A stretch of 64,000 nucleotides of DNA from Haloarcula rara (GTDB lineage Archaea; Halobacteriota; Halobacteria; Halobacteriales; Haloarculaceae): contig NZ_CP119785.1 in the NCBI RefSeq assembly GCF_029338235.1, forward strand, positions 930,001-994,000. Direction: 5' to 3'. The notes beneath the pieces are model-generated. The model ran no database searches and was not told the origin of the DNA. It saw only the letters and a program-made list of their open reading frames with translations. Positions 1 through 64,000 of the stretch are shown piece by piece. How positions within the stretch are numbered: the stretch's first letter is position 1; every line of letters begins with the position of its first letter. The translations under genes and the position numbers were made by a program.

Positions 1-2
1 CG

Positions 3-68
3 CTGGAATCTGTGAGCGGCGCGCAACAGCCCCGCGAGGGCGGCCTCGGGGGCCGGGTTGCGACGTAG
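3..68 (+). CDS. 3' end of an upstream gene (possibly KEOPS subunit Pcc1)
   Basis: An open frame enters from the left edge and stops with TAG at 66-68, reading about 21 residues that end in GGLGGRVAT. The next gene is prefoldin beta. In many archaea prefoldin beta follows rpoP/rpl37Ae and the KEOPS subunit Pcc1, so Pcc1 is the best guess from context. The fragment is too short to identify by sequence. Confidence 0.4.
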   Translation: MESVSGAQQPREGGLGGRVAT

Positions 69-107
69 ATGCGTGGGTTTAACAGTCCGGACCCCGACCG
101 GGCGAGT

Positions 108-482
108 ATGCAGGGTAATCTTCCGCCGGAAGCACAGGAGAAGCTCGAGGAGCTGCAGGACCTTCAGGAGACCGCACAGCAGGTCGCGACACAGAAACAG
201 CAGGCCGAGTCGACGCTGCAGGAGTCCGAGACGGCGCTGGACGAGCTCGACGACGTCGACGCCGACACCACGATGTACCGAGAGGTCGGCGAGCTGCTCG
301 TCAAGACCGAGCTCGACGAGGCCCGCGAGGACTTAGAAGAGAAGGTCAGCAACCTCGAGGTCCGCGTCGAGACCCTCGAAAAGCAGGAAGAGCGCGTCCA
401 GGAGCAGTTCGAGGAGCTCCAGAGCGAGCTACAGCAGATGCTCGGCGGCGGCCCGGCAGGCGGCCCCGGCGCCGGCGCGTAA
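108..482 (+). CDS. pfdB: Prefoldin subunit beta
   Basis: This 124-residue protein is the beta subunit of the archaeal prefoldin hexamer (two alpha, four beta), which captures unfolded proteins in the cytoplasm and passes them to the thermosome. The sequence opens with [20 protein letters not shown] and forms two long heptad-patterned helices (about residues 5-50 and 70-112) joined by a short beta hairpin with [12 protein letters not shown], the pattern typical of the beta subunit. The tail is Gly/Ala/Pro-rich. The ATG at 108 is preferred over the in-frame ATG at 69 because homologues begin at MQG and 69 lies only one base after the stop of the upstream gene. DUF3194 follows, as in other archaea. 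Confidence 0.93.
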
Positions 483-484
483 TA

Positions 485-562
485 GTGATTATTGTAGATT
501 ATTTCCGGATAGCGCCGACCCCGGGGTCGGCGCGTCCCGGTAAATCGCTACAGGAATCACTA
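485..562 (+). repeat. 78-base hairpin element, copy 1
   Basis: The whole gap between pfdB (stop 480-482) and the DUF3194 gene (ATG 570) is one long imperfect inverted repeat. The outer arms AGTGATT and AATCACT enclose TGTAG and CTACA, and the inner arms GCGCCG and CGGCGC flank a CCCCGGGG-type centre. A second copy of exactly the same length lies at 27271-27348 in the same orientation relative to the flanking genes, with about 50 of 60 core positions identical. It could be a dispersed element, a conserved RNA hairpin, or a processing or attenuation signal. Confidence 0.85.
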
Positions 563-569
563 TAAGCCG

Positions 570-806
570 ATGCCGACCGACGACGAAGTCGTTGAAACGG
601 CCGCCGACGCGGCCGAAAACGTCATTTTTGCTCGGCTCAGCGTGAGCGATATCGACGACTACGACGTGACCGTGACCTTCGAGGAGCAGATGCTCGACGT
701 TGACGTCTACGTCAAGGCGCCCGACGCGAGCGCCGACGAGGAGCGGGTCGCCGACGACGCGGCACTGGCCGCGCGCGGCGCCGTCGACGAGCTGTTCGAC
801 AGCTAG
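570..806 (+). CDS. DUF3194 family protein
   Basis: A 78-residue acidic protein of the DUF3194 family, which is archaeal and usually encoded directly downstream of prefoldin beta. The alternation of a helix (residues 3-25), two beta strands (YDVTVTFEEQMLDVDVYVKA) and a final helix (about 60-76) suggests a small alpha/beta fold. No catalytic residues stand out and the function is unknown. It is co-directional with pfdB and separated from it by the 78-base hairpin element, so the two may share a transcript. Confidence 0.85.
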   Translation: MPTDDEVVETAADAAENVIFARLSVSDIDDYDVTVTFEEQMLDVDVYVKAPDASADEERVADDAALAARGAVDELFDS

Positions 807-808
807 CG

Positions 809-1087
809 TCAGGTCCGGTCGCTCGCGAACCCGGTTCTGAAAGCGATCCAGCCGAGGACGCTGATGAACAGAATCGGCGGCAGAATCATAAAGCCCCACA
901 GCGGGTCCAGCCCCCACCCGAGTAGCAACACGAGGTTGAACAGACCGATAGCGACGAACGGCCCGATGTACTTCGTGGCCGTCCATCGGTCCATCCCCTC
1001 GACGAGCCCGTCGTCGTCGTCCTCCAGCAGGTCCGCCGTCGTCCGCTCGGTGGGCTGGTCGAGGCCGGACTCAGCGGTGTCGTCCAT
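809..1087 (-). CDS. Small two-helix membrane protein
   Basis: A 92-residue protein with an acidic cytoplasmic N-terminal third (residues 1-35, run of DDDD) and two hydrophobic helices at about 41-60 and 66-86. I do not recognise a named family. It converges on the DUF3194 gene with two bases between the stop codons. The start at MDDTAESG gives the typical haloarchaeal acidic N-terminus. Confidence 0.7.
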   Translation of the reverse strand: MDDTAESGLDQPTERTTADLLEDDDDGLVEGMDRWTATKYIGPFVAIGLFNLVLLLGWGLDPLWGFMILPPILFISVLGWIAFRTGFASDRT

Positions 1088-1153
1088 ACCGTGTCTGGGG
1101 CCGCCAGGGCCAAAAGTATCGCGTTCGCGACCGCACGCGTCAGCTGGGGGACC

Positions 1154-1585
1154 TCACGCGTCGGCCTGCGCGGTCGGGGTGGCGTCGGGCGTGCTCGACT
1201 CGTTGCCGTCGGACTGGTCCGCGTCCTCGTCGTCCGGCGTCAGGTCGCTGAGCCGCTCGCCCAGGGAGCCGTCGCGGTCGCCGTCGAGGAACTGCCCGAT
1301 GGTATCGTGGACGTCACCGACGAAGTCGGGGACCTGGCTCGGGAGGTCGGCGGGCGGCCCGCGCGCCGCGCTGTCGGGCGCTCCGCCGCGGTCAGCGCCG
1401 CGGTTGGGTGCGTTGTCCGCGGCCGCCGACTCGTTGCCGTCGTCGGCGTCGGTCTGTTCGGTGTTCTCGGCAGTCTGTTCGGTGTTCTCCTCGGCCTGTG
1501 CGGGCGCAGCGCCGGGCATGGCCGCGGCCGTGCCCGTGACCATGAGCAGGGCCAGCGCCACGCCGGCTATCTTGGTGAGTTGCAT
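1154..1585 (-). CDS. Secreted acidic low-complexity protein
   Basis: A 143-residue protein with a Sec-type signal peptide (KIAGVALALLMVTGTAAAMP, cleavage probably near residue 22-30) and then a highly acidic, Asn/Glu/Asp/Ser-rich region with an imperfect EENTEQTAENTEQT repeat. A short amphipathic stretch (about 84-118, SQVPDFVGDVHDTIGQFLDG) is the only part likely to fold. There is no lipobox. The function is unknown. It may be a small envelope protein specific to haloarchaea. Confidence 0.65.
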   Translation of the reverse strand: MQLTKIAGVALALLMVTGTAAAMPGAAPAQAEENTEQTAENTEQTDADDGNESAAADNAPNRGADRGGAPDSAARGPPADLPSQVPDFVGDVHDTIGQFLDGDRDGSLGERLSDLTPDDEDADQSDGNESSTPDATPTAQADA

Positions 1586-1691
1586 CGGTTGTGCCTCCGC
1601 TCGATGCTGTGGGCTATTGGCACTTCAAGCGGGGACGCGCTGAAGTCGGATTTCGCCGCTTTGCGGCCGGTATTCTGAGAATTAAGCCGAA

Positions 1692-2000
1692 TTAACTCGG
1701 TTTATCTCGGCGCGCGTCGTCGAGGCCGGTGAGAGTCGCCTGGTGGCCCGACCGCTCGGCGCTCGCGTCGCGAAAGCGGCGGCCGACCAGATAGCCGTCG
1801 GCGTCGCCGGCGGCCCAGGCGGGGGCGTCCTGGACCCACACCGTCGCGCCGGCACTGGAGCAGGCCCGGGCCCACTCGCGGGCCAGGGGCTTCGAGTCGA
1901 ACAGCCGAGTGGGGCCCTCGCTGTTGACCCACTGGCCAACGCGTGCGCTCACCATGCGCGCTGACGGTTTCACGGCGACCAGATAGCCCTTCTCGGTCAC
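1692..2000 (-). CDS. Conserved small haloarchaeal protein of unknown function
   Basis: A 102-residue protein beginning MTEKGYLVAVKPS. It reads as a compact alpha/beta protein with aromatic positions (WVNSEGPTRLFDSKPLAREWA, then VWVQDAPAWAA, then GYLVGRRF) and a charged tail. No signal peptide, membrane helix or metal-binding pattern is visible. The family is not recognised. It is transcribed away from the nuclease-family gene at 2076, so the gap 2001-2075 should hold divergent promoters. Confidence 0.6.
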   Translation of the reverse strand: MTEKGYLVAVKPSARMVSARVGQWVNSEGPTRLFDSKPLAREWARACSSAGATVWVQDAPAWAAGDADGYLVGRRFRDASAERSGHQATLTGLDDARRDKPS

Positions 2001-2075
2001 AGGAGAGACACACGCCCTCGGCCGGTAAAACGACGGCGGGCTAGTTTTTCATACCTACGCGCCGAACCGATTTAT

Positions 2076-2519
2076 ATGGAACACGAGGCCACGGTCGAGG
2101 GGGTCGGCGTCGGTGTCAGCGAAGAAGGGTCGGGGACGCCGGTGGTCCTCCTGCGTGCGCGCGAGGAGATCGTCCCGATATTCGTCAGCACCGACCAGGC
2201 CCAGTCGATGCAGCTGGCCATCGACGGCGAGCCCTTCGAGCGGCCGCTGACCCACGACCTGCTGGTCGAGATGGTCGCGGAGTTCGGCGGGGCCATCGAC
2301 CGTGTGCGCATCGACGACCTCACCGACGGCACCTTCTATGCGAAGGTGGACACAGAGCAGTACCTGGAGGACCGGCGCAAGGAGATGGTGTTCGACGCCC
2401 GCCCCTCCGACGGTATCGCCGTCGCCCTGCGGGTTGACTGTCCGCTGATAGTCTCCGACGAGGTGATCGACGCGGCCGGCCGCTCGCCCGAGGAGTTCGA
2501 CGCCGACGAGGGGCTGTAG
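2076..2519 (+). CDS. Bifunctional nuclease (BFN/DUF151) family protein
   Basis: A 147-residue protein of the BFN/DUF151 family. Plant members have DNase and RNase activity; the archaeal role is unknown. Family hallmarks are visible in order: an N-terminal strand and GTPVVLLR, the IVPIFVSTDQAQSMQLAIDG segment, the RPLTHDLLVEMV helix, and the RPSDGIAVALRVDCPLIVSDEVI motif that closes the domain. The ATG at 2076 lies immediately after a TTTATAT sequence, which is unusually close if that is the promoter. Confidence 0.85.
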   Translation: MEHEATVEGVGVGVSEEGSGTPVVLLRAREEIVPIFVSTDQAQSMQLAIDGEPFERPLTHDLLVEMVAEFGGAIDRVRIDDLTDGTFYAKVDTEQYLEDRRKEMVFDARPSDGIAVALRVDCPLIVSDEVIDAAGRSPEEFDADEGL

Positions 2520-2620
2520 GGGCGACCGCCACAGCCGGCGTGACTACCTGCACCGGTCTGGTACGTAGTCGGCGCCGAAGCTGAGAGTATGCTTTCGGTA
2601 GTCAGGTCCCTGAAGCGTCT

Positions 2621-4687
2621 ATGGAGAACTCCGGTAGGGAGCCACGGGTGGACCACGCGACCAACGCGTCGACATCACCGCCAGGGCTACTCGACCTGCT
2701 GATTACGCGACTGGCCGAGCCAGCGGTCGTGCTGGACGATTCCCTGACTATCGTGTCGACAAACGATACGTTCGCGACACTCGTCGGCACCGACGACACA
2801 CCCGTTGGCGAGCCGCTCACAGCGGTCGTCTCAGGACTGACCGCCGGGACAGTCGAAGAGACTATCGAGCAGTCCGGCGAGTACGTATCGGTCCGAATCG
2901 GTACTGCGCCCGAGCGGTGGGCCGAGTTCGGGTTCGACCGCCACGGCACACATATCCTCTGTGTCGGCCGGCAACGAGGGGCCGACCGCCGCGTCGAAGC
3001 ACAGCGGAACCGGACAGCGGTGACCGACCTGCAGCGGGCGACGCGGGACCTGCTCGCCGCCGAGAGCAGGGAGGCCGTCGCCGAGTCCATCGTCGAGACG
3101 GCGACCGACGTGCTGGGGCTGTCGGGCGCGACGCTGTATCTGTTCGACGCCTGCCGGAACGTGTTGTGGCCGGCGGGTGTCGACGGAACGCCGGGCGCCG
3201 ACGCGCGGGCACCCGTCGGTGGCGACGACGACGGTGTCGTCCGCGAAGTGTTTCTCGAGGGTGCGGCCACGACTGTCGAGGGCGGCGACCGCTACCAGCC
3301 GCTGGGGGACTACGGCGTGCTCCACACCGTGGGCGGGACAGACCAGCGTGACCGCCCCGGCACAGACAGCGGTCGGCGCCGTGGACCGGGCAAGGAGTGT
3401 ACGGGCAGTGGGGTCGACCGGCTCGCCGAGAGCGCGGCCGCCGCGCTCGAACGGGTCGACCGGGAAGCGACGCTCCGGGAACGCGACGCGGCCCACCGCA
3501 AGCAGGCCGAACGCGTCACCGCGCTGGAACGGGAGCTGTCGCTGGTCCGCCGAGTCCACCGAGTCCTCGTGGACGCCGACACCGTCGCCGACATCGAGTC
3601 GGGCGTCTGTACGGCACTGACGGCGTCGGACTGGCTGTCGTTCGCGTGGGTCGGACGGGCCAGGGACGGCAGTGTCGAGCCCCGGGCCTGGTCGGGTACT
3701 GGATCGGACTACCTGTCGACCGTCTCGCTCTCGACCGACGGCCCCCAGGCCCCGCCAGCCGTCCAGACAGCCGCCTCGAACCGGCCGACGACCGTCGACG
3801 CCGTGGCCGAAGATATCGGGGCGCACCACTGGCGCCGGGCGGCCATCGCTCGGGACTTCCAGGCGACCCTCAGCGTCCCGCTCCGGGCCGATGGTGTCAG
3901 CTACGGCGTGCTGACGGTCTACGCCAACCAGCCCGTCGAGTGGGACGACTCGCTCGCGTCGGTGTTCACCGAACTCGGCGACAGTGTCGCGACGGCCGTC
4001 CGCGACCGGGAGCGCGGGGCCCATCTGGCCGCCGACACCGTCGTCGAACTGGACTTGCGCGTCACCGACCCGGACGCCACACTGGCGCGATTGGCTGGCA
4101 CACTCGGGGCGACAGTGTACTGTACGGAGGCGATTCCGGTCGATGCGGAACGGACGCGACTGTTCCTCACGATTCCGGACTTCGACGACGACGCCGTCGG
4201 CGGGGCCGCCCAAGCGGTCTGTGGCGTCGATTCGCTGGCGGCCGTCGACGACGGGGACCGCTACGAGCTGGTCGCCTACGAGCCGACCGTCGTCGGTCGG
4301 GTGGTCCGCCACGGCGGGCACCTCGACACGGCCTGTGTCACGGACGAGGAGGTCGCGCTGACGGTCACGCTCGCCGCCGACGCCGACGTTCGCGCGTTCC
4401 TCGACCGGCTGGCGGACGGCCGCGCGGACATCACGCTGACGGCGCGGCGCTACCAGCCGGCAGGGACTCGGTCTCGCGACGGGATACGCAGCTCGCTCGA
4501 GGCCGTCCTGACCGACCGCCAGCTCGAAGCGCTACAGACAGCCTACGGCAGCGGCTTCTTCGAGTGGCCACGGGAGACGACCGGCGAAGGGGTCGCCGAG
4601 ATGCTCGGGGTCGCACAGCCGACAGTGAACCGCCATCTCAGAGTCGCACAACGGAAGCTGCTCGAGCTGGTCTTCGAGGACGAGTAG
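2621..4687 (+). CDS. Bacterio-opsin activator-type regulator (PAS, GAF, HTH-10)
   Basis: A 688-residue cytoplasmic transcription regulator of the haloarchaeal bacterio-opsin activator (Bat) class. A PAS-like domain spans roughly residues 20-115 (AVVLDDSLTIVSTNDTFATLVG), followed by a GAF domain (about 130-275), a short coiled coil (275-320) and a second GAF domain (about 310-465). Then come the Bat domain (about 470-620) and a C-terminal HTH-10 DNA-binding domain (about 630-685, LTDRQLEALQTAYGSGFFEWPR, then GVAEMLGVAQPTVNRHLR). No kinase or phosphoacceptor is present, so signals are presumably sensed by PAS/GAF directly. A HalOD1 gene follows after a perfect 20-base inverted repeat. The ligand and targets are not evident. 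Confidence 0.88.
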   Translation: MENSGREPRVDHATNASTSPPGLLDLLITRLAEPAVVLDDSLTIVSTNDTFATLVGTDDTPVGEPLTAVVSGLTAGTVEETIEQSGEYVSVRIGTAPERWAEFGFDRHGTHILCVGRQRGADRRVEAQRNRTAVTDLQRATRDLLAAESREAVAESIVETATDVLGLSGATLYLFDACRNVLWPAGVDGTPGADARAPVGGDDDGVVREVFLEGAATTVEGGDRYQPLGDYGVLHTVGGTDQRDRPGTDSGRRRGPGKECTGSGVDRLAESAAAALERVDREATLRERDAAHRKQAERVTALERELSLVRRVHRVLVDADTVADIESGVCTALTASDWLSFAWVGRARDGSVEPRAWSGTGSDYLSTVSLSTDGPQAPPAVQTAASNRPTTVDAVAEDIGAHHWRRAAIARDFQATLSVPLRADGVSYGVLTVYANQPVEWDDSLASVFTELGDSVATAVRDRERGAHLAADTVVELDLRVTDPDATLARLAGTLGATVYCTEAIPVDAERTRLFLTIPDFDDDAVGGAAQAVCGVDSLAAVDDGDRYELVAYEPTVVGRVVRHGGHLDTACVTDEEVALTVTLAADADVRAFLDRLADGRADITLTARRYQPAGTRSRDGIRSSLEAVLTDRQLEALQTAYGSGFFEWPRETTGEGVAEMLGVAQPTVNRHLRVAQRKLLELVFEDE

Positions 4688-4734
4688 CGTGACAGCGAGT
4701 CACAGAACTATACTCGTAGTGTCGCCCCGCGGGC

Positions 4735-4754
4735 GTGGCTACCCTGGTAGCCAC
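4735..4754. promoter_or_regulatory. Perfect 20-base inverted repeat between regulator and HalOD1 gene
   Basis: GTGGCTACC and GGTAGCCAC form 9-base arms around a 2-base centre. The repeat lies 47 bases after the stop of the Bat-like gene and 48 bases before the HalOD1 start. No T run follows, so an operator for the HTH-10 regulator or a transcript-end hairpin are both possible. Confidence 0.5.
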
Positions 4755-4802
4755 AACCGGCTTTATCATCCAATCGGTAGGGAGAGTCAGCGAGTTCAAA
4801 TA

Positions 4803-5093
4803 ATGACAGGTAACCTTACTGACCGGGTCATCCCAGAAACGGAGCCGCTGAGCCACGCCGTCGTCGTCGCCGTCGCCGAGCAGAAGGGTGTCGACCCGCT
4901 CGACCTGAACGAACGCCTCTATGACTGCATCGACCCGGACGCGTTAGACGCGCTGTTTACGTCCACCGGACAGGACACCTGCGGGACGGTCCAGTTCGCC
5001 ATGGCCGGCTGTCAGGTGGAAGTGTCGGCACAGCGTCGGGTGACTGTCGAGCAGTTCCACGAGGAGCCCTCGACTGCCGAAGCGCGAGTGTAA
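4803..5093 (+). CDS. HalOD1 output domain protein
   Basis: A 96-residue protein consisting almost wholly of a HalOD1 domain, a haloarchaeal output domain often attached to or encoded near response regulators and Bat-type proteins. The pattern is VVVAVAEQKGVDPLDLNERLYDCIDPDALDALF, then GTVQFAMAGCQVEVSAQRRVTVE, which is a helix pair followed by strands. The ATG at 4803 is chosen because the domain begins just after it and the longer in-frame reading crosses the upstream inverted repeat. It probably acts with the preceding sensory regulator. Confidence 0.82.
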   Translation: MTGNLTDRVIPETEPLSHAVVVAVAEQKGVDPLDLNERLYDCIDPDALDALFTSTGQDTCGTVQFAMAGCQVEVSAQRRVTVEQFHEEPSTAEARV

Positions 5094-5130
5094 CGCGGAA
5101 AACGGTCCCAGCTTCTGTCGAATTCGTCCG

Positions 5131-6711
5131 CTAGTCGTCGGCGACCAGCGTCTCGCTGTCGTCAGAGACGAGGCGGTCCATCGCGTCGACCATCGCCCGC
5201 ACGGAGGCCCGCGTAATGTCGGAATCGCTGGCCGAGACGGCGACGCTGTCGTCCCCGCGTGACATCTCTATCTCGACGGTGACGATGGCGTCCGTCCCGC
5301 CGGTGATGGCGTCGACGTGGTAGTCATCGAGCGAGGCGTTGGCGGTATGCGAGAGGGCGTCCTCGGTGGCGTTCATCGCGGCGTCGACGGGACCGGAGCC
5401 GACGGCCGCGGCCTTGCGCTCCTCGCCGTCGACGGAGAGGCGCACGCTCGCGGTCGGCGTGTCGGAGCCCGAGACCGCAGTCAGCCCGAGCAGTTCGACG
5501 CGGCGGTCCTGGGACTGGCCCGTGACCTCGTCGGCGATCGTCAGTAAATCGGCGTCGGTGACCCGCTTGCCGCGGTCACCAAGTTCCTTCACGCGGCCGA
5601 CGATGTCGTCGAGCTGCTCGTCGGTCGCCTCGACGTCGTGTTCGTCGAGTGCGGCCTCGACGCCGGCGCGGCCGGCGTGTTTGCCAAGCGCGAGGCGGCG
5701 CTCCCGACCGACCTTCTCCGGCGGGTAGGGCTCGTACATCGCGTCGTCTTTCAGGGTCCCGTCGGTGTGGATGCCCGACTCGTGGGTGAAGGCGTTCTGA
5801 CCGACGACGGCCTTGTTGGGTGCCAGCTGGATGCCGGTGCGGTTGGCGATGAGCTTCGCGAGGTCGTACACCTCGGTCAGGTCCATCGACTCGACGCCGT
5901 AGCCGTGGTCCAGGGCGATGGCGACCTCTTCGAGGGCGACGTTGCCGGCCCGCTCGCCGATACCGTTTATCGTCCCGTGGACCAGGTCCGCCCCGGCGGC
6001 CACGGAGACGAGCGCGTTCATCACGGCCAGCCCGAGGTCGTCGTGGGTGTGGGTGCTCACCGGCCCCAAGTCGGCGAGCCGGGAGACGCATTCGAGGGCG
6101 CGGTCGGGTGTCGCGTGCCCGACGGTGTCGGCCCAGCAGATGCGGTCCGCGCCGGCGGAAAGCGAGGCCGCGAGCAGCTCTTCGAGGTAGTCGAGGTCCG
6201 CCCGCGAGCCGTCTTCGCCGATGACCTCGACCCACAGCCCGTGGTCTTTCGCGTACTCGACGAGTTCCACCGTCGACTGGACGTTGTCCTCGCGGGAGGT
6301 CCCGACCTTGTCCTCGACGTGGCGGTCACTCGCCGGCACGACGAGATTGATACCGTCGACGCCACACTCCAGGGCGAGGTCGATATCGTTCCGGATGCCC
6401 CGACAGAAGCTCGTCACCGTGGCATCCAGGTCGAGTTCGGCGACCCGCGAGATAGTCTCGCGCTCGCCGGGGCCCGTACAGGCGCTGCCGGCCTCGATAA
6501 CGCCGATGTCTGCCGAATCGAGCGAGCGGGCGATGGCGGCCTTGTCGTCGGGGGTCAAGGAGACGCCGGGGGCCTGCTCGCCGTCGCGCAGCGTGGTGTC
6601 CAGGAACTGTACGCCGTCTACCTCGTCGAGGGGACGCGTCGCTGGGTGGTCCCCGAACAGTGTGTGGTGGCTCACAGAAGATTCACTTCCATCACTCGGG
6701 GCGAATTTCAC
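5131..6711 (-). CDS. 2-isopropylmalate synthase / citramalate synthase family (LeuA/CimA)
   Basis: A 526-residue acyltransferase of the DRE-TIM family that condenses acetyl-CoA with a 2-oxoacid, giving the first step of leucine synthesis (2-isopropylmalate) or of isoleucine synthesis (citramalate). The TIM-barrel domain carries LDTTLRDGEQAPG at 37-49, the metal-binding THTHDDLG and GTINGIGERAGNVALEEV, followed by the NAFTHESGIHTDG loop and a C-terminal regulatory domain (from about 390) of the LeuA_dimer type, which mediates feedback inhibition. Substrate choice between pyruvate and 2-oxoisovalerate cannot be settled by eye. No other leu or ilv gene is nearby. The start is a GTG directly downstream of a short hairpin. 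Confidence 0.88.
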   Translation of the reverse strand: MKFAPSDGSESSVSHHTLFGDHPATRPLDEVDGVQFLDTTLRDGEQAPGVSLTPDDKAAIARSLDSADIGVIEAGSACTGPGERETISRVAELDLDATVTSFCRGIRNDIDLALECGVDGINLVVPASDRHVEDKVGTSREDNVQSTVELVEYAKDHGLWVEVIGEDGSRADLDYLEELLAASLSAGADRICWADTVGHATPDRALECVSRLADLGPVSTHTHDDLGLAVMNALVSVAAGADLVHGTINGIGERAGNVALEEVAIALDHGYGVESMDLTEVYDLAKLIANRTGIQLAPNKAVVGQNAFTHESGIHTDGTLKDDAMYEPYPPEKVGRERRLALGKHAGRAGVEAALDEHDVEATDEQLDDIVGRVKELGDRGKRVTDADLLTIADEVTGQSQDRRVELLGLTAVSGSDTPTASVRLSVDGEERKAAAVGSGPVDAAMNATEDALSHTANASLDDYHVDAITGGTDAIVTVEIEMSRGDDSVAVSASDSDITRASVRAMVDAMDRLVSDDSETLVADD

Positions 6712-6715
6712 ACCC

Positions 6716-6733
6716 AGTCGCCTCGCGGCGACT
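6716..6733 (-). promoter_or_regulatory. Hairpin in the short leader of the LeuA/CimA gene
   Basis: AGTCGCC and GGCGACT pair around a four-base loop, ending four bases before the GTG start at 6711. The likely TATA box (minus-strand TTTTACTATG, 6761-6770) puts transcription start near 6735-6745, so the hairpin would make up most of the leader. Purine-rich GGAGGATAGAGGA lies on its 5' side. Confidence 0.4.
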
Positions 6734-6760
6734 TCCTCTATCCTCCGTCGGGTGTTCCGA

Positions 6761-6770
6761 CATAGTAAAA
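6761..6770 (-). promoter_or_regulatory. TATA box of the LeuA/CimA gene
   Basis: The minus strand reads TTTTACTATG, an A/T island in GC-rich surroundings, about 50-60 bases upstream of the GTG start, implying a leader of roughly 25-35 bases. Confidence 0.45.
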
Positions 6771-6815
6771 GGTACTGGGACGTTCATGGTCTTTAGTCTG
6801 GCGGATGCAGTCCGG

Positions 6816-7181
6816 TCAGGACTCGACGACCACCGTATCGCCCACCTCGACGTCGTCGGCGGTCCCAGCCGGCAGTTCGATGACGGTGTCGGCCTTCGCG
6901 TAGTCGACCGAGCGCCACGGATACATCGTCCTGGCTTTGCGGACCTCGTCGTCGGCCAGCCAGACCACGTCTGTCGGGAAGCGAACGAACAGCATATGGA
7001 TGACCCGCCGACGCACCGCACCGAAGGGCCAGGAGGGTTCGAACGGAAAGACCAGTGCGTAGTCGTCCGGAATCGACCGGCGGCCCATTAGCCCCTTCGA
7101 CTTTGCCAGCATCGAGTCGGCCGTGTGAACGTTGGTGGCGAGGACGCGACGTTCCCCGTCAGGGTCGTGGACGATGCGCAT
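6816..7181 (-). CDS. DUF192 family protein
   Basis: A 121-residue DUF192 protein, a small all-beta family of unknown function found in bacteria and archaea. Diagnostic stretches are ADSMLAKSKGLMGRRSIPDDYALVFPF, HMLFVRFPTDVVWLADDEVRKARTM and VIELPAGTADDVEVGDTVVVE. The ATG at 7181 (MRIVHDPDGERR) is preferred over an in-frame start at 7250 because family members start near this point. It faces away from the DUF2270 gene, so 7182-7316 should carry divergent promoters. Confidence 0.86.
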   Translation of the reverse strand: MRIVHDPDGERRVLATNVHTADSMLAKSKGLMGRRSIPDDYALVFPFEPSWPFGAVRRRVIHMLFVRFPTDVVWLADDEVRKARTMYPWRSVDYAKADTVIELPAGTADDVEVGDTVVVES

Positions 7182-7316
7182 ACGCTCGCGTGGGTACGTC
7201 GCCACGTAAGCGTTCCGTCGGCGCGTTCGGCGTGTCTCGAACGATATCACTGGTTCAGCCCCGATTAAAAGTCAGACCGTTGAACTATTTTCACTGCTGG
7301 TATCGTACCGCTCTGT

Positions 7317-8018
7317 ATGGTCGATGAACCGCCAGACGAGTCAGACGTGGCATCGGAACCCAAGCTCGGCAGCGAGATAACCGGGCAGAGCACGGAGATG
7401 ATCTCGATACTGGGCGATGCCTATCGCGGGGAACTGGACCGGGAGACGACGTGGCGGTCGCGCCTCGACCAGACGACGACGTGGGGGGTGACGGTCGTGG
7501 CCGCGATTCTCACGTGGGCCTTCTCCAGTGGCGATAACCCACATTACATTATCATCGTCGGGATGCTGGCTGTCTCGCTGTTCCTGTCCATCGAAGCACG
7601 GCGATATCGCGACTACGATATCTATCGGTCACGGGTACGTCTCTTCCAGCAGAACTTGCTTGCGGACGCGCTCGAGCCGTCAGAGGGGCTCAAACACGAG
7701 GACTGGCGGGGCAAACTCAGTCGGGATTATCGGACACCGACGCTGAAAGTATCGCCATCGGAAGCCCTCGCAAACCGGCTTCGGCGAATTTACCTCCCGC
7801 TGCTGGCCGTGTTGCTCGTCGCGTGGCTGTTCCGAATCACGGCGTTCGCGCCGAACGAGCGTCTACTGGAGACTGCCACTATCGCCGTCGTTCCCGGCGT
7901 TGTCGTCGTCGCGCTCATCGCGCTGTACTACACAGCCGCCATCGTCCTCGTCCTCTGGCCGCGCGACCGGGAAGCGAAAGGCGAGTTCGAGGAAGGGGAC
8001 CCGAAAAAGTGGAAATAG
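7317..8018 (+). CDS. DUF2270 family membrane protein
   Basis: A 233-residue integral membrane protein of the DUF2270 family. An acidic N-terminus (1-45) is followed by helices at about 55-70 and 77-92 with a tight turn, a cytoplasmic loop with RRYRDYDIYRSRVRLFQQN, then two more helices at about 160-175 and 188-215 and a charged tail. The family function is unknown. The start ATG is preceded by an A/T-rich element (GATTAAAAGT, 7263-7272). Confidence 0.85.
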   Translation: MVDEPPDESDVASEPKLGSEITGQSTEMISILGDAYRGELDRETTWRSRLDQTTTWGVTVVAAILTWAFSSGDNPHYIIIVGMLAVSLFLSIEARRYRDYDIYRSRVRLFQQNLLADALEPSEGLKHEDWRGKLSRDYRTPTLKVSPSEALANRLRRIYLPLLAVLLVAWLFRITAFAPNERLLETATIAVVPGVVVVALIALYYTAAIVLVLWPRDREAKGEFEEGDPKKWK

Positions 8019-8156
8019 CGTAGCCGATGCAGGTGATGGCAGTTGCGTGGGCAACGACTCGAAAACTGAGGCTGTCGGCGATGGCGAGCGGCGCGGCCCC
8101 TCGATGAAAACGGTGGAGAGCCAGATTGAGGTAGCTGGCGGTCAGAGACGCCTGAC

Positions 8157-8708
8157 ATGGAGAAGGCACCGGGCGGGACGAGCGTCGGCGTCTCCGACCC
8201 CTACGACCACGTCGACCGGTGTGACTTCGTCACCGACGAGGGGAAGTGCCGGTGGGCGCGCGAACACGGCCACCACGACCCGGAGTTCGCGAACGCCCGC
8301 AGCGCCGAGGACTTTCGCTGTCCGGCCGCTGTGGGGCCTGATGAGGACCCAGACAACGCCGAGTGGAACTGGGGCGACTGCCCGCACTTCCGCTGTCGCA
8401 ACCGGGACCGCGAGTGTATCCGCTGTGGGCTCGAAGAGCGTCGCAACGCGTTCGACGACTCGCGGCCGCTGCTCGAGGAACACCACCTTTCCTACGGCGA
8501 GTCGGCGAGCGAGGACGACCTTGGCCACGAGATAACGGTCTTTCTCTGTCGGTGGTGCCACGCGAAGGTCCACAACGCCTGGGCGCGCGTCGACGACGAC
8601 GCCAGCCCCGACCCGGAGGCCATCGCCGAACAGGAGGGGCGAAAGAGCAAGGAACGCACCGAACTGGGGTTCGAATCCGCCGCCGACCGGTACGACGACG
8701 GGGGATAG
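8157..8708 (+). CDS. Cysteine-rich HNH-like protein
   Basis: A 183-residue cytoplasmic protein with several CxxC-type pairs. The C-terminal half has CIRCG (near 90), a LLEEHHLSYG stretch and LCRWCHAKVHNAW, which together resemble the zinc ribbon and HH...CxxCH...H layout of HNH-like endonucleases. The N-terminal half holds further Cys residues (RCDFVTDEGKCRWA, FRCPAAVG, CPHFRCRN) that could bind a second zinc. It is widespread in haloarchaea as an uncharacterised family (DUF7097 from memory). Nuclease activity is plausible but not shown. It stands alone upstream of GMP synthase. Confidence 0.7.
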   Translation: MEKAPGGTSVGVSDPYDHVDRCDFVTDEGKCRWAREHGHHDPEFANARSAEDFRCPAAVGPDEDPDNAEWNWGDCPHFRCRNRDRECIRCGLEERRNAFDDSRPLLEEHHLSYGESASEDDLGHEITVFLCRWCHAKVHNAWARVDDDASPDPEAIAEQEGRKSKERTELGFESAADRYDDGG

Positions 8709-8763
8709 CTGTCGCAGCTGTGCCGGGGGTGTGGCCCCGGACAGTGGGCCGTGATGTATCAGG

Positions 8764-8773
8764 AGATATATAG
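8764..8773 (+). promoter_or_regulatory. TATA box of guaAA
   Basis: GATATATAGG is centred about 30 bases before the guaAA ATG at 8798, the spacing expected for a leaderless or near-leaderless haloarchaeal transcript. Confidence 0.6.
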
Positions 8774-8797
8774 GCCCAGCTAGCCTCTCGCCTACCA

Positions 8798-9367
8798 ATG
8801 ACCCACATCGTCGTCATCGACAACCACGGCCAGTTCACCCACCTGGAGCAGCGAGCGCTCCGGGACATGGGCGTGGACGTGGAACTGCTTGACAACGACA
8901 CGCCGCCCGAGGAGATCGACGCCGACGGCATCGTCCTCTCGGGTGGCCCTGACATGGACGACATCGGCAACTGCCCCGATTACCTCGACCTGGACGTCCC
9001 GGTGCTTGGCATCTGTCTGGGGATGCAGCTCATCGCCGACCAGCTGGGCGGCCGTGTCGGCGGCGGCGAGTACGGCGGCTACGCCGACGTGACCGTCGAG
9101 GTTCTGGACGAGGCGGACCCGCTCATCGGTTCGCTCGCCCCGGAGACCCGCGTCTGGGCGAGCCACGCCGACGAAGTGAAGGAGGTGCCCGACGGCTTTG
9201 CCCGCACCGCGACCTCCGACGTCTGTGGCGTCGAGGCGATGAGCGACACCGACCGCGACCTGTTCGGCGTCCAGTGGCACCCCGAGGTCGCCCACACCGA
9301 AGAGGGCGAAGCCGTCTTCGAGAACTTCCTCGCGGTCTGTGACCAGCAGTCGGCGCCGCGGCAGTAG
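8798..9367 (+). CDS. guaAA: GMP synthase subunit A (glutaminase)
   Basis: A 189-residue class I glutamine amidotransferase that releases ammonia from glutamine for the amination of XMP to GMP. In archaea this subunit is separate from the ATP-pyrophosphatase subunit B, which is not in this window. The catalytic triad is visible: nucleophile Cys73 in GICLGMQ, His161 and Glu163 in QWHPE. The oxyanion segment LSGGPDM is at about 48-53. The length matches the stand-alone archaeal subunit. Confidence 0.93.
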   Translation: MTHIVVIDNHGQFTHLEQRALRDMGVDVELLDNDTPPEEIDADGIVLSGGPDMDDIGNCPDYLDLDVPVLGICLGMQLIADQLGGRVGGGEYGGYADVTVEVLDEADPLIGSLAPETRVWASHADEVKEVPDGFARTATSDVCGVEAMSDTDRDLFGVQWHPEVAHTEEGEAVFENFLAVCDQQSAPRQ

Positions 9368-9416
9368 GAAGGCCTGCTGTCGGGCGATTTCGAGGGTGCC
9401 GACCGGAGCGGCTGGA

Positions 9417-9424
9417 TTTATATA
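9417..9424 (+). promoter_or_regulatory. TATA box of the DUF2070 gene
   Basis: TTTATATA is centred about 28 bases before the ATG at 9448, consistent with a leaderless transcript. Confidence 0.6.
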
Positions 9425-9447
9425 GCGCGACTGGATGTGATGAATAA

Positions 9448-11310
9448 ATGACTGCCACACAGGGGAATCTTGCGAGCCTCTCCCGGTTCATCTTCCGGGC
9501 GCCGAACTGGTACGCCAGCCTCGCATTTGCCCTGTTCATCGCTGCGCTGACCGGCGTCGCGGCCTTCGACTCGCGGTTCGTCCTCGACGACGCCTGGCAG
9601 GGAATCTTCTTCATCGGGCTGCCCACGGCCATCGCCGGCGCGGTGACGCCGTGGGTCGACCGCCGGATGGGCGGCCAACTCACCCCGAACCGGGCCTCGC
9701 TGCTCGCGCTCGTCTGTGAGTGTATCACCATCGCCTTCCTGACGGTGGCGGGCGTCATCGCCCTCGTCAGCGCCCGGCTCGGCGCGAACTTCGTCTTCGA
9801 CGTCTTGCTGGTCGCGTTAGCCTCTATCTTCGCGTTCCGGCTGCTCATCCTGCTTGCCGTCTCCCGATACAGCTTCCTGCAGGCGGTCGTGCCGGCCAGC
9901 GTCCAGACCGTCGCCGCGGCGGGGATGCTCGCGGTCTACGGCGGAGCGACCACCTACATCCTGGACGACCCCCAGCTGAGACAGCTGCTGGCCCGCTCCG
10001 AACAGGCGCCGCCGGCGTTGCAGGGGTTTATCCCGGCCGATTTCGTCCTGCTTGCGGGCATCTGTCTGCTGTACGCGCTGGCCGTGTGGGTGTTCCTGGT
10101 TGCCATCGACCGCCCGTGGCGCTCCTCGCTTGGCGTCTCGGCGCTGGATTTCCTGCGGGGTTTCGTCGGCTACCTCGCGGAGGGCTCGGACGAGCTAGAG
10201 ACGTTCTTCGAGGACATCGGCGAGGAGGCCATCGTCCCCGTCACCGTCCTCGCGGTCCGGCGACCCGACGGCGAGGAGAAAGCCCGCTTCGTCCTGCCGA
10301 TGATACACCCGGGGCCGATGGGTGAGATAGGCGGGGGCAACCTCCCCAAGCGGGTCGCCGAGGTCGCCGACGGGGTCGCCTTCCCGCCACACGCCACCGC
10401 GGGCCACGACTTCAATCTCGTCACCGAGAACGAGGTCGACACAATCCTCGACGCCGCCGAGCGGGCCTTCGAGACCATCGAGTACAGCGCCGAGGCGACG
10501 GCGGGTCACCGTCACGATGAGGGCGAGGCGAGCCTGCTCGGGCAGGCCTTCGGCGAGGACGCCATGGTCGTGACAACCTACTCGCCGGGCTGTGCCGACG
10601 ACGTGGACTACGCGGTCGGCCTCTCGGCGATGTCGGAGGCCCGCAGCGGCGGGTTAGACGACGTGTTGCTGGTCGACGCCCACAACTGCAACGACGGGCT
10701 GGAGGGCGAGGACCTGGGCCACGTCGTCCCCGGGAGCCAGCGTTCCTTCGACATGATACACGGGGCCGGCCAGCTCGGCGAGACGCTGGCCGACGCCGAG
10801 CGGGGGCAGCTCCGCTGTGGCGTCGCCTGGGCGGAGACCGACTGGGTCCCCGAGGAGGGCATTGGCCCGCTGGGTATCCGGGTCGCCGTCTTCGAGGTCG
10901 GCGAGACGCGGACGGCGTACGTCCTCGTCGACGGGAACAACATGGAGCCCGGCCTGCGCGAGCGCATCCTGGAGGCCATCGAGGGTGTCGACGCGGTGGA
11001 AGTGATGACCAGCGACACCCACATCGTCAACACGATGGAGGCCGAGAACCAGGTCGGCCAGGCCATCCCCGAGAGCGAGGTCATAGAGCAGATAACGGCG
11101 CTGGTCAACGACGCCATCGACGACCTCGAACCGGTCGAAGCCGGGATGGCGAGCGAACGGGCCGAGGTCACGGTGTTCGGCAACGACCGCACCGAGACGC
11201 TAGCCTCGACGGCCAACGCGATGGTGTCGATGGGCGGCGCGCTGGCGGCAGCGTTCATCCTCGCGGTGATGGCCGTCAGCGTCCTCATCTTCCTCGTCGC
11301 CGGCGTGTAG
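9448..11310 (+). CDS. DUF2070 family membrane protein
   Basis: A 620-residue protein of the archaeal DUF2070 family. The first 240 residues hold about seven hydrophobic helices. A large soluble domain follows (about 245-590) with conserved-looking LPMIHPGPMGEIGGGNLPKR, HATAGHDFNLV and VDAHNCNDG stretches, the last rich in potential metal ligands (His/Asp/Cys). A single helix near 593-617 ends the protein. The His/Asp motifs suggest a metal-dependent activity, but no function is known to me. It is a single gene with its own promoter. Confidence 0.88.
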   Translation: MTATQGNLASLSRFIFRAPNWYASLAFALFIAALTGVAAFDSRFVLDDAWQGIFFIGLPTAIAGAVTPWVDRRMGGQLTPNRASLLALVCECITIAFLTVAGVIALVSARLGANFVFDVLLVALASIFAFRLLILLAVSRYSFLQAVVPASVQTVAAAGMLAVYGGATTYILDDPQLRQLLARSEQAPPALQGFIPADFVLLAGICLLYALAVWVFLVAIDRPWRSSLGVSALDFLRGFVGYLAEGSDELETFFEDIGEEAIVPVTVLAVRRPDGEEKARFVLPMIHPGPMGEIGGGNLPKRVAEVADGVAFPPHATAGHDFNLVTENEVDTILDAAERAFETIEYSAEATAGHRHDEGEASLLGQAFGEDAMVVTTYSPGCADDVDYAVGLSAMSEARSGGLDDVLLVDAHNCNDGLEGEDLGHVVPGSQRSFDMIHGAGQLGETLADAERGQLRCGVAWAETDWVPEEGIGPLGIRVAVFEVGETRTAYVLVDGNNMEPGLRERILEAIEGVDAVEVMTSDTHIVNTMEAENQVGQAIPESEVIEQITALVNDAIDDLEPVEAGMASERAEVTVFGNDRTETLASTANAMVSMGGALAAAFILAVMAVSVLIFLVAGV

Positions 11311-11635
11311 CGGCCCGGGGCTCTCTTTGTGCCGACTCGCTGCGCTCGTCGTATGTGCTGCACACCGAGGAGGAGATTTGAACGAGCCGAGACGGTCCCC
11401 TCGCCTCACTTCGTTCGGCTCAGGGCTGCGACTCGTCGGCGCAAATCTCCACTGTACCGCTCACCGACACAGCACTCGCTACGCTCGTCAGATTGCGCCA
11501 GTAAAACGCCGAGGAGGAGATTTGAACTACGCCCAGACGTGCTCGCACACTGCGCGCGACTGGTCTCATTCAAATCTCCACTGTATCGCTCACCGACACA
11601 GCACTCGCTCCGCTCGTGAGTTGTGTCGGTGAGAC
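11311..11635. repeat. Array of tRNA-Ser tail copies and inverted repeats
   Basis: This stretch has no gene. The 3' end of the adjacent tRNA-Ser (GCCGAGGAGGAGATTTGAAC in plus sense) recurs at 11365-11383 and 11508-11528. Opposite-strand pieces (TTCAAATCTCC type) occur at 11443 and 11569. A 46-base direct repeat with two mismatches lies at 11443-11488 and 11572-11617. CTCACCGACACA and TGTGTCGGTGAG form a perfect 12-base inverted repeat (11589-11633). These look like scars of repeated integration or excision at the tRNA gene, or a small mobile palindromic element. Confidence 0.8.
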
Positions 11636-11719
11636 GCCGAGGAGGAGATTTGAACTCCTGAGTCCGTGAGGACAGTTGCTTTCGAGGCAACCGCCTTGGC
11701 CAGGCTAGGCTACCTCGGC
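11636..11719 (-). tRNA. tRNA-Ser (anticodon CGA)
   Basis: Read on the minus strand, the 84 bases fold as a class II tRNA. The acceptor stem is GCCGAGG with a matching 3' side, the D arm contains CCTGGCC, and the anticodon stem GTTGC/GCAAC holds the loop CTCGAAA with anticodon CGA for UCG codons. A long variable arm (TGTCCTCACGGACTCAGG region) is typical of serine tRNA, and the T arm is GGAGTTCAAATCTCC. CCA is not encoded. Its 3' end is duplicated in the neighbouring repeats. Confidence 0.95.
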
Positions 11720-11792
11720 TCACTCTCACGTTCCGCCGTCTGCTCTTTAGGCGTTTCGATTGGCCGAGAGAATCGGTAGCACGCGCCAGCCG

Positions 11793-13426
11793 CTACTCGC
11801 TCGCGTCGCCGTAGCCGCCCCCGCCCGGCGTCTCGATGCGGACCGTCGTGCCGGCGTCGACCTCGCGGGTCACCTTCGCAGGCACGGCCTCGCCATCGAC
11901 GTGATTTCGGCCCACGGCGCCGTCCTCGCCGCCGGCCAGCCCCACGGGGCGTGTCGTCGGCGCTCGGTCAGCAGGGAGACGGTGGCGTCGGTCTCGACGG
12001 TGAGCTCGCGGACGAGTCCGTCGCCGCCCGTCTGCCGACCCGTCCCGCCGCTTCCCCGGCGGAGTGCGTAGGCCTCGACACGGAGCGGGTAGGCGACTTC
12101 CAGCGCCTCGACGGGCGTGTTCAGCGTGTTCGTCATCCCGACCTGGACGCCGCTGGGGCCGTCCCCGTCGCTGCTGGCGCCCATCCCGCCGCCGATGGTC
12201 TCGTAGTAGCTGAAGTCGCTCCCGCCGACGACGAGGTTGTTCATCGTCCCCTGACCGGCGGCGGGGACCCGGTCGGGGACCGCCTCGGCTAACGCCCGAA
12301 AGACCACGTCGGCGACGCGCTGGCTCGTCTCGACGTTGCCGCCGACGACGGCCGCCGGCGGCTCGGGGTTAAGCACCGTCCCCGCGGGCGCGTGGACCTC
12401 GATAGGGGCATAACAGCCCGCGTTGGGCGGCACGTCCGGGTCGGTCACCGAGCGGACCGCGAAGTACACCGCGCTCTTGGCGACCGAAAGCGGCGCGTTG
12501 ACGTTGCCCGCGACCTGCGGGGCAGTGCCCGAGAAGTCGACCGACAGCGTTGGACCCTCCACGGTGACCGTCACCTCGATGGGCACGTCGGCGTCGGAGA
12601 CGCCGTCGCCCTCCAGCTGGTCCGTCGCGGTGTAGGTCCCGTCGGGGAACGCGGCCAGTTCCGCCTCGACGCGCTTGCAGGAGTACTCCCGGACGGCGTC
12701 GAACGCCGAAAGCAACACCTCGCCGTGGTCGGAAAGCAGCTCGCCGACGCGTTCCGCGCCCCGCTCGTTCGCGCCCAGCTGGGCCCGCAGGTCGGCCCGG
12801 CGCTGGGCCGGGTTCCGGACGTTCGCCGTGATGAGGTTCCAGACGGCCTCGACGCGCTCGCCGGCGGCGACGAGCCGGGTCGGTGGAATCCGGAGGCCCT
12901 CCTGCTGGATGTCCCGAGCGCCGGCGGGCATACTTCCCGGCGCCATCCCGCCCACGTCGGCGTGGTGGGCCCGGGAGACGGCGTACCCGACGATTCGGTC
13001 GTCGGGGTCTCGCGGACTGAGAGACGGCTCCGCCGTCTCCGTCGAGGCGGTGTCACCGCCTCGCTGTCCGCTCGACTTCTTCGAGGCGCAGTGCGCCTCG
13101 CTGATAGGCGAAACGAGTGTCACGTCCGGCAGGTGGGTTCCGCCGGCGAAGGGGTCGTTCAGGACGAACACGTCCCCGGGCTCGGGCTCGCGGTCCAGCA
13201 CGGCGTCGACGGCTTCCGGCATCGCGCCCAGGTGGACCGGGATATGCTCGGCCTGGGCCACGAGCCGGCCCTGGGCGTCGAACAGCGCCGTCGAGCAGTC
13301 CCGTCGCTCGGTGATGTTCGGCGAGAACGCCCCCCGAACCAGCACCTCGCCCATCTCTTCGGCGACGCTCTCCAGTTGATTCCGGAGGATTTCGAGTTCT
13401 ATCGCGTCGATGTCGTGGTCGGTCAT
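11793..13426 (-). pseudogene. hyuB: Hydantoinase B / 5-oxoprolinase family subunit, one frameshift
   Basis: Homologue of the HyuB subunit of N-methylhydantoinase or 5-oxoprolinase, an ATP-dependent cyclic-imide or lactam hydrolase. It reads well from MTDHDIDAIELEILRNQLES through NDPFAGGTHLPD, RAHHADVGGMAPG and TMNNLVVGG to TERRRHAPWG. There the C run at 11940-11943 (G run on the coding strand) appears one base short. Adding one base restores LAGGEDGAVG and a normal Gly-rich end GGGGYGDASE with a stop at 11793, making 545 codons. A roughly 30-residue insertion (EAHCASKKSSGQRGGDTAST onward) is encoded by three consecutive hairpins. Start and hyuA stop overlap as ATGA. Confidence 0.8.
13021..13100. 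repeat. Three consecutive perfect hairpins inside hyuB
   Basis: Stem-loops at 13021-13039 (GAGACGGC/GCCGTCTC), 13044-13062 (GAGGCGGTG/CACCGCCTC) and 13082-13100 (CGAGGCGCA/TGCGCCTCG) have stems of 8-9 bases with loops of 1-3 bases. They encode an insertion between the LVSPISE and DDRIVGYAVSRAHHAD segments of the protein and keep the frame. The arrangement resembles a palindromic element that has landed in a coding sequence. Confidence 0.75.
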
Positions 13427-15406
13427 AATTTTGCCTCCAGTCGAAGCGTCTCCCGCTCGTCGACGGTCAGTGACCAGCCCGGCGGGACGACGACGGTGCT
13501 CTCGCCACCGGCGACGATGGCCGGGCCGTCCGCCGTGTCGCCCGCGCCGAGTGCCCCCACGACAGCACCGGCGTCTCCCTGAACTCGCCGTCGAAGGAAA
13601 CATCACGTGTCCGTCGCTCCTCATCGTCTCCACCCGCCTCGTGACCGATGGACGGTAACTCGTGACCGACCGTCGCAGTCGCCCGGAGCGTGACGAGTTC
13701 GACGGCCGCATCCAGCCGGTAGCCGTGGGCGCGCTCGTGGGCCGCGTGGAAGCGAGCGTCGAGGTCGTCGGGGTCGAACTCCCCGACTGCCACCCCGAGT
13801 TCGTGGCTCTGGCCGGCGTAGCGGCAGTCGGCCTCGAACGCGACGGTGGCGGCTCTGGGCTCGGCCGTCTCCGCAAGCACCCGAGTTTCGAGGTCGTCCA
13901 GTACCTCTCGGACGGCCTCGGGGTCGGCCGCGTCGAGCGTCGTCCGGTAGGTGCGGACCGCGTCGTGGCGCTCGTCGGCCGCCAGTAGCCCGAGCGCAGA
14001 GAGGACGCCGCTTGCCCGTGGGACGACGACCGTCTCGACGCCCAGTCTGTCCGCGAGCGCGGCGGCGTGCATCGGGCCGGCGCCGCCGAAGGCCGCGATG
14101 GCGAACTCGCGGGGGTCGTGGCCCCGTTCGGCGGTGACCGAGCGGATGGTCCGGGTCATCGTCGCGTTGGCGACCCGGTAGACCCCGCGGGCGGCGTCGA
14201 GCGGGCCGTCCAGGTCAGCCTCGCGAGCGAGGTCGGCCAGGGCCGCCCGGGCCGCGTCGACGTCAAGGGAGACGTCGCCGCCCAGGGTCGTCTCGGGACC
14301 GAGATACCCCAGCGCGAGGGCGGCGTCGGTCACGGTCGGGTCGGACCCGCCCCGCCCGTAACAGGCCGGCCCCGGCTCCGCGCCGGCCGACTCGGGGCCC
14401 ACACGCAGCGCGCCCCCGAGTCGACCCAGGCGATGGAGCCCCCGCCGGCACCGACGGTCTCGACGTCGACCATCGGCACGCGAACGGGGCGGTCGCCCAC
14501 GTCGGCGTCGGTCGTCCGCTCGACGCCCCCGTCCCGAACGAGCGAGACGTCGCTCGAGGTCCCGCCCATGTCGAAGGTCACGAGGCCGTCAGCGTCGACG
14601 GGTTCGAACGCGCTGGCGCCGACGACGCCCGCGGCCGGCCCCGACAGCGCCGTCGTCACGGCGTTGTCCCTGACGGTCCCGATATCGGCGATACCGCCGT
14701 TGGACTGCATCACGCGAGGCTCTGGCAGTCCCAGCTCGCGGGCTTCGGCCTCGAGGTGTCCGAGATACGTCGAGAGCACCGGCGTCACGAAGGCGTCGGC
14801 CACCGTCGTCGCGGTGCGTTCGTACTCCCGGAACGCGCCAAGCACCTCGTCGCTGGCCGAGACGGGAGCATCGAGTTCCCGGCGCAGAATCTCGGCGACG
14901 CGGCGCTCGTTCTCGGGGTGGGCGTAGGCGTGTAGCAGCGAGACCGCGACCGCGTCGGCGTCGATATCGGCCGCGAGGGCACGGACCGCGTCGGGATCGA
15001 CCGGTTGCTCGATACCTTCGGGCGTCGCTCGCTCGTCGAGTTCGTACCGGCGCGCGTCGGGCACGAGCGGGTCGGGCCGGGCGACCGACTGGTCGTACAG
15101 ATCGGGCCTGGCCTGCCGGCCGATGGCGAGGACGTCCCCGAAGCCGGCCGTCGTCACCAGCGCCGTCTCGGCACCGTCCGTTTCGAGTAAGGCGTTCGTC
15201 GCGACGGTCATCGCGTGGCGGAACCGGTCGACGTCACTGGGCTCGATATCGGCGGTCCCACAGGCCGCCTCGATACCTCTGACGACGCCCTCGTGCTGGG
15301 GTGTCGTCGAGGGGACCTTCGCCGTCGTCAGCCCGTCTGGCCCGACCGCCACTACGTCGGTGAAGGTGCCGCCGACGTCGACGCCGACACGTACCGAATC
15401 GTCCAT
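13423..15406 (-). pseudogene. hyuA: Hydantoinase A / 5-oxoprolinase family subunit, two frameshifts
   Basis: Homologue of the ATP-binding HyuA subunit of hydantoinase/5-oxoprolinase. It starts MDDSVRVGVDVGGTFTDVVA (phosphate-binding motif of the ASKHA fold) and contains TVATNALLETDG, FDMGGTSSDVSL, EPGPACYGRGG and FGGAGPMHAAALADRLG, all family signatures. Two G runs on the coding strand (plus-strand C runs 14413-14417 and 13554-13558) each appear one base short. Restoring one base in each gives a continuous 661-residue protein ending LTVDERETLRLEAKL. The stop overlaps the hyuB start (ATGA), showing that the pair is an operon. True decay and sequencing undercalls are both possible. Confidence 0.8.
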
Positions 15407-15438
15407 GGCCCGTCTGCGACCGCCCGCGATAAAAACGC

Positions 15439-15849
15439 CTAGTTCCAGGTCCAGGCCGCATCGAGGGCGTACCGGTACAGCCCGGTGACGCCGATGGCGA
15501 CGGCGTTCCCGATGAGGTACTCGGCGGTGCCCATCGTCACCAGCACGTAGAGGATGCCAAGCTGCAGCGGGATGGCCGTCCCCCGGACCAGGTTCGTCTT
15601 GCCCAGTCCGACGGCGTACTCGCGCATCGAGGAGTGACGCGAGCGGTGGAACGTCCAGGCGTTGTTGAGCACGTACTGAAACAGGATGGTCAGTTCGATG
15701 GCGACGAAGGCACCGACGAGGTAGTTCGCGCCAGCGATGTCCACGAACAGCCACAGGAGCGCGAGCTGGATACCCGCGGCCGTACAGCCCACGAGGAAGA
15801 ACCGAACGAGTCGCTCCCGTCGCGGCGACGTGGCGACGCCAAACGACAT
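15439..15849 (-). CDS. GtrA family membrane protein
   Basis: A 136-residue GtrA-like protein with four hydrophobic helices (about 15-35, 45-63, 82-105, 110-130). The family includes flippases or transporters of polyprenyl-linked sugars used in surface polysaccharide or lipid glycosylation. The ERLVRFFLVGCTAAGIQLALL start and FQYVLNNAWTFHRSRHSS stretch (N..WTF motif) are typical. It is seven bases downstream of a sulfatase gene on the same strand, suggesting a shared surface-glycan role. Confidence 0.87.
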   Translation of the reverse strand: MSFGVATSPRRERLVRFFLVGCTAAGIQLALLWLFVDIAGANYLVGAFVAIELTILFQYVLNNAWTFHRSRHSSMREYAVGLGKTNLVRGTAIPLQLGILYVLVTMGTAEYLIGNAVAIGVTGLYRYALDAAWTWN

Positions 15850-15855
15850 GAGGCG

Positions 15856-17271
15856 CTATTTATAGCCGAGCGCCTTTAACCGTGCGGTTATTTCCTCGGA
15901 TTCGCCGCCGGAATCGTCGCGTTGGCCACCCTCTGGCGCCGAGTCCAGCCTGTCGACGTGGTCGGCGACCGCCGCGGACAGGCGGTCGATGACGGGCGGC
16001 GGAGCCTCGTCGTCGGTCTCGTCGGCACAGAGGTCGACCTGTTCGTCGGGGTCGGTGCGCCGGTCGTACAGCTCGCAGTGGTCCGATTCCGTGTGTTCGA
16101 TGTGCGTCCAGCGGGCGTCTCGGGCGCTGACGAGCAGTTCGCCGTCCTCGCGGTGGCGGGGAATCGGCTGGGTCGTCACGCTCTCGCCCCGGACCGCGAC
16201 GGAGATAATCGGCCCGCGCCCGTCGATAGCCTCGCCGTCGAGGGCCGGTGCGACGCTCTGTCCCGCCCACGCGTCGGCCGGGTCGACGCCGAGCAGGTCA
16301 CACACCGTCGGCGGAATCACGTCGAGCCCGACGGGTTCGTGGACCGTGCCGGACTCGCCGTCGGGGTGGGTAACGAAGAGAGGGACGTCGATGAGTTCGC
16401 GGTAGAGCTTGGGGTAATGCGAGAGATGGCCGTGGTCCAGGAACTCCTCGCCGTGGTCGCCCGCGACGACGATAGCGGTGTCGTCGGCGATACCCTCCGT
16501 TTCCAGGGTCGCAAGCAGCCGGCCGACGCTCGCGTCGACCTGCCTGACGGTCCCATCGTACAGCGTCCGGAGGGTGCCGAGGGTGCGCTCGTCGACGTCC
16601 CACCCCATCCCCGTCCGGAAGTGCGACCACAGCATCCCGAACAGGCCGAAGTGGGTGTCCGACACTTCCCGGAGGTGTCGCGGGGCCGGGACGTATGGGG
16701 TGTGGGTGTCCATGTAGTGGACCCACAGGAAGAAGCCGTCGTCGGAGGTCTGCAGAAACTCCGTCGCGTGGTCCTCGAGTTCCCCCATCCGGGACGCGTC
16801 GGCGACTGGCCGGTCGTCGTCGCCGCCGCCGAGGACATCGGCGACCCGCCGGAACGGCGAGGTGCCCAGTTGCACCCACCCCTGGATGGTCGGGTGCCTG
16901 GCGAGGAAGCCGCTCCCGTCGACGAACGGCTCGAACTCGTCGAAGCCTCGGTCGTACCCCCAGTGGTCGGTCAGGAAGCCGTTGGCGGCGTTGAATCCCC
17001 CGGTTCGCAGACCGGCGTCGGAAAGCTGCTCGGCGAGCGTCGGCGAGGCGGCCACGCCGATGTCAGGCCCTTCCTCGAAGACGGGGCGGGAGCCATGTAT
17101 AGAGGGAAAAGAGAAGGGCGTCCAGTTGCCCTGGGCCATGGCGTTCTCGAAGTCGACCCCGCGGGCGGCGAGGTCGTCGAGCACCGGCGAGGCGGTGTCC
17201 TCGCCGCCCAGTGCGTCCTGTCGCAGGGAGTCGATGGTGACGAGAACGACGTTATCCACGGCGGCCGGCAT
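15856..17271 (-). CDS. Sulfatase family protein
   Basis: A 471-residue member of the sulfatase branch of the alkaline phosphatase superfamily. Family features in order: NVVLVTIDSLRQDALGG (first metal Asp), MAQGNWTPFSFPSIHGSRP around the nucleophile position, WVHYMDTHTPYVPAPRH and VVAGDHGEEFLDHGHLSHYPKLY (metal Asp/His pair). It lacks the CxPxR signature for formylglycine, so phosphate-ester, phosphotransfer or unusual sulfatase activity is possible. No signal peptide is visible. It ends in ARLKALGYK, a tail shared with three other superfamily members in this window. Confidence 0.85.
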   Translation of the reverse strand: MPAAVDNVVLVTIDSLRQDALGGEDTASPVLDDLAARGVDFENAMAQGNWTPFSFPSIHGSRPVFEEGPDIGVAASPTLAEQLSDAGLRTGGFNAANGFLTDHWGYDRGFDEFEPFVDGSGFLARHPTIQGWVQLGTSPFRRVADVLGGGDDDRPVADASRMGELEDHATEFLQTSDDGFFLWVHYMDTHTPYVPAPRHLREVSDTHFGLFGMLWSHFRTGMGWDVDERTLGTLRTLYDGTVRQVDASVGRLLATLETEGIADDTAIVVAGDHGEEFLDHGHLSHYPKLYRELIDVPLFVTHPDGESGTVHEPVGLDVIPPTVCDLLGVDPADAWAGQSVAPALDGEAIDGRGPIISVAVRGESVTTQPIPRHREDGELLVSARDARWTHIEHTESDHCELYDRRTDPDEQVDLCADETDDEAPPPVIDRLSAAVADHVDRLDSAPEGGQRDDSGGESEEITARLKALGYK

Positions 17272-17486
17272 CTAGCGCACCTCCAACCGCTGTCGGGGAG
17301 GGTCGGCGACGCGACGAACCGCCGGGTCTCGTCGCACAGCACAGCACGAAGCGTTCATACGGACCTACATTGGACACGCGATACTGAAGCTTCTGGTTGT
17401 ACCGGCCCCCCGGTGATGAAACAAAGTGTCCTGTGGCCAGTAGCGCGGGGCAGCCAGCTTCTGGACCAGTCATCGGGTGAGATATG

Positions 17487-18389
17487 TCACCGTTGGTTGG
17501 GGTCGTAGCCCGGACCGACTCTGAGATCTAATGTTCGTTCGCGCACGCGGATATCCAGCCGCTCGTGCTCGGTGACTTCACCGTCCCGGCTGAAGGTGAC
17601 CGGGTCGCCGTGGCCGTCGACGGACAGCGCCGTCGCACGGACGTGCGTGACCCCCTCGGTGTCGGTCGCCAGCAGCCGGTGGCCAATGGCCTCGGCGACG
17701 AGGTTACCGGTCGGCATCCGTTCGACGATGGCGACGTCTAGCAGTCCGTCTTCCATGTCGGCCTGGCCGCCCCGTTCGACGAACTTCCGGGCGTTGCCCA
17801 CGAGCAGACACGTCGCCGAGCCGGACCAGCTGACGGGGCCGTCTTCGCCGACGGCCTCCAGGGCGATATCCAGCCCGTCGAACTCGATGGCTTCCTGCGC
17901 GCCGGTCACGAGGAAGGCCAGCGTCCCGAACCGCGACTTCAGGTCGCTGGAGGCCGCAAGACTGGCCTCGGCCGGCAACCCGGCGATACAGGAGACGAGA
18001 AACGGCTCCTCGTCCGCAAAGCCCACGTCGATGGTCCGCACGTCGCCGGTGTCGGCGACCTCGACGGCCTGGCGGCGGTCGGTGACACCGATAGTCCCCG
18101 CCAGCAGGTTCGCGGTCCCGACCGGAATCACTGACAGCGTCACCTCGTCGAGGTGGTCGGCCCGGGCCAGCCCCCGGAGGACCTCGTTGACCGTGCCGTC
18201 CCCGCCCGCGACGGCGACTTCGGACGCCCCGGCCTCGCCGGCCGCCCGGCCGAGGTCGAGCGCGTCGCCCGGGCCCTCGGTCCGGGAGACGGCAAAGCCA
18301 CGGGCCGAGAGCAGCCGCTCGACGGCGTCGGCGTGGTCGCCGTCGCCACTGACGGGGTTGAGGACGGCGCGCCGCGTTCCGATCTGCAT
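17487..18389 (-). CDS. Diacylglycerol kinase family lipid kinase
   Basis: A 300-residue protein with the DAGK catalytic domain found in YegS/DgkB-type kinases, which phosphorylate lipid hydroxyls with ATP. The nucleotide-binding GGDGT motif is at 62-66 within VAVAGGDGTVNEVLRGLA. VIPVGTANLLAGTIG follows, and the C-terminal beta-rich domain contains MEDGLLDVAIVERM. It may act in recycling of archaeal lipids or related alcohols; the substrate is unknown. It is the last gene of a minus-strand run with the RNase H-like and LOV-like genes. Confidence 0.87.
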   Translation of the reverse strand: MQIGTRRAVLNPVSGDGDHADAVERLLSARGFAVSRTEGPGDALDLGRAAGEAGASEVAVAGGDGTVNEVLRGLARADHLDEVTLSVIPVGTANLLAGTIGVTDRRQAVEVADTGDVRTIDVGFADEEPFLVSCIAGLPAEASLAASSDLKSRFGTLAFLVTGAQEAIEFDGLDIALEAVGEDGPVSWSGSATCLLVGNARKFVERGGQADMEDGLLDVAIVERMPTGNLVAEAIGHRLLATDTEGVTHVRATALSVDGHGDPVTFSRDGEVTEHERLDIRVRERTLDLRVGPGYDPNQR

Positions 18390-18444
18390 ATCTACACGCA
18401 GCGGACAGCCGTATTTATACTAGTTGCTCAGCGGTTCAGACGGG

Positions 18445-18912
18445 TCATCGATGGCCCGCCCGCGCGAGTCGGTGTGCCCGTTCGTTCTCGCCGCGGCCGA
18501 CGACGCGATAGGTGACGACCGGAATCTCCGCGACGGCCTCGCGGATGGCCTCGACCCGGGTCCGACAGACCCGGTCGCCCGGCGTCGCCGGGTGGTCTGG
18601 GTCGACCGACCGAATCACGGCGTCGGCGTCGCCGTGGACGTGCAACGACGCGACCCGGTCGTCTGTCGCGGCGACCGCTCGCACAGCCTCAAGCAGCGCC
18701 CGGTACTCCAGATGGGCCGGTGAGACGAACGCGTCGACCGACAGCGACCGCTCGATGTGTGTCGTCGCGCCGCTCTCGACGAGAAACCCCACCGCCGCCG
18801 AGGTCGGCGTCGCGTTGTCGGGCCCGTAGTGGACGCTCGCGTCGAAGTACAGCGACAGCGACGGGGCGAACGTCGAGCGCGGCGAATCGCTCCCGTCGTC
18901 TGAAGACACCAT
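18445..18912 (-). CDS. RNase H-like protein
   Basis: A 155-residue protein with the RNase HI fold. Metal ligands of the family align with Asp24 (YFDAS), Glu69 (EYRALLEAV) and Asp95 (HGDAD). The fourth position, normally Asp in an N..AD.LA motif, is His147 here (NERAHRLA). Cellular RNase HI removes RNA from RNA-DNA hybrids, and the substitution could reduce or alter activity. The first 15 residues look disordered. The neighbours are a lipid kinase and a LOV-like protein, with no evident functional link. Confidence 0.78.
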   Translation of the reverse strand: MVSSDDGSDSPRSTFAPSLSLYFDASVHYGPDNATPTSAAVGFLVESGATTHIERSLSVDAFVSPAHLEYRALLEAVRAVAATDDRVASLHVHGDADAVIRSVDPDHPATPGDRVCRTRVEAIREAVAEIPVVTYRVVGRGENERAHRLARAGHR

Positions 18913-18948
18913 AGCGAACGGTCGGGCGACCGAGCCAAAGACCCGTCG

Positions 18949-19494
18949 CTACCGCTCGACGCGCTCCTGGAGCCCCGCCCAGTTCGCGAGCATCCCGTCG
19001 TCGTCGGGGAGCGGGACCAGCGAGACGCGGTTGCGAAAGCGCTCGCCGTCGGCGCGGTAGTTCCACAGCTCGACGGTCACGGGTTCCCATATCTCGACGG
19101 CCTCGGACAGCGCGTCGACCGCGTCGGACTCGGTGTCGGGACCCTGCAGCAGGCGGAGATTCTCGCCCCGGACCGCCGACAGCGAGTAGCCCGTCAGCTC
19201 CCGAAACGTCTGGGTGACGTAGATGACGGGATTGTCCTGGTAGACGGGCCCGGCCAGGGTGATACCGAGCGGTGCGCGGTCGAGCACCCACAGCCGCCGG
19301 CAAAGTTCGCGCTCGTGAGCCGATAGCGAGGTCACCGCGGCCGGCGGGAGGTCGACCAGTGTCGCGAGGTCGGCCTCGGCCCGGTCGACCCGTTCCGGGT
19401 CGCCGTCGTGGGCCGCGAGGAACGACCGTGCCGCCGACGGGAACACCGACTCCACACACGTCAGTAGCTCCCGGAGCCGCTCTCTGGTGGACAT
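18949..19494 (-). CDS. Short LOV-like PAS protein without the photoactive cysteine
   Basis: A 181-residue cytoplasmic protein: a helical N-terminus (1-75) and one PAS domain of LOV type (about 78-178). It keeps QDNPVIYVTQTFRELTGYS, NYRADGERFRNRVSLVPL and the final GLQ, including the polar residues that contact flavin in LOV domains (Asn112, Asn145, Asn155, Gln176). The signature GxNCRFLQG reads GENLRLLQG, with Leu113 where the adduct-forming Cys should be. No output domain is attached. It probably binds flavin and responds, if at all, by photoreduction or redox state rather than a Cys adduct. Confidence 0.8.
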   Translation of the reverse strand: MSTRERLRELLTCVESVFPSAARSFLAAHDGDPERVDRAEADLATLVDLPPAAVTSLSAHERELCRRLWVLDRAPLGITLAGPVYQDNPVIYVTQTFRELTGYSLSAVRGENLRLLQGPDTESDAVDALSEAVEIWEPVTVELWNYRADGERFRNRVSLVPLPDDDGMLANWAGLQERVER

Positions 19495-19660
19495 CGCCTG
19501 TCCCTACGGCGAATATCCTCAAATCGCTGTTGGATAGGCACGGCCCGCGACGGTGACGGGCGTCCTACTGCCGGCAGTATAAGCGAGCGCTACCGCCACA
19601 GATACGTTTCGTAGTATACGCCTACCACGGCGCCTGTCGAGTCGTGAACAGGACGAAGTG

Positions 19661-19669
19661 TTTTTATTT
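19661..19669 (+). promoter_or_regulatory. TATA box of first beta-propeller lipoprotein gene
   Basis: TTTTTATTT is centred about 25 bases before the ATG at 19690, as expected for a near-leaderless transcript. Confidence 0.5.
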
Positions 19670-19689
19670 GTAGACGTGACTGTCGGAAC

Positions 19690-20925
19690 ATGGACAGTCG
19701 ACGACGCTCGTTTCTCGCGGGAGTAGGTAGCGTCGTGACTGGAGCGCTCGCCGGCTGCCCGGGGTTGCTCGGCCGCGATACCGGAGGGAACGGCAACAAC
19801 ACGACTGCAACCGCGGTCGAAGGGGCCGAGGTCCGGGTTCCCGAAACCGTCGAGAAGACGTATCCGCAGTACCAGTACGACGCCGCGAACTCGGGGGCCG
19901 TCCCGGACGTCTCCGGACCGACGGGAGCGATCACGTCGCTGTTCGAGTTCGGACAGGCAAGCTTCACCCCCGGCCACCGGATGGGGTCGCCGTCGCTTCG
20001 CGACGGCCGTCTGTACCTGACCGAGGGGCGCATCGACAGCACTGGTGACAGCAAGACGTTCGTCTACGCGGTCGACGCTGTCGACGGGACCAGGCAGTGG
20101 GCGACGATGTACCGGGGGACGAACGCCGCCGGCCCCACTGCCGTGACCGACGAGCGGGTCCTGGCGACAGCCGGTGACGAACTGGTCGGGCTGGACGCCG
20201 CGACCGGCATCGAGCAGTGGTCGTTCGACCGCACGGTCACGTCGGGTATCGCCGTCGATGGCGACACCGTCTACGTCGTCGGTCGGGAGGACGGGAGCAA
20301 CGCCCTCTATGCCCTCTCGGTCGGCGACGGCGCGCTCGAGTGGTCGACCCCAGTCGACGCCGGCACGGACCCCGTGACCCCCGCCGTCGACGGCGAGACA
20401 GTCTACACCGGTGGAGAGTCGTTACAGGCGGTCGACACGGCCACCGGGGAGACGCGCTGGCGCGCCGAGTACGGCGTCACAGCGCCGGCGACAGTCACCG
20501 GCGAACGGGTCGTCGTCGGCTCCGGAACCGACGTGCGCGTGCTCGACCGAGCCGACGGGAGCGAACTGTGGAGCAACGACGTCGAGACGTACGGCAACCT
20601 GGAGTCGCCGTCGGTCACGAACCCGCCCGCGGTGACCGACGAGACCATCTACGCCGTCGCCGACAGAGGGCTGACGGCGCTGAGCCTCACGGGGAGCCAG
20701 CAACGTTACAGCGTCGAGATGGGCGTCAACGGCACGCCCGTCCTCGCCGACGGCTTCATCTACCTGTTCGGCCCCGGGCAACTGACCTGCCGGGACGCGA
20801 GTGACGGGAGCACCGAGTGGACCTACGGGACACACCAGCGGAACAGTCCGCAGGGGGCCGCGCCGGTCATCGCCGACAACGTGGCGTTCTTCCCCGCCGA
20901 GCGGCTGTACGCCATCGCGGGGTAG
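19690..20925 (+). CDS. Tat-exported PQQ-type beta-propeller lipoprotein (paralogue 1)
   Basis: A 411-residue exported protein. The twin-arginine signal (SRRRSFLAG) is followed by the lipobox ALAGC, so it is anchored outside the membrane through a lipid on Cys. After a Thr/Asn-rich linker it forms a PQQ-like beta-propeller with recurrent blades (FVYAVDAVDGTRQW, LVGLDAATGIEQWSF, ALYALSVGDGALEWS, LQAVDTATGETRW, VRVLDRADGSELW, LTCRDASDGSTEW). Similar domains scaffold protein complexes or bind ligands; the Trp-docking repeats do not imply bound PQQ. It is closely related to the protein at 22059, with matching starts (PQYQYDAANSG versus PQFQYDAENSG). Confidence 0.87.
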   Translation: MDSRRRSFLAGVGSVVTGALAGCPGLLGRDTGGNGNNTTATAVEGAEVRVPETVEKTYPQYQYDAANSGAVPDVSGPTGAITSLFEFGQASFTPGHRMGSPSLRDGRLYLTEGRIDSTGDSKTFVYAVDAVDGTRQWATMYRGTNAAGPTAVTDERVLATAGDELVGLDAATGIEQWSFDRTVTSGIAVDGDTVYVVGREDGSNALYALSVGDGALEWSTPVDAGTDPVTPAVDGETVYTGGESLQAVDTATGETRWRAEYGVTAPATVTGERVVVGSGTDVRVLDRADGSELWSNDVETYGNLESPSVTNPPAVTDETIYAVADRGLTALSLTGSQQRYSVEMGVNGTPVLADGFIYLFGPGQLTCRDASDGSTEWTYGTHQRNSPQGAAPVIADNVAFFPAERLYAIAG

Positions 20926-20941
20926 GGCGACGAGCCCACGG

Positions 20942-21364
20942 TCACACCGGAATGACCGGAACGGGCGCCTGGCGGAGCACCCGATTCGTCACCGAGCCCA
21001 GCTGGGGCGATTTCACCCCCGCCGCGCCGCGTTTGCCCATGACGATGACGTCGATGTCCTCCTGGTCGGCGTAGCGACAGATAGTGTCGTGGGGGACGCC
21101 ACGACGGACAGAGAGCGTGGTGTCGATACCGCGCTCGGTCGCGTCCTCTACGATATCTTCGGTGAGGTCTTCGGCCTGCTCCTCTAGCTCCTCCAGAAAC
21201 GCCTCGTAGCTGCTAAGGGCCGGCGTCCCACCGTAGACCGACTCGTCGACGACGAAGAGGACGTGAAGCTGCGCGTCGTTTTCGGCCGCGAGGTCCATCC
21301 CGTAGTCGACGCCGCGGTCCGCGTGGTCGCTCCCGTCGGTCGGGACGAGAACTTTATCGTACAT
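20942..21364 (-). CDS. Universal stress protein, UspA family
   Basis: A 140-residue UspA-family protein beginning MYDKVLVPTDGSDHADRGVDYG. The alpha/beta nucleotide-binding fold ends with IDVIVMGKRGAAGVKSPQLG and SVTNRVLRQAPVPVIPV, which contains the GxxG...GS pattern of ATP-binding members. Usp proteins bind ATP in the cytoplasm and accumulate under stress. The ATG at 21364 is used because the longer reading only adds a low-quality N-terminal stretch. It is convergent with the preceding beta-propeller gene. Confidence 0.9.
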   Translation of the reverse strand: MYDKVLVPTDGSDHADRGVDYGMDLAAENDAQLHVLFVVDESVYGGTPALSSYEAFLEELEEQAEDLTEDIVEDATERGIDTTLSVRRGVPHDTICRYADQEDIDVIVMGKRGAAGVKSPQLGSVTNRVLRQAPVPVIPV

Positions 21365-21552
21365 GCCACAGATTTGGCAGCGAGACAACAAAAGTACCGT
21401 CTCTGTTCCGGCAGATAGGGGCGGGTTAGCGGTGGTCGGCCGGATTGGCGCCCGGCTACCTCGGCGATTCGAACCGCCAGATAGCTTCCGAATGGCACGC
21501 AACTCACACCGATTTCGGCGTCGGACCGCTGGGCGATTCCGTCCGGCCGAAA

Positions 21553-21560
21553 CTATATAA
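21553..21560 (+). promoter_or_regulatory. TATA box of the DUF2267 gene
   Basis: CTATATAA lies about 28 bases before the ATG at 21585. Confidence 0.55.
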
Positions 21561-21584
21561 CAATTCTGCAACAAATTCATCGCC

Positions 21585-22007
21585 ATGGACTTCGACGAGT
21601 TCACCGGCGAGGTACAGCACCGACTGGAACTGGCCGGGACCGGCGAGACGCTCCGGGCGATTCGGGCGACGCTGTTGCCACTGGGCGAGCGGCTCCCGGC
21701 GGGCCATGCCGAGGACCTGGCCGCGTCCCTGCCCATGGAGGTCAAGTGGTACATGACCGGCGGCGTCCACGAACACGGTCAGCGCTTCGACTGGTCGGCG
21801 TATCTCACCCGGGTCGCCGACATCGAGGGCGTCGACCGCGCCGACGCGGCCTACCACGCCCGTGTCGTCGTGGACCTCGTCGAGTCGGTGGTCCCCGAGT
21901 CTGACTTCCAGCAGCTTCGGGACGCACTGCCCGAGAGCGACGACGACGAAGGGTGGGGGAACCTCTTCGAGGTCGTCGACGCCGGCGGGTGGCACGAGCA
22001 CAGCTGA
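21585..22007 (+). CDS. DUF2267 family protein
   Basis: A 140-residue DUF2267 protein, a mostly helical family of unknown function. Characteristic parts are FTGEVQHRLELAGTGETLRAIRATLLPLGERLPAGHAEDLAASLPMEVKWYMTGG, then a second helical half with AAYHARVVVDLVESVVPESDFQQLRDALP. No membrane segment is present. It sits between two beta-propeller lipoprotein genes, each with its own promoter. Confidence 0.85.
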   Translation: MDFDEFTGEVQHRLELAGTGETLRAIRATLLPLGERLPAGHAEDLAASLPMEVKWYMTGGVHEHGQRFDWSAYLTRVADIEGVDRADAAYHARVVVDLVESVVPESDFQQLRDALPESDDDEGWGNLFEVVDAGGWHEHS

Positions 22008-22029
22008 CCGCGGCGTGCCGACGAAGGAG

Positions 22030-22036
22030 TTATAAT
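22030..22036 (+). promoter_or_regulatory. TATA box of second beta-propeller lipoprotein gene
   Basis: TTATAAT lies about 26 bases before the ATG at 22059. Confidence 0.55.
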
Positions 22037-22058
22037 CGAGTCGTTCGCCGGTCGAATT

Positions 22059-23291
22059 ATGCATCGACGACGTGCGGTCCTCGCGACAGTCGCGAGCGGC
22101 GTCACCGCCACACTGGCCGGCTGTGGGGGCGAGAGTAGCGCTGCGGACACAGCCACACCGACCAGCGACGGGACGCCGACGAGCGAAGAGACCCCGACCA
22201 TCGACGCGGTCGACGAGGCCTTCCCGCAGTTTCAGTACGACGCGGAAAACAGCGGGTCGGTTCCGGATGTGCGCGGACCGACCGGCGACGTCGGCCCGGC
22301 GTTCGAGTTCGGCGGTGGCGGCGTCGAGTCGGGCCACCAGCTTGGGTCGCCGACGCTCGCCGACGGGACGGTGTACGTGGCCGAGGGAACCATCGACGAC
22401 AACGACGAGGCCGAGACCGTCGTCTACGCGCTCGACGGCGTCGACGGGTCGGTCGTGTGGGAGCAGTCCTACGGCGAGACCAACGGCGCCGGCCAGACTG
22501 CCGTGACCGACGACGTCGTCCTCGCCGTCGTAAGCGGCATGGTCGTCGGCCTCGACCGGTCGACGGGCGAGAAGCTGTGGTCGGTCTCACGGGACCTCGA
22601 CTCCGGTATCGCCGTCGCCGACGGCTCGGTTTACGTCGCCGGGAGCACCATCGACGAGCGACGTGTATTCTCGCTGTCGGTCGCCGACGGGACGGTCCAG
22701 TGGCAGACCGACATAGACGCAGAGTACTACTTTCCGACGCCGGCGGTCGCCGACGGCACCGTCTACGTCGGCGGACGCACGCTACAGGCGCTGGACGCAG
22801 AGACGGGCGAAGAGCGCTGGGCCGCATCGCCACAGGCGACGGTGACGGCACCGCCGACGGTCGTCGACGACACCGTCGTCGTCGGGGGCGAGGACACCCT
22901 CCGCGCCTACGCTCGCAGCGACGGGACCGAACAGTGGGCGGCCGAGGTAACCGGATACAGCGCCAACGGCGGGGCGACGGTGACTCACTCACCCGCCGTG
23001 GCCGGCGACCAGGTCCACGTCGTCGCCGCCTGGGGCCTCTCTGCGTACGACCTCGAAACGGGGGAGCGCCGGTACACCACCGAGACCGGTCTCGACGGCA
23101 CGCCTGTCGTCGCCGACGGCCACCTCTACGTCCCGGGACTGGGGGAGCTGGCCTGTTTCTCGACCGCGGACGGGAGCGAGGTGTGGCGCTACGGGACTGA
23201 CCAGTCGAGCGGGGCCGGGAACCGCGCGCCCGCCGTCGTCGACGGCGTCGCGTACTTCCCGGCGGAGAAGCTGTACGCCATGACAGTGTGA
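22059..23291 (+). CDS. Tat-exported PQQ-type beta-propeller lipoprotein (paralogue 2)
   Basis: A 410-residue paralogue of the protein at 19690. The signal HRRRAVLATVASGVTATLAGC combines twin arginines with a lipobox, followed by a Thr/Ser/Glu linker. The propeller blades again show repeated D..TG...W motifs (VYALDGVDGSVVWEQ, VVGLDRSTGEKLWSV, LQALDAETGEERWA, LACFSTADGSEVWRYG), and the protein closes with FPAEKLYAMTV, matching the FPAERLYAIAG end of paralogue 1. It is a surface-anchored protein; ligand or partner unknown. Confidence 0.87.
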   Translation: MHRRRAVLATVASGVTATLAGCGGESSAADTATPTSDGTPTSEETPTIDAVDEAFPQFQYDAENSGSVPDVRGPTGDVGPAFEFGGGGVESGHQLGSPTLADGTVYVAEGTIDDNDEAETVVYALDGVDGSVVWEQSYGETNGAGQTAVTDDVVLAVVSGMVVGLDRSTGEKLWSVSRDLDSGIAVADGSVYVAGSTIDERRVFSLSVADGTVQWQTDIDAEYYFPTPAVADGTVYVGGRTLQALDAETGEERWAASPQATVTAPPTVVDDTVVVGGEDTLRAYARSDGTEQWAAEVTGYSANGGATVTHSPAVAGDQVHVVAAWGLSAYDLETGERRYTTETGLDGTPVVADGHLYVPGLGELACFSTADGSEVWRYGTDQSSGAGNRAPAVVDGVAYFPAEKLYAMTV

Positions 23292-23372
23292 CAGGCCCCG
23301 GTCGCCGGCACGACGCGACAGGTCGAGCCGTCGAGTCCCAACCTTCACCCCTCGCGAGCGCGATGTTCGATC

Positions 23373-24392
23373 GTGACTGACGAACAGACCCGACAGTGGC
23401 GACTGGCGAGCAGACCGACCGGCGAACCCACCGACGAGAACTTCGAGCTGGTGACCGTTTCCCGCCCCGAACCAGGCCCCGGCGAGGTGCTGGTCCGGAC
23501 GCTGTATCTCTCGGTCGACCCCTATATGCGCGGGCGAATGCGCGACGCGGAGTCCTACGCCGAGCCATGGGGCGTCGACGAGCCCATGGAGGCCGGCGTC
23601 GTCGGCGAGGTCGTCGAATCGAACCACGACGGCTTCTCGCCCGGCGACGTAGCCACCGGGAACCTGCTGTGGGCCGACCACGCCGTCGCAGACGGTGACG
23701 AGCTCCGGCAGGTCGACCCCGACCTGGCGCCCGTCTCGACCGCGCTGGGCGTGCTGGGGATGCCCGGTATCACCGGCTACTTCGGGATGACCGACGTCGC
23801 CGACCCCGACCCCGGCGACACCGTCGTCGTCTCGGCAGCCGCCGGCGCCGTCGGCTCCGTCGCGGGCCAAGTCGCCTCGATAGCGGGCGCCCGCGTCGTC
23901 GGCGTCGCCGGCAGCGACGAGAAATGTGACTGGCTCACCGACGACCTTGGCTTCGACGCGGCGGTGAACTACCAGACGACCGACGACCTAACAGCTGCGT
24001 TCACAGAGCGCTGTCCCGACGGCGTCGACTGCTACTTCGACAACGTCGGCGGCCCCATCACCGACGCCGTCTGGGGGCAGTTGAACCGCAACGCTCGGGT
24101 CGCCGTCTGCGGGCAGATTTCCATCTACAACGCGACCGAACAGCCGACCGGGCCGCGCAAGCTCGCACAGCTCATCCAGACCCGCGCCAGCGTCGAGGGC
24201 TTTCTCGTCGGTGACTATCAAGACCGCTGGGGCCACGCACTGGAGCGGCTGGGCGGGTTCATCCAGACCGGCCAGCTCCAGTACGAGGAGACCATCACCG
24301 AGGGGCTGGAGAACGCACCGGACGCCTTCCTCGGGCTGTTCGAGGGCGAGAACGTCGGCAAGCAGCTCGTGAAAGTCGGCGAGCGGAGCTGA
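23373..24392 (+). CDS. NADP-dependent oxidoreductase of the zinc-free MDR family
   Basis: A 339-residue medium-chain reductase resembling leukotriene B4 12-hydroxydehydrogenase / prostaglandin reductase and CurA-type enone reductases, which reduce alpha,beta-unsaturated carbonyls with NADPH. Signatures include LSVDPYMRGRM near residue 45-55, VVSAAAGAVGSVAGQVA for the dinucleotide fold, VGVAGSDEKCDWLTDDLGFDAAVNY and YFDNVGG. No structural zinc cysteines are seen. Translation starts at a GTG. It appears monocistronic. Confidence 0.87.
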   Translation: MTDEQTRQWRLASRPTGEPTDENFELVTVSRPEPGPGEVLVRTLYLSVDPYMRGRMRDAESYAEPWGVDEPMEAGVVGEVVESNHDGFSPGDVATGNLLWADHAVADGDELRQVDPDLAPVSTALGVLGMPGITGYFGMTDVADPDPGDTVVVSAAAGAVGSVAGQVASIAGARVVGVAGSDEKCDWLTDDLGFDAAVNYQTTDDLTAAFTERCPDGVDCYFDNVGGPITDAVWGQLNRNARVAVCGQISIYNATEQPTGPRKLAQLIQTRASVEGFLVGDYQDRWGHALERLGGFIQTGQLQYEETITEGLENAPDAFLGLFEGENVGKQLVKVGERS

Positions 24393-24445
24393 GGCCGGTG
24401 GGGGCGTCAGTATACGCGGGCCCCGTCGCGCGGGGGACCGACGCC

Positions 24446-25207
24446 CTACCAGCCGAGCTCGACGGCCGTGCCGTCCTCCCGGCAGCGTTCGAGTTCGTGT
24501 TTGGCGGTCATACCCGCAACCTGTGGGGTTCGTGACCGGCCGACGCCGACCTTTAGCTCGACGCCGACGGCGTCGTGAACGTGGTCGATAGCGTCGCGGT
24601 AGGCCGCCCTGTCCATGGCCGAGCAGACGGCGATGACGTTGTCGCCGCCGACGAAGAACGAGAGCGAATCGTGGGCCTCGCGCATGTGTTTCATCAGCTC
24701 TGCGTACCCCTGTTCGATCTCGATGAACGTGTCGAACTCGTTGAGCTGGTCGGTGTACTTCCCGGTCGCGTCGTCGACGTCGAAGTGGGCGATTTGGACG
24801 TCGGAATCGGTCCGGTCGGCGTCGGCGAGCGTTTCGCCCCGGAGCACTTCGCGCCGGCCACTGTCCTGGGCGCTCCCGGATTCCTGTAGGCGGCGCGAGG
24901 CGACGCCAAGCGCCGCGGCCGGCGTCTCCCCGGTCGCGATACTCACGCTCGAGGTCACGGGATAGCGGTTCCCGAGCGACGCCTGGATTCGCTCGTGTTC
25001 GGCACGGTCCAGCCCGTTCGTGATGGCTACCATGTTGTCGAACCGCCCGAAGAAGGCGTATCCCTCGCGGGCGCCGACCAGCTGGGCAACGTCGGCAAAG
25101 AGCCGCGACTGCAGCGTCTGGAGGTCGACCTCGCGGCGGGGTTCGGGCGTCGTCGTCCAGGGGCCGTAGTTGTCTATCTGGATCAGAGAGACCTGCGTGT
25201 TCGTCAC
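24446..25207 (-). CDS. arfA: GTP cyclohydrolase III (IIa)
   Basis: A 253-residue enzyme that converts GTP to the formylamino-pyrimidine FAPy nucleotide, the archaeal entry to riboflavin and F420 biosynthesis. Paired palm-like domains show the family motifs: VSLIQIDNYGPWT, FFGRFDNMVAI and the second-half repeat FFVGGDNVIAVCS, then GVELKVGVGRSRTPQVA. Asp residues in FDN and GDN bind metal. It is the last gene of a minus-strand operon with an alcohol-dehydrogenase-like reductase, a PTPS homologue, a glycosyltransferase and a methyltransferase, 63 bases downstream of the methyltransferase. In that context it may also supply a pathway other than riboflavin. Confidence 0.92.
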   Translation of the reverse strand: MTNTQVSLIQIDNYGPWTTTPEPRREVDLQTLQSRLFADVAQLVGAREGYAFFGRFDNMVAITNGLDRAEHERIQASLGNRYPVTSSVSIATGETPAAALGVASRRLQESGSAQDSGRREVLRGETLADADRTDSDVQIAHFDVDDATGKYTDQLNEFDTFIEIEQGYAELMKHMREAHDSLSFFVGGDNVIAVCSAMDRAAYRDAIDHVHDAVGVELKVGVGRSRTPQVAGMTAKHELERCREDGTAVELGW

Positions 25208-25270
25208 GGTGACTGCTCAGGAGTGCGCTCGTATCGGTGTTTGGGAAACGGCCAGCCCCACCGCTTGCCC

Positions 25271-26203
25271 TCAGCCCGCGAGCGCTCCCGGCCGCTCGAC
25301 GCGACCCAGAAAATCGAGCTGGTGGGTCACGTATAGCAGTTCGCCGTCGGCGACCTGCTCGCGGCGCCGGGCCAGCCAGTCGTCGAGCCCCTCGGCACCG
25401 CCTAGCTCGCCGACCGCTCCCTCGACGGTGTCGAGGATGTGCCGGAGGAAGTACGCCTCGTCGCCGGGGTAGGTCCCGTCGACGGGTCTGACGACCCAGT
25501 CCGAGCCGGCCACCCCGAGCAGCGTCGCCCCGCCGAGGCGCTGGAGGCGCTCGAGGACGGCCCCGCCCGCGCGGCTGTCCCCGCCCGGCTTCGCGTCCAT
25601 GTGGTCGTGGTAGCGGCCTTCGACGGCGCTGTCAGCCGGATGTGGGGGCCGGAACCGCGTCGCTCCGTCGAAAGTGATAGGAAAGTAGTACAGCCCGCCG
25701 GGGGCCACAGTACCGAGGAGCGTCCCCAGCGCCTCCCGGTCGAGGATGTCGAGCAGCGCCGCCCCGACGAGGAGGTCGTACCCGGGACGACCGCCGTGGC
25801 CCACCGCGTCGTGGCCGTCGGCGTAGTCGATAGCGTCGGCGACGACGGATTCGACCGTCACCTGTCGCGTGCCGTCCTCGAGGGTGATGGGCGCGTCGTC
25901 GTCGACGGTCACGTCGCTGTCGACGGCCCACTCGGTCAGATAGCCGGCCATCGCGGCCACGTTGTCGGCCTGGACGTCGAGTGCGACGTACTCGACGTCA
26001 CACTCGGGGAGGACGTCCCAGTCGAGAAACCGGGTAAGCATCGTCCCGATGCCGGCCCCGATTTCGAGGACACGCAACGGGCCGCTGTGTTCGGCCGCCC
26101 GCGCCGCCAGTTCCGCGCGGAGCGACTCGACGAGACGACGGTCGAGTGCGCGGTCGTCTACGGTCCGTTTCGCGCGGAGATACCGCTGGAAGGAGTCAGT
26201 CAC
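25271..26203 (-). CDS. Class I SAM-dependent methyltransferase
   Basis: A 310-residue Rossmann-fold methyltransferase. Motif I is VLEIGAGIGTML at about 45-56, followed by EYVALDVQADN (acidic residue binding the SAM ribose) and DLLVGAALLDILDREALG, then GGLYYFPITFDG. The substrate is not evident. Its start overlaps the glycosyltransferase stop by four bases (ATGA), so the two are translationally coupled and probably act on the same product. The C-terminal part (DDWLARRREQVADGELLYVTHQLDFLGR) is unlike the core fold and may bind substrate. Confidence 0.82.
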   Translation of the reverse strand: MTDSFQRYLRAKRTVDDRALDRRLVESLRAELAARAAEHSGPLRVLEIGAGIGTMLTRFLDWDVLPECDVEYVALDVQADNVAAMAGYLTEWAVDSDVTVDDDAPITLEDGTRQVTVESVVADAIDYADGHDAVGHGGRPGYDLLVGAALLDILDREALGTLLGTVAPGGLYYFPITFDGATRFRPPHPADSAVEGRYHDHMDAKPGGDSRAGGAVLERLQRLGGATLLGVAGSDWVVRPVDGTYPGDEAYFLRHILDTVEGAVGELGGAEGLDDWLARRREQVADGELLYVTHQLDFLGRVERPGALAG

Positions 26204-27270
26204 GCTACCGCCTCCACGTCGACGTCGGCAACAGCTGACAGCAGCCCGCGGACCCGAGCGGTCGTCTCGTCCCAGTCCGGATGGCTCTCGTATCGCTGTC
26301 TGGCCGCCCGACCCATCGCGGCCAGCCGGTCGCGGTCGCCCGCCAGCGTCTCGATGGCCGCGGCGACGGCAGCCGGGTCGTCGGGGTCGACGAGCGCGCC
26401 CGTCTCGCCGTCGGTGACGACGTCGCTCGCACCGCCGGCCCGCGAGGCGAGCGCGGCCAGCCCGAAACTCATCCCCTCCAGATAGACGATACCGAACCCC
26501 TCGTACCGGGACGGGAGCGCGAGGGCGTGGCCGGCATCGAGGGTCGAAGCCAGCGCGTCGTCGGACAGACGACCGGTGAAGCGGACCCGGTCCTCGAGGC
26601 CCGCTTCGTGCACTCGCGACCGGACCGACCGGGCGTAGCGCTCCTCGACCGGGCGGCCCACGACCGTGAGTTCGGCGTCGGCGTCGGCGGCCGCGAGCCC
26701 GTCGACGAGCGTGTCCAGCCCCTTTCGGTGCTCGATGTTGCCGACGAAGACCAGCCGAAGCGGCCCCTCGTGTGCCCGTGTGTCGATTCGCGCCGGGTCG
26801 ATAGCGGGGTCGAAGCGGTCGCCGGCCGGTGGGGCGACGACGGTCGACCCGGCGTCGACGCCGAGGTCGGTGACGACGGACTGCGTGGTCGTGCTGTTGC
26901 AGACGACGCCGTCGACGGTGTCGAGGTAGCGGCGCTCGACAGCGCCGTAGAGTGAGCGGAAGGGCCGGGGTTCGCTCGCCCGCAGGTGGTGGACAACGCT
27001 GACGACGGGATAGCTGAGGTGGCGGTTCGTCCGGACGAGCGACGGGTGGGCCAGTTCGTCCTGGAGCATCACGTCCACGTCCACGTCGAGTCGCCGCCGG
27101 AGGTCGCGCGAAGCGTTGTCGAGCAGCCCCCGGCCGTAGTCACGCCAGGGGAGTTCGACCACCTCGACGGTGTCGCCGGCCCGACGCAGCCCCGCCACGA
27201 GCTGTCGGTCGTAGCGGAACCCGCCGGAGCGCTCGTCGAGACTGCCATACAGCGTCAGCCCGACCCTCAT
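26200..27270 (-). CDS. Glycosyltransferase family 4 protein
   Basis: A 356-residue retaining GT-B glycosyltransferase of the GT4 type. The N-terminal acceptor domain begins MRVGLTLYGSLDERSGGFRY. The donor domain carries LVFVGNIEHRKGLDTLVDGLA, then ALPSRYEGFGIVYLEGMSFGLA, the E-x7-E motif that binds the nucleotide sugar. No membrane segment is present. It lies within the pterin-type operon, overlapping the methyltransferase and preceded by the 78-base hairpin element, which ends one base before its ATG. Confidence 0.88.
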   Translation of the reverse strand: MRVGLTLYGSLDERSGGFRYDRQLVAGLRRAGDTVEVVELPWRDYGRGLLDNASRDLRRRLDVDVDVMLQDELAHPSLVRTNRHLSYPVVSVVHHLRASEPRPFRSLYGAVERRYLDTVDGVVCNSTTTQSVVTDLGVDAGSTVVAPPAGDRFDPAIDPARIDTRAHEGPLRLVFVGNIEHRKGLDTLVDGLAAADADAELTVVGRPVEERYARSVRSRVHEAGLEDRVRFTGRLSDDALASTLDAGHALALPSRYEGFGIVYLEGMSFGLAALASRAGGASDVVTDGETGALVDPDDPAAVAAAIETLAGDRDRLAAMGRAARQRYESHPDWDETTARVRGLLSAVADVDVEAVA

Positions 27271-27348
27271 ACGGTTCGTTGTAGCGATTCACCGGGACGC
27301 GCCGGCCTCGGGGTCGGCGCTATCCGGACATACGCTACAGTACTCCGT
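27271..27348 (-). repeat. 78-base hairpin element, copy 2
   Basis: The entire gap between the PTPS stop (27350) and the glycosyltransferase ATG (27270) is a 78-base inverted repeat with outer ACGG/CCGT, then TGTAGCG/CGCTACA, then CCGG and CGCGCCG/CGGCGC arms. Read on the minus strand it matches copy 1 at 485-562 in the same sense relative to the flanking genes. The outer arms differ between the copies while still pairing in part within each copy, which suggests selection for RNA structure. Confidence 0.85.
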
Positions 27349-27349
27349 C

Positions 27350-27727
27350 TCATAGGGCGGCGTCGTAGCTCGCGGCGGCCTCGTCGTCCTCCCAGACGGT
27401 GACGGCCAGTTCCGTGACGGTGTCGTCGGTGACGATCTCGGTCACGCGTTCGAAGATGACGCGGGCGAACCGCTCGACGCTGGGGTTGTCCCCCGAGAAC
27501 TCCGGGAGGTCGTTGAGCGTCGCATCGCGATACCGGGCCTCGATACCCGACAGCGCCGCTTCCGCGTCGTCGATGTCGACGAGGTAGTCGTACTTGTTTA
27601 ACTCCGGGCCGCGAAAGCACAGTTCCACCTCGTAGTGGTGGGAGTGGGGCTCTCCTTCGGGGCCGGGGTCCGGGACGGTGAGATAGTGCTGTGCCACGAA
27701 GTCGGCCAGCACTGTGGTCGAATACAT
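27350..27727 (-). CDS. 6-pyruvoyl-tetrahydropterin synthase (PTPS/QueD) homologue
   Basis: A 125-residue protein with the T-fold of PTPS/QueD enzymes. The zinc ligands align with His14 (AQHYL) and His28/His30 (PHSHHY). The acidic pterin-anchoring residue aligns with Glu113 (VWEDDEAAASY). The usual catalytic Cys between the first His and the HxH pair is missing, and the catalytic Asp-His pair reads Asp68-Ala69 (RDATLNDLPEF). It may therefore catalyse a different reaction on a pterin-like substrate. It is flanked by a reductase and a glycosyltransferase on the same strand. Confidence 0.82.
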   Translation of the reverse strand: MYSTTVLADFVAQHYLTVPDPGPEGEPHSHHYEVELCFRGPELNKYDYLVDIDDAEAALSGIEARYRDATLNDLPEFSGDNPSVERFARVIFERVTEIVTDDTVTELAVTVWEDDEAAASYDAAL

Positions 27728-27785
27728 ACCCGAACCCAGGGACGCGAGCCTCCTAAATCTGGAGGAAGAAGCGTCGGTCCGAGAG

Positions 27786-28772
27786 TCAGTCGTAGGTGAG
27801 CGTGACCTGAACCGCGTCCTCGGGCCGCTCGTCGAGCAGGCGGTACGCTTCCGGCGCGCGCCCGACGTCGAAGGTGTGGGTGTGCAGCGCCGAGAGGTCG
27901 GCCTCGGCCAGCCAGTCCCGCACCTCGTCCAGCCGGCGGTCCTTGTCCCAGCGGTCGGCGTGGTCCGGGTCGATGCGGCTCACCTGACTGGACCGGACGC
28001 GGATGTGGCTCCGGTGGTAGGCGTCGCCGAGGTCGAGCGAGACGTCCTTCGTGCCGTACCACGAGCCGACGACGACCTGGCCCGCGTAGCCGGTAACGTC
28101 GATAGCGTCGTCGAGGGCCGACGGGTTCCCCGACAGCTCGAAGGCGACATCGACCGGCTCGGAAAGCTCGTCGAGGTCGCCGGGTGCGACCGCTCGGTCG
28201 GCGCCAAGCGATCGCGAGAGTTCGCGACGGGGGCCACAGGGGTCGACCGTGACGAGCTGGGACAGCGGGAACTCCCCGAGCAAGGCGGTCGTCAGCAGCC
28301 CGACCGGGCCCTGGCCGAACACCGCGACGCGCGCGCCAAAGCGCGGCCGGCCGTCCATCACGAAGTTCGCCGCCGCCTCGGCGTTGGGGATGAGAACCGC
28401 TGTGGCCGGCGCGAGCGTCGTCGGAACGAGCGTCTCGGGGTCGGCGAGAAAGTGGCTTTCGTGAGGGTTGAACGCGAAGACGCGGCGGTCGAGCCAGTCC
28501 TCGGCGACCCCCTCACCGACGGCGGTGACGCGGCCGACGGCGGCGTAGCCGTACTGCAGCGGGTACGAGAAGGTGCCATCGAGGGCGTCGATGGTCTCGT
28601 CGGTCGACAGCTCCGAGGAGACGTCTCCGCGGTACACCAGCAGCTCCGTCCCGGGACTGATACCCGACCGTTCGGTCCGTACGCGGACCTGGCCGGGGCC
28701 GGGGTCGGTGATGGGGCGCTCACGGACCGCCACCGATTCGTCGCCGGTGAAGTACAGCGCCCGACCGGTCAT
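27786..28772 (-). CDS. Zinc-binding-type alcohol dehydrogenase (MDR) with altered metal site
   Basis: A 328-residue medium-chain dehydrogenase/reductase. The NAD(P) fold is marked by VAVFGQGPVGLLTTALLGEFPL, and the C-terminal half contains FELSGNPSALDDAIDVTGYAGQVVVGSW. The usual catalytic-zinc stretch (GxCGTD) reads SGISPGTELL around 36-45, so the zinc Cys is replaced. This resembles the BchC-like branch of the family. It is the first gene of the pterin-type operon, 58 bases upstream of the PTPS homologue, and probably oxidises or reduces the pathway intermediate. Confidence 0.83.
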   Translation of the reverse strand: MTGRALYFTGDESVAVRERPITDPGPGQVRVRTERSGISPGTELLVYRGDVSSELSTDETIDALDGTFSYPLQYGYAAVGRVTAVGEGVAEDWLDRRVFAFNPHESHFLADPETLVPTTLAPATAVLIPNAEAAANFVMDGRPRFGARVAVFGQGPVGLLTTALLGEFPLSQLVTVDPCGPRRELSRSLGADRAVAPGDLDELSEPVDVAFELSGNPSALDDAIDVTGYAGQVVVGSWYGTKDVSLDLGDAYHRSHIRVRSSQVSRIDPDHADRWDKDRRLDEVRDWLAEADLSALHTHTFDVGRAPEAYRLLDERPEDAVQVTLTYD

Positions 28773-28892
28773 CGGTCGCTCGGCGGGCTCCGGAGTGGGG
28801 TCGGCGAGCTGGCGATGCCGGACTGACAGCGACGCGTTGAAGGCACGTTTGCATCCAGGGCTTCCCCGACTAAAAGCTATCTTCCCCGGCGA

Positions 28893-29762
28893 TTAGAGAT
28901 AGCCCAGCGCGTCGAGCCGGTCGCGGTCGGAGTCGGCGCCGTACACCCGCGAGACGGGGAGGGTCTCGGGCGGTTCGATCGAGGGCACCCGACTCGCGCG
29001 GTCAACGCCGGTCGTCTCGGCCCACGGGACGGCAAGCAGCGCCGGGACAGGCGTCTGCATCGGGTGGCCGTACAGTCCCCACTCGCCAAACAGGTTACCG
29101 TGGTCGGCCGTGACGGCGACGCGGCCGTCGACGTTGTCACACAGGGTGGCCACCTCCTCAAGGACGTACCGGAGGTTCGCCTCGTAGGCGGCCCAGACGC
29201 GCGCTGTCGTCAGTTCTCCCTGTCGCAGCGACACCCACGGGTTCGCAGTGTTGCTGTGGCTCCCGGTACGGGCCATCCCATCGTCGCCATCGAGCGGGTC
29301 AGGGACAAACGGATGGTGGGGTTGCATGTAGTGGACGACCAGCCACTCGGGGTCGCGCTGGCGGCCTGCGGCGATGGCGCGGTCGGTGACCGCCGCCGCC
29401 GGCACCGTCCCAAGGTCGTCGTCCCAGGCGTACTTCCAGACCTCGTCCAGCGCAGCGAACTCGTCGGCGTCGAGATACCGGTCGGTCCAGGTGTTCCCGG
29501 TGACCATCACTGTCCGTCCGGTCTCTGGACGGCCGAGAAACGTGTTCTCCAGCCACTCGGAGGAGGAACTGCCGACCGAGCGGACAGTCTCGACGGCGTC
29601 CAGAAAGTCGATGTCGGGGGCGACCGACTCCAGGAGGTCGGCCCGACAGGCGTCGAGTACCACGAGGACGTCCCACTCGCGGTCGAAGACGCTGGTGCCG
29701 TAGTCGAGCCGTCGGCCGACGGCCTGCAGCACGCGCAGGTAGGCCGTCCCGAGCCGGCTCAT
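28893..29762 (-). CDS. Alkaline phosphatase superfamily (sulfatase-like) protein
   Basis: A short member (289 residues) of the sulfatase-like branch. The N-terminal metal motif is WDVLVVLDACRADLLESV. WLVVHYMQPHHPFVPDP and VAVTADHGNLFGEWGLYGHPM supply the other metal ligands (Asp-His and His). It is shorter than typical sulfatases and lacks a signal peptide. The ATG at 29762 (MSRLG) is chosen; a GTG at 29777 would add five residues. The tail DRLDALGYL matches those of the other superfamily members here. It is divergent from the oxidoreductase fusion. The likely role is modification of a phosphorylated or sulfated glycan. Confidence 0.78.
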   Translation of the reverse strand: MSRLGTAYLRVLQAVGRRLDYGTSVFDREWDVLVVLDACRADLLESVAPDIDFLDAVETVRSVGSSSSEWLENTFLGRPETGRTVMVTGNTWTDRYLDADEFAALDEVWKYAWDDDLGTVPAAAVTDRAIAAGRQRDPEWLVVHYMQPHHPFVPDPLDGDDGMARTGSHSNTANPWVSLRQGELTTARVWAAYEANLRYVLEEVATLCDNVDGRVAVTADHGNLFGEWGLYGHPMQTPVPALLAVPWAETTGVDRASRVPSIEPPETLPVSRVYGADSDRDRLDALGYL

Positions 29763-29824
29763 CCCCGGTTCTCTCACGGTCCCCGTTGGGTTCGTACCGA
29801 CAAAATCCCACCGGCGGGAACTCT

Positions 29825-31833
29825 ATGTACCTCCCGACCCCCCGTTCCCGTGTGCACTGTCTGTTCGTCGGCGCTGGCGCGATAGCCGACGCGTACGCGG
29901 CCGGCCTCGCGGGGAGTCCGCTCTCGCTCGCCGGCGTCTGTGACCTCGACGGCGACCGCGCCGCCAACCTCGCCGAGTCCCACGACTGCCCCGCCTTTAC
30001 CGACCTCGACGCCGCGATGGCCGCCGTCGACGCGCCGCTGGTCGTGAACCTGACGAGCCACGCTGCCCACGCCCCGGTGACCCGCACAGCGCTGCAGGCG
30101 GGCAGGCACGTCTACTCCCAGAAGCCGCTGGCGCTCGACGGCGAGACGGCCGGCGAGTTGCTCGCGCTCGCCCGGGACCGGAATCTCGCACTGGGCTGTG
30201 CGCCCGGCACGCCGCGGGCGCCGTCCCAGCGTCGGGCGGGCCGACTGCTCGCCGACGGCCGGCTCGGTCCCGTCCGCCTCGGCTACGCCCACGCCCACGT
30301 CGGCCGAGTCACCGACTGGCACGACCGCCCCGACTCCTTTCTCGACATCGGGCCGCTGTACGACGGCGGCGTCTACCCGCTGGCCCTGCTGGTCGCGTGG
30401 TTCGGGCCCGTAGCGCGGGTCCGCGTCGCCGACGCGATAGAGCCCTGGCCCGACCGTGAGCCCCGTCGCCCGTCGGTACCGAGCCACGTCGAGGCGACGC
30501 TCGAGTTCGCCTCGGGGCCGGTCGTCCGGCTGACCGCGAGCTTCTATGCCCCCCACCGAAGTCGGGAGTTCTACGGGCTGGAGCTCCACGGCGACGACGG
30601 CTCGCTCTATCTCGAAGGCACGGGCGCGATGACCGACAGCCCCGGTGCGCTCCGGTTCGGTCGGGTCGGTCGGGCGTACACGAACGTGCCTGCACAGACG
30701 CCGACGCGGCCCTACAGGTACGTCGACGCCGTCGAACGTGTCGCAGCGAGCGTCGACGCTGGCCGTCCGTCGCGGGCGACCGGGAAGCGCGGCGCCCACG
30801 TCGTCGCCGTCTGCAACGCCATCGAGCGCGCCGCCGAGACGGGCGGGCCGGTCAGTGTGAATGCCTCCGGCGCGACGAGCGAGCCGGTGCCGGCTCCAGT
30901 TGTGTCGCCGGCGACGCGGGAGTCCCCGTCCCCACCCACGCCGTCGGCGAACTCGCTTCGCCTGCCACCCGTCGGCTTTGGCTGTTCGCGCTACCGGGAC
31001 GGGGAGTACGTCGACCGGGTCGACTCCGTCGCGACGGCGCTGGACGCGGGCTACCGCCTGCTCGACAGCGCCGAGCTGTACGGCAACGAACACCGCATCG
31101 GCGACCTGCTCGCGCGCCGGGGAGCCCCGACCGCGACACGCTGTTCGTCCTCGGCAAACCCTGGCGCACGAACCACCGCCGCGAACACATGCTGGCGGCG
31201 GCTCGCGGCAGCCTCGCCGAACTGGGCCTCGACGCGTTCGACTGCTACGCCTTGCACTGGCCGGAAGCGTGGGCCCACTGCGGCCCCCTGGAGCGGCTGG
31301 CCGAGAAACCCGTCGAGCGTCAGGAAGCGCTGACCTTCCCCGAGGGCGCGGACGGCGCCATCGAGACGGTTGACGTGCCGCTGGCACGGGCGTGGGAGAA
31401 CCTCGAAACGCTGTACGAGCAGGGACTGGCGCACACGCTGGGCGCCTGCAACGTCTCGACGGCCCAACTGGAGACGGTGCTTGCGACGGGGACGGTGCGG
31501 CCCGCGCTCGTCCAGGTCGAGCGCCACCCCTACCAGCCACAGTCCGACCTGGTCACGTTCTGTCACGATCGGGGCATCCGGGTCGTCGCTCACTCGCCGC
31601 TGTCGGCGCCGGGGCTGCTGGACGAGCCGGTGCTATCTGATATCGCTCAATCCCGGGGCCTCTCGCCGGCCGGTGTCGTCGTCGCGTGGAACGCCACACA
31701 GGGCGTGGTCCCTATTCCGTCAAGCACGAAGTCGGCACACGTCGTCTCGAACCTGGCCGCCGCCGGCGAACGCCTGTCTGAGGCGGAGATGGCCCGCATC
31801 GACGCGCTGCGGGACCCGACCTTCGAGCGGTGA
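29825..31833 (+). pseudogene. Gfo/Idh/MocA oxidoreductase fused to an aldo/keto reductase, one frameshift
   Basis: The N-terminal half (about residues 1-360) is a Gfo/Idh/MocA NAD(P)-dependent sugar oxidoreductase: Rossmann motif VGAGAIADAYAAG, conserved Lys100 in SQKPLAL, and FLDIGPLYDGGVYPLALL. After a Pro/Ser/Thr linker an aldo/keto reductase begins near 375 (LPPVGFGCSRYRDG), with LDSAELYGNE (Asp, Tyr), the catalytic Lys in VLGKPWRTNH and CYALHWP (His). The frame breaks at the G run 31119-31122, which appears one base short. Restoring it gives a single 669-residue protein. No stop separates the domains, so this is a true fusion. Confidence 0.8.
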
Positions 31834-31874
31834 GCCGACCGCACCATTATACTCGTGAGTGCCCACTGTCACGT

Positions 31875-32267
31875 ATGGCCACGGCCGACTCGCGGGGACT
31901 GTCCCTGGACGTAGCGTCGCTGACCGGACTGCACTGGCTGGGCATCGTCGCCGCCGTCGTGTCCGCGGCGGTCCATCTCCTGCTCGGTGTCAGGATGCTC
32001 CCCTCGGGGATGGGCATCAGCTTCGTCCTCGCCGGACTGGGGTTTCTGGGCGCCGTTGCACTCGTTCTGCTCGATTACCGTCGCCGGGCGGTGTACGCCG
32101 TCGGCGTTCCCTTCACACTCGTCCAGATACTGCTGTGGTACTACGTCAACTTCGTCTCGCTCGGGAAGTCCTTCCCCGCCGACGTCGGCACGCTCGGCGC
32201 CGTCGACAAGGTCGCCCAGGTCGTCCTGCTTTCCGTGCTGGTCGCGGTGCTCCGGGAGTCGGCGTGA
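31875..32267 (+). CDS. Small four-helix membrane protein
   Basis: A 130-residue integral membrane protein with helices at about 22-38, 46-64, 70-95 and 107-127 and almost no loops. It is a conserved haloarchaeal family of unknown function (DUF7475 from memory). Typical parts are SAAVHLLLGVRMLPSGMGISFVLAGLGFLGAVAL and QILLWYYVNF. The ATG at 31875 is preferred because the longer frame adds a non-hydrophobic stretch that overlaps the upstream stop region. Confidence 0.75.
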   Translation: MATADSRGLSLDVASLTGLHWLGIVAAVVSAAVHLLLGVRMLPSGMGISFVLAGLGFLGAVALVLLDYRRRAVYAVGVPFTLVQILLWYYVNFVSLGKSFPADVGTLGAVDKVAQVVLLSVLVAVLRESA

Positions 32268-32404
32268 GCCGCGATTTGGGTGTGGGCTTAAGCCGAGTCG
32301 GTCGTTACCTGTGGACGAATCCCCAATGAGTGCGACGATTGCCGCGACCCGTCGCGAGCGGACGCGTACGGGTCAAAGACTGACTGGGCGACCGGGGGGC
32401 GTCG

Positions 32405-33169
32405 ATGGCCGGGCGCCAGGGTGAGCGGCCGGCACTGCTCGGGCTGCGCTTTGGCCTCCCGGTCGTCGGTGCGCTCTGTCTGGGCGCTGCAGTCGGCGTC
32501 GCCTTCCCCAGCGACGAGCCGAGCTACTGGGCGCTCCATCCGGCGGCCGTCGCCGGCTGTTGCTGGGCCGGCCAGTTCTGGCTCGCCGGCCGCGGCCTCG
32601 ATATCACTCGCATCCCCGGCTCGCCGTACCGGCACATGTTCGGCGTCGCCAACAGCCTGACGCTCCTCCGTGGCGGGCTCTACGCAGTCGTCGCTAGCTT
32701 CGTCGTCGTCCCAGCCACGACCACGCTCGCCTGGGTCCCGGCGCTGTGTTACGGCACAGGCGTCGTGCTGGACAAACTCGATGGCACCGTCGCCCGGACC
32801 CTCGGCGAGGAGACGGCCCTCGGCGAGCGCCTCGACATGGCGGTCGACACTTTCGGGTTCGTCGCCGCCCCGCTCGTGGCAGTGCTGTGGGGCCGCCTGC
32901 CCGTCTGGTACCTCACTATCTCGGCCGCCCGGTACGTCTATCTCGCCGGCATCCACTACCGGCGCCGCCGCGGCCGACCGATACACGACCGCCCAGACAG
33001 CGACCTCGGGAAGTACCTCGCAGGTGTCCAGATGACCTTCATTACTATCGCGCTCGTTCCAGCCGTGCCGAGCGGCCTGGTCTTCGCCGTCGCACCGGCC
33101 GTCCTCGCCCCGTCGCTCGCGGTGTTCGCAAGGGACTTCTGCTACGTGAGCGGGCGGCTTCCGCGTTGA
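32405..33169 (+). CDS. CDP-alcohol phosphatidyltransferase family protein
   Basis: A 254-residue membrane enzyme that transfers a phospho-headgroup or phosphatidyl-like moiety from a CDP-alcohol. The complete signature D-x2-DG-x2-AR-x8-G-x3-D-x3-D is present: Asp123, Asp126-Gly127, Ala130-Arg131, Gly140, Asp144, Asp148. About six membrane helices surround it. In archaea such enzymes build archaetidyl-inositol, -serine or -glycerol phosphates. It lies just upstream of a membrane metal-dependent hydrolase and a PAP2 phosphatase. Confidence 0.9.
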   Translation: MAGRQGERPALLGLRFGLPVVGALCLGAAVGVAFPSDEPSYWALHPAAVAGCCWAGQFWLAGRGLDITRIPGSPYRHMFGVANSLTLLRGGLYAVVASFVVVPATTTLAWVPALCYGTGVVLDKLDGTVARTLGEETALGERLDMAVDTFGFVAAPLVAVLWGRLPVWYLTISAARYVYLAGIHYRRRRGRPIHDRPDSDLGKYLAGVQMTFITIALVPAVPSGLVFAVAPAVLAPSLAVFARDFCYVSGRLPR

Positions 33170-33235
33170 CGCCCCCACAGAGCCAGTCCACGAACGCAGA
33201 CAGCCCTCATATACGACGACACCGTATCCGAGACC

Positions 33236-33703
33236 ATGCTCTTCCCGACGCATCTACTCGCGGCGGCGGTACTGGGCCGTGTCTCGCGGTTGTCGCCGCT
33301 GTGGCTGGTCGTTGGGACGGCACTCCCCGACGTGGTCGACAAGCCGCTGGCGATGGTCGGGGCCGTCGACCTGTACCACTCCGTCGGCCACTCGGCGCTG
33401 TTGCTCGTCGTCGCCGTCCCGGTCGCGCTGACCGGCCGAGCGGGCCTCGCGCTGGCGGTCGGCTGGGCGCTGCATCTCTTCCTCGACGTCGTCCACGTCG
33501 TCGTCAACGGTCGGCCGGTCGACGCCGTATTTCTCGGCTGGCCGCTGGCCGTCCCGACCGAGCCGCTCGCGCTCCCACCAGGGTCCTTTTTCGTGTACTA
33601 TATCGGGTCGCCGTCGTTCTATCTCGAAGTGACGTTCTGGCTCGCGGTTGCCGGTGCCGGCCTCGTCGAGTGGTACAGCGGGAACGCCCCACTCGGCCGA
33701 TGA
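33236..33703 (+). CDS. Membrane metal-dependent hydrolase (YdjM/DUF457-like)
   Basis: A 155-residue polytopic membrane protein opening MLFPTHLLAAAVLGRVSRLS, with His residues placed as in YdjM/DUF457 proteins (PTH near the start, YHSVGHS and LHLFLDVVH later) and an LPDVVDKP motif. These residues are thought to bind metal near the membrane surface; the substrate is unknown. It lies between the CDP-alcohol transferase and PAP2 genes on the same strand. Confidence 0.78.
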   Translation: MLFPTHLLAAAVLGRVSRLSPLWLVVGTALPDVVDKPLAMVGAVDLYHSVGHSALLLVVAVPVALTGRAGLALAVGWALHLFLDVVHVVVNGRPVDAVFLGWPLAVPTEPLALPPGSFFVYYIGSPSFYLEVTFWLAVAGAGLVEWYSGNAPLGR

Positions 33704-33759
33704 TGAGCCCCCGGCCCGTCGGTACTATAGAGCCGCGGCCGATAGGGTAGACATCCCCG

Positions 33760-34335
33760 ATGGACCACCTCGTCGCCGACCTGTTCGACGCCCTTGGGCG
33801 ACTCGACGCCGTCACGATGGACCGTCTCGTCGCCCTGCGGAGCCCGCTCGCGACGAAGGTCCTGACCTCTGCGACAGGCCTTGGCTCCGCGACGGCTGCG
33901 CTCGTCTTCGTCGGCCTGTGCTATCTCGCCGGCTGGGACGAGGAATACCGCCACGCACTGGTCGCGCTGGCGCTTTCTGGCGTCGTCGTCGGCACGCTCA
34001 TGATGACGATACAGCGCCCCTATCCCCCACAACCAGTCTGTCTGACCGGCGGGGGCGAGACAGTCGCGTCGTCGTTCCCGTCGGGCCACGCCGCGGCCGT
34101 CACGGTGTACGCGATGACTGCCCGACGCTCGGAGACGCTGCCGTCCGGTGTCGTCGCCGCGCTTGCGGTCGTCGTCGCGGTCTCCCGCGTGTATCTCGGG
34201 ACGCACTACCTGTCAGACACCGTCGCCGGCGTCGCCATCGGTATCGCCGCGTTCTGGCTGGCCGCGTGGCTGCTGGGGCGCGAGGACGTGCGGGCGCTGG
34301 AAGGGCGCGTCCACGATACCGTCGGGCGACGGTGA
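33760..34335 (+). CDS. PAP2 family phosphatase
   Basis: A 191-residue membrane phosphatase of the type 2 phosphatidic acid phosphatase family, acting on lipid or polyprenyl phosphates. All three catalytic motifs are seen: QRPYPP (Arg-Pro), SSFPSGHAAAVT (Ser-Gly-His) and SRVYLGTHYLSDTVAG (Arg, catalytic His, Asp). About five membrane helices surround them. Following a CDP-alcohol transferase it could remove phosphate from a phosphatidyl-alcohol phosphate intermediate or recycle polyprenyl pyrophosphate. Confidence 0.88.
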   Translation: MDHLVADLFDALGRLDAVTMDRLVALRSPLATKVLTSATGLGSATAALVFVGLCYLAGWDEEYRHALVALALSGVVVGTLMMTIQRPYPPQPVCLTGGGETVASSFPSGHAAAVTVYAMTARRSETLPSGVVAALAVVVAVSRVYLGTHYLSDTVAGVAIGIAAFWLAAWLLGREDVRALEGRVHDTVGRR

Positions 34336-34402
34336 GTCGAGTTCTCGAACTCCAGCGACGCCGAACCGAAATACTTGCAACCGCTCCAGTACCGCTCGTC
34401 GT

Positions 34403-34616
34403 ATGCGCACCGACGTGGCACAGCTCTACTCGGACGTGTTCACTCCAGAGCTGTTCGTTTTGATCTGTGGCGTGTTGCTCATCGGGGTGCTGGCCGGTCC
34501 GTGGGCCGGCGCGCACGTGGCCCCAGTCGGTCGCTGGACTGCTCCTGGGCGTCGTCTTCCTCGCGGGGTATCTGCGCTACGGCAATGGCCAGCGGCGTCG
34601 TTCCGGGGACCGGTAG
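34403..34616 (+). pseudogene. Small two-helix membrane protein, one frameshift
   Basis: The frame begins MRTDVAQLYSDVFTPELFVL and continues through a hydrophobic helix (ICGVLLIGVLAGPWAGAH). At the C run 34521-34524 the hydrophobic reading moves to another frame (SVAGLLLGVVFLAGYLRYGN) that stops at 34614-34616. Removing one C gives a coherent 70-residue protein with two membrane helices. It is probably a real small gene with an inserted base, natural or a sequencing error. Confidence 0.55.
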
Positions 34617-34724
34617 TCGACGGTCGCTGTGTCACCCCCGCGTGAGCGGAGCGAGCCCGGCCAGGCCGCCGCGTCTCACACCGCGACAACGGCGCTGTCC
34701 TGTCTGAGTTTCGGCAGCGCTCCG

Positions 34725-35786
34725 TTATCCGGTCGATTGGTTCTGTACGGCCGCGGGCGCCGCGAGGAACGTCTCTCGGACGGCGAGTTCGCTACCGTTC
34801 CCCGGGGCGACGGGCGCACCGTCCCGGAGCTCGAGTGGTCCAGTCGGGGCCGCCCGCCGCGTCCGGACCGTCACCGACTGGCCGTCAGTCACCAGCACGA
34901 TATCGCCGTGTGTCGCGGTCCAGTACGTCGGAATCGACCTGCTGGCCAGACGCAGGAGGACGTCCGGATGCGGGTGACCGTACTCGGAGTCGTACGCGCT
35001 CGAGACGACGACACGGCGGGGGCTGGCGGCGTCGAGCAACGCTGGACTGGTCGACGTCGTCGAGCCGTGGTGTCCCGTCTTCAGCACCGTGGTCCGGAGC
35101 CGGTCCCCGTACCGCTCGACCAGCTGGGCCTCCTGGTCGGCCTCGGCGTCGCCCGTCAGGAGATAGGTCGTCTCGCCGTATTCGAGTTTGAGCACGACGC
35201 TGTTCTCGTTGCGAGTCCGGTTGTCGAGGTACGGCTCCGGCGGCCCGAGAGCGCTGACACCGACGCCCTCGAACGGAATCGAGTCCCCCGCGCGCGTCTC
35301 GTAGAGCGGGACGTCGTGTTCCTCGACGGCGTCGAGATACTCGCCGTAGGTCCGCGTGCTCGCGGCGATTCCGGGGTCGTAGATAGCCCCGATGCCGTCG
35401 GCCTCCGTCTCGTAGTAGTCGATTATCGCGGCGTTACCGCCGATGTGGTCGGCGTCGTTGTGGGACACGACCAGATAGTCGATGCGGTCGATATCTCGGG
35501 CCCGGAGAGACGCCAGCACGTGCTCGCCGTCGTCGCTGAAATGTCCCGTATCGACGAGCATCGTCTCACCCGTCGGGCCGACGACGAGCGTGCTCTCCGA
35601 CTGGCCGGTGTTGATGAAGTTGACCGTGGCGGTGTCGGTGGCGCCCGCGGTGACTGGCGACGGCGTAGGACGTTCCCGAGATGCGGCCGTCTCCGTGGCC
35701 GGGGTCGGGGCCGTCCCCACACAGCCGGCCAGGACGATGGCGACGACCAGACAACCGACCCGTAGTGACGGGGCCTCTAACTGCAT
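34725..35786 (-). CDS. Secreted metallo-beta-lactamase-fold lipoprotein (ComEC-type hydrolase)
   Basis: A 353-residue lipoprotein: signal VGCLVVAIVLAGC with lipobox Cys, a Thr/Pro/Ser linker, then a metallo-beta-lactamase domain. The metal motif HxHxDH reads SHNDADHIGG (Asn in place of the first inner residue), with LLTGDAE and KTGHHGS supplying further ligands. The domain resembles the stand-alone hydrolase region of ComEC, which degrades a DNA strand during uptake, so extracellular nuclease or phosphodiesterase activity is plausible. The ATG at 35786 (MQLEAP) gives a more normal signal peptide than an in-frame start nine codons upstream. Confidence 0.85.
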   Translation of the reverse strand: MQLEAPSLRVGCLVVAIVLAGCVGTAPTPATETAASRERPTPSPVTAGATDTATVNFINTGQSESTLVVGPTGETMLVDTGHFSDDGEHVLASLRARDIDRIDYLVVSHNDADHIGGNAAIIDYYETEADGIGAIYDPGIAASTRTYGEYLDAVEEHDVPLYETRAGDSIPFEGVGVSALGPPEPYLDNRTRNENSVVLKLEYGETTYLLTGDAEADQEAQLVERYGDRLRTTVLKTGHHGSTTSTSPALLDAASPRRVVVSSAYDSEYGHPHPDVLLRLASRSIPTYWTATHGDIVLVTDGQSVTVRTRRAAPTGPLELRDGAPVAPGNGSELAVRETFLAAPAAVQNQSTG

Positions 35787-36009
35787 CGTATCCGGACAGG
35801 GACGCTGCGACAATAGGTGTGTGGCCTGTCGAGGACGGTCGGCAGACGCGCATCTGTCCCGTGTTCGCTCGGCACGTCACCGGCGCGTGCGAGGGGGCGG
35901 CGCCACACCGCCGTGGCCCGCCTGGCGGTCGCCAGTCTGTTGCCGGCTTCGGTATCGTCGGCGCGTCTCCTCCGACACCGACAGGCGGTGCCGTTCCAAG
36001 GGCGGGCGG

Positions 36010-37179
36010 CTACGGCGCCAGGTCGAACTTCTCGGCGGCGGTCTCCATGTCCTTGTCGCCCCGACCACAGAGGTTCACGAGGATGGTGTCGTGTCGGTCC
36101 GCCTCGGCGAGTTTGATAGCCAGCGCGATGGCGTGGCTCGGCTCCAGGGCCGGGATGATACCCTCTGTCTCGCTCAGTTCGCGGAACGCCGCCAGCGCCT
36201 CCTCGTCGGTGATGCCGTGGTACTCGGCCCGCCCGAGCGACTGGAGAGCGGCGTGTTCCGGGCCGACCGCCGGGTAGTCCAGCCCGGCGCTGACGGAGTG
36301 ATTCTCCGTCTGTTCGTCTATCATCTTCGTCTTCATCCCCTGGAATATCTGCGGGTCGTCCTGTTCCGTCGCCGTGAGCGCCGCCGAGTGCTGGCCCGAG
36401 TCCAGCCCCTTGCCGGCCGGTTCGGCCCCGTAGAGGGCCACGTCGTCGTCTCTGAACGCGTGGAACAGGCCGATAGAGTTCGAGCCGCCGCCGACGGCGG
36501 CGACGCAAGCGTCGGGCAAGTCGCCGTGCATATCCTGTATCTGTTCGCGGGCCTCGCGACCGATGACCGACTGGAACTCACGGACCATCCGCGGGAACGG
36601 GTCCGGCCCGACGGCGCTGCCGACCAGATAGTGGGTCTCCTCGGTGTTTGCGACGAGGTCCTCCATCGCGGCGTCGACGGCCTCGGCCAGCCCCTCGTTG
36701 CCCCGGGAGACGGGCACGACTTCGGCGCCCATCAGGCGCATCCGGAAGACGTTCATCCGCTGTCGGCCGATGTCTTTCCGACCCATATACACCGTGGTGT
36801 CTATATCCAGCAAGGCACCGACCATCGCCGTCGCGGTGCCGTGCTGACCGGCACCGGTCTCCGCGATGAGACGTTCTTTGCCCGCCTTCTTCGCAAGTAA
36901 TCCCTGTCCCAGCGTGTTGTTGAGTTTGTGCGCGCCGCCGTGCAGCAGGTCCTCGTGCTTGAAGTAGATATCCGCGTCGTAGCGCTCGCTCAGCGTCTCC
37001 GCGTAAAACACCGGTGTCGGTCGGCCAGCGAAGTGTTCGAGCAGGTATTCGAACTCCTCTCGGAACTCGGGGTCGTCTTTGAGTTCGTCGAACGCCCCCG
37101 CCAGTTCGGCGAGCGGTTCTTCGAGCGGTTCAGGGACGTGTCGGCCGCCAAACCCTTCGAATTCACCGGGTGAAGACAT
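36010..37179 (-). CDS. trpB: Tryptophan synthase beta chain
   Basis: A 389-residue PLP enzyme that condenses indole with serine to make tryptophan. The PLP lysine is Lys85 in GGAHKLNN, with [25 protein letters not shown] and AAVGGGSN as further signatures, and [12 protein letters not shown] typical of the TrpB1 branch. Length and motifs are complete. No trpA, trpC or other trp gene is nearby, unlike the usual haloarchaeal trpCBA arrangement. It could be a second copy used for indole salvage or scavenging. Confidence 0.92.
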
Positions 37180-37472
37180 ATATCCATCATTGAGAAAGCA
37201 GCGTGCTAAAAGCTATTGGCGTCTGAGACCAGCGTGTTCAGACCGCTAGTTCCTGAAACACTGTGAAAACACAATCGTACGTCGTTTCGGGGGACCCGCT
37301 GTTCTGCGTCGGCTTCGACCGAGAGCTGGAAAATCAAATCGACAAAGAGCCAACTGCCTACCGGAATTTTCACGTCACAGCCGAACGGCCCAGTCAGGTG
37401 ACTATACGCCAGAAATAGTAACCAGTGTATCAGTCCTCCGAAACCAGTGTTTCGTCTCGATGCCCCAATCAC

Positions 37473-38771
37473 TCACTCGATGAGAGAGACGATGGAATCG
37501 GACTCGGCGACGTCCAGTACAGAATATCCTGCGACCAGCTGCGCGATGATCCGCTCGTCTTCTTCGATCGGGATCTCGAGTCTGAACAGGTCGCTACCCG
37601 GCGTAAGACACTCGAAAGCCCCCGAGGAGTCGTTGTCGATGGTGACCGTCGTTGTCTCTCCGATGCGTTCCTCACCAGAGAGATCTATCATCGGGTTCGG
37701 TTCGGGACCGTCCGGACTATTTCTAACCGGAACAGTCCCCAGTAACGTCGGTGCGATGCTGGCGTTGCCACTGTCCCAGCCGACCGCGAGTTCGTCGTTA
37801 GAGAGACAGATTTGCTCGTTGGTCTTATCGAGCGTTGTCGAGGCCGTCGCTGGGCCCTCGATGTCTCCATGAGCTTGATACAATCTGAGCTGTGGATCGA
37901 ATACCGGCTGTTCTGAGCGGGCGGCCAGTTCGATATCGACCGCGTCGATCAGGTACGTGTCGTCGCGTCCGTCCTCCTGCCTGACATCGAAGTCGATTGA
38001 TTCGATCGAGGCCTCGCCGGGGGGGATTGCCACGGAGAACTCGGTCTGACTCGTCGTCCCCGTAAGCTCGACTGTCCAGTCGAACTCCCACCTGCCCGGT
38101 CGAGGGACGCCGCCGTTATGTTCGAGCAGCAACGCCCCATCTCGTACCGTTCCGTCCATCCCGTAGCCTCCATCGAACGTCGGATGGGAGGCACTCACAC
38201 TGACTGTGTCGATGTCGTCCAGTGCGATCTCCGTCGGGTTCTCGACACGGTACCACCAGTCGCCGTCCTTCCGAAACGCTGGCTCGGCAGTGACCTCTGC
38301 GTCAGTGAACGTTCTGGGATAGTCCCCGGGATACCACGTGAAATCCTCTCGTATCTGGAGTTTCTCGCCTTCCTCTGTCTGTGCCGACCTGACGCTTCTG
38401 TCGTAAATCCTGATTTCCCGCGTCTCATCTGGTCCGATATTGAAAACCATACCTTCGTTCGACGAATACGAAACCCACGTAGCCGCGAGTCGTTCGCTGT
38501 GTGTGTTGCGGATTTCGGCCTCGACGTACAGTTCGTCACGATCCAAGCGGTCGTCGTTTTCGACTTCGGTGATGATGGCCTCGATAGGCAGGTCTGTGTC
38601 GTTTTCAGTGACGGTCTCTTCGGACTCGGGTTCCTCAACTCGCGTCTCGGTTTCTGTCGGTGTGTCCTCGTTTTCCCGCCGTTGCTCAGATGCGTCGTTA
38701 TTTGTACAGCCGGCCAACCCGGAAACCCCGATTAGTATCCCATTGGCGACAAACTGACGACGATTTACCAT
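37473..38771 (-). CDS. Tat-exported lipoprotein of unknown function
   Basis: A 432-residue exported protein: twin-arginine signal MVNRRQFVANG with lipobox LAGC, an acidic Thr/Glu linker (about 25-60), then a long beta-rich region resembling two or three immunoglobulin-like domains (VEAEIRNTHSERLAATWVSYS, DDIDTVSVSASHPTFDGG, WTVELTGTTSQTEFSVAIPP). No enzyme motif is seen. Base composition is less GC-rich than that of its neighbours, and the adjoining gaps are AT-rich, which hints at more recent acquisition. It is followed by no operon partner. Confidence 0.75.
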   Translation of the reverse strand: MVNRRQFVANGILIGVSGLAGCTNNDASEQRRENEDTPTETETRVEEPESEETVTENDTDLPIEAIITEVENDDRLDRDELYVEAEIRNTHSERLAATWVSYSSNEGMVFNIGPDETREIRIYDRSVRSAQTEEGEKLQIREDFTWYPGDYPRTFTDAEVTAEPAFRKDGDWWYRVENPTEIALDDIDTVSVSASHPTFDGGYGMDGTVRDGALLLEHNGGVPRPGRWEFDWTVELTGTTSQTEFSVAIPPGEASIESIDFDVRQEDGRDDTYLIDAVDIELAARSEQPVFDPQLRLYQAHGDIEGPATASTTLDKTNEQICLSNDELAVGWDSGNASIAPTLLGTVPVRNSPDGPEPNPMIDLSGEERIGETTTVTIDNDSSGAFECLTPGSDLFRLEIPIEEDERIIAQLVAGYSVLDVAESDSIVSLIE

Positions 38772-39058
38772 GAGATACAGTCCCCTTTTGATGACTTATA
38801 TTTTCGTATATGACAGAGAAGCGATAGTGAATCTAAGAGTGGTTGAGTCGAGAGCCGAGTCGAATTCACACCGAACAGCCGCGTTTGAAAAATAAACAGT
38901 GCCCCAAAATATATCGGGATTGACACCAGTGTGATGGAAGAGTTCGGCTGCTCGCGTATCCTCGGCCGAATACAATTTGCCGCAGCTGTGCGCGGCTGAA
39001 CGCACTCGTTTCCGGTCACGTACAATATTTCACTTCGGTTCCGCGAAACGTAGCGGTA

Positions 39059-39634
39059 TCAGGCTTCTTCCCAGTCGATACGAAACGTCACTTCCGTCTC
39101 GGGGTCGGTCGTCGTACCGAACAGGGACGTATTATCGAGTAAAACACTCACCGACGGTTCCATCGGAACGACATCCGAGAGCGACTCGTCTGTCGCGCCG
39201 AGAGCGACTAGTTCCGGGTAATACGGCGAGTCGTCTTCTTCCCCATACAGATACGTCACCGTGTCCTCGTACGAGGGGTTTTCTTCCCCCTCAGCGTAAA
39301 CGTCCAGGGCGTCCGAGTTCAGTACGAGCACATCGACGCTATCTGATTCGACGGTCTCGACTTCTATGTCGAGGTGTATGTGACGTGGCCCGATCGGATC
39401 GATCTCCCACGCGGCGTATTCCCCGACAGGGAGTATCCCTTGGCCGGTAATCGACCCGGAGCTGTCACTCGAAGTGTCCTCGAATTGCTCCCAGGAATCG
39501 GTTTTTTTCGTCGGTACAATACTTTCGGTGTCCCCCGTTTCAGTGGAGGAATCACGGGTTTCTGACATGCAGCCGGCGACTAGCGAAGCGCCCCCGATAG
39601 AGCCGAACGACTGAAGATACGAACGCCGATTCAT
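39059..39634 (-). CDS. Exported lipoprotein of unknown function
   Basis: A 191-residue lipoprotein starting MNRRSYLQSFGSIGGASLVAGC, a twin-arginine signal with lipobox. A Ser/Thr/Asp linker (about 25-60) leads to a compact domain with HIHLDIEVETVESDSVDVLVLNSDALDVYAEGEE and a C-terminal VTFRIDWEEA. A longer in-frame reading exists, but the signal peptide fixes the start at 39634. The family is not recognised. It shares lower GC content and the lipoprotein type with the gene at 37473, suggesting a common origin. Confidence 0.7.
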   Translation of the reverse strand: MNRRSYLQSFGSIGGASLVAGCMSETRDSSTETGDTESIVPTKKTDSWEQFEDTSSDSSGSITGQGILPVGEYAAWEIDPIGPRHIHLDIEVETVESDSVDVLVLNSDALDVYAEGEENPSYEDTVTYLYGEEDDSPYYPELVALGATDESLSDVVPMEPSVSVLLDNTSLFGTTTDPETEVTFRIDWEEA

Positions 39635-39884
39635 TGATAGTAGTAGATAGCTATCAGAAGTGTAGTATGATAGTAATTGGGATAGGTAGCGGCCGGAGAG
39701 CGACACTATTTCGGGTCTGACGGCGATCACCCGCCGCAGAGATGGCCGGAGCCACACGGTGTCGCGATGGATCAGTAAACAGCGATGTCAGGCAAGCAAT
39801 TCGGGAGTCAAGCGGGGCAGAAAGCACCGTACGGACAGGTTCGAGTGATATTTTGCTTATTGACTAGTATCTAACTCAAACTAG

Positions 39885-39920
39885 TTTGGGCGAGATTTTA
39901 AATACTGAAACTCGCCCAAA
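39885..39920 (+). promoter_or_regulatory. Promoter of the pilus-like operon inside a perfect inverted repeat
   Basis: TTTGGGCGAG (39885-39894) and CTCGCCCAAA (39911-39920) are perfect 10-base inverted arms separated by 16 bases that include the TATA-like TTTTAAATA (39896-39904). The TATA centre is about 29 bases before the ATG at 39929, giving a leaderless transcript. A factor binding the arms would cover both flanks of the TATA box, so this is a strong operator candidate. Confidence 0.75.
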
Positions 39921-39928
39921 CCCGGCAA

Positions 39929-42148
39929 ATGAGTGTGCGAGCAGCCGGAGACCGACGGCCGACAGTCCCGGCACCGGTCCCGCCGGACGACCCCGACGCG
40001 TGGTACGCGCCCGACGTGTGCGAACAGGACGAGATTCATCCGGGCGTCGTCGTGACCGTCCGCCAGGCAGAGGGCTTCCGCTACGAGGTCCGGGAACCGG
40101 TGCTGTCGCCGAGCGACCGGGACGCGCTCGAGACTGTCAAGTCCCACTTCGACGGCGCGAACATCGAGCGGCCACGCACGCGTGAGGGCGCCATCGAACG
40201 CATGGAGCGGGGGTTCGACCCAAAACACCGGCGGGTCATCGACCGGCTCGTCGACTGCTCTCCGGCGGCCCGCCGGCGCATGGCCTACCACGCCCTGTGC
40301 TCGCTGGCCTGTCTGGGTGAGCTGACTCCCTACGCGCTGGACGACCGCATCGACGTCGCCGACGTGACCGAGGACAGCGTCGTCGTCCACACCGAAGACT
40401 ACGCGCCGGCCGACACGGATCTGGAGGAGCCCGAGTTCATCGAGCGCTTCGCCAGCGAACGCGTCGAGCGCCACACCGTCACCTTCCAGGGATTCGAGAT
40501 ACCCGTCATCGTCTATCGCGAGCACCTGCTGGGCAGTGACCCCTTCACCACGAAGTACGCCGTCCGCGAACCGGACCTGCTGCCGGGCGACGAGGAACTC
40601 ATCGCGGCCTGCAAGGAGCGGGTGTGGGAGACAAGCGTCGACGGCGTCGTCGAGGACCGCGTGGGATTTGTCCGCGAGCGGGCCTCATCGCTGCTCGCGC
40701 GACAACTGACCGTACGCAACACAACCGAGTGGGTCGACGCGGTGGCCTACCGGGTGCGGTCGGCGCTGGCGGAGCTGGACCTCGCCGTGCCGCCGCTGGA
40801 CCAGCGGTTCGCCGACGACCGTCGCGACGACCTGCTGTACTACGTGCTGCGCGATCTGGTTGGCTACGGCAAGCTCACCGTCCCCATCCGCGACCACACG
40901 CTGGAGGACATCGAGGCCAACCGCGTCGGCGAACGCGTGAAGGTGCTGCCGAGAGCGGACCTGGGCCACGACGGCCGCGTCCCGACCAACCTCTCCTTCG
41001 AGGACGAATCGGCCTTCATCAACGTCGTTACACAACTAGCGGCCGACGACGGCACCGAACTCAACGCCTCGAACCCCAGCGCGAAGGTCAACATCGACCC
41101 CGAGGGCGAGGGTATTCACGACGCCGAGGAGACCATCCGCTGTGCGGTCGCCTTGCCCACTATCAGCGAAGACGGCCCGCACATCTCCATCCGCAAGCAG
41201 TCCGCCGACGCCATGACACCAGTCGACCTCGTACACCGGGACTCGATGCCGACCGAACTCGTCGCGCTGCTGTGGTTGCTGTATGAGTCCCACGGCGTCG
41301 TCCTCTTCTCGGGACCGACCGGGGCCGGCAAGACGACGCTGATGAACGCCCATATGCCCTTTATCCCCTATCAGGACCGACCAATCAGCATCGACGAGGG
41401 GTCTCGCGAGGTCCAGATTCCACACGAGACGGGCGTCTCGCTCACTACGCGGGAGCACGAGCGCGACCACCGTCGGGTGACAATGGCCGACCTCATGACC
41501 CAGTGCAACTATCTGAACCCGGACGTCGAGGTCATCGCCGAAATAAACACACAGGCCTCTTTCGAGACGTTCGCCGAGACGCTGAACACAGGGCATGGAG
41601 TGCTGGGCACCACCCATGCAGCCGATGTCGAGACACTCGTCAACCGCATCATCGAAAAGGGCGTCCCGACCTATTTGCTGAGCGAAATCGACCTCATTGC
41701 CTTCCCACGCCACGTCGACGGGGAGCGTTACGTCGGCGAGGTCGTCGAGTTCCTCGACGAGCCACTGGACGGGGACCGGAGCGACACCATAGAGAAAGAC
41801 GGCGAACGGATTCACTACAATACGCTCTGTCGACACCGCTCAGACGGCTCGTTCGAACTGGCGTACGACCACCCACAACTGGGCGACAGCTACAGACGCG
41901 TCGAGACGGGTATCTTCGACCGGCTGGCGCGGCTCCGAGACGAATCGGTCGAGACCGTCGAAGAGACCTTCCACCGTCGCCACAGATACGTGCAGTATCT
42001 TGTCAGGGAGGGGATAACTGACTTCCAGGAGCTGTTCGGCGTCCTCGCCGACCTGGAGACCAACGAGGCAGCGACGGTCGAGCGGCTCCGCCGACAGGGC
42101 GGCGAGACGGAGCCGCTGCACCTGGAGGTCGAGACCGATGACGACTGA
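39929..42148 (+). CDS. Type IV pilus / archaeal secretion ATPase (PilB/GspE-like)
   Basis: A 739-residue hexameric secretion ATPase that would power assembly of a type IV pilus-like fibre. An N-terminal region of about 280 residues precedes the GspE core. Walker A is SGPTGAGKTTLMNA near 463-475, with a His box GHGVLGTTHAADVE near 555-565. The Walker B segment reads VEVIAEINTQASFETFAETL, where most family members have an E-x-R-G-x-E motif. The gene starts the operon and overlaps the platform protein gene by 11 bases. The region around 600-739 is a long C-terminal extension with heptad character. Confidence 0.9.
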   Translation: MSVRAAGDRRPTVPAPVPPDDPDAWYAPDVCEQDEIHPGVVVTVRQAEGFRYEVREPVLSPSDRDALETVKSHFDGANIERPRTREGAIERMERGFDPKHRRVIDRLVDCSPAARRRMAYHALCSLACLGELTPYALDDRIDVADVTEDSVVVHTEDYAPADTDLEEPEFIERFASERVERHTVTFQGFEIPVIVYREHLLGSDPFTTKYAVREPDLLPGDEELIAACKERVWETSVDGVVEDRVGFVRERASSLLARQLTVRNTTEWVDAVAYRVRSALAELDLAVPPLDQRFADDRRDDLLYYVLRDLVGYGKLTVPIRDHTLEDIEANRVGERVKVLPRADLGHDGRVPTNLSFEDESAFINVVTQLAADDGTELNASNPSAKVNIDPEGEGIHDAEETIRCAVALPTISEDGPHISIRKQSADAMTPVDLVHRDSMPTELVALLWLLYESHGVVLFSGPTGAGKTTLMNAHMPFIPYQDRPISIDEGSREVQIPHETGVSLTTREHERDHRRVTMADLMTQCNYLNPDVEVIAEINTQASFETFAETLNTGHGVLGTTHAADVETLVNRIIEKGVPTYLLSEIDLIAFPRHVDGERYVGEVVEFLDEPLDGDRSDTIEKDGERIHYNTLCRHRSDGSFELAYDHPQLGDSYRRVETGIFDRLARLRDESVETVEETFHRRHRYVQYLVREGITDFQELFGVLADLETNEAATVERLRRQGGETEPLHLEVETDDD

Positions 42149-44027
42149 AGCTCGGAACCTCGGACTTGTAGACCGCGGGCTCTACGCGCTCTTTGCCCAC
42201 CATACGGACGACGACCGACACACGACGACAAGGGAGCGCTACCGGGCGGCCCACCCCGACAGCGGGTTCGGGCTGTATCTCGCGAGAGTGTACGGGCTGG
42301 CGTGGCTCGCGCTCGTCGTCGCCAGCCTGGCGACGGCCGCGCTGGCACTGGCGCTGCCGGCGAGCACCTTCGACCGCCTCGCCGCGGCACTGGGACAGTC
42401 CGTCCCCGTCCTCAACCGACTGGCATTACCCACCGTCCCCCGGCTGGCTCTCGCGCTCGTGGTGTCGCTCGCGGTCGGCGTCGGCTCGCGGTGGGCCGTC
42501 TTGGTGCTTGGCAGCCGTTACCTCTCGTGGGTCGCCCAGGCCCGTGCGGTCGACATCGCGACGACGCTGCCCGGTGCCGTCAGATATCTCCGTGTGCTCG
42601 CGTCGGGGACCCACGACCGAACCGAAATGCTCCGCGCCGTCGCCGAGCAGGAGGCTTACGGGGAGACGGCCGTCGAGTTTCGCCGGACCCTCAACCGGGG
42701 GACGCTGACCGGAAGTCTCGACGTCGGGCTCGAACAGGTCGCAAGCGAGACGCCCTCGCGAGACCTGCTGGCACCGTTCCTGCTGAAATTTCGCGAACAC
42801 GCCAACCAGAGCGCCGACGCGCTGGAAGGGTATCTGGAGATGGAGGGGCGCCTGCTCTCACACGAACAGAGCCGCCGGCACGAACGAGCGACCGGCTATC
42901 TGGAGCTACTTGCAGAACTGTTCGTCGTCATGTTGGTGGTTCCGGCCTTAGTCGTCCTCATCGTCACAGTGATGAGCGTCCTCGCGCCGGGACTCTCCCA
43001 GTCCATCACGACGCCGCTTGGCGCGACCTCCGTCCGTTCGGTCGTCGTCTATAGCAGCGCCATTTTCGTGCTGTCGACCGGCGTCGTCGCTGCGTTCATC
43101 GTCACGAGCCTGCGGCCACGCAACACTGCCGTACCGAGCTACCGACTCCCCAACACCGCCGTCGGCGTCCTTCGGACGAGTACATCGAACCCTGCGAGTG
43201 CGCTTGCGGCGTGTCTGCCGCTCGGACTGGCACTCGCGTTCGGGCTCTGGTGGCTGGGATATCGCCCCGTGAACGTCCTCTTGCTGTCGTACGTCGGTGT
43301 CAGTCTCCCCGTCGGGCTGGTAGCCGTCCAGCGCGCTCGCCGCGACGACGCGAAAGACCGGGAGATGCAGGACTTCGTGCACGCGGTGGCCGGCCACGTC
43401 GCGCTCGGGCGACCGTTCCCCGAGTCCGTGCGCCGGGTCGCCAAGGAGGTCCAGCTGGGCGCCCTTGCCGAGGACGTCGAAGCGCTCGCGTTCACGCTCT
43501 CGCTGGCCGACAGCCCGAGCGATGCGGCCGACGACCGCCGGGCGGCCGCGCTCGACCAGTTCGTCGACCGCGTCGGGACGCCGATGGCCGAACAGACCAT
43601 CGGGCTGGTCGTCGGGGCGCTCGATGCGGGAAGTGATGCGGAAGACGTGTTCGAAACGTTACAGACAGAGATAGGCCGGCTCTACCACCAGCGGAAATCG
43701 CTCCGGTCGGCCCTGCTCGTCTACGTCGCCGTCGGCTGGACGACGGCGCTGCTGGTGGTGGGCATCACCGTCGCGATGAACGTCTACGTCCTCTCGGAGT
43801 TCGCCCAGCTCTCGACGGTCGCCAGCAGCCAGACAATCGCCTTCGACCCGTCGGCCATCGACCCCGCGAAGGAGCGCTACCGGTTCTACGTCGTGACGCA
43901 GGCGACGATGCTGGCCTCGGGCTGGTTCGCCGGGACGGCGAGCCGGGGGTTCTACGAGGCGCTGTTGCACTCGGGCGCGCTGGTGCTCGCCAGCTACGCC
44001 ATCTACGCGGGGGTGGGACTGCTGTGA
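42138..44027 (+). CDS. Type II secretion system F family platform protein (PilC-like)
   Basis: A 629-residue membrane protein with two T2SSF domains, the inner-membrane platform on which pilin subunits are added. Helical pairs occur at about 50-70 and 95-120 before domain 1 (LRVLASGTHDRTEMLRAVAEQEAYG), at about 255-330 between the domains, and again at about 350-390 and in the last 80 residues. Domain 2 contains FVHAVAGHVALGRPFPESVRRVAKE. It overlaps the ATPase gene upstream and the first pilin-like gene downstream, so all are translated together. Confidence 0.88.
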   Translation: MTTEARNLGLVDRGLYALFAHHTDDDRHTTTRERYRAAHPDSGFGLYLARVYGLAWLALVVASLATAALALALPASTFDRLAAALGQSVPVLNRLALPTVPRLALALVVSLAVGVGSRWAVLVLGSRYLSWVAQARAVDIATTLPGAVRYLRVLASGTHDRTEMLRAVAEQEAYGETAVEFRRTLNRGTLTGSLDVGLEQVASETPSRDLLAPFLLKFREHANQSADALEGYLEMEGRLLSHEQSRRHERATGYLELLAELFVVMLVVPALVVLIVTVMSVLAPGLSQSITTPLGATSVRSVVVYSSAIFVLSTGVVAAFIVTSLRPRNTAVPSYRLPNTAVGVLRTSTSNPASALAACLPLGLALAFGLWWLGYRPVNVLLLSYVGVSLPVGLVAVQRARRDDAKDREMQDFVHAVAGHVALGRPFPESVRRVAKEVQLGALAEDVEALAFTLSLADSPSDAADDRRAAALDQFVDRVGTPMAEQTIGLVVGALDAGSDAEDVFETLQTEIGRLYHQRKSLRSALLVYVAVGWTTALLVVGITVAMNVYVLSEFAQLSTVASSQTIAFDPSAIDPAKERYRFYVVTQATMLASGWFAGTASRGFYEALLHSGALVLASYAIYAGVGLL

Positions 44028-44743
44028 GTGGCCGTGCCCAGTCCCATGTCGTCGGGATCGTCCTCCTGCTGGGTATCACAACCATCGCGCTGGGCGGCCT
44101 GACGACAGTGGTCGGGAGTATCATCGACGGCCAGACGTCGACGGCCGACGAACGCCGGGTCGCGAACGCCCTCGACAGCGAGTTCCGCCCGGTCGAGCAG
44201 ACCGGGCCGAACCGCGTGGACGTGGCGTTCAGCGAGGGCGAACTCACCACGGTGGATCGGGAGCTTCGGGTGCTAAACGACAGCGGCGTCCGGCGGGAGG
44301 TCGATATCGGCGGGCTGGTCTACACCTCGGGGGCGAACCGCGTCGGCTTCGTCGGCGGTGTCATCACGCGAGGGCAGCCAGGCAACGCATGGCTGGTTCG
44401 GGGACCGCCGATGACGGTCACGCGGGACAACGACACGCTGGTGGTCGGCGCCGTCACACTTGGCGAGCGCGGGACGACCGTCAGCGGAAGCGGCGGTGTC
44501 ACCGCCCGGCTGCGGACCAACGTCACCCACGACCGGACGGCGCTCCCGCGGGCGGACTACCGCATCGCTATCGAGACGACCACGCCCGAACCGCTGGTCC
44601 GGTATCTACGCGACCGCGGACTGTCGACGTCCACGCGGGATATCGACGGCGACGGCGTGCCCAGTGTCATCGCCGATGTCGAGGGCCAGCAGGCGCTCCA
44701 GCTGGTCGTCCACCGGACGAACACGGAGGTGGCAGGTGGATAA
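44024..44743 (+). CDS. Pilin-like exported protein 1 (DUF7289-type)
   Basis: A 239-residue protein with a type IV pilin-like start: a short positive segment MSGRAQ, then a hydrophobic helix SHVVGIVLLLGITTIALGG (6-25). The remainder is beta-rich (VDIGGLVYTSGANRVGFVGGVI, GSGGVTARLRTNVTHD). It fits a signal cleaved by prepilin peptidase, though the motif is not canonical. Translation begins at GTG overlapping the stop of the platform gene. DUF number is from memory. It is probably the major or a minor subunit. Confidence 0.78.
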   Translation: MSGRAQSHVVGIVLLLGITTIALGGLTTVVGSIIDGQTSTADERRVANALDSEFRPVEQTGPNRVDVAFSEGELTTVDRELRVLNDSGVRREVDIGGLVYTSGANRVGFVGGVITRGQPGNAWLVRGPPMTVTRDNDTLVVGAVTLGERGTTVSGSGGVTARLRTNVTHDRTALPRADYRIAIETTTPEPLVRYLRDRGLSTSTRDIDGDGVPSVIADVEGQQALQLVVHRTNTEVAGG

Positions 44744-45182
44744 CCGCGGGCTCAGCACGGTCGTCGAGAAGCTGCTCTCGCTGTCTATCGTGGTGCTGTA
44801 CATCACGCTGTTGACGACGGTGCTGTACGGCGGTTCGATTCCGTCCTATCATGGGGCGGTAGGAGCACAGCTTGGCGAACGGGCGCTGGCGGAAGCGACT
44901 GCCGAGGTCGAGCGGGCGGTCCCGCCGCGGGGCCGGAGCGTGGCCGCCAGCCAGCGGGTCGCCCTCCCCGCGACCATCGACGGGTCCGCATACAGTATCC
45001 GGGCCAACGGCACCCATCTGCTGCTTTCCCACCCCGACGACGAGGTCGGCGGCCAGGCGCGACCGGTGCTGCCCGACCGGGTCGAGAATGTCACGGGAAC
45101 GTGGGACTCCGGGAACGACACCGTCGTCATCGTGAGTGGGTCGCAGGAAAACCTGACTGTGAGACTGGGGGCGCGAGGATGA
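44736..45182 (+). CDS. Pilin-like exported protein 2 (DUF7266-type)
   Basis: A 148-residue protein reading VDNRGLSTVVEKLLSLSIVV from a GTG at 44736, eight bases before the stop of the previous gene. A membrane helix spans about 8-32, followed by helical ERALAEATAEVERAVPP and a beta-rich remainder (YSIRANGTHLLLSHPDDE, TVVIVSGSQENLTVRLG). The RGLSTVVE start resembles a prepilin cleavage region with Glu at the fifth mature position. It is a likely minor pilin. Confidence 0.72.
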   Translation: MDNRGLSTVVEKLLSLSIVVLYITLLTTVLYGGSIPSYHGAVGAQLGERALAEATAEVERAVPPRGRSVAASQRVALPATIDGSAYSIRANGTHLLLSHPDDEVGGQARPVLPDRVENVTGTWDSGNDTVVIVSGSQENLTVRLGARG

Positions 45183-45859
45183 CGCGCCGTCGCTGGCCCC
45201 GAGCGCAGACGACGCTGCCAGCCGTCGCCGTCGCGCTGGTCCTGCTGACGCTGGTGACGGCGCTCGGACTCGGGCTGGCCGACTCGGCCATCACGAGCGC
45301 CGAGCGGTCGCCCGACGAACGCCGGGTCGCCGCGGCCACGGCGGCGCGACTCGTCGCCGCGGACGGCCCCGTCGCCGAGCGGGCGAACGTGCTGAACGGG
45401 TCGCGAGTCGACGACTTCGACGCGGCGACGCTCCGTGGGGCGGTGCCTGCGACCGCGGGCTACGCCGTCGACGTAGACCTCGGGGACGACACCGTGGCGA
45501 CGACCGGTGACGCCGAGAGTGGCACGACGATTCGCCGACTCGTCCTCGTCGAGTGGACCGACACGCGGAGTATCAGCCCCGAGAGCAGGCGGATTACGCT
45601 CCCGCGACGGGCCACGAGCGCGACAGTGCGGTTCTCGCCGGGCAACGGGACAGCAGTTCGGACGATGCGGGTCAACGAGCAGGTCCGCTTGCACAACGAC
45701 AGCGGCCTCCGGGGACTATACGAAGTCGACCTGACGTCGTACCGGACGACGCGAATCGAGTTCCAGACGGCCGGTCGCGTCCGAAACGGGACGGTCCACG
45801 TTGCTTACGAGACGCCCCAGACGACCAAGACGACGCTTTCGGTGACCGTCGATGCCTAG
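45179..45859 (+). CDS. Pilin-like exported protein 3 (DUF7263-type)
   Basis: A 226-residue protein with a basic start MTRRRWPRAQ and a hydrophobic helix TTLPAVAVALVLLTLVTALGLGL (11-33), then a soluble domain with strands (TIRRLVLVEWTDTRSI, SATVRFSPGNGTAVRTMRVN, TSYRTTRIEFQTAGRVRNGTVHVAYE). It starts at ATG overlapping the previous stop (ATGA). No known enzyme motif is seen. Same cassette as its neighbours. Confidence 0.72.
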   Translation: MTRRRWPRAQTTLPAVAVALVLLTLVTALGLGLADSAITSAERSPDERRVAAATAARLVAADGPVAERANVLNGSRVDDFDAATLRGAVPATAGYAVDVDLGDDTVATTGDAESGTTIRRLVLVEWTDTRSISPESRRITLPRRATSATVRFSPGNGTAVRTMRVNEQVRLHNDSGLRGLYEVDLTSYRTTRIEFQTAGRVRNGTVHVAYETPQTTKTTLSVTVDA

Positions 45860-46256
45860 GGCACAGCTCCCGCTGTCGCTCGTCGAGGTTGCGCTTGGGG
45901 CGACACTGATTCTGGGCGTTGCGCTGGGCTTTGCACTGGCGACGCCGGCCCCGGACACGCGGGGGGCACAGCTGTCAGCTTACGCCGAGGACACGGCCAC
46001 CATCATCCAGACCGACCCGGCCAGACACAACGGGACGACGCGGCTGGGCGAGGTCGTCGCCAGCCAGCGGGCCTTCGACCGCGAGCGCGGGGACCTGGAG
46101 CGTCGCGTCGAGCGAATCCTCCCGGCGAACGTGCTGTTCAACGTCCGGACCCCCTACGGCTCGGTCGGGACGGCGATACCGAAGCGGACGACGACCGGGA
46201 CGTCGACGGTGCGGACGGGGTCGGGAACGGTTCGAATAGAGGTGTGGTATGCATGA
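45852..46256 (+). CDS. Pilin-like exported protein 4 (DUF7262-type)
   Basis: A 134-residue protein with MPRAQLPLSLVEVALGATLILGVALGFALA at its start, a short basic end plus a membrane helix, with Glu at a position resembling the conserved pilin Glu5. A predicted long helix (SAYAEDTATIIQTDPARHN, then RAFDRERGDLERRVERIL) and short strands follow. It overlaps the previous gene by eight bases. It is a likely minor pilin or fibre-assembly factor. Confidence 0.72.
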   Translation: MPRAQLPLSLVEVALGATLILGVALGFALATPAPDTRGAQLSAYAEDTATIIQTDPARHNGTTRLGEVVASQRAFDRERGDLERRVERILPANVLFNVRTPYGSVGTAIPKRTTTGTSTVRTGSGTVRIEVWYA

Positions 46257-46329
46257 TAGGCATCGTTGTCCCAAGTGTCCGGTACGCCTCGACCTGGGCG
46301 TCGGGGCGGTCCGGAACTGACGGAGAAGG

Positions 46330-46857
46330 ATGCTGATGAACGAGCGCGGCCAGCTCGTCCTCGTCGCCGCGGTGCTCGTGGCCGTCGCGCTCGCCCCGGT
46401 AGTACTCGCGTATCTCCAGCTGGGCTATCACGACGACGTCCGCGCGGGGAGTGCAGTCGACGAGCCGACGGGCGACACCGTCCGCGTCCTCGACCGCGCC
46501 GTCACCCGGGAGAGCGAGTCCGTGCCCGGCACCTACGCGTGGGCCGAGCGGGAGCAAGCGGTGACGGCGTTCCGCGATGACCTCGATCCGGTGCGTTCGC
46601 GCCTCCAGACCTCGGAGATGGAGCGTGGCACCGTCACCGAGATAACTTACAACGCGACAGCGGCCAGCGCCTGGCAGTCGGGGAACTGTCCCAGCGGCTC
46701 GGGTCGGGAGTTTGGCGCCTGTACCACCGACCGGGGCGTCGTCGTCCAGGACCGCGTCGACCGCACGCACGTGCTGGCGGTCGGCTTCGACGTCACGACG
46801 ACGACGGAACAGGGCGAGACGACGGTAACGGTGGTCCTCGAGGGCGTCAGTGACTGA
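46330..46857 (+). CDS. Pilin-like exported protein 5 (DUF7261-type)
   Basis: A 175-residue protein starting MLMNERGQLVLVAAVLVAVA with a membrane helix at about 8-30. The remainder contains RVLDRAVTRESESVPGTYAWAERE and a Cys pair (GNCPSGSGREFGACTTD) that could form an exported disulfide. An alternative ATG lies two codons in (46336). It is separated from the previous gene by 73 bases without a clear gene, the only real gap in the operon. Confidence 0.72.
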   Translation: MLMNERGQLVLVAAVLVAVALAPVVLAYLQLGYHDDVRAGSAVDEPTGDTVRVLDRAVTRESESVPGTYAWAEREQAVTAFRDDLDPVRSRLQTSEMERGTVTEITYNATAASAWQSGNCPSGSGREFGACTTDRGVVVQDRVDRTHVLAVGFDVTTTTEQGETTVTVVLEGVSD

Positions 46858-47026
46858 GAGGCGAGCCGCCGTGTTGGGCCACGGAGACAGACGATAATAC
46901 GCAGATACCTTTTGCGGTCGGTTTCGGAAATCCGACAATGACTACCGGAGGATCACCGCAGCGACTCACAGCGAGTACACGAGTGGTATGGAGCGTCGAC
47001 GACAGCGTTTCGAGGTGCCGGCCACG

Positions 47027-48421
47027 ATGAACCGTCGAGAGTTTCTGGCCAGTCTCGGTGCAGTCGGCTCGCTCGGGGTACTGGCTGGTTGCCCCGGCAC
47101 AGATTCACCGCCCGAGACTAGTGTCGGGAAGACCGAGCGAAAGAAGACAGGGGTGAACGGGGCGAGCATCCCGGTTACGTATGCCGATCGGTTCGGGACC
47201 GTCGTCAACATCACGAGCGCGGGAGCTGAAACCGGTGTGTCGAAGCCGATCAATTCTGCGCTGGAGGACGTGGCCGGAGACGACACGCTCGTCTACCTCC
47301 CACCTGGCCGGTACCGGATGGACGAGGCGTGGTCGCAGATGGAGTTCGAGAACTTCGGCATCTACGGACCGGACGCCACGCTGGTGCCACCGAGCGGCTA
47401 CGACGACGACCTGTTCGTCCTCGGCAACCAGCGGTCGGCCCGGCGTCTACTCCTCGACGGCCTCACGTTCGACGTGTCAGCGACGGGGACCGGTCCCCGA
47501 ATCGTCCACGCAACCGTCGCTGATGGTCTCCTCGTGCGGGACGTCTCCGTTACCGGACTGCAAGATACGGGGCGCGGACTCACACGGTTCGACGTAACAG
47601 ACCCGGACGGCCGCGGCCAGGTCCAGCGACTGGAGCTACCGGACGGCGGGGCTCCAAACGGGCGGGCAACCGGGTGTCTCGTCGGCCCACAAAGCGAGGG
47701 GCGTATCGCGTTTCACGATTGTACGATTGTGGGGTTCCCGGACAACGGGCTGTACGCCTCGCCCTCACCTGGCATCGTCGATGTCTACGGCGGACGCTAC
47801 GCCAACAACGGTATCGCCAGCGTGCGTGTCAGCGGTGGAGGGGTCGTCAGCGGTGTCCATGTAGTCTGTGACGAATCTCGCGACGGGGTCGAGAACATGC
47901 GTGGTATCCGCCTCCGGGGGGGCAGTGGGACAATCGTGCGGAACTGCCGAATCGAGATCACGGAGGTGACAGACAGCGGCGGCGCGATGACGCTATCGAA
48001 CGCGATGGGGTCGGCTACTATCGAGGGAACCGTAATTCGGGTTGACGCGGAGGGTGTCCCCGCCATACGTGCCAAGAGACCCAGTGAGGCCGGCGAAAAC
48101 GGAGCGACGAACCGACTGGTCTGTGAGAACGTCGCTATCAGTGGGTCCACGTCAGAGAAGTATGCCATCAGGGTGGTCGGCAGAGAAGGGTCGAAGTTCC
48201 GCAATCTCTGTGTCCGACAGCTCGGCCAGAACCGTGACGGCATCGTGTTCGTGCAGTCGGACGGGTCGGCCGTGACGCACTCACAGCTGAACGTGACCGG
48301 TGACCCAATCGTCGAGGACCAGTCACAGGTCCGGACCAGTGGCGTTGATACGGGAGGGACGAACAGTTGCGAGGGTTCGCCGTTCTCGGCTCGGACGAAT
48401 AGTAGGGCGAGTGCCGAGTGA
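47027..48421 (+). CDS. Tat-exported parallel beta-helix lipoprotein
   Basis: A 464-residue exported protein: twin-arginine signal MNRREFLASLGAVGSLGVLAGC with lipobox, linker, then a right-handed parallel beta-helix of the pectate-lyase/polysaccharide-binding type. Short beta rungs recur (TLVYLPPGRYRMDEAW, LLLDGLTFDVSATGTG, IAFHDCTIVGFPDNGLYASPSPG, VDVYGGRYANNGIASVRVSGGG, TIVRNCRIEITEV). It is paralogous to the protein at 48758. It may bind or cleave surface or environmental polysaccharide. The ATG at 47027 is chosen because the twin-arginine motif follows it directly. Confidence 0.83.
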   Translation: MNRREFLASLGAVGSLGVLAGCPGTDSPPETSVGKTERKKTGVNGASIPVTYADRFGTVVNITSAGAETGVSKPINSALEDVAGDDTLVYLPPGRYRMDEAWSQMEFENFGIYGPDATLVPPSGYDDDLFVLGNQRSARRLLLDGLTFDVSATGTGPRIVHATVADGLLVRDVSVTGLQDTGRGLTRFDVTDPDGRGQVQRLELPDGGAPNGRATGCLVGPQSEGRIAFHDCTIVGFPDNGLYASPSPGIVDVYGGRYANNGIASVRVSGGGVVSGVHVVCDESRDGVENMRGIRLRGGSGTIVRNCRIEITEVTDSGGAMTLSNAMGSATIEGTVIRVDAEGVPAIRAKRPSEAGENGATNRLVCENVAISGSTSEKYAIRVVGREGSKFRNLCVRQLGQNRDGIVFVQSDGSAVTHSQLNVTGDPIVEDQSQVRTSGVDTGGTNSCEGSPFSARTNSRASAE

Positions 48422-48757
48422 CGGGGAGACCTCGAAACAGGACCGAAGTCCCTCAAGCGGTCGGGCGGCTTTGCCGCCCAACGTCGCCGGCCAGCTGAAG
48501 CGGTGGAAGGGAGCGAGGCGCTGTGGTGGACAGAAAGCGGTATCAGTATCACGCTCTGGAAGAGCGTCCGCCAAACTGACGCACAAATATAATCTGAATC
48601 ACATAAACACGTATTGTTTTCGTGTCAATAGGTGAGCAGTGCAGAGTTTTCGGTTTAGAATCTGGCAGTAGGTGATAACTATGTGCTGGTAACTTCCCTG
48701 ATACCGATTATCAAGCTGTGACTTCACTTAACTCAGTTAAGCAGACCATAGCACTCG
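48422..48757. other. Intergenic region with hairpin and AT-rich promoter region
   Basis: No gene is seen. A hairpin GGGCGGC/GCCGCCC at 48463-48479 may end the upstream transcript. From about 48590 the sequence turns AT-rich. A perfect CTTAACT/AGTTAAG palindrome at 48727-48741 lies 17 bases before the next ATG and could be an operator. Confidence 0.5.
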
Positions 48758-50785
48758 ATGGCAGGAAATAACGGTTCAGACGATAGACAGAATACTCACC
48801 TTACCGACCGTCGCGGCTATCTGAAACTCGCCGTTGGTGGGTTGGTAGCAGGAACAGCGCTTTCGTCCACAGCCACTGGGAGCGTGTCGGCGACAACGCG
48901 GACCGTCGACCTCGGTACGGAGGGCTTACAGGCCGGCGACGTCATCGACGACTACCTCGACGAGCACCTGGAGGATGGGACCAAGGTCACCGTCCCCGCC
49001 GGGGAGTACGAGTGGCGAGGCGACGGCCTGGACGGCCGATACGAGGACGCGGCGCTCGTCGGCGACGGCGAGGTCACGTTCCGGTTCGAGGGCGATTACT
49101 GGAACCTGAGCATCTTCGCCGTCGGCGGCGGCGACTTCACCATACAGAACGTTACCGTCCGTGGCCCCGTCGAGTCCGAGGAGAACAAGAGTCGGTTCCG
49201 GTTCGACGCCCGCGACCCGGACTCGACAGTGCGGCTCGATAACTTCAACCTACCCGACGGCGACGTGGGGTATGGTCGGGCTATCGGCATCTACGTCGGC
49301 CTCGATCACGAGGGAACGGTTCACCTGACGAACTGTCACGTCGAAGGGTTCCCGAACAACGGCCTCTACGCGGGCCCGTACGGCAAGTCCGACGGGGGCG
49401 GCGGGAGAGTCCTCGTCGAGCGATGTCTGTTCGTCAACAACAACATCGACGGCGTCCGCCTGGGCGGCGACGGCGACACCATCCGCGACAGCGTCATCGT
49501 TCAGGAGGACGTGCCGGCCTACGTCAACGGTGCCAAGAGCGGGCGCGGGCTCCGTATCAGGTACCCCGGCGACGACATCACCGTTGAGAACGTCCACATC
49601 ACCTGTGACACCAGCAAGCCGTTCATCGTCCCGGACCGCGCCGAGGGCCCGAGTGGACAGGTTTCGGGCCTGTTCATCGAGAACAACACGGAGTCCAGCG
49701 CGGCGGTCGTCGAGAGCGGCACCTTCTCGGCGGACAACGTCCACGTCACTGGGAGCGGCGACAAAGACGTCACCGGATTCGACTCAGCCACGAACGTCTT
49801 TACGGGCTCGGAGGCCGAGTCGCCGGCCACCTCGCTTGCCGAACTCGACGGCGACGACAGCACGTCGGGAAACGAGGACGGCGACGACAGCACGTCGGGA
49901 AACGAGGACGGCGACGACAGCACGTCGGGAAACGGGACTGAGGAGGACACGGAGGACGCGCTCGACCAGACACTGACGGTCGACGGTACCAGTTCGGCCG
50001 AGAAGTCCTACACCTTCGAGGTCACTGGCGAGGTCCGGGCGGGCGACAATATCAATCCCGACGATACGGTCAATGAGAGTTCAGTCGACGGGACGATGTT
50101 CTCGAGCAGCGACAGCTACCAGTTCTCGGGCGAACTCGTACGCTTCGAGAGCGACGCACTCGACGAGATGACAGTCCTCGTCAACGGGAGCCCTATCGAC
50201 CCGACGGCGCTGGGTGAGGATTCGAGCGAGACGACCTCGAGGGAACTCACCCTCACGGGGTCGACCCGGGAGCCAAAGGCGTACTCGTTTACCGTTTCGG
50301 AGTCGGTGACAGCCGGCGACAACATCAACCCTGACGACACCATCTCGGAGCGCTCGGTCGAGGGGGTCGTCTGGTTCAGCACTGACAGCTACACGATCAC
50401 CGGGGAGCTGCTCGAACTGACCGTCGACTCGCCCGACGACGTGACGGTCACGCTGGACGGCGAGACGATCGACCCGGAGGCCGTCGGCGACGAGACGAGC
50501 ACCGACGACGGCACTGATTCGGGTGACGAGGAGAACCAGCTGCCAAAACGCCTCGTCGTCGATGGCACGGGAGACCCGGGCCCGGCGACGTACACCATCG
50601 AAGTGAGCGAGGCCATGGAGCGTGACACCGAGCTCGACGACACCGAAGCCGACGACACAGTCACCGGTACCGGCGTCAACGGGACGCTGGGCGACGACAT
50701 CGATAGCTATCGGTTCGCTGGCCACCTCGTCTCGATGCGGGTCACCGGACAGGCAACCGTGACCATCGAAGAGGTCACAGAATAA
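48758..50785 (+). CDS. Tat-exported parallel beta-helix protein with three C-terminal repeat domains
   Basis: A 675-residue exported protein. The twin-arginine signal (TDRRGYLKLAVGG) lacks a lipobox. A parallel beta-helix spans about 45-345 (FTIQNVTVRGPVE, VHLTNCHVEGFPNNGLYAGP, VLVERCLFVNNNIDGVRLGG, ITVENVHITCD). A tandem GDDSTSGNED linker repeated three times follows (about 364-393), then three related modules of about 90 residues (starts near 405, 495 and 595; YTFEVTGEVRAGDNINPDD, YSFTVSESVTAGDNINPDD, YTIEVSEAMERDTEL). The modules are probably beta-sandwich binding domains. Paralogue of the preceding gene. Confidence 0.83.
   Translation: MAGNNGSDDRQNTHLTDRRGYLKLAVGGLVAGTALSSTATGSVSATTRTVDLGTEGLQAGDVIDDYLDEHLEDGTKVTVPAGEYEWRGDGLDGRYEDAALVGDGEVTFRFEGDYWNLSIFAVGGGDFTIQNVTVRGPVESEENKSRFRFDARDPDSTVRLDNFNLPDGDVGYGRAIGIYVGLDHEGTVHLTNCHVEGFPNNGLYAGPYGKSDGGGGRVLVERCLFVNNNIDGVRLGGDGDTIRDSVIVQEDVPAYVNGAKSGRGLRIRYPGDDITVENVHITCDTSKPFIVPDRAEGPSGQVSGLFIENNTESSAAVVESGTFSADNVHVTGSGDKDVTGFDSATNVFTGSEAESPATSLAELDGDDSTSGNEDGDDSTSGNEDGDDSTSGNGTEEDTEDALDQTLTVDGTSSAEKSYTFEVTGEVRAGDNINPDDTVNESSVDGTMFSSSDSYQFSGELVRFESDALDEMTVLVNGSPIDPTALGEDSSETTSRELTLTGSTREPKAYSFTVSESVTAGDNINPDDTISERSVEGVVWFSTDSYTITGELLELTVDSPDDVTVTLDGETIDPEAVGDETSTDDGTDSGDEENQLPKRLVVDGTGDPGPATYTIEVSEAMERDTELDDTEADDTVTGTGVNGTLGDDIDSYRFAGHLVSMRVTGQATVTIEEVTE
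49847..49936 (+). repeat. Three 30-base tandem repeats inside a coding region
   Basis: The unit starts GACGGCGACGACAGCACGTC and encodes DGDDSTSGNE. Two copies are identical and the third differs by about one base. The linker could expand or contract by slippage or recombination, changing the spacing between helix and binding modules. Confidence 0.85.
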
Positions 50786-50964
50786 ATCGGCCGCGGCATC
50801 GGACGGCCCTCGACACGGAGCCGACCAGGTCCCGGGGACCGCACAGGAACGGCCAAACGGGCCGGCAGCTCTGTGTCCGCTGTGGCCCGACGGCGAAATC
50901 CGACCATAACAATGCACGCGGTGGGTGAGGAACTGGTATCTCACGCGCCCCTTCCCGTGTACGC

Positions 50965-52761
50965 ATGTTGTCAGACTGGTCACGCCCGTCGAAAGGCTCA
51001 CTCGTTGTCGGCTACCTTGCGCTCCTCATCGGCACGCTGGCGGCGTACGAATCGCCGGCGACCGGGTACGAGCTCTCGGTGTACGCGGCGACGCCGACGC
51101 TGTACTGGGTCAGCGTGGCCGTCGCTCTCACCGTGAGCCTCGGTGTCGCACTCACCCACATCGAGTCGCCACCACTCCGAGACACTGCACTCTTGCTCGG
51201 CGGTCTCTCGGTTCTGACAGTCGTCGTGTTGCCGGCGATTCGCGGCTACTACCACTACGGGAGCGGCGACTCGCTCAGCCACGCCGGGTGGACGCAAGAC
51301 ATTCTGGCGGGGCGGCTCGAGCCGGTCGAGATGTTGTACCCCGGTATCCACACGATGACCATCTTCGCGAGAAAACTGCTCGGCGTGCAGGTCGGCCAGG
51401 CACAGATAGTCGTCCTGGCGGCGTTCGTCGCGGTCTTTTTCCTGTTTACCGCCCGCTGTGTGTCGTTCCTTGGGGAAAACAGGTACACCGTTCCGGTCGG
51501 CGTGTTCGCGGCGCTCCTGCTGTTGCCGAACAACAACGTCAGCGTCCACCTGATGGCCCACCCTATCACCCAGAGCCTCCTGCTCTCACCGCTCGTGCTC
51601 TACCTGACGTTGCGGTACGTCTCCCAGTCCGACGACACGCCGCCCCGGCGACCAATCGCCACGCCCGTCGGGGTGGCCCTCGTCGTCGCCTCGCTCGCGC
51701 TCATCCTCGTCCATCCACAGGGGGCATTGAGCGTGCTCGCCGTCCTGCTAGCCATCGCGGCGTTTCAGCTCGCCGCTCGGCGCGTTCGCCCAGACAGCCG
51801 CGTCGCCGACCACAGACCGGTATATGTCCCGACGGCCGTCGCCGTTGTCGCTTTCGCTGTCTGGACGCCGCGCCACCCTCGCGTCCAGCGGACCATCAAC
51901 ACAGTGCTGACCCGGGTGCTCCAGGGGTCGACGCCCGCCGACGAGATAAGCCAGCGGTCCGGCTCACTGGAGCTGCTCGGCGCGGATATCGGTGGGTTGT
52001 TCGTGAAACTGTTCCTCGTGTCGGCTATCTTCAGCTTCCTCGCCGGGGTGCTCGTGGTGGCCCTGTCAAGCGGCGCTCTCGACGACCGGCTCGCCGAGCG
52101 CAACGCCCTCCTGAGCTACGTGGTCGTGGCACTGGTGACGCTGTCAGCAGCCTTCGCCGTGTTCTTCGCGTCCAGCATGACCACCCAGCACTTCCGGTAC
52201 GTCGGGTTCGTCATGGTGCCGGTGACTATCCTCGGAGCGATGGCACTCTCGATGGGGGCGTCGCGCCTGCGGGCCGTCCTCGGCGGACGCCGTGTCCGGC
52301 TCGGGCTGGTGGTGGTGTTCCTGCTCTTGTTCCTGTTCCCGCTGGCCACCGTCCACGGGGCCCCGTTCATTTACCAACCGACCAGCGACGTGACCAAGAT
52401 GGAACTGTCCGGTACCGACACCACCGCCGAGTACATGGACCGTGAGGTCGCCTTTGCCGGAGTTCGTAGTGGGCCCCGACGGCAGCTCGATGCGACACGA
52501 GGGACGGTCGGGTCCGAGCGGCTCGGGGTCACCGGGGAGCGAGCCAGCATCCCCGAGGCCGTGTTCGCTTCGAACGTGACGACCCACTACGACTCGCCGC
52601 GGTACGTCCCCGTCTCTCAGTCCACCTACCAGCGCGAGGTCGTCCTCTACGACGGATTCCGCTACCCGAAACGTGGCTTCGAGCGCCTTCGGACGACGCC
52701 CGGGAGCAACCGCGTCCACACGAACGGCGGCTATCAGCTCTATCTCCTGACAGCGGAGTAG
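50965..52761 (+). CDS. Large polytopic membrane protein, probably glycan-related
   Basis: A 598-residue membrane protein with about 11-12 hydrophobic helices between residues 14 and 470 and a C-terminal exported domain (about 475-598, ending NGGYQLYLLTAE). The early loop YYHYGSGDSLSHAGWTQDIL has the Asp/His placement seen in GT-C type glycosyltransferases and oligosaccharyl transferases, and LYPGIHTMTIFARKLLG follows. The family is not certain. The next gene is a flippase and the region holds other surface genes, so a role in surface glycan assembly is inferred. Confidence 0.7.
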   Translation: MLSDWSRPSKGSLVVGYLALLIGTLAAYESPATGYELSVYAATPTLYWVSVAVALTVSLGVALTHIESPPLRDTALLLGGLSVLTVVVLPAIRGYYHYGSGDSLSHAGWTQDILAGRLEPVEMLYPGIHTMTIFARKLLGVQVGQAQIVVLAAFVAVFFLFTARCVSFLGENRYTVPVGVFAALLLLPNNNVSVHLMAHPITQSLLLSPLVLYLTLRYVSQSDDTPPRRPIATPVGVALVVASLALILVHPQGALSVLAVLLAIAAFQLAARRVRPDSRVADHRPVYVPTAVAVVAFAVWTPRHPRVQRTINTVLTRVLQGSTPADEISQRSGSLELLGADIGGLFVKLFLVSAIFSFLAGVLVVALSSGALDDRLAERNALLSYVVVALVTLSAAFAVFFASSMTTQHFRYVGFVMVPVTILGAMALSMGASRLRAVLGGRRVRLGLVVVFLLLFLFPLATVHGAPFIYQPTSDVTKMELSGTDTTAEYMDREVAFAGVRSGPRRQLDATRGTVGSERLGVTGERASIPEAVFASNVTTHYDSPRYVPVSQSTYQREVVLYDGFRYPKRGFERLRTTPGSNRVHTNGGYQLYLLTAE

Positions 52762-52768
52762 CGTCGCG

Positions 52769-54292
52769 CTATCGCTGCGGGAGACAGCGGCGGATGAGCG
52801 GGACTCGCAGGCCGATACGTTCCTCGACGAACTCCACGGCGATTCTGTCTTCGGGCTGGAGGCAGCCAGTCACCGAGACGACAGTGAGAGTGGCGAGCCC
52901 GACGAGAACGAGGAACGGTAGCAGCGTCACGGCCGTCAGGGTGAGGACCTGTGAGAGCGCGTAGACGATCGGGGCGACAGCGACGGGACAGACGAGGTAG
53001 GTTCGGACCGACCACGAGGAGAACGGGGAGATGTCGAACCGGTGAATCAGGACGCCCGACACGACCAGATTCATCACCAGGAAGGAAGCGGCCGACGCGA
53101 CGGCCGCCCCGACCAGCCCGTAGGCGGGGATGAGCAGGAGATTCGCGACCACGTTGGTGACGAAAGCGAGCGCGTTGCTACCGAGCAGATACGTCGTCAG
53201 GCCGAGCGCGGACAGCGTCTCGCGGTTTCGCCCGAGGACGGCGTTGACAAAAAAGCCGAGAGAGAGGACGACCAGGGCCGGCGCGCCGCCGGTGTAGGCC
53301 TCGCCAAAGAATACCCGCAACACGTCCGCGGGGAAGCAGACGAACGTCAGGAACGCGGGGAAGGTGACGACGAATATCCACTTCGTCGTCGTCTTGTATA
53401 TCCGGTCCATCCGCTCGCGCTTCGCGTCCGCGTCGAGCCGGGACATCATCGGCAGGTAGAGGAACCCGAAGGCCGACAGCGCGATCAGGATGCCGCCGGC
53501 CAGGGGTCGCGCTGCGTTGTACATACCGACCTGGTAACTGTCGCTCAGCGCGCCGAGCATGATAGTGTCGGTCCGGGTGAGCAACTGGCCGAGGATTCCG
53601 GCGACCACCAGCGGCGCCGAGAATTTCAGTAGCTCCGTGACGTGGGTCCTGCTCGGGCCAAACAGCGGTACCAGCCGGTGAAAGAGGTAATTAGCCAGCA
53701 GACAGGTGGCCGCCGCGGCGAGGACGTACGCGTAGCTCACTCCGACGAGGCCGTACCCCGCCGCCACCAGGGCGACAAACAGCGCGATGCGGCTGAGCGG
53801 GAACAGGAGGTCCCGGACGAGGGTTCGGTAGACCGTGTTCTCCATGCCGCGAATCCCGCCGAGCCCGAGCCGCATACCGACCATGAGCGGGAGCGCGAGG
53901 ACGAAAGTCCGAACGACCGCCGGCGCGCCGGAGCTGTCGAACAGCAGCGCCGCGATGTCGGGCGCGCTGTGATACAGCACGGCCGTGAGGCCGACCGTCG
54001 CCACGCCGGTCACGGCGACCGCGCTGAGCCAGACGCCGCGCCGATCGGCGGGCGAATCGAACCGCGAGATGTACCGCGTCACACCCTGGCCGAATCCGAG
54101 CATCGAGAGTGTCGCCCCCAGGCGGATGATGGCGATGCCGATACTGGCCTCGCCGAACGCGTCGGGCGTCAGCAGGTGGCCGATAATGACCCGTTCGAGC
54201 AGCGTCGACGCGGAGTAGACCAGACTGCCTACGGCGACGAGCGTCGCGCTCGACAGCAGTGCGGAGATGTTCTCCTCGACCGTCTCGCTCAT
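52769..54292 (-). CDS. Flippase (MOP/polysaccharide transport family)
   Basis: A 507-residue membrane protein with 12-14 helices, of the oligosaccharide-lipid flippase branch of the MOP superfamily (Wzx/AglR-like). It moves lipid-linked sugars across the membrane. The opening LLSSATLVAVGSLVYSASTLLERVIIGHLLTPDAFGEASIG and GVTRYISRF are characteristic. Its start overlaps the end of the neighbouring phosphodiesterase-like gene by four bases, so both belong to one operon. It is convergent with the polytopic membrane protein, with seven bases between stops. Confidence 0.87.
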   Translation of the reverse strand: MSETVEENISALLSSATLVAVGSLVYSASTLLERVIIGHLLTPDAFGEASIGIAIIRLGATLSMLGFGQGVTRYISRFDSPADRRGVWLSAVAVTGVATVGLTAVLYHSAPDIAALLFDSSGAPAVVRTFVLALPLMVGMRLGLGGIRGMENTVYRTLVRDLLFPLSRIALFVALVAAGYGLVGVSYAYVLAAAATCLLANYLFHRLVPLFGPSRTHVTELLKFSAPLVVAGILGQLLTRTDTIMLGALSDSYQVGMYNAARPLAGGILIALSAFGFLYLPMMSRLDADAKRERMDRIYKTTTKWIFVVTFPAFLTFVCFPADVLRVFFGEAYTGGAPALVVLSLGFFVNAVLGRNRETLSALGLTTYLLGSNALAFVTNVVANLLLIPAYGLVGAAVASAASFLVMNLVVSGVLIHRFDISPFSSWSVRTYLVCPVAVAPIVYALSQVLTLTAVTLLPFLVLVGLATLTVVSVTGCLQPEDRIAVEFVEERIGLRVPLIRRCLPQR

Positions 54293-55923
54293 ATGTATCC
54301 GAGGTCCGAGAGGGCATCAGTCACGTCGTCGCGAGCATCCGCGACGGTGCGGTCGCTGCCGAACGGCACCTCGCCGTAGTCGGCCCGCTCGACCGGCGCC
54401 TCGAGCAAGCCACTCGGGACCGTCCCCGTCATCCGCTGGGGGACCGGGTGACCGAGCGCGGCCATCACGACCGGCGCGACGTCGGGCAGGGCAAGGCGGT
54501 CGACCGTCGCGTCGTGGTCGAAGCCTGGACCGTAGGCGGCGAAAACGCCCGTCGGGTCGTGGTCGTGGACGTCAGCGGGGAGGAACGGACGGCCATAGAG
54601 GCTGGTCGAGAGCACGTGGTCGTCGTTGCGCGGCCGGAGGACGATGTCGGGAGCGGCGTCGACGTGTGGCCCTTCGTAGACCGCCTCACGGGGTAGCACC
54701 GAATCGAAGGCGGGGTACCCGTCGGGCGTTTCCAGCTCAGACAGGAGCGAAACGAGCTCCCCCCGGACAGTCTCGTATGCCGCCTCGGAGACGACACCCG
54801 CCGGTTCGCGGCCCGCAAGGTTGATTCGGACGCCGAGGCGCGACTCGGAACGGCAGTACGCCATCGACTCACGCCAGTCTACCCCTTTGCCGACGGACTG
54901 TCGAACCGAGTTGGGGACGATATCGAAGAGGATGTCCTCGACACCGATGGTCTCCGCAACGCTGTACAGCCGACCGGGCGTGAGGCCGACGCGCGACAGG
55001 AGACGTTCGGCGGTCGTGGCGCCGGCCGTGACGAGCGAGCGCCCGTCACTGGCGTCCGCGTCGGCCCCGCTGTGTTTTCGCTGTTTCGCCTCGCCCAGCG
55101 AGACGGTCTCCGAGTCAGTCGTTGCCGTGAGATACCCGGCGCGGTGTAATACGTCGTTGAGCTGTATCTGGTACCCCTGTTTCCGGCCCATCCCGTGGTC
55201 GGAGCAGACGACGACGTTGCAGGGTTCCTCGACGGTGTCGAGCGCTGCAGCCGCGAAGTCGTCGGCCGCCTCGTAGACGGCGCGCCACGCGGACTCGTCG
55301 TCGAAGTTGTGGAACACGGCGTCTGTCTTCTGGACCTGGACGATAGCCAGGTCCCAGTCACGGTTCGACAGCAGTTCGACGGCCGCCCGCTTCCGGAGGT
55401 CGATGAGGTCGAGATACCCCGCCAGCTTCGTCGCCGGGTCGTCCGACGATTCACCGCTCGAGTACACTCGGTACTCCTCACCGAGCGCCGCCGAGAGTTC
55501 CTCACGGACGCCACGGGGGTAGCCGGCGTCGTCTTCGCCGGCGAGATACCCCGGAACCAGGACGCCCTCAAGCGGCTCCGCGGGATGGGTGACCGGGACG
55601 TTCAGCACGACCGATGGGGCGCTGACCTCAGTGAGGTAGTTCCAGAGCGCCGGCGCCGCAACGTCGTTCCGCGTGACAAGGTCGCCCTCGTCGGGGTAGT
55701 CGTAGTCGAAGAAGCCATAGACACCGTGGTGGCTCGGATCGGTTCCGGTGTACATCGACGGCCACGCGCTAGCGGTCCAGGGCGGCACTGTCGAGTCGAG
55801 CGGGGCCGAGATACCGGCCGAAAAGAGCCGCGACAGCGTCGGCGTCACGTCGCTGAACAGTTCGAGATACTGACTGTCGAGAGCGTCGAATCCGAGGACC
55901 AGCGTCCGAAGGCCGTTGCTCAT
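54289..55923 (-). CDS. Alkaline phosphatase family protein (phosphodiesterase/transferase-like) 1
   Basis: A 544-residue cytosolic-looking member of the type I phosphodiesterase/nucleotide pyrophosphatase branch. Metal and nucleophile motifs: LVLGFDALDSQYLELF (Asp), STVPPWTASAWPSMYTGTD (nucleophile region), VVCSDHGMGRKQGYQ (Asp-His) and a late DVHDHDPTGVFAAYGPG. No signal peptide is visible. Such enzymes hydrolyse or transfer phosphate- or sulfate-linked groups. Operon with the flippase suggests modification of a glycan precursor. It ends ALSDLGYI. It is divergent from a paralogue at 56257. Confidence 0.84.
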   Translation of the reverse strand: MSNGLRTLVLGFDALDSQYLELFSDVTPTLSRLFSAGISAPLDSTVPPWTASAWPSMYTGTDPSHHGVYGFFDYDYPDEGDLVTRNDVAAPALWNYLTEVSAPSVVLNVPVTHPAEPLEGVLVPGYLAGEDDAGYPRGVREELSAALGEEYRVYSSGESSDDPATKLAGYLDLIDLRKRAAVELLSNRDWDLAIVQVQKTDAVFHNFDDESAWRAVYEAADDFAAAALDTVEEPCNVVVCSDHGMGRKQGYQIQLNDVLHRAGYLTATTDSETVSLGEAKQRKHSGADADASDGRSLVTAGATTAERLLSRVGLTPGRLYSVAETIGVEDILFDIVPNSVRQSVGKGVDWRESMAYCRSESRLGVRINLAGREPAGVVSEAAYETVRGELVSLLSELETPDGYPAFDSVLPREAVYEGPHVDAAPDIVLRPRNDDHVLSTSLYGRPFLPADVHDHDPTGVFAAYGPGFDHDATVDRLALPDVAPVVMAALGHPVPQRMTGTVPSGLLEAPVERADYGEVPFGSDRTVADARDDVTDALSDLGYI

Positions 55924-56256
55924 TCGACTCGCCTCCCGGGGTCCCGAACGGCCGTCGGCGCGCCGGACAGACGATGAAAACCGGTGTGCATGTGCCGGCT
56001 CTTACCGGTCACCCAGTTTTGTTATCACCATATTATCAGACCCGGAACCAGACGTGCGCACCTGGACACCGACGCGTGTCACGCACCGCGGACGGGGGGA
56101 ACGAAGTCCCCGGACAACGACAGTTGCCGTACCGTGACGGCGTATTAAAGCTATCCAATTGGTTATAATTCCTGAGTAACAAATGCCACTCTCTGAAATC
56201 ACGGCATATGCTGTGGGCTACTGTTATCCTCCATGGTGACAACCGGAGGGTCAACG
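55924..56256. other. Divergent promoter region between two phosphodiesterase-like genes
   Basis: No gene is seen. An AT-rich stretch at 56145-56175 holds a CCAATTGG palindrome (56155-56162) and TTATAATT (56163-56170) as a TATA candidate for the plus-strand gene. GGAGGG at 56245-56250 is a well-placed ribosome-binding site for the ATG at 56257, supporting a leadered transcript. For the minus-strand gene an A/T-rich stretch at 56022-56037 is a possible promoter. Confidence 0.5.
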
Positions 56257-57843
56257 ATGTCTGACGAACAGACCGGCGCGAAGCGGGCATTCGTCCTGGG
56301 CCTCGACGGCGTCCCGTGGGGGAAGCTCAACGACTGGATCGACGAGGGCCACCTCCCGAACTTCGAGCGGCTCCGAGCGTCAGGGGTGTCCAGCGCCTGT
56401 GAGAGTACGATGCCGCCGAACACTGCCCTCGCGTGGCCGTCGATTGCGACCGGCGTCTGGCCAGATACACACGGCGTCTACGGGTTCCGACGGGTCACGA
56501 GCGAGTACGGCCACGAGATGTGTACGAGCCGGGACGTCGATTACCCGACGCTGTGGGAGCAGGTCCGTCCCGCCGTCGTCGCCAACGTTCCGATGACCTA
56601 CCCGGCGACGGAGATAGACGGGGAACTCGTCTCGGGGATGATATCCCCCGAGATGAACGAGCAGTTCACCCACCCGCCGGCGCTCTGCCAGCGGATTCGG
56701 GAGGAGATTCCCGACTACGAAATCGGACTGACCTGGAGCGAGTACACCGACAGGCCCGAGGCGTTCCTGGCGGCGCTGGAGGGCCACGTCACCGCCCGGC
56801 GCGAGCTGATGCGGCTACTGATGGAGCGAGACGACTGGCGGCTGTTCTTTTTCGTCTACACCGCCCCGGACCGCCTCCAGCATCTGCACTGGGACGAGAC
56901 GGTGCTGGTCGACCACTATCAGACGCTCGATGAGATACTAGGCGAGGTGATGGCGTACACAGAGGAGCGAGGCGCCAACCTCTTTGTCGTCTCCGACCAC
57001 GGGTTTGGACCGAGCGAGAAGCGAATCTCGGTCAACCGATTGCTCGAACGTGAGGGGTATCTCAAGCGACGCGACACTGAGGGGGTTCGGAAATTACTTG
57101 CGAGCGCCGGACTCCAGAAAGACGACGTCCTCTCGATGCTCGAGGCCGTGGGTGTCACCGAGAAGCGACTCCTCAGGTATCTCCCCGACCGACTGGTCGA
57201 GACGGCCGCGAGACAGGTCCCCGGGTCGCACATCCTCTTCGACGTGGACTTCAGCCGCACACAGGGGTTCGTCCACGGGTCCGGCTGCGTCTATGTCAAC
57301 GACACCGACCGGTTCGAGAACGGCGTCGTCGACCCAAACGAGCGAGACCGGGTCAAGACAGAGTTAGCGGAGGTGTTCAGCACCTACACCGACCCGGACA
57401 CCGGCACGACAGTACTGCAGGTCTTCGATGGCGACAGACTCTTCGAGAAAGACGAGCGGTCACCCGACCTTATCGTGCGTCCAGTACCGGGCTACTCGAA
57501 AGCGGTCGGGCTCAATGAGCAGGTAGTCAGCCCACTCGAACCGCACGATGTGAGTGCGAACCATCGGCGGGAAGGGATTTTCTTCGCCGCGGGGCCGTCT
57601 ATTACCCCAGATACCACGCTCGAATCGTCGGCTGTCGTAGACGTTGCGCCGACGGTGCTCCACAGCCTGGGCGACCCGGTTCCCGCCTCTGCCGACGGCC
57701 AAGTCCTCACGAATATCTTCTCTACCCGCACGCCGGTCACCCGTCGGGCGGTCGCTACCCCTGAGGCAGCTGACGGAGACGGCACTGGCGACGACTTCGA
57801 GGGCGTAGAAGAGCGTCTCCGCGGACTGGGCTACCTGAACTGA
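56257..57843 (+). CDS. Alkaline phosphatase family protein (phosphodiesterase/transferase-like) 2
   Basis: A 528-residue paralogue of the preceding minus-strand gene. Motifs: AFVLGLDGVPWGKLNDW (metal Asp), STMPPNTALAWPSIATGVWPDTHGVYGF (nucleophile region), FVYTAPDRLQHLHWDE, LFVVSDHGFGPSEKRIS (Asp-His) and VSANHRREGIFFAAGPSI (His). It ends ERLRGLGYLN. The start MSDEQT is supported by GGAGGG six bases upstream. It is probably a phosphoryl- or sulfuryl-transfer enzyme acting on surface glycans or lipids, by analogy and context only. Confidence 0.84.
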   Translation: MSDEQTGAKRAFVLGLDGVPWGKLNDWIDEGHLPNFERLRASGVSSACESTMPPNTALAWPSIATGVWPDTHGVYGFRRVTSEYGHEMCTSRDVDYPTLWEQVRPAVVANVPMTYPATEIDGELVSGMISPEMNEQFTHPPALCQRIREEIPDYEIGLTWSEYTDRPEAFLAALEGHVTARRELMRLLMERDDWRLFFFVYTAPDRLQHLHWDETVLVDHYQTLDEILGEVMAYTEERGANLFVVSDHGFGPSEKRISVNRLLEREGYLKRRDTEGVRKLLASAGLQKDDVLSMLEAVGVTEKRLLRYLPDRLVETAARQVPGSHILFDVDFSRTQGFVHGSGCVYVNDTDRFENGVVDPNERDRVKTELAEVFSTYTDPDTGTTVLQVFDGDRLFEKDERSPDLIVRPVPGYSKAVGLNEQVVSPLEPHDVSANHRREGIFFAAGPSITPDTTLESSAVVDVAPTVLHSLGDPVPASADGQVLTNIFSTRTPVTRRAVATPEAADGDGTGDDFEGVEERLRGLGYLN

Positions 57844-57867
57844 GGGGATACGTCCCGTCGAAGTCCG

Positions 57868-58926
57868 CTACGAGCCGGGCTGGCGTGTCGGGACGTCCAC
57901 CCAGACGTGAACGTACCGGTACGACGAGTCGACAGTCGGTGTCGCGGGCGCTTCGCCCCGGTAGACGTAATAGATGAGTCGCAGGTCCTCGCCGGCGATG
58001 CCTGGGGCGACCGTGTGTGAGCGCGTCCACGACCCGCCGGCGTTCAGCGTGGTCGAGGTCCGTAAGACGGTCTGGCGCCTGAATACCTGGTTCGACGACC
58101 GGTCTACCCGCTGGAGCTGCCCGACGACGGTGTAGGTGGTCTGTTCGCGCTCGTTGTTCTCCAGTCTGATGACGAACTCGTTGCCGGACGCGTCGAGGCT
58201 CTCGGGATAGTCGTTTGCGACGAGCTCACCCTGCGAGCTTTCCGTCAGGAGTGTCGTCGACGTGAACCTCTCGGCGTTGTTCGGGACGGTCATCGCGTAG
58301 CCGACGCCGACGAGCGAGACGAGGACGACCACGGTGAGCGCGACGTTCAACGCCGCGTCACCGCGTGCGGGGCGGCGATACAGTCTGCCAATCAACTCGC
58401 GGCCGAGTGAGCGGTAGGGAACGCAGAACCGGCGGTGACTGGGGACACTGTGCCGGCGGACGATGGCGACGGTGACGAACAGCACGGTGACGCCACCGAG
58501 GGCTATCGAGATACTGAGTAACGTGTACTCGGTAGCGAGCAACGAGAGCCCGACGGCGACAAGCGGTTGGAGCGCGACGCTCAACCCGAACGCCAAGACG
58601 AGCCGCCCGCGCCAGCCGATCCGCCGGTCCGTCGACAACAGCCTCCTGCCCGTGCCGTCCGTGTTGAGAGACTCGACCGCTGTGTCCCCGAGTCGGTGGG
58701 GGAAAAGTGCCGACACCAGCGCATACCCGGGGAGAAAGAAGAGTAGCGGGAGGCCGACCAGTAAACGGACCACCGGCCACTGTGCCGCGGGTGAAAGGAG
58801 GGCGCCCGTCGCCATCCCCACGGTCACGACGGTGGCAGCGAGGTCTGCGGGAATTGCCAGCGACTGCAGTGATGCCCCACTCCACCAGCGGTCGTCAGTC
58901 GAGGGGCCCCTCATCGCTGGTGCCAC
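57868..58926 (-). CDS. DUF1616 family membrane protein
   Basis: A 352-residue membrane protein of the DUF1616 family. Helices occur at about 28-48, 53-72 (RLLVGLPLLFFLPGYALVSALF, a conserved family stretch), 105-125, 130-152 and 197-215. An exported beta-rich domain (about 220-345) follows, with LDASGNEFVIRLENNEREQTTYTV and a C-terminal YRYVHVWVDV. The family is common near archaeal glycosylation genes, but its function is unknown. It converges on the phosphodiesterase-like gene. Confidence 0.86.
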   Translation of the reverse strand: MAPAMRGPSTDDRWWSGASLQSLAIPADLAATVVTVGMATGALLSPAAQWPVVRLLVGLPLLFFLPGYALVSALFPHRLGDTAVESLNTDGTGRRLLSTDRRIGWRGRLVLAFGLSVALQPLVAVGLSLLATEYTLLSISIALGGVTVLFVTVAIVRRHSVPSHRRFCVPYRSLGRELIGRLYRRPARGDAALNVALTVVVLVSLVGVGYAMTVPNNAERFTSTTLLTESSQGELVANDYPESLDASGNEFVIRLENNEREQTTYTVVGQLQRVDRSSNQVFRRQTVLRTSTTLNAGGSWTRSHTVAPGIAGEDLRLIYYVYRGEAPATPTVDSSYRYVHVWVDVPTRQPGS

Positions 58927-58996
58927 CGCGGTGCAATGACCCGTACACTTCCGCGACCAACCTCCGGGGGACCCGAGAAAGGAGCCCGATAGCCGG

Positions 58997-59046
58997 ACAT
59001 ATTATAGCCGAGATTCCCCGCTCGGTCACATTGTTATACCGAGATT
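58997..59046. repeat. Imperfect direct repeat containing TATA-like sequences
   Basis: ACATATTATAGCCGAGATT (58997-59015) and ACATTGTTATACCGAGATT (59028-59046) are 19-base direct repeats, 31 bases apart start to start, each with a TTATA core. They lie between the DUF1616 gene (start at 58926) and the small frame at 59176. They may be paired promoters or operator sites. Confidence 0.5.
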
Positions 59047-59175
59047 ATGCTGTCGAACCACGTACGGGCCTGAGTCTCACGCTGTGGCTGTTCCGGGTAC
59101 CGTCGGGAGGCACGTCGACCGCCGACCGACGCGCCGTACCTCGAACGAGCGTGGTTCAACGAGGCCGACACCGAC

Positions 59176-59438
59176 ATGAATCAGGCCGGAGACGAGCCGT
59201 TGGACCTCTTGGACCCGTTCACCGTCCTCTCACCTGGCGATTACGGCATCGATGTCTGCGTCGCACGCGAGAACATCGCATCGAGACGAACAAGCTCGGG
59301 TTGCTGGTCTCGCTCGGCGAGGCGGCACGACACGACGAGGGACTGGACACCCGGGCCATCGAGTCCGCACTCGACACCCTCGCCGACCTTGACGACACTG
59401 AGGCCGTCGACGCATACATCCGAGAGAACCTGCTGTAG
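59176..59438 (+). pseudogene. Small acidic protein of unknown function, one frameshift
   Basis: The frame starts MNQAGDEPLDLLDPFTVLSP and runs to CVARENIA. The acidic, haloarchaeal-like reading then continues in another frame (IETNKLGLLVSLGEAARHDEGL to AVDAYIRENLL) and stops at 59438. Adding one base near 59279 (GC to GCC) makes one 87-residue protein. The family is not recognised. The break may be natural or a sequencing error. Confidence 0.5.
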
Positions 59439-59580
59439 CCTGCGGGTAGACAGGCGCAACATCGGCCGGGGCTTTGAGGAGACGGACTCATGGACGTGGA
59501 CTATCAGCGCCAGCAGGGCAACGCGCCAAAGGCTAATCGACTCCGTATTGTCCGAACGGAGGGCAACCACCACACCTACG

Positions 59581-60375
59581 TCACGACCGCTCGCCCTCGA
59601 ACCCGTCGAGCCAGTCCTCGATTGCCGTCTGGAGCGCCCCGGTCGTGCTGCCCAGATGGAGAATCTGGTAGCCGTTGGCGGCCTTCTCGTTGACGTCGTC
59701 CATCCCGAAGCCCAGGCCACCGACGGGGACGCCCGCGTCGACAGCGGCCGAACGGACCGTCTCGACGGCCTCCTCGACCTCCGGGTGGTCGAGTTCGCCC
59801 GGGTGGCCGAGTGACACCGACAGGTCGAAGGGCCCGATGAAGACGAAGCCCAGTTCCGGGACGTCGAGAATCTCGTCGATCGCGTCGACCGAGTCGCTGG
59901 TCTCTATGGTCACGCCGACGAGCGTCTGTTCGTCCTCCCGCTCGACGTACTCCTCTGTGAGTCCCCAGCGACTGGCCCGCGGGGCCGCGAGACCGCGGTC
60001 GCCGGGCCCGCCGTCGTAGCGGTATCGTGCGGAGCGGACCGCCCGGCGGACCTCCTGGGCGCTCTCGACGCGCGGGAGAAACAGGTTCCTGACGCCCAGG
60101 TCCAGGGCCTTTCGGACGAGTGTCGGGTCCGTATCGGGGAGCCTGACGAGCGGGTCGATACCCGTCCGTTCGGCCGCCAGCAACAAGTGTTCGAGACTGT
60201 TGGCGTGCCACGGGTCCGGCCCGCCGTGTTCGAGGTCCAGCCACACGAAATCGAGCCCGAGTTCGCCACAGAACTCCATGACCGTCGGACTGTACGTGCT
60301 GTCGAGAAGCCCCAGGGCCACGTCGCCCGCCTGCAGCGTCGCCGGGAGTTCGTTGGCCGCACCTGAAGATTCCAT
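59581..60375 (-). CDS. HpcH/HpaI aldolase family protein
   Basis: A 264-residue class II aldolase-type TIM-barrel protein of the HpcH/HpaI/2-keto-3-deoxy-rhamnonate aldolase family, which cleaves 4-hydroxy-2-oxo acids to pyruvate and an aldehyde. FVWLDLEHGGPDPW carries the metal-binding Glu, DPLVRLPDTDPTLVRKALDLGVRNLFLPRVESA the Arg and second metal Glu, and FIGPFDLSVSLGHPG the conserved end motif. Its substrate is unknown. A TATA-like ACTTATCGG lies on the minus strand just upstream. Confidence 0.87.
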   Translation of the reverse strand: MESSGAANELPATLQAGDVALGLLDSTYSPTVMEFCGELGLDFVWLDLEHGGPDPWHANSLEHLLLAAERTGIDPLVRLPDTDPTLVRKALDLGVRNLFLPRVESAQEVRRAVRSARYRYDGGPGDRGLAAPRASRWGLTEEYVEREDEQTLVGVTIETSDSVDAIDEILDVPELGFVFIGPFDLSVSLGHPGELDHPEVEEAVETVRSAAVDAGVPVGGLGFGMDDVNEKAANGYQILHLGSTTGALQTAIEDWLDGFEGERS

Positions 60376-60495
60376 GACACATATGTCGGATTGCTAACCG
60401 ATAAGTGTAGGGGCGTTGTCATTCGGGCCGGGCAAGCGCAGTGGACGGCGTCGGCACCACGCCGGCGACTGGTATCCGACCCGACGGCGTCCTCC

Positions 60496-60885
60496 CTACG
60501 ACGTACAGGTAACAGTCACCGACCGCGTCCGCGGGCCGTCACAGTCGAGAAGGAGTATCGACTGCCACGTGCCGACGGCGAGCGTCCCGTCCCGAACCGG
60601 TACGGAGACGCTCTCGTCGAGCAAGAGCGCCCGCAGATGCGAGTCGGCGTTCCCGTCGAGCGCGTCGTGGGCGTAGCCATCCTCGTCGGGCACCAGCTCC
60701 CCCAGATAGCGCTCGATATCGCCGAGCAGCCGCTGTTCAGCTTCGTTGACCACGACGCCGGCGGTGGTGTGCTGGACGAAGACGGTACAGAGGCCGTCCC
60801 CGAAATCGTCGGGAATCGCGGCTTCGACCTCGTCGGTGATGTCGACGATGTCGAGGCGGTCGGTCGTCTCGACGTGGAAGGGCAT
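60496..60885 (-). CDS. YjbQ / UPF0047 family protein
   Basis: A 129-residue YjbQ-family protein; some members have weak thiamine-phosphate synthase activity, so the in vivo role is uncertain. The hallmarks are FVQHTTAGVVVNEAE (His39 to Glu48), AHDALDGNADSHLRALLL with the conserved His, and GTWQSILLLDCDGPRTRSVTV. The family forms trimers with a metal-binding His cluster. The gene appears to stand alone between the aldolase and the AI-2E-type permease. Confidence 0.88.
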   Translation of the reverse strand: MPFHVETTDRLDIVDITDEVEAAIPDDFGDGLCTVFVQHTTAGVVVNEAEQRLLGDIERYLGELVPDEDGYAHDALDGNADSHLRALLLDESVSVPVRDGTLAVGTWQSILLLDCDGPRTRSVTVTCTS

Positions 60886-60947
60886 ACGCCGACTTCAGGT
60901 GACGGCGATAAGATTCCGACGGTGTGGCCCCGGGGCCGACAAGCGGG

Positions 60948-62138
60948 TCAGTCCTGCGGGGCGCTCCCGTCGTCGTCGTTCGCGGCCTCCGCCTCGCCGT
61001 CGGTGGTTTCCTCGTGGAGGTCCTCCGCCGGCGCGCCCAGCTGTGCTGCGACGTCCGCTGTGGGGTCTATCGACTCACCGTGAAGCAGTTCCGGGAGGAC
61101 GATACGGACCGCCTCGATACCCAGGACGAAGACGATGGGCATGAGGAAGAAGCCGTACCAGCCGAAAAATATCGGCCCCAGGATGTACGCGAACAGCAGG
61201 ATGAGGGGGTCGAGATGGTGGCCGGTCACGTACGGCTGGAGGAACGTCTGCGGGAGGATATCGAGGAGGAGGAAGTACGCGACCAGCACTGCGGCGACAA
61301 AGGGCAGCCCCCGCCCGCCGGTCCCCATCGCTGAGAGGCCGAGGTAGGCGACCACCGGGAGGTAGATCACTTTCCCGACGACGATGGGAAGCAGGCTGGC
61401 GAGCCCGGTCAGAAAGCCAAGCGGGAGGACCAGCGGGACGTGGAGCCCCGGCGGGGCCAGGGCGTTCGTCCCCGCGTAGGCGGCCGTCGCGACGACGGAC
61501 ATCGCGAGGACGAACAGGAGGTTCCCGTAGAAGATGGACTCGAGGTCGTCGTCGACGGCCAGCGTGTAGGTGTAGGCGGTCGTCTCCCGGCCGCCGACGA
61601 GGGCCGCGAAGACCCTCGCGAGGACATCGTCGTACCGCAAGAGTGCGTAGGCGAGCGTCGTCGCGAGCGCCAGCAGCAACAGCGTATCGAAGGCGGTGCC
61701 GAGCAGCCCGAGCGCCCGTTCGAGACGGGGGCCGGAGAGGAACTGCGTCAGTTGTGCGAGGGAGGGCGGATTCGCCAGGAAGCGCTCGAGACTGGAAAAC
61801 AGCCAGCCGGGAACCACATCGAGGTCACCGAAACGGGCGGTAAGCAGCGACACGACACCGTCGTCGAACCGTCTTCTGACCTGCCGGAGTATCTGGAGGC
61901 CGGCGTAGATTGCGACGAGGAACACCGGCACCAGGACCGTCAGGACGGTCACCGTGGCCGCGAGTCGGTCTGACTCTACCACGTTTCCGACGCGGTCGGC
62001 TATCGGTCTGGTCGCGTAGTAGCCGAAGAGTCCGAGCGCGAGGAGGTCGATGAACCTGTGTCCGATGAGGGCGGCCAGAACCGCGAGGGCGGCGACGTAG
62101 CCCCACCAGCCGAGCCGGTTCCGAGAGAGCGCGTTCAC
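60948..62138 (-). CDS. AI-2E family transporter
   Basis: A 396-residue membrane protein of the AI-2E/TqsA/PerM family, which includes exporters of autoinducer-2 and Na+/H+ antiporter-like members. It has about eight helices. The large extramembrane segment (about 85-145) and the conserved LLPIVVGKVIYLPVVAY and FLQPYVTGHHLDPLILLFAYILGPIFFGWYGFFLMP regions near the C-terminus are typical. The last 50 residues form an acidic tail. Its substrate in haloarchaea is unknown. Confidence 0.87.
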   Translation of the reverse strand: MNALSRNRLGWWGYVAALAVLAALIGHRFIDLLALGLFGYYATRPIADRVGNVVESDRLAATVTVLTVLVPVFLVAIYAGLQILRQVRRRFDDGVVSLLTARFGDLDVVPGWLFSSLERFLANPPSLAQLTQFLSGPRLERALGLLGTAFDTLLLLALATTLAYALLRYDDVLARVFAALVGGRETTAYTYTLAVDDDLESIFYGNLLFVLAMSVVATAAYAGTNALAPPGLHVPLVLPLGFLTGLASLLPIVVGKVIYLPVVAYLGLSAMGTGGRGLPFVAAVLVAYFLLLDILPQTFLQPYVTGHHLDPLILLFAYILGPIFFGWYGFFLMPIVFVLGIEAVRIVLPELLHGESIDPTADVAAQLGAPAEDLHEETTDGEAEAANDDDGSAPQD

Positions 62139-62349
62139 GACGCTCTCCGGATGTTGTCACGGCACGGGCACTGGTCGGGCGGCGAGAACGCCGTCGGTAC
62201 CACTGTGCGCACAGGTGTGACTGCCACAGAGTAATCCGCCGTGCCTGCCACTGCAAGCCCGTCGACTGCGGACCGCCACGCACCGGCCATGTGTGACCAC
62301 CGTGCCCGACAGGCCAACTTCTTTCTCATTTGCTGACATACTGACCGGC

Positions 62350-62535
62350 ATGGCAGACACACTGACCTGCCCGGACTGTGGGAAAGACATCGAGACCACG
62401 GACGACCTCGAGGAGGGCGAAGAACTCACGGAGATAGCAACGGAGGAGGGGACCATCTCCCCGTACAGCGATAAGACGGGTAACCTGTTCCTCTGTGGCG
62501 GCTGCAAGCGGCCCCTCGGGTTCGAGCGCCACTGA
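62350..62535 (+). CDS. Small CPxCG-type zinc ribbon protein
   Basis: A 61-residue protein with two cysteine pairs, CPDCG (Cys7, Cys10) and CGGC (Cys49, Cys52), separated by an acidic segment. This is the arrangement of haloarchaeal small zinc-finger proteins, some of which affect motility or biofilm, although this member is not characterised. The ATG at 62350 is chosen so that CPDCG lies near the start. The upstream extension reads as a plain spacer. Confidence 0.78.
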   Translation: MADTLTCPDCGKDIETTDDLEEGEELTEIATEEGTISPYSDKTGNLFLCGGCKRPLGFERH

Positions 62536-62589
62536 CCCGCTGGAACGTCGAGCGAAGCCTGTTTTCCGGCCCGCGATGGGGGTGGTCGC

Positions 62590-63426
62590 TCAGGTGAGAA
62601 AGTCGGCCAGCTCCTCGCGGTACCGCTCGGGGCGGTCTTCCATCACCCAGTGGGTAGCGTCGTCTAGACCGGAAAGCGTCGTGTCCTCGATGTCGTCCTC
62701 CAGGCGGTGGGCGGTCGCTATCGGCTGGAACTCGTCGTCGGCGCCCCACAGCAACAGCGTCTCCGCAGTGATACTCCCGGGGTCGATCTCGGTCGTGTGG
62801 TTGGTGTTGGTCGCGATGGCGTCCCGGACCAGCGACGTCACGCCCTCGTCGGACGCCCACGGTGCTTTCATCCCCTCCAGGAACGCCTCGTCGGGGTCGT
62901 CGCCGACGAGCGTGTTCCTGAACATCTTCTCCAGCAGTTGCTGGATATCTTCGACGTCGTTCTCTCTGGCAGTTTCGGGCAGCCCGAGCTGTGTAATCGT
63001 CTCGATGGGCCAGGAGTCGTAGGCGACCCCGTTCGAGATGACGAGCTGGTCGACCAGCTCGGGCGTGTTCGAGGCGTAGCGCAACGCGACGCCCCCGCCG
63101 AGGTCGTGGCCGACGAGCGAGACGGTGCCGAGGTCGAGTGCCGAGACGAGCTCCCTGACCATCTGCTCCTGTATGCGAATCGAGCGGTCGAACGTGTCCG
63201 CCATCGAGGAGTTGCCGTAGCCGAGCATATCCGGCACGATGACTCGCCGCTGGGCGGCTATCGGCTCGACGACGTCCCGCCAGAGAAAGGAGTTGGTCGG
63301 GATGCCGTGGACGAAGACGACGGGGTCGCCCTCGCCCGCGTCGTAGTAGGCGACGTCGAGGGTGTGGCCGTCGACAGTGACGGCGGCGTGGTCCTGCTGG
63401 GACTTCCAGTCGGCGTACGTTGACAC
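62590..63426 (-). CDS. Alpha/beta hydrolase (dehalogenase/epoxide hydrolase-like)
   Basis: A 278-residue alpha/beta-hydrolase fold protein. The nucleophile is Asp108 in SLVGHDLGGGVALRYA, the placement seen in haloalkane and fluoroacetate dehalogenases and epoxide hydrolases. The oxyanion loop is FVHGIPTNSFLWRD, and the catalytic His is in LDDATHWVMEDRPE. The cap domain spans about 135-205. The substrate is unknown. The length matches the family. Confidence 0.87.
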   Translation of the reverse strand: MSTYADWKSQQDHAAVTVDGHTLDVAYYDAGEGDPVVFVHGIPTNSFLWRDVVEPIAAQRRVIVPDMLGYGNSSMADTFDRSIRIQEQMVRELVSALDLGTVSLVGHDLGGGVALRYASNTPELVDQLVISNGVAYDSWPIETITQLGLPETARENDVEDIQQLLEKMFRNTLVGDDPDEAFLEGMKAPWASDEGVTSLVRDAIATNTNHTTEIDPGSITAETLLLWGADDEFQPIATAHRLEDDIEDTTLSGLDDATHWVMEDRPERYREELADFLT

Positions 63427-63501
63427 AGTGAGTTCCTCCGGGTCGAAGCTGGGTGGCCGGACGGAAAGAAATAGTGCCTGTTAAATACTTTCTCCGGCGC
63501 G

Positions 63502-64000
63502 TCACTCGCGGGACTCCGAGCCCGCCTCGTCAGCGGTCCCGCCGTCCTCGACGCGAACCTGCTCTCGGGCCGCCCCGTCGGGGTCGCGAGCGTCGCCTCG
63601 CGCCCGGTACACCGGCAGTCGCAAGCCGACCGGCAGCGAGCGCCACCGGAGTTCGAGCAGGAGCCACGTGAGGATAGCTGCCAGGCCCAGCACTGTCGCG
63701 ACGGTTTCGGTCACGCCCACCCACACCGGCGCGACGTAGTAGGCCGCGTTAAGCCACCGCGGCGGGACGACCTGCCGGAGGAGCTTCGCGACGGCGACGA
63801 CGGCGTCCCGGTCGCTCTTGGCGTTCGAATCGCTCGCCTGCTGGCCGCCAGTCCGCGAAGTGAGGTTCGCCTGCCGGGCGCTCTCCCCGCCGGAACTCCC
63901 CTCGCCGGTCCCCAGCCGCTCGGCGTCGTAGGGATGGGCAAGGGGGACCGACCAGACGACGCTGCCGTTGGGCGCGACCTCTAGTACGCGGTCTCCGTGG
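63502..64000 (-). CDS. C-terminal part of an arylsulfotransferase-like membrane protein
   Basis: The gene extends beyond the right edge; 165 residues are seen. It opens with HGDRVLEVAPNGSVVWSVPL, a blade-like motif of the ASST beta-propeller (arylsulfotransferase family), then HPYDAERLGTGEGSSGG, a Ser/Gln/Asn-rich stretch, and two close hydrophobic segments near the end (AYYVAPVWVGVTETVATVLGLAAILTWLLLELRW) that anchor it in the membrane. An acidic tail ends in SESRE. It is probably exported, transferring sulfate or binding a ligand. Confidence 0.75.
   Translation of the reverse strand, partial: HGDRVLEVAPNGSVVWSVPLAHPYDAERLGTGEGSSGGESARQANLTSRTGGQQASDSNAKSDRDAVVAVAKLLRQVVPPRWLNAAYYVAPVWVGVTETVATVLGLAAILTWLLLELRWRSLPVGLRLPVYRARGDARDPDGAAREQVRVEDGGTADEAGSESRE

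Follow-up and report, generated by a model that had tools for sequence, protein, structure and literature searches.

Gene layout and conserved neighbourhood

A GTP cyclohydrolase III (ArfA) encoded beside a PTPS homologue, a glycosyltransferase, a methyltransferase and an atypical dehydrogenase raises the question of what such a gene set would make. Based on comparison of the locus with its archaeal and bacterial relatives, we propose, with a probability of about 0.72, an accessory pathway present in both domains, in which GTP would be converted through FAPy into 2,5-diamino-6-ribosylaminopyrimidinone 5'-phosphate (DARoPP) and thereby diverted from riboflavin and F420 synthesis into an undescribed metabolite.

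The window, that is, the whole 64,000-nucleotide stretch of Haloarcula rara DNA analysed here, contains five minus-strand open reading frames between positions 24446 and 28772, whose coordinates and sequence agree with the tight gene order described in an earlier note on this DNA. They encode the cluster's own ArfA, predicted to form FAPy from GTP (24446..25207); a class I SAM-dependent methyltransferase (MT) whose family has no Pfam model (25271..26203); a GT4 glycosyltransferase (26200..27270; PF00534, E=1e-34), its gene overlapping that of the MT by four bases (GTGA); a T-fold protein of the PTPS family whose active site is remodelled (27350..27727); and a BchC-like, zinc-independent MDR dehydrogenase or reductase (27786..28772). 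Neither a deformylase gene nor a RibD_C-type reductase gene is present in the window cluster, which counts against the proposed pathway.

Conservation extends beyond the five genes to position 33169. The additional neighbours are an alkaline-phosphatase/sulfatase-superfamily protein on the minus strand (28893..29777; a weak PF00884 match, below the cut-off) and, on the plus strand, a fusion of a Gfo/Idh/MocA oxidoreductase with an aldo/keto reductase (29831..31833), a hydrophobic, membrane-protein-like DUF7475 protein (31830..32267; PF24287), and a CDP-alcohol phosphotransferase (32405..33169; PF01066), the last being a conserved partner in both archaea and bacteria. It is worth noting that the frame of the fusion gene is broken near 31120 in this assembly; the gene is a single 656-codon ORF in 13 relatives.

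Occurrence in haloarchaea and bacteria

Among the 146 genomes of the order that were searched, 77 carry the MT family of the window, and 40 haloarchaeal loci were fetched by means of this gene. The PTPS homologue and the dehydrogenase each accompany it in 34 of these 40, the CDP-alcohol phosphotransferase in 26, the DUF7475 gene in 21 and the alkaline-phosphatase-like gene in 14, all counts being uncorrected for phylogeny. The gene set is no chance assembly, and the data support a conserved pathway, as the earlier note had argued. Neither of the two outcomes that would have spoken against this idea came true, namely genes that fail to co-occur elsewhere, or an arfA that is the sole copy with the other four genes scattered in relatives.

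The same dehydrogenase-PTPS-GT4-MT cluster, usually with the phosphotransferase (74/89 loci), was found in 89 bacterial loci from Actinomycetota, Pseudomonadota, Acidobacteriota and Gemmatimonadota. There GTP cyclohydrolase II (GCH II) often stands in the place of ArfA, which matches the suggestion in the earlier note that some actinobacteria carry similar sets with the one cyclohydrolase replacing the other. Profiles built from the haloarchaeal proteins rank the bacterial cluster genes above other superfamily members in those loci, with a wide separation for the dehydrogenase (worst cluster match 1e-52 vs 1e-12), a narrower one for the phosphotransferase (3.5e-19 vs 9e-13) and a marginal one for the MT (1.2e-6 vs 1.5e-6). 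Judged by sequence, archaea and bacteria share homologous forms of the dehydrogenase, PTPS protein, GT4, MT and CDP-alcohol phosphotransferase. The same orphan pathway would be kept by half of the sampled haloarchaea and be scattered over at least four bacterial phyla.

The conserved order also bears on whether the genes form one unit. They could instead represent two adjoining modules, one for a DARoPP-derived cofactor (ArfA or GCH II, PTPS, dehydrogenase), the other for a glycolipid (GT4, MT, phosphotransferase, flippase-like protein) and either using the cofactor or co-regulated with it, and indeed the GT4 is missing or stands apart in some haloarchaeal and alphaproteobacterial clusters. 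We consider this arrangement rather unlikely, since the order hardly varies among bacteria (85/89 loci have the GT4 and 84/89 the MT) and genes overlap in the window and its relatives.

ArfA and the exchange of the entry enzyme

The window ArfA is an intact GTP cyclohydrolase III (PF05165, 290 bits, E=2e-86), and its assignment to this family follows from full length, a PRK02240 score above the curated cut-off (404 vs 306 bits) and alignment to the solved Methanocaldococcus jannaschii enzyme (PDB 2QV6; E=3e-62 over 239 residues). The genome also has a second arfA, as had been asked of it, 2 Mb away (G000:C1:2959457-2960176). In the ArfA tree, the partner of the window copy is the cluster copy from a different species of the genus (L033), not the other copy of the H. 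rara genome, and one well-supported clade is made up solely of cluster-associated copies. Within archaea, ArfA entered the cluster on several occasions. By coordinate comparison it lies within 6 kb of the MT in 21 genomes, with a chance expectation of approximately 0.5% per genome (P ~3e-31, uncorrected for kinship), and in 14 of the 15 genomes with at least two ArfA genes, one copy adjoins the cluster or, for a single draft assembly, falls among the cluster copies in the tree.

Alternatively, ArfA could be a bystander, a second riboflavin/F420 gene beside a cluster devoted to something else. It is absent from 27 of the 40 haloarchaeal loci, and in several genomes the single ArfA sits in the cluster and must serve riboflavin as well. 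We nevertheless regard this explanation as distinctly unlikely, given the repeated entry of ArfA into the cluster, the clade restricted to cluster copies, the 8 bases by which the genes for ArfA and the dehydrogenase overlap on two Haloarcula plasmids, and the fact that bacteria and other archaea have GCH II in the equivalent position. The latter enzyme occurs in the clusters of two non-haloarchaeal archaea, in one of which, an archaeal MAG, a single ORF joins it to the dehydrogenase. With ArfA near only 13 of the 40 loci, many haloarchaeal clusters would depend on the housekeeping copy, a point against the proposal. One genome (G137) carries a cluster-type ArfA that is apparently an orphan: a search of its surroundings for other genes of the window gave no match.

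The bacterial entry enzymes fall into two types. All 28 cluster GCH II proteins that lack the switch tyrosine (Met in 18, His in 8, Cys and Ile in one each) are accompanied by a creatininase-family gene, as compared with 7 of the 19 that retain it (Fisher 1e-6, kinship uncorrected). This creatininase resembles a FAPy deformylase, its nearest models being MftE and creatininase, both below their cut-offs, and the RibD-family protein of the bacterial clusters is closest to DARoPP reductases. All versions of the entry therefore probably converge on DARoPP, the one intermediate indicated by the recurrent exchange of entry enzymes. The seven tyrosine-type bacterial loci that carry a creatininase too run against this scheme.

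The idea of a convergent design, put forward in the earlier note, accordingly survives in part: the ring-opening enzyme was exchanged repeatedly for unrelated types, but the downstream enzymes are homologous across domains, so that convergence is limited to the first step.

Active sites of the cluster proteins

The PTPS homologue matches PF01242 (E=4e-26) and falls far below the QueD cut-off. It keeps the zinc-binding His triad and the substrate-anchoring Glu, while the catalytic Cys is replaced by Glu (motif ExxxHSH) and the Asp-His relay by Arg-Asp; Glu at the Cys position with a replaced relay is found in 97% of the 40 archaeal copies as well. The bacterial proteins have the motif AxxxHGA and have lost the third zinc ligand in 89/89 copies; the loss of the catalytic residues thus took two different forms. 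Because the Cys and the Asp-His are gone, the usual PTPS side-chain chemistry, which the earlier note had assigned to this protein, is unlikely.

These data also bear on whether the protein is a QueD or PTPS of a 7-deazapurine, biopterin or folate pathway. The Pfam assignment, the fold, the two or three zinc histidines and the anchoring Glu are shared with that family (COG0720), and databases annotate the protein as 6-carboxytetrahydropterin synthase. Such a role is hardly credible, however: the catalytic residues are replaced in both domains, neither motif fits PTPS-I, II or III (CxxxHGH, CxxxxxHGH or ExxHGH, plus the Asp-His relay) as given in PMC5041015, a distinct QueD-like gene with the motif CxxxHGH is present in the genome, and no GCH I was found in the clusters examined. 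Queuosine and biopterin were rejected as pathways on the same evidence. No relative of the protein was detected in viral contigs, and the PTPS matches in L217-L219 lie outside such clusters.

A link to F420 has been made for the subfamily PTPS-IV in a remark on unpublished work (PMC5041015), DARoPP is an F420 precursor, and haloarchaea and actinobacteria make F420. It is highly improbable, though, that the cluster makes or modifies this cofactor. CofH (FO synthase) scores well above the cut-off in 4/4 actinobacterial genomes with the cluster and below it in all 16 proteobacterial carriers tested, which contradicts F420 as the product in proteobacteria.

The dehydrogenase contains ADH_zinc_N without an ADH_N domain and is closest to BchC. 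The Cys and His-Glu ligands of zinc-dependent alcohol dehydrogenases are not conserved in it; Cys and His are replaced by Ser39 and Tyr76, which do not vary among the 129 homologues compared (40 archaeal, 89 bacterial), and the zinc ligands have thus been lost in both domains.

Alignment shows intact catalytic motifs in the GT4, the MT and the phosphotransferase. The GT4 has two invariant Glu with EX7E spacing (E257/E265) in archaea and bacteria, and the phosphotransferase contains the family motif DxxDGxxAR...GxxxDxxxD as invariant D123xxD126G127xxA130R131...G140xxxD144xxxD148. The MT matches no Pfam or NCBIfam model and has no solved relative detectable by sequence; its AlphaFold model (pLDDT 91) retrieves class I SAM methyltransferases in Foldseek, and the SAM motif (G49/G51/G53 and D76) is conserved in both domains. 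These matches are generic, mainly to enzymes that methylate N, O or C atoms of small molecules, and too mixed to name a substrate.

Proposed pathway

Based on the above data, the cluster ArfA would make FAPy from GTP, as its family strongly suggests. In haloarchaea, FAPy would then be deformylated by an ArfB-type creatininase-family enzyme of the host; the H. rara genome encodes two such proteins outside the cluster and one RibD_C protein. In actinobacteria, a FAPy-type GCH II would be followed by the cluster-encoded creatininase, and elsewhere a tyrosine-type GCH II would yield DARoPP directly. The ribosyl group would be reduced to ribityl by a RibD_C-type reductase, whose gene is part of the cluster in many bacteria, whereas haloarchaea would use a host enzyme. 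The conserved Glu of the PTPS-fold protein may anchor the 2-amino-4-oxopyrimidine, and the protein may catalyse a reaction that neither PTPS nor QueD performs, with the zinc-less dehydrogenase acting on the side chain. Lastly, the GT4 might add a sugar to the product and the MT a methyl group, and the CDP-alcohol phosphotransferase could perhaps couple it to a phospholipid; the outcome would be a glycosylated compound, pteridine- or pyrimidine-like, that is exported or bound to the membrane. This membrane step, overlooked in the earlier note, is probable in view of the phosphotransferase and the flippase-like protein. The GT4, MT and phosphotransferase could also act on a molecule other than the pyrimidine product.

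More specifically, and only tentatively, we envisage a phospholipid-anchored, glycosylated and methylated 2-amino-4-oxo-pyrimidine or pteridine that serves as cofactor or signal, made in both domains through a single homologous pathway with an entry enzyme that was replaced several times (GCH III, FAPy-type GCH II with deformylase, DARoPP-type GCH II). A widespread uncharacterised metabolite probably awaits identification, and a new membrane-bound pteridine, if that is the product, would open a new class among cofactors, pigments or lipid headgroups.

Relation to known systems

We found no literature description of the cluster as a whole. Its closest counterpart is the SCO6650-SCO6655 type cluster of Streptomyces coelicolor, with which it shares a homologous dehydrogenase-PTPS-GT4-MT core and CDP-alcohol phosphotransferase, and to which the window locus belongs by this gene content; the AlphaFold model of the window PTPS has SCO6650 (PDB 3D7J) as its best structural match (TM 0.86). 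The archaeal version differs in having ArfA instead of GCH II, in keeping the PTPS zinc histidines and in lacking a detectable cluster creatininase in most loci (present in 2/40 by tblastn), as well as RibD and LPG_synthase_TM; tblastn also found no flippase-like, cytochrome b or YceI gene of the bacterial clusters in the 40 haloarchaeal loci. SCO6655 is reported to make FAPy (Spoonamore 2006), and SCO6650 is not known to have PTPS activity. The numbering SCO6650 to SCO6655 would fit the order PTPS-GT4-MT-flippase-creatininase-GCH II of S. fungicidicus (L074). The repeated exchange of the entry enzyme renders a long-standing puzzle of Streptomyces, its FAPy-forming GCH II encoded next to a PTPS homologue without the PTPS motif, directly testable in genetically tractable haloarchaea and streptomycetes.

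The locus shares the canonical first enzyme with the archaeal riboflavin/F420 entry (ArfA, ArfB, ArfC), but its arfA is a separate copy whose cluster partners take no part in those syntheses. Creatininase-family deformylation of FAPy, as proposed for the actinobacterial clusters, has a precedent in BrbF, a bacterial formamidase that, unlike the predicted cluster enzyme, serves riboflavin in Rhizobiales (PMC9478397). SCO6655, the probable Streptomyces counterpart, is among the genes anticorrelated with predicted primary flux, which are mostly raised in stationary phase (PMC2853524).

A five-gene cluster and its haloarchaeal relatives

An ORF check and family searches recovered the five minus-strand genes at 24446-28772 that the earlier note had read as an operon, each in the family it had named: an MDR dehydrogenase, a PTPS homologue, a GT4 glycosyltransferase, a methyltransferase (MT) and ArfA (GTP cyclohydrolase III). 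GT4 and MT overlap by four bases (GTGA), as the note had described, and the remaining intergenic gaps are 58 to 79 bases. ArfA is canonical and aligns at 3e-62 with the M. jannaschii enzyme of known structure. The reductase belongs to the MDR proteins but gave no match to the N-terminal ADH domain, and the methyltransferase is without a Pfam model and has the predicted fold of a class I SAM methyltransferase. The second arfA that the note had proposed to look for is present far from the window, as are two creatininase-family genes, one RibD_C gene and another PTPS gene, whose product has the QueD motif CxxxHGH; with these genes the host can presumably produce riboflavin and compounds of the queuosine type even if the cluster is absent. 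Nearby, a Gfo/Idh-aldo/keto reductase fusion gene (window 29831-31833) is frameshifted near 31120 in this assembly, through either assembly error or decay, and forms one uninterrupted 656-codon frame in 13 relatives.

Within the order, 77 of 146 genomes carry MT. Among 40 loci drawn from these, PTPS and the MDR gene are each present in 34, GT4 in 27, a CDP-alcohol phosphotransferase in 26 and ArfA in 13. By coordinate comparison, ArfA lies at most 6 kb from MT in 21 genomes of six families, against a chance expectation of about 0.5% per genome, uncorrected for kinship. In some of the apparent exceptions (loci L204, L206 and L207), ArfA adjoins MDR-PTPS-GT4 elsewhere in the genome. Gene order is variable, with ArfA after MT in the window type and before the MDR gene in another; in two Haloarcula plasmids the ArfA and MDR genes overlap by 8 bases. 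One haloarchaeon (G120) carries two clusters, L043 and L070, one with GT4 and one without.

One clade of the ArfA tree, with strong support, consists solely of cluster-associated copies: 13 rows, one of them (G085) from a draft contig end, that together represent five or more families. Separate, later cluster copies are of housekeeping type; the window ArfA is among them, and its sister is a cluster copy from another species of the genus. Recruitment of ArfA to the cluster therefore happened more than once. Almost every residue that never varies among the housekeeping copies is retained in the window lineage, and the GGDN motif is kept in the divergent clade too. At L203 (genome G137), none of the other cluster genes looked for lies around a cluster-type ArfA, which may be a remnant of a lost cluster.

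The same cluster in bacteria

A tblastn search of plasmids with MDR found MDR-PTPS-(GT4)-MT in a row in Streptomyces, Rhizobium, Agrobacterium, Methylosinus, Thiodictyon, Palleronia and others. Scanning genomes with an alignment of bacterial PTPS sequences gave at least 589 stretches; 80 of these were retained, and they belong to Actinomycetota, Pseudomonadota, Acidobacteriota, Gemmatimonadota and Myxococcota. MDR is present in all 89 bacterial loci compared, with GT4 in 85, MT in 84, the CDP-alcohol phosphotransferase in 74, a RibD-family protein in 59, an LPG_synthase_TM flippase-like protein in 58, GCH II (GTP cyclohydrolase II) in 47 and a creatininase in 39. Prevalence is low (9/296 Actinomycetota and 27/398 Pseudomonadota genomes sampled). 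With profiles built from haloarchaea only, bacterial cluster genes rank first, by a margin over other superfamily members that is wide for MDR and the phosphotransferase and narrow for MT. The cluster is homologous between archaea and bacteria. Streptomyces tendae (G146, the genome of locus L114) has the cluster PTPS twice.

Exchange of the entry enzyme

Bacterial clusters carry GCH II instead of ArfA. GCH II is known to require a tyrosine to deformylate its intermediate; the Streptomyces coelicolor enzyme SCO6655 has Met instead and is reported (Spoonamore 2006) to go no further than FAPy, which is also what ArfA makes. The switch tyrosine is missing from 28 cluster GCH II proteins (Met 18, His 8, Cys 1, Ile 1), and a creatininase-family gene accompanies all 28, versus 7 of 19 with Tyr (Fisher 1e-6, kinship uncorrected). 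Since members of this family deformylate FAPy (ArfB in archaea, BrbF in Sinorhizobium; PMC9478397), the routes would meet at DARoPP (2,5-diamino-6-ribosylaminopyrimidinone 5'-phosphate). The RibD-family cluster proteins consist of RibD_C only and are nearest to DARoPP reductases. A creatininase-family gene also lies near two Haloarcula-group clusters (L033:1436-2185 and L079:2232-2990) and is possibly a dedicated FAPy deformylase.

The exchange is also seen in archaea: one genome of the same phylum, outside the haloarchaeal order, has MT-GCH II-MDR-PTPS-GT4. An archaeal MAG of that phylum, likewise outside the order, encodes a GCH II-MDR fusion as one 601-residue ORF (L213:1918-3720), followed by PTPS and GT4; misassembly of the MAG is conceivable, but the adjoining genes are of archaeal type.

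Unusual middle enzymes

In the archaeal cluster PTPS the three zinc histidines are intact, the catalytic Cys is replaced by Glu (97%) and Asp-His by Arg-Asp; in the bacterial one, Cys and the third histidine are both Ala (100%). Both retain the substrate-anchoring Glu, and their motifs differ from those listed for PTPS-I, II and III (PMC5041015). The best structural match of the window PTPS model is SCO6650 (PDB 3D7J; TM 0.86), a result that may be favoured by the model's alignment rows, which were bacterial members. The zinc-binding Cys and His of MDR are Ser and Tyr in 129/129 sequences. The catalytic motifs of GT4, MT and the CDP-alcohol phosphotransferase are intact.

Discussion

The gene set is conserved and homologous across domains, and its GTP-opening enzymes are interchangeable. 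Our literature search found no account of the complete cluster, of its unity across the two domains or of what it makes. Earlier work on SCO6650 and SCO6655 touches on the bacterial locus. Haloarchaeal ArfA was studied jointly with COG0720 proteins (Phillips 2012, cited in PMC8305020), so a connection between PTPS and ArfA may already have been recognized.

We infer a pathway in which DARoPP would be the branch point and would be reduced to a ribityl compound; PTPS would then catalyze a new reaction, and the product would be glycosylated and methylated. More tentatively, the product might be joined to a phospholipid; the hints are the CDP-alcohol phosphotransferase, the flippase-like protein and neighbours that resemble sulfatases or alkaline phosphatases (the latter in 25/89 bacterial and 14/40 haloarchaeal loci). 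F420 is excluded as the product for proteobacterial carriers. An accessory metabolite would fit the patchy distribution and the location on plasmids. A published list of genes whose expression mostly rises in stationary phase includes SCO6655 (PMC2853524). Among bacterial loci L088-L163, YceI-like lipocalin genes in 13 proteobacterial loci and cytochrome b genes in 5 hint at a redox or isoprenoid-lipid link.
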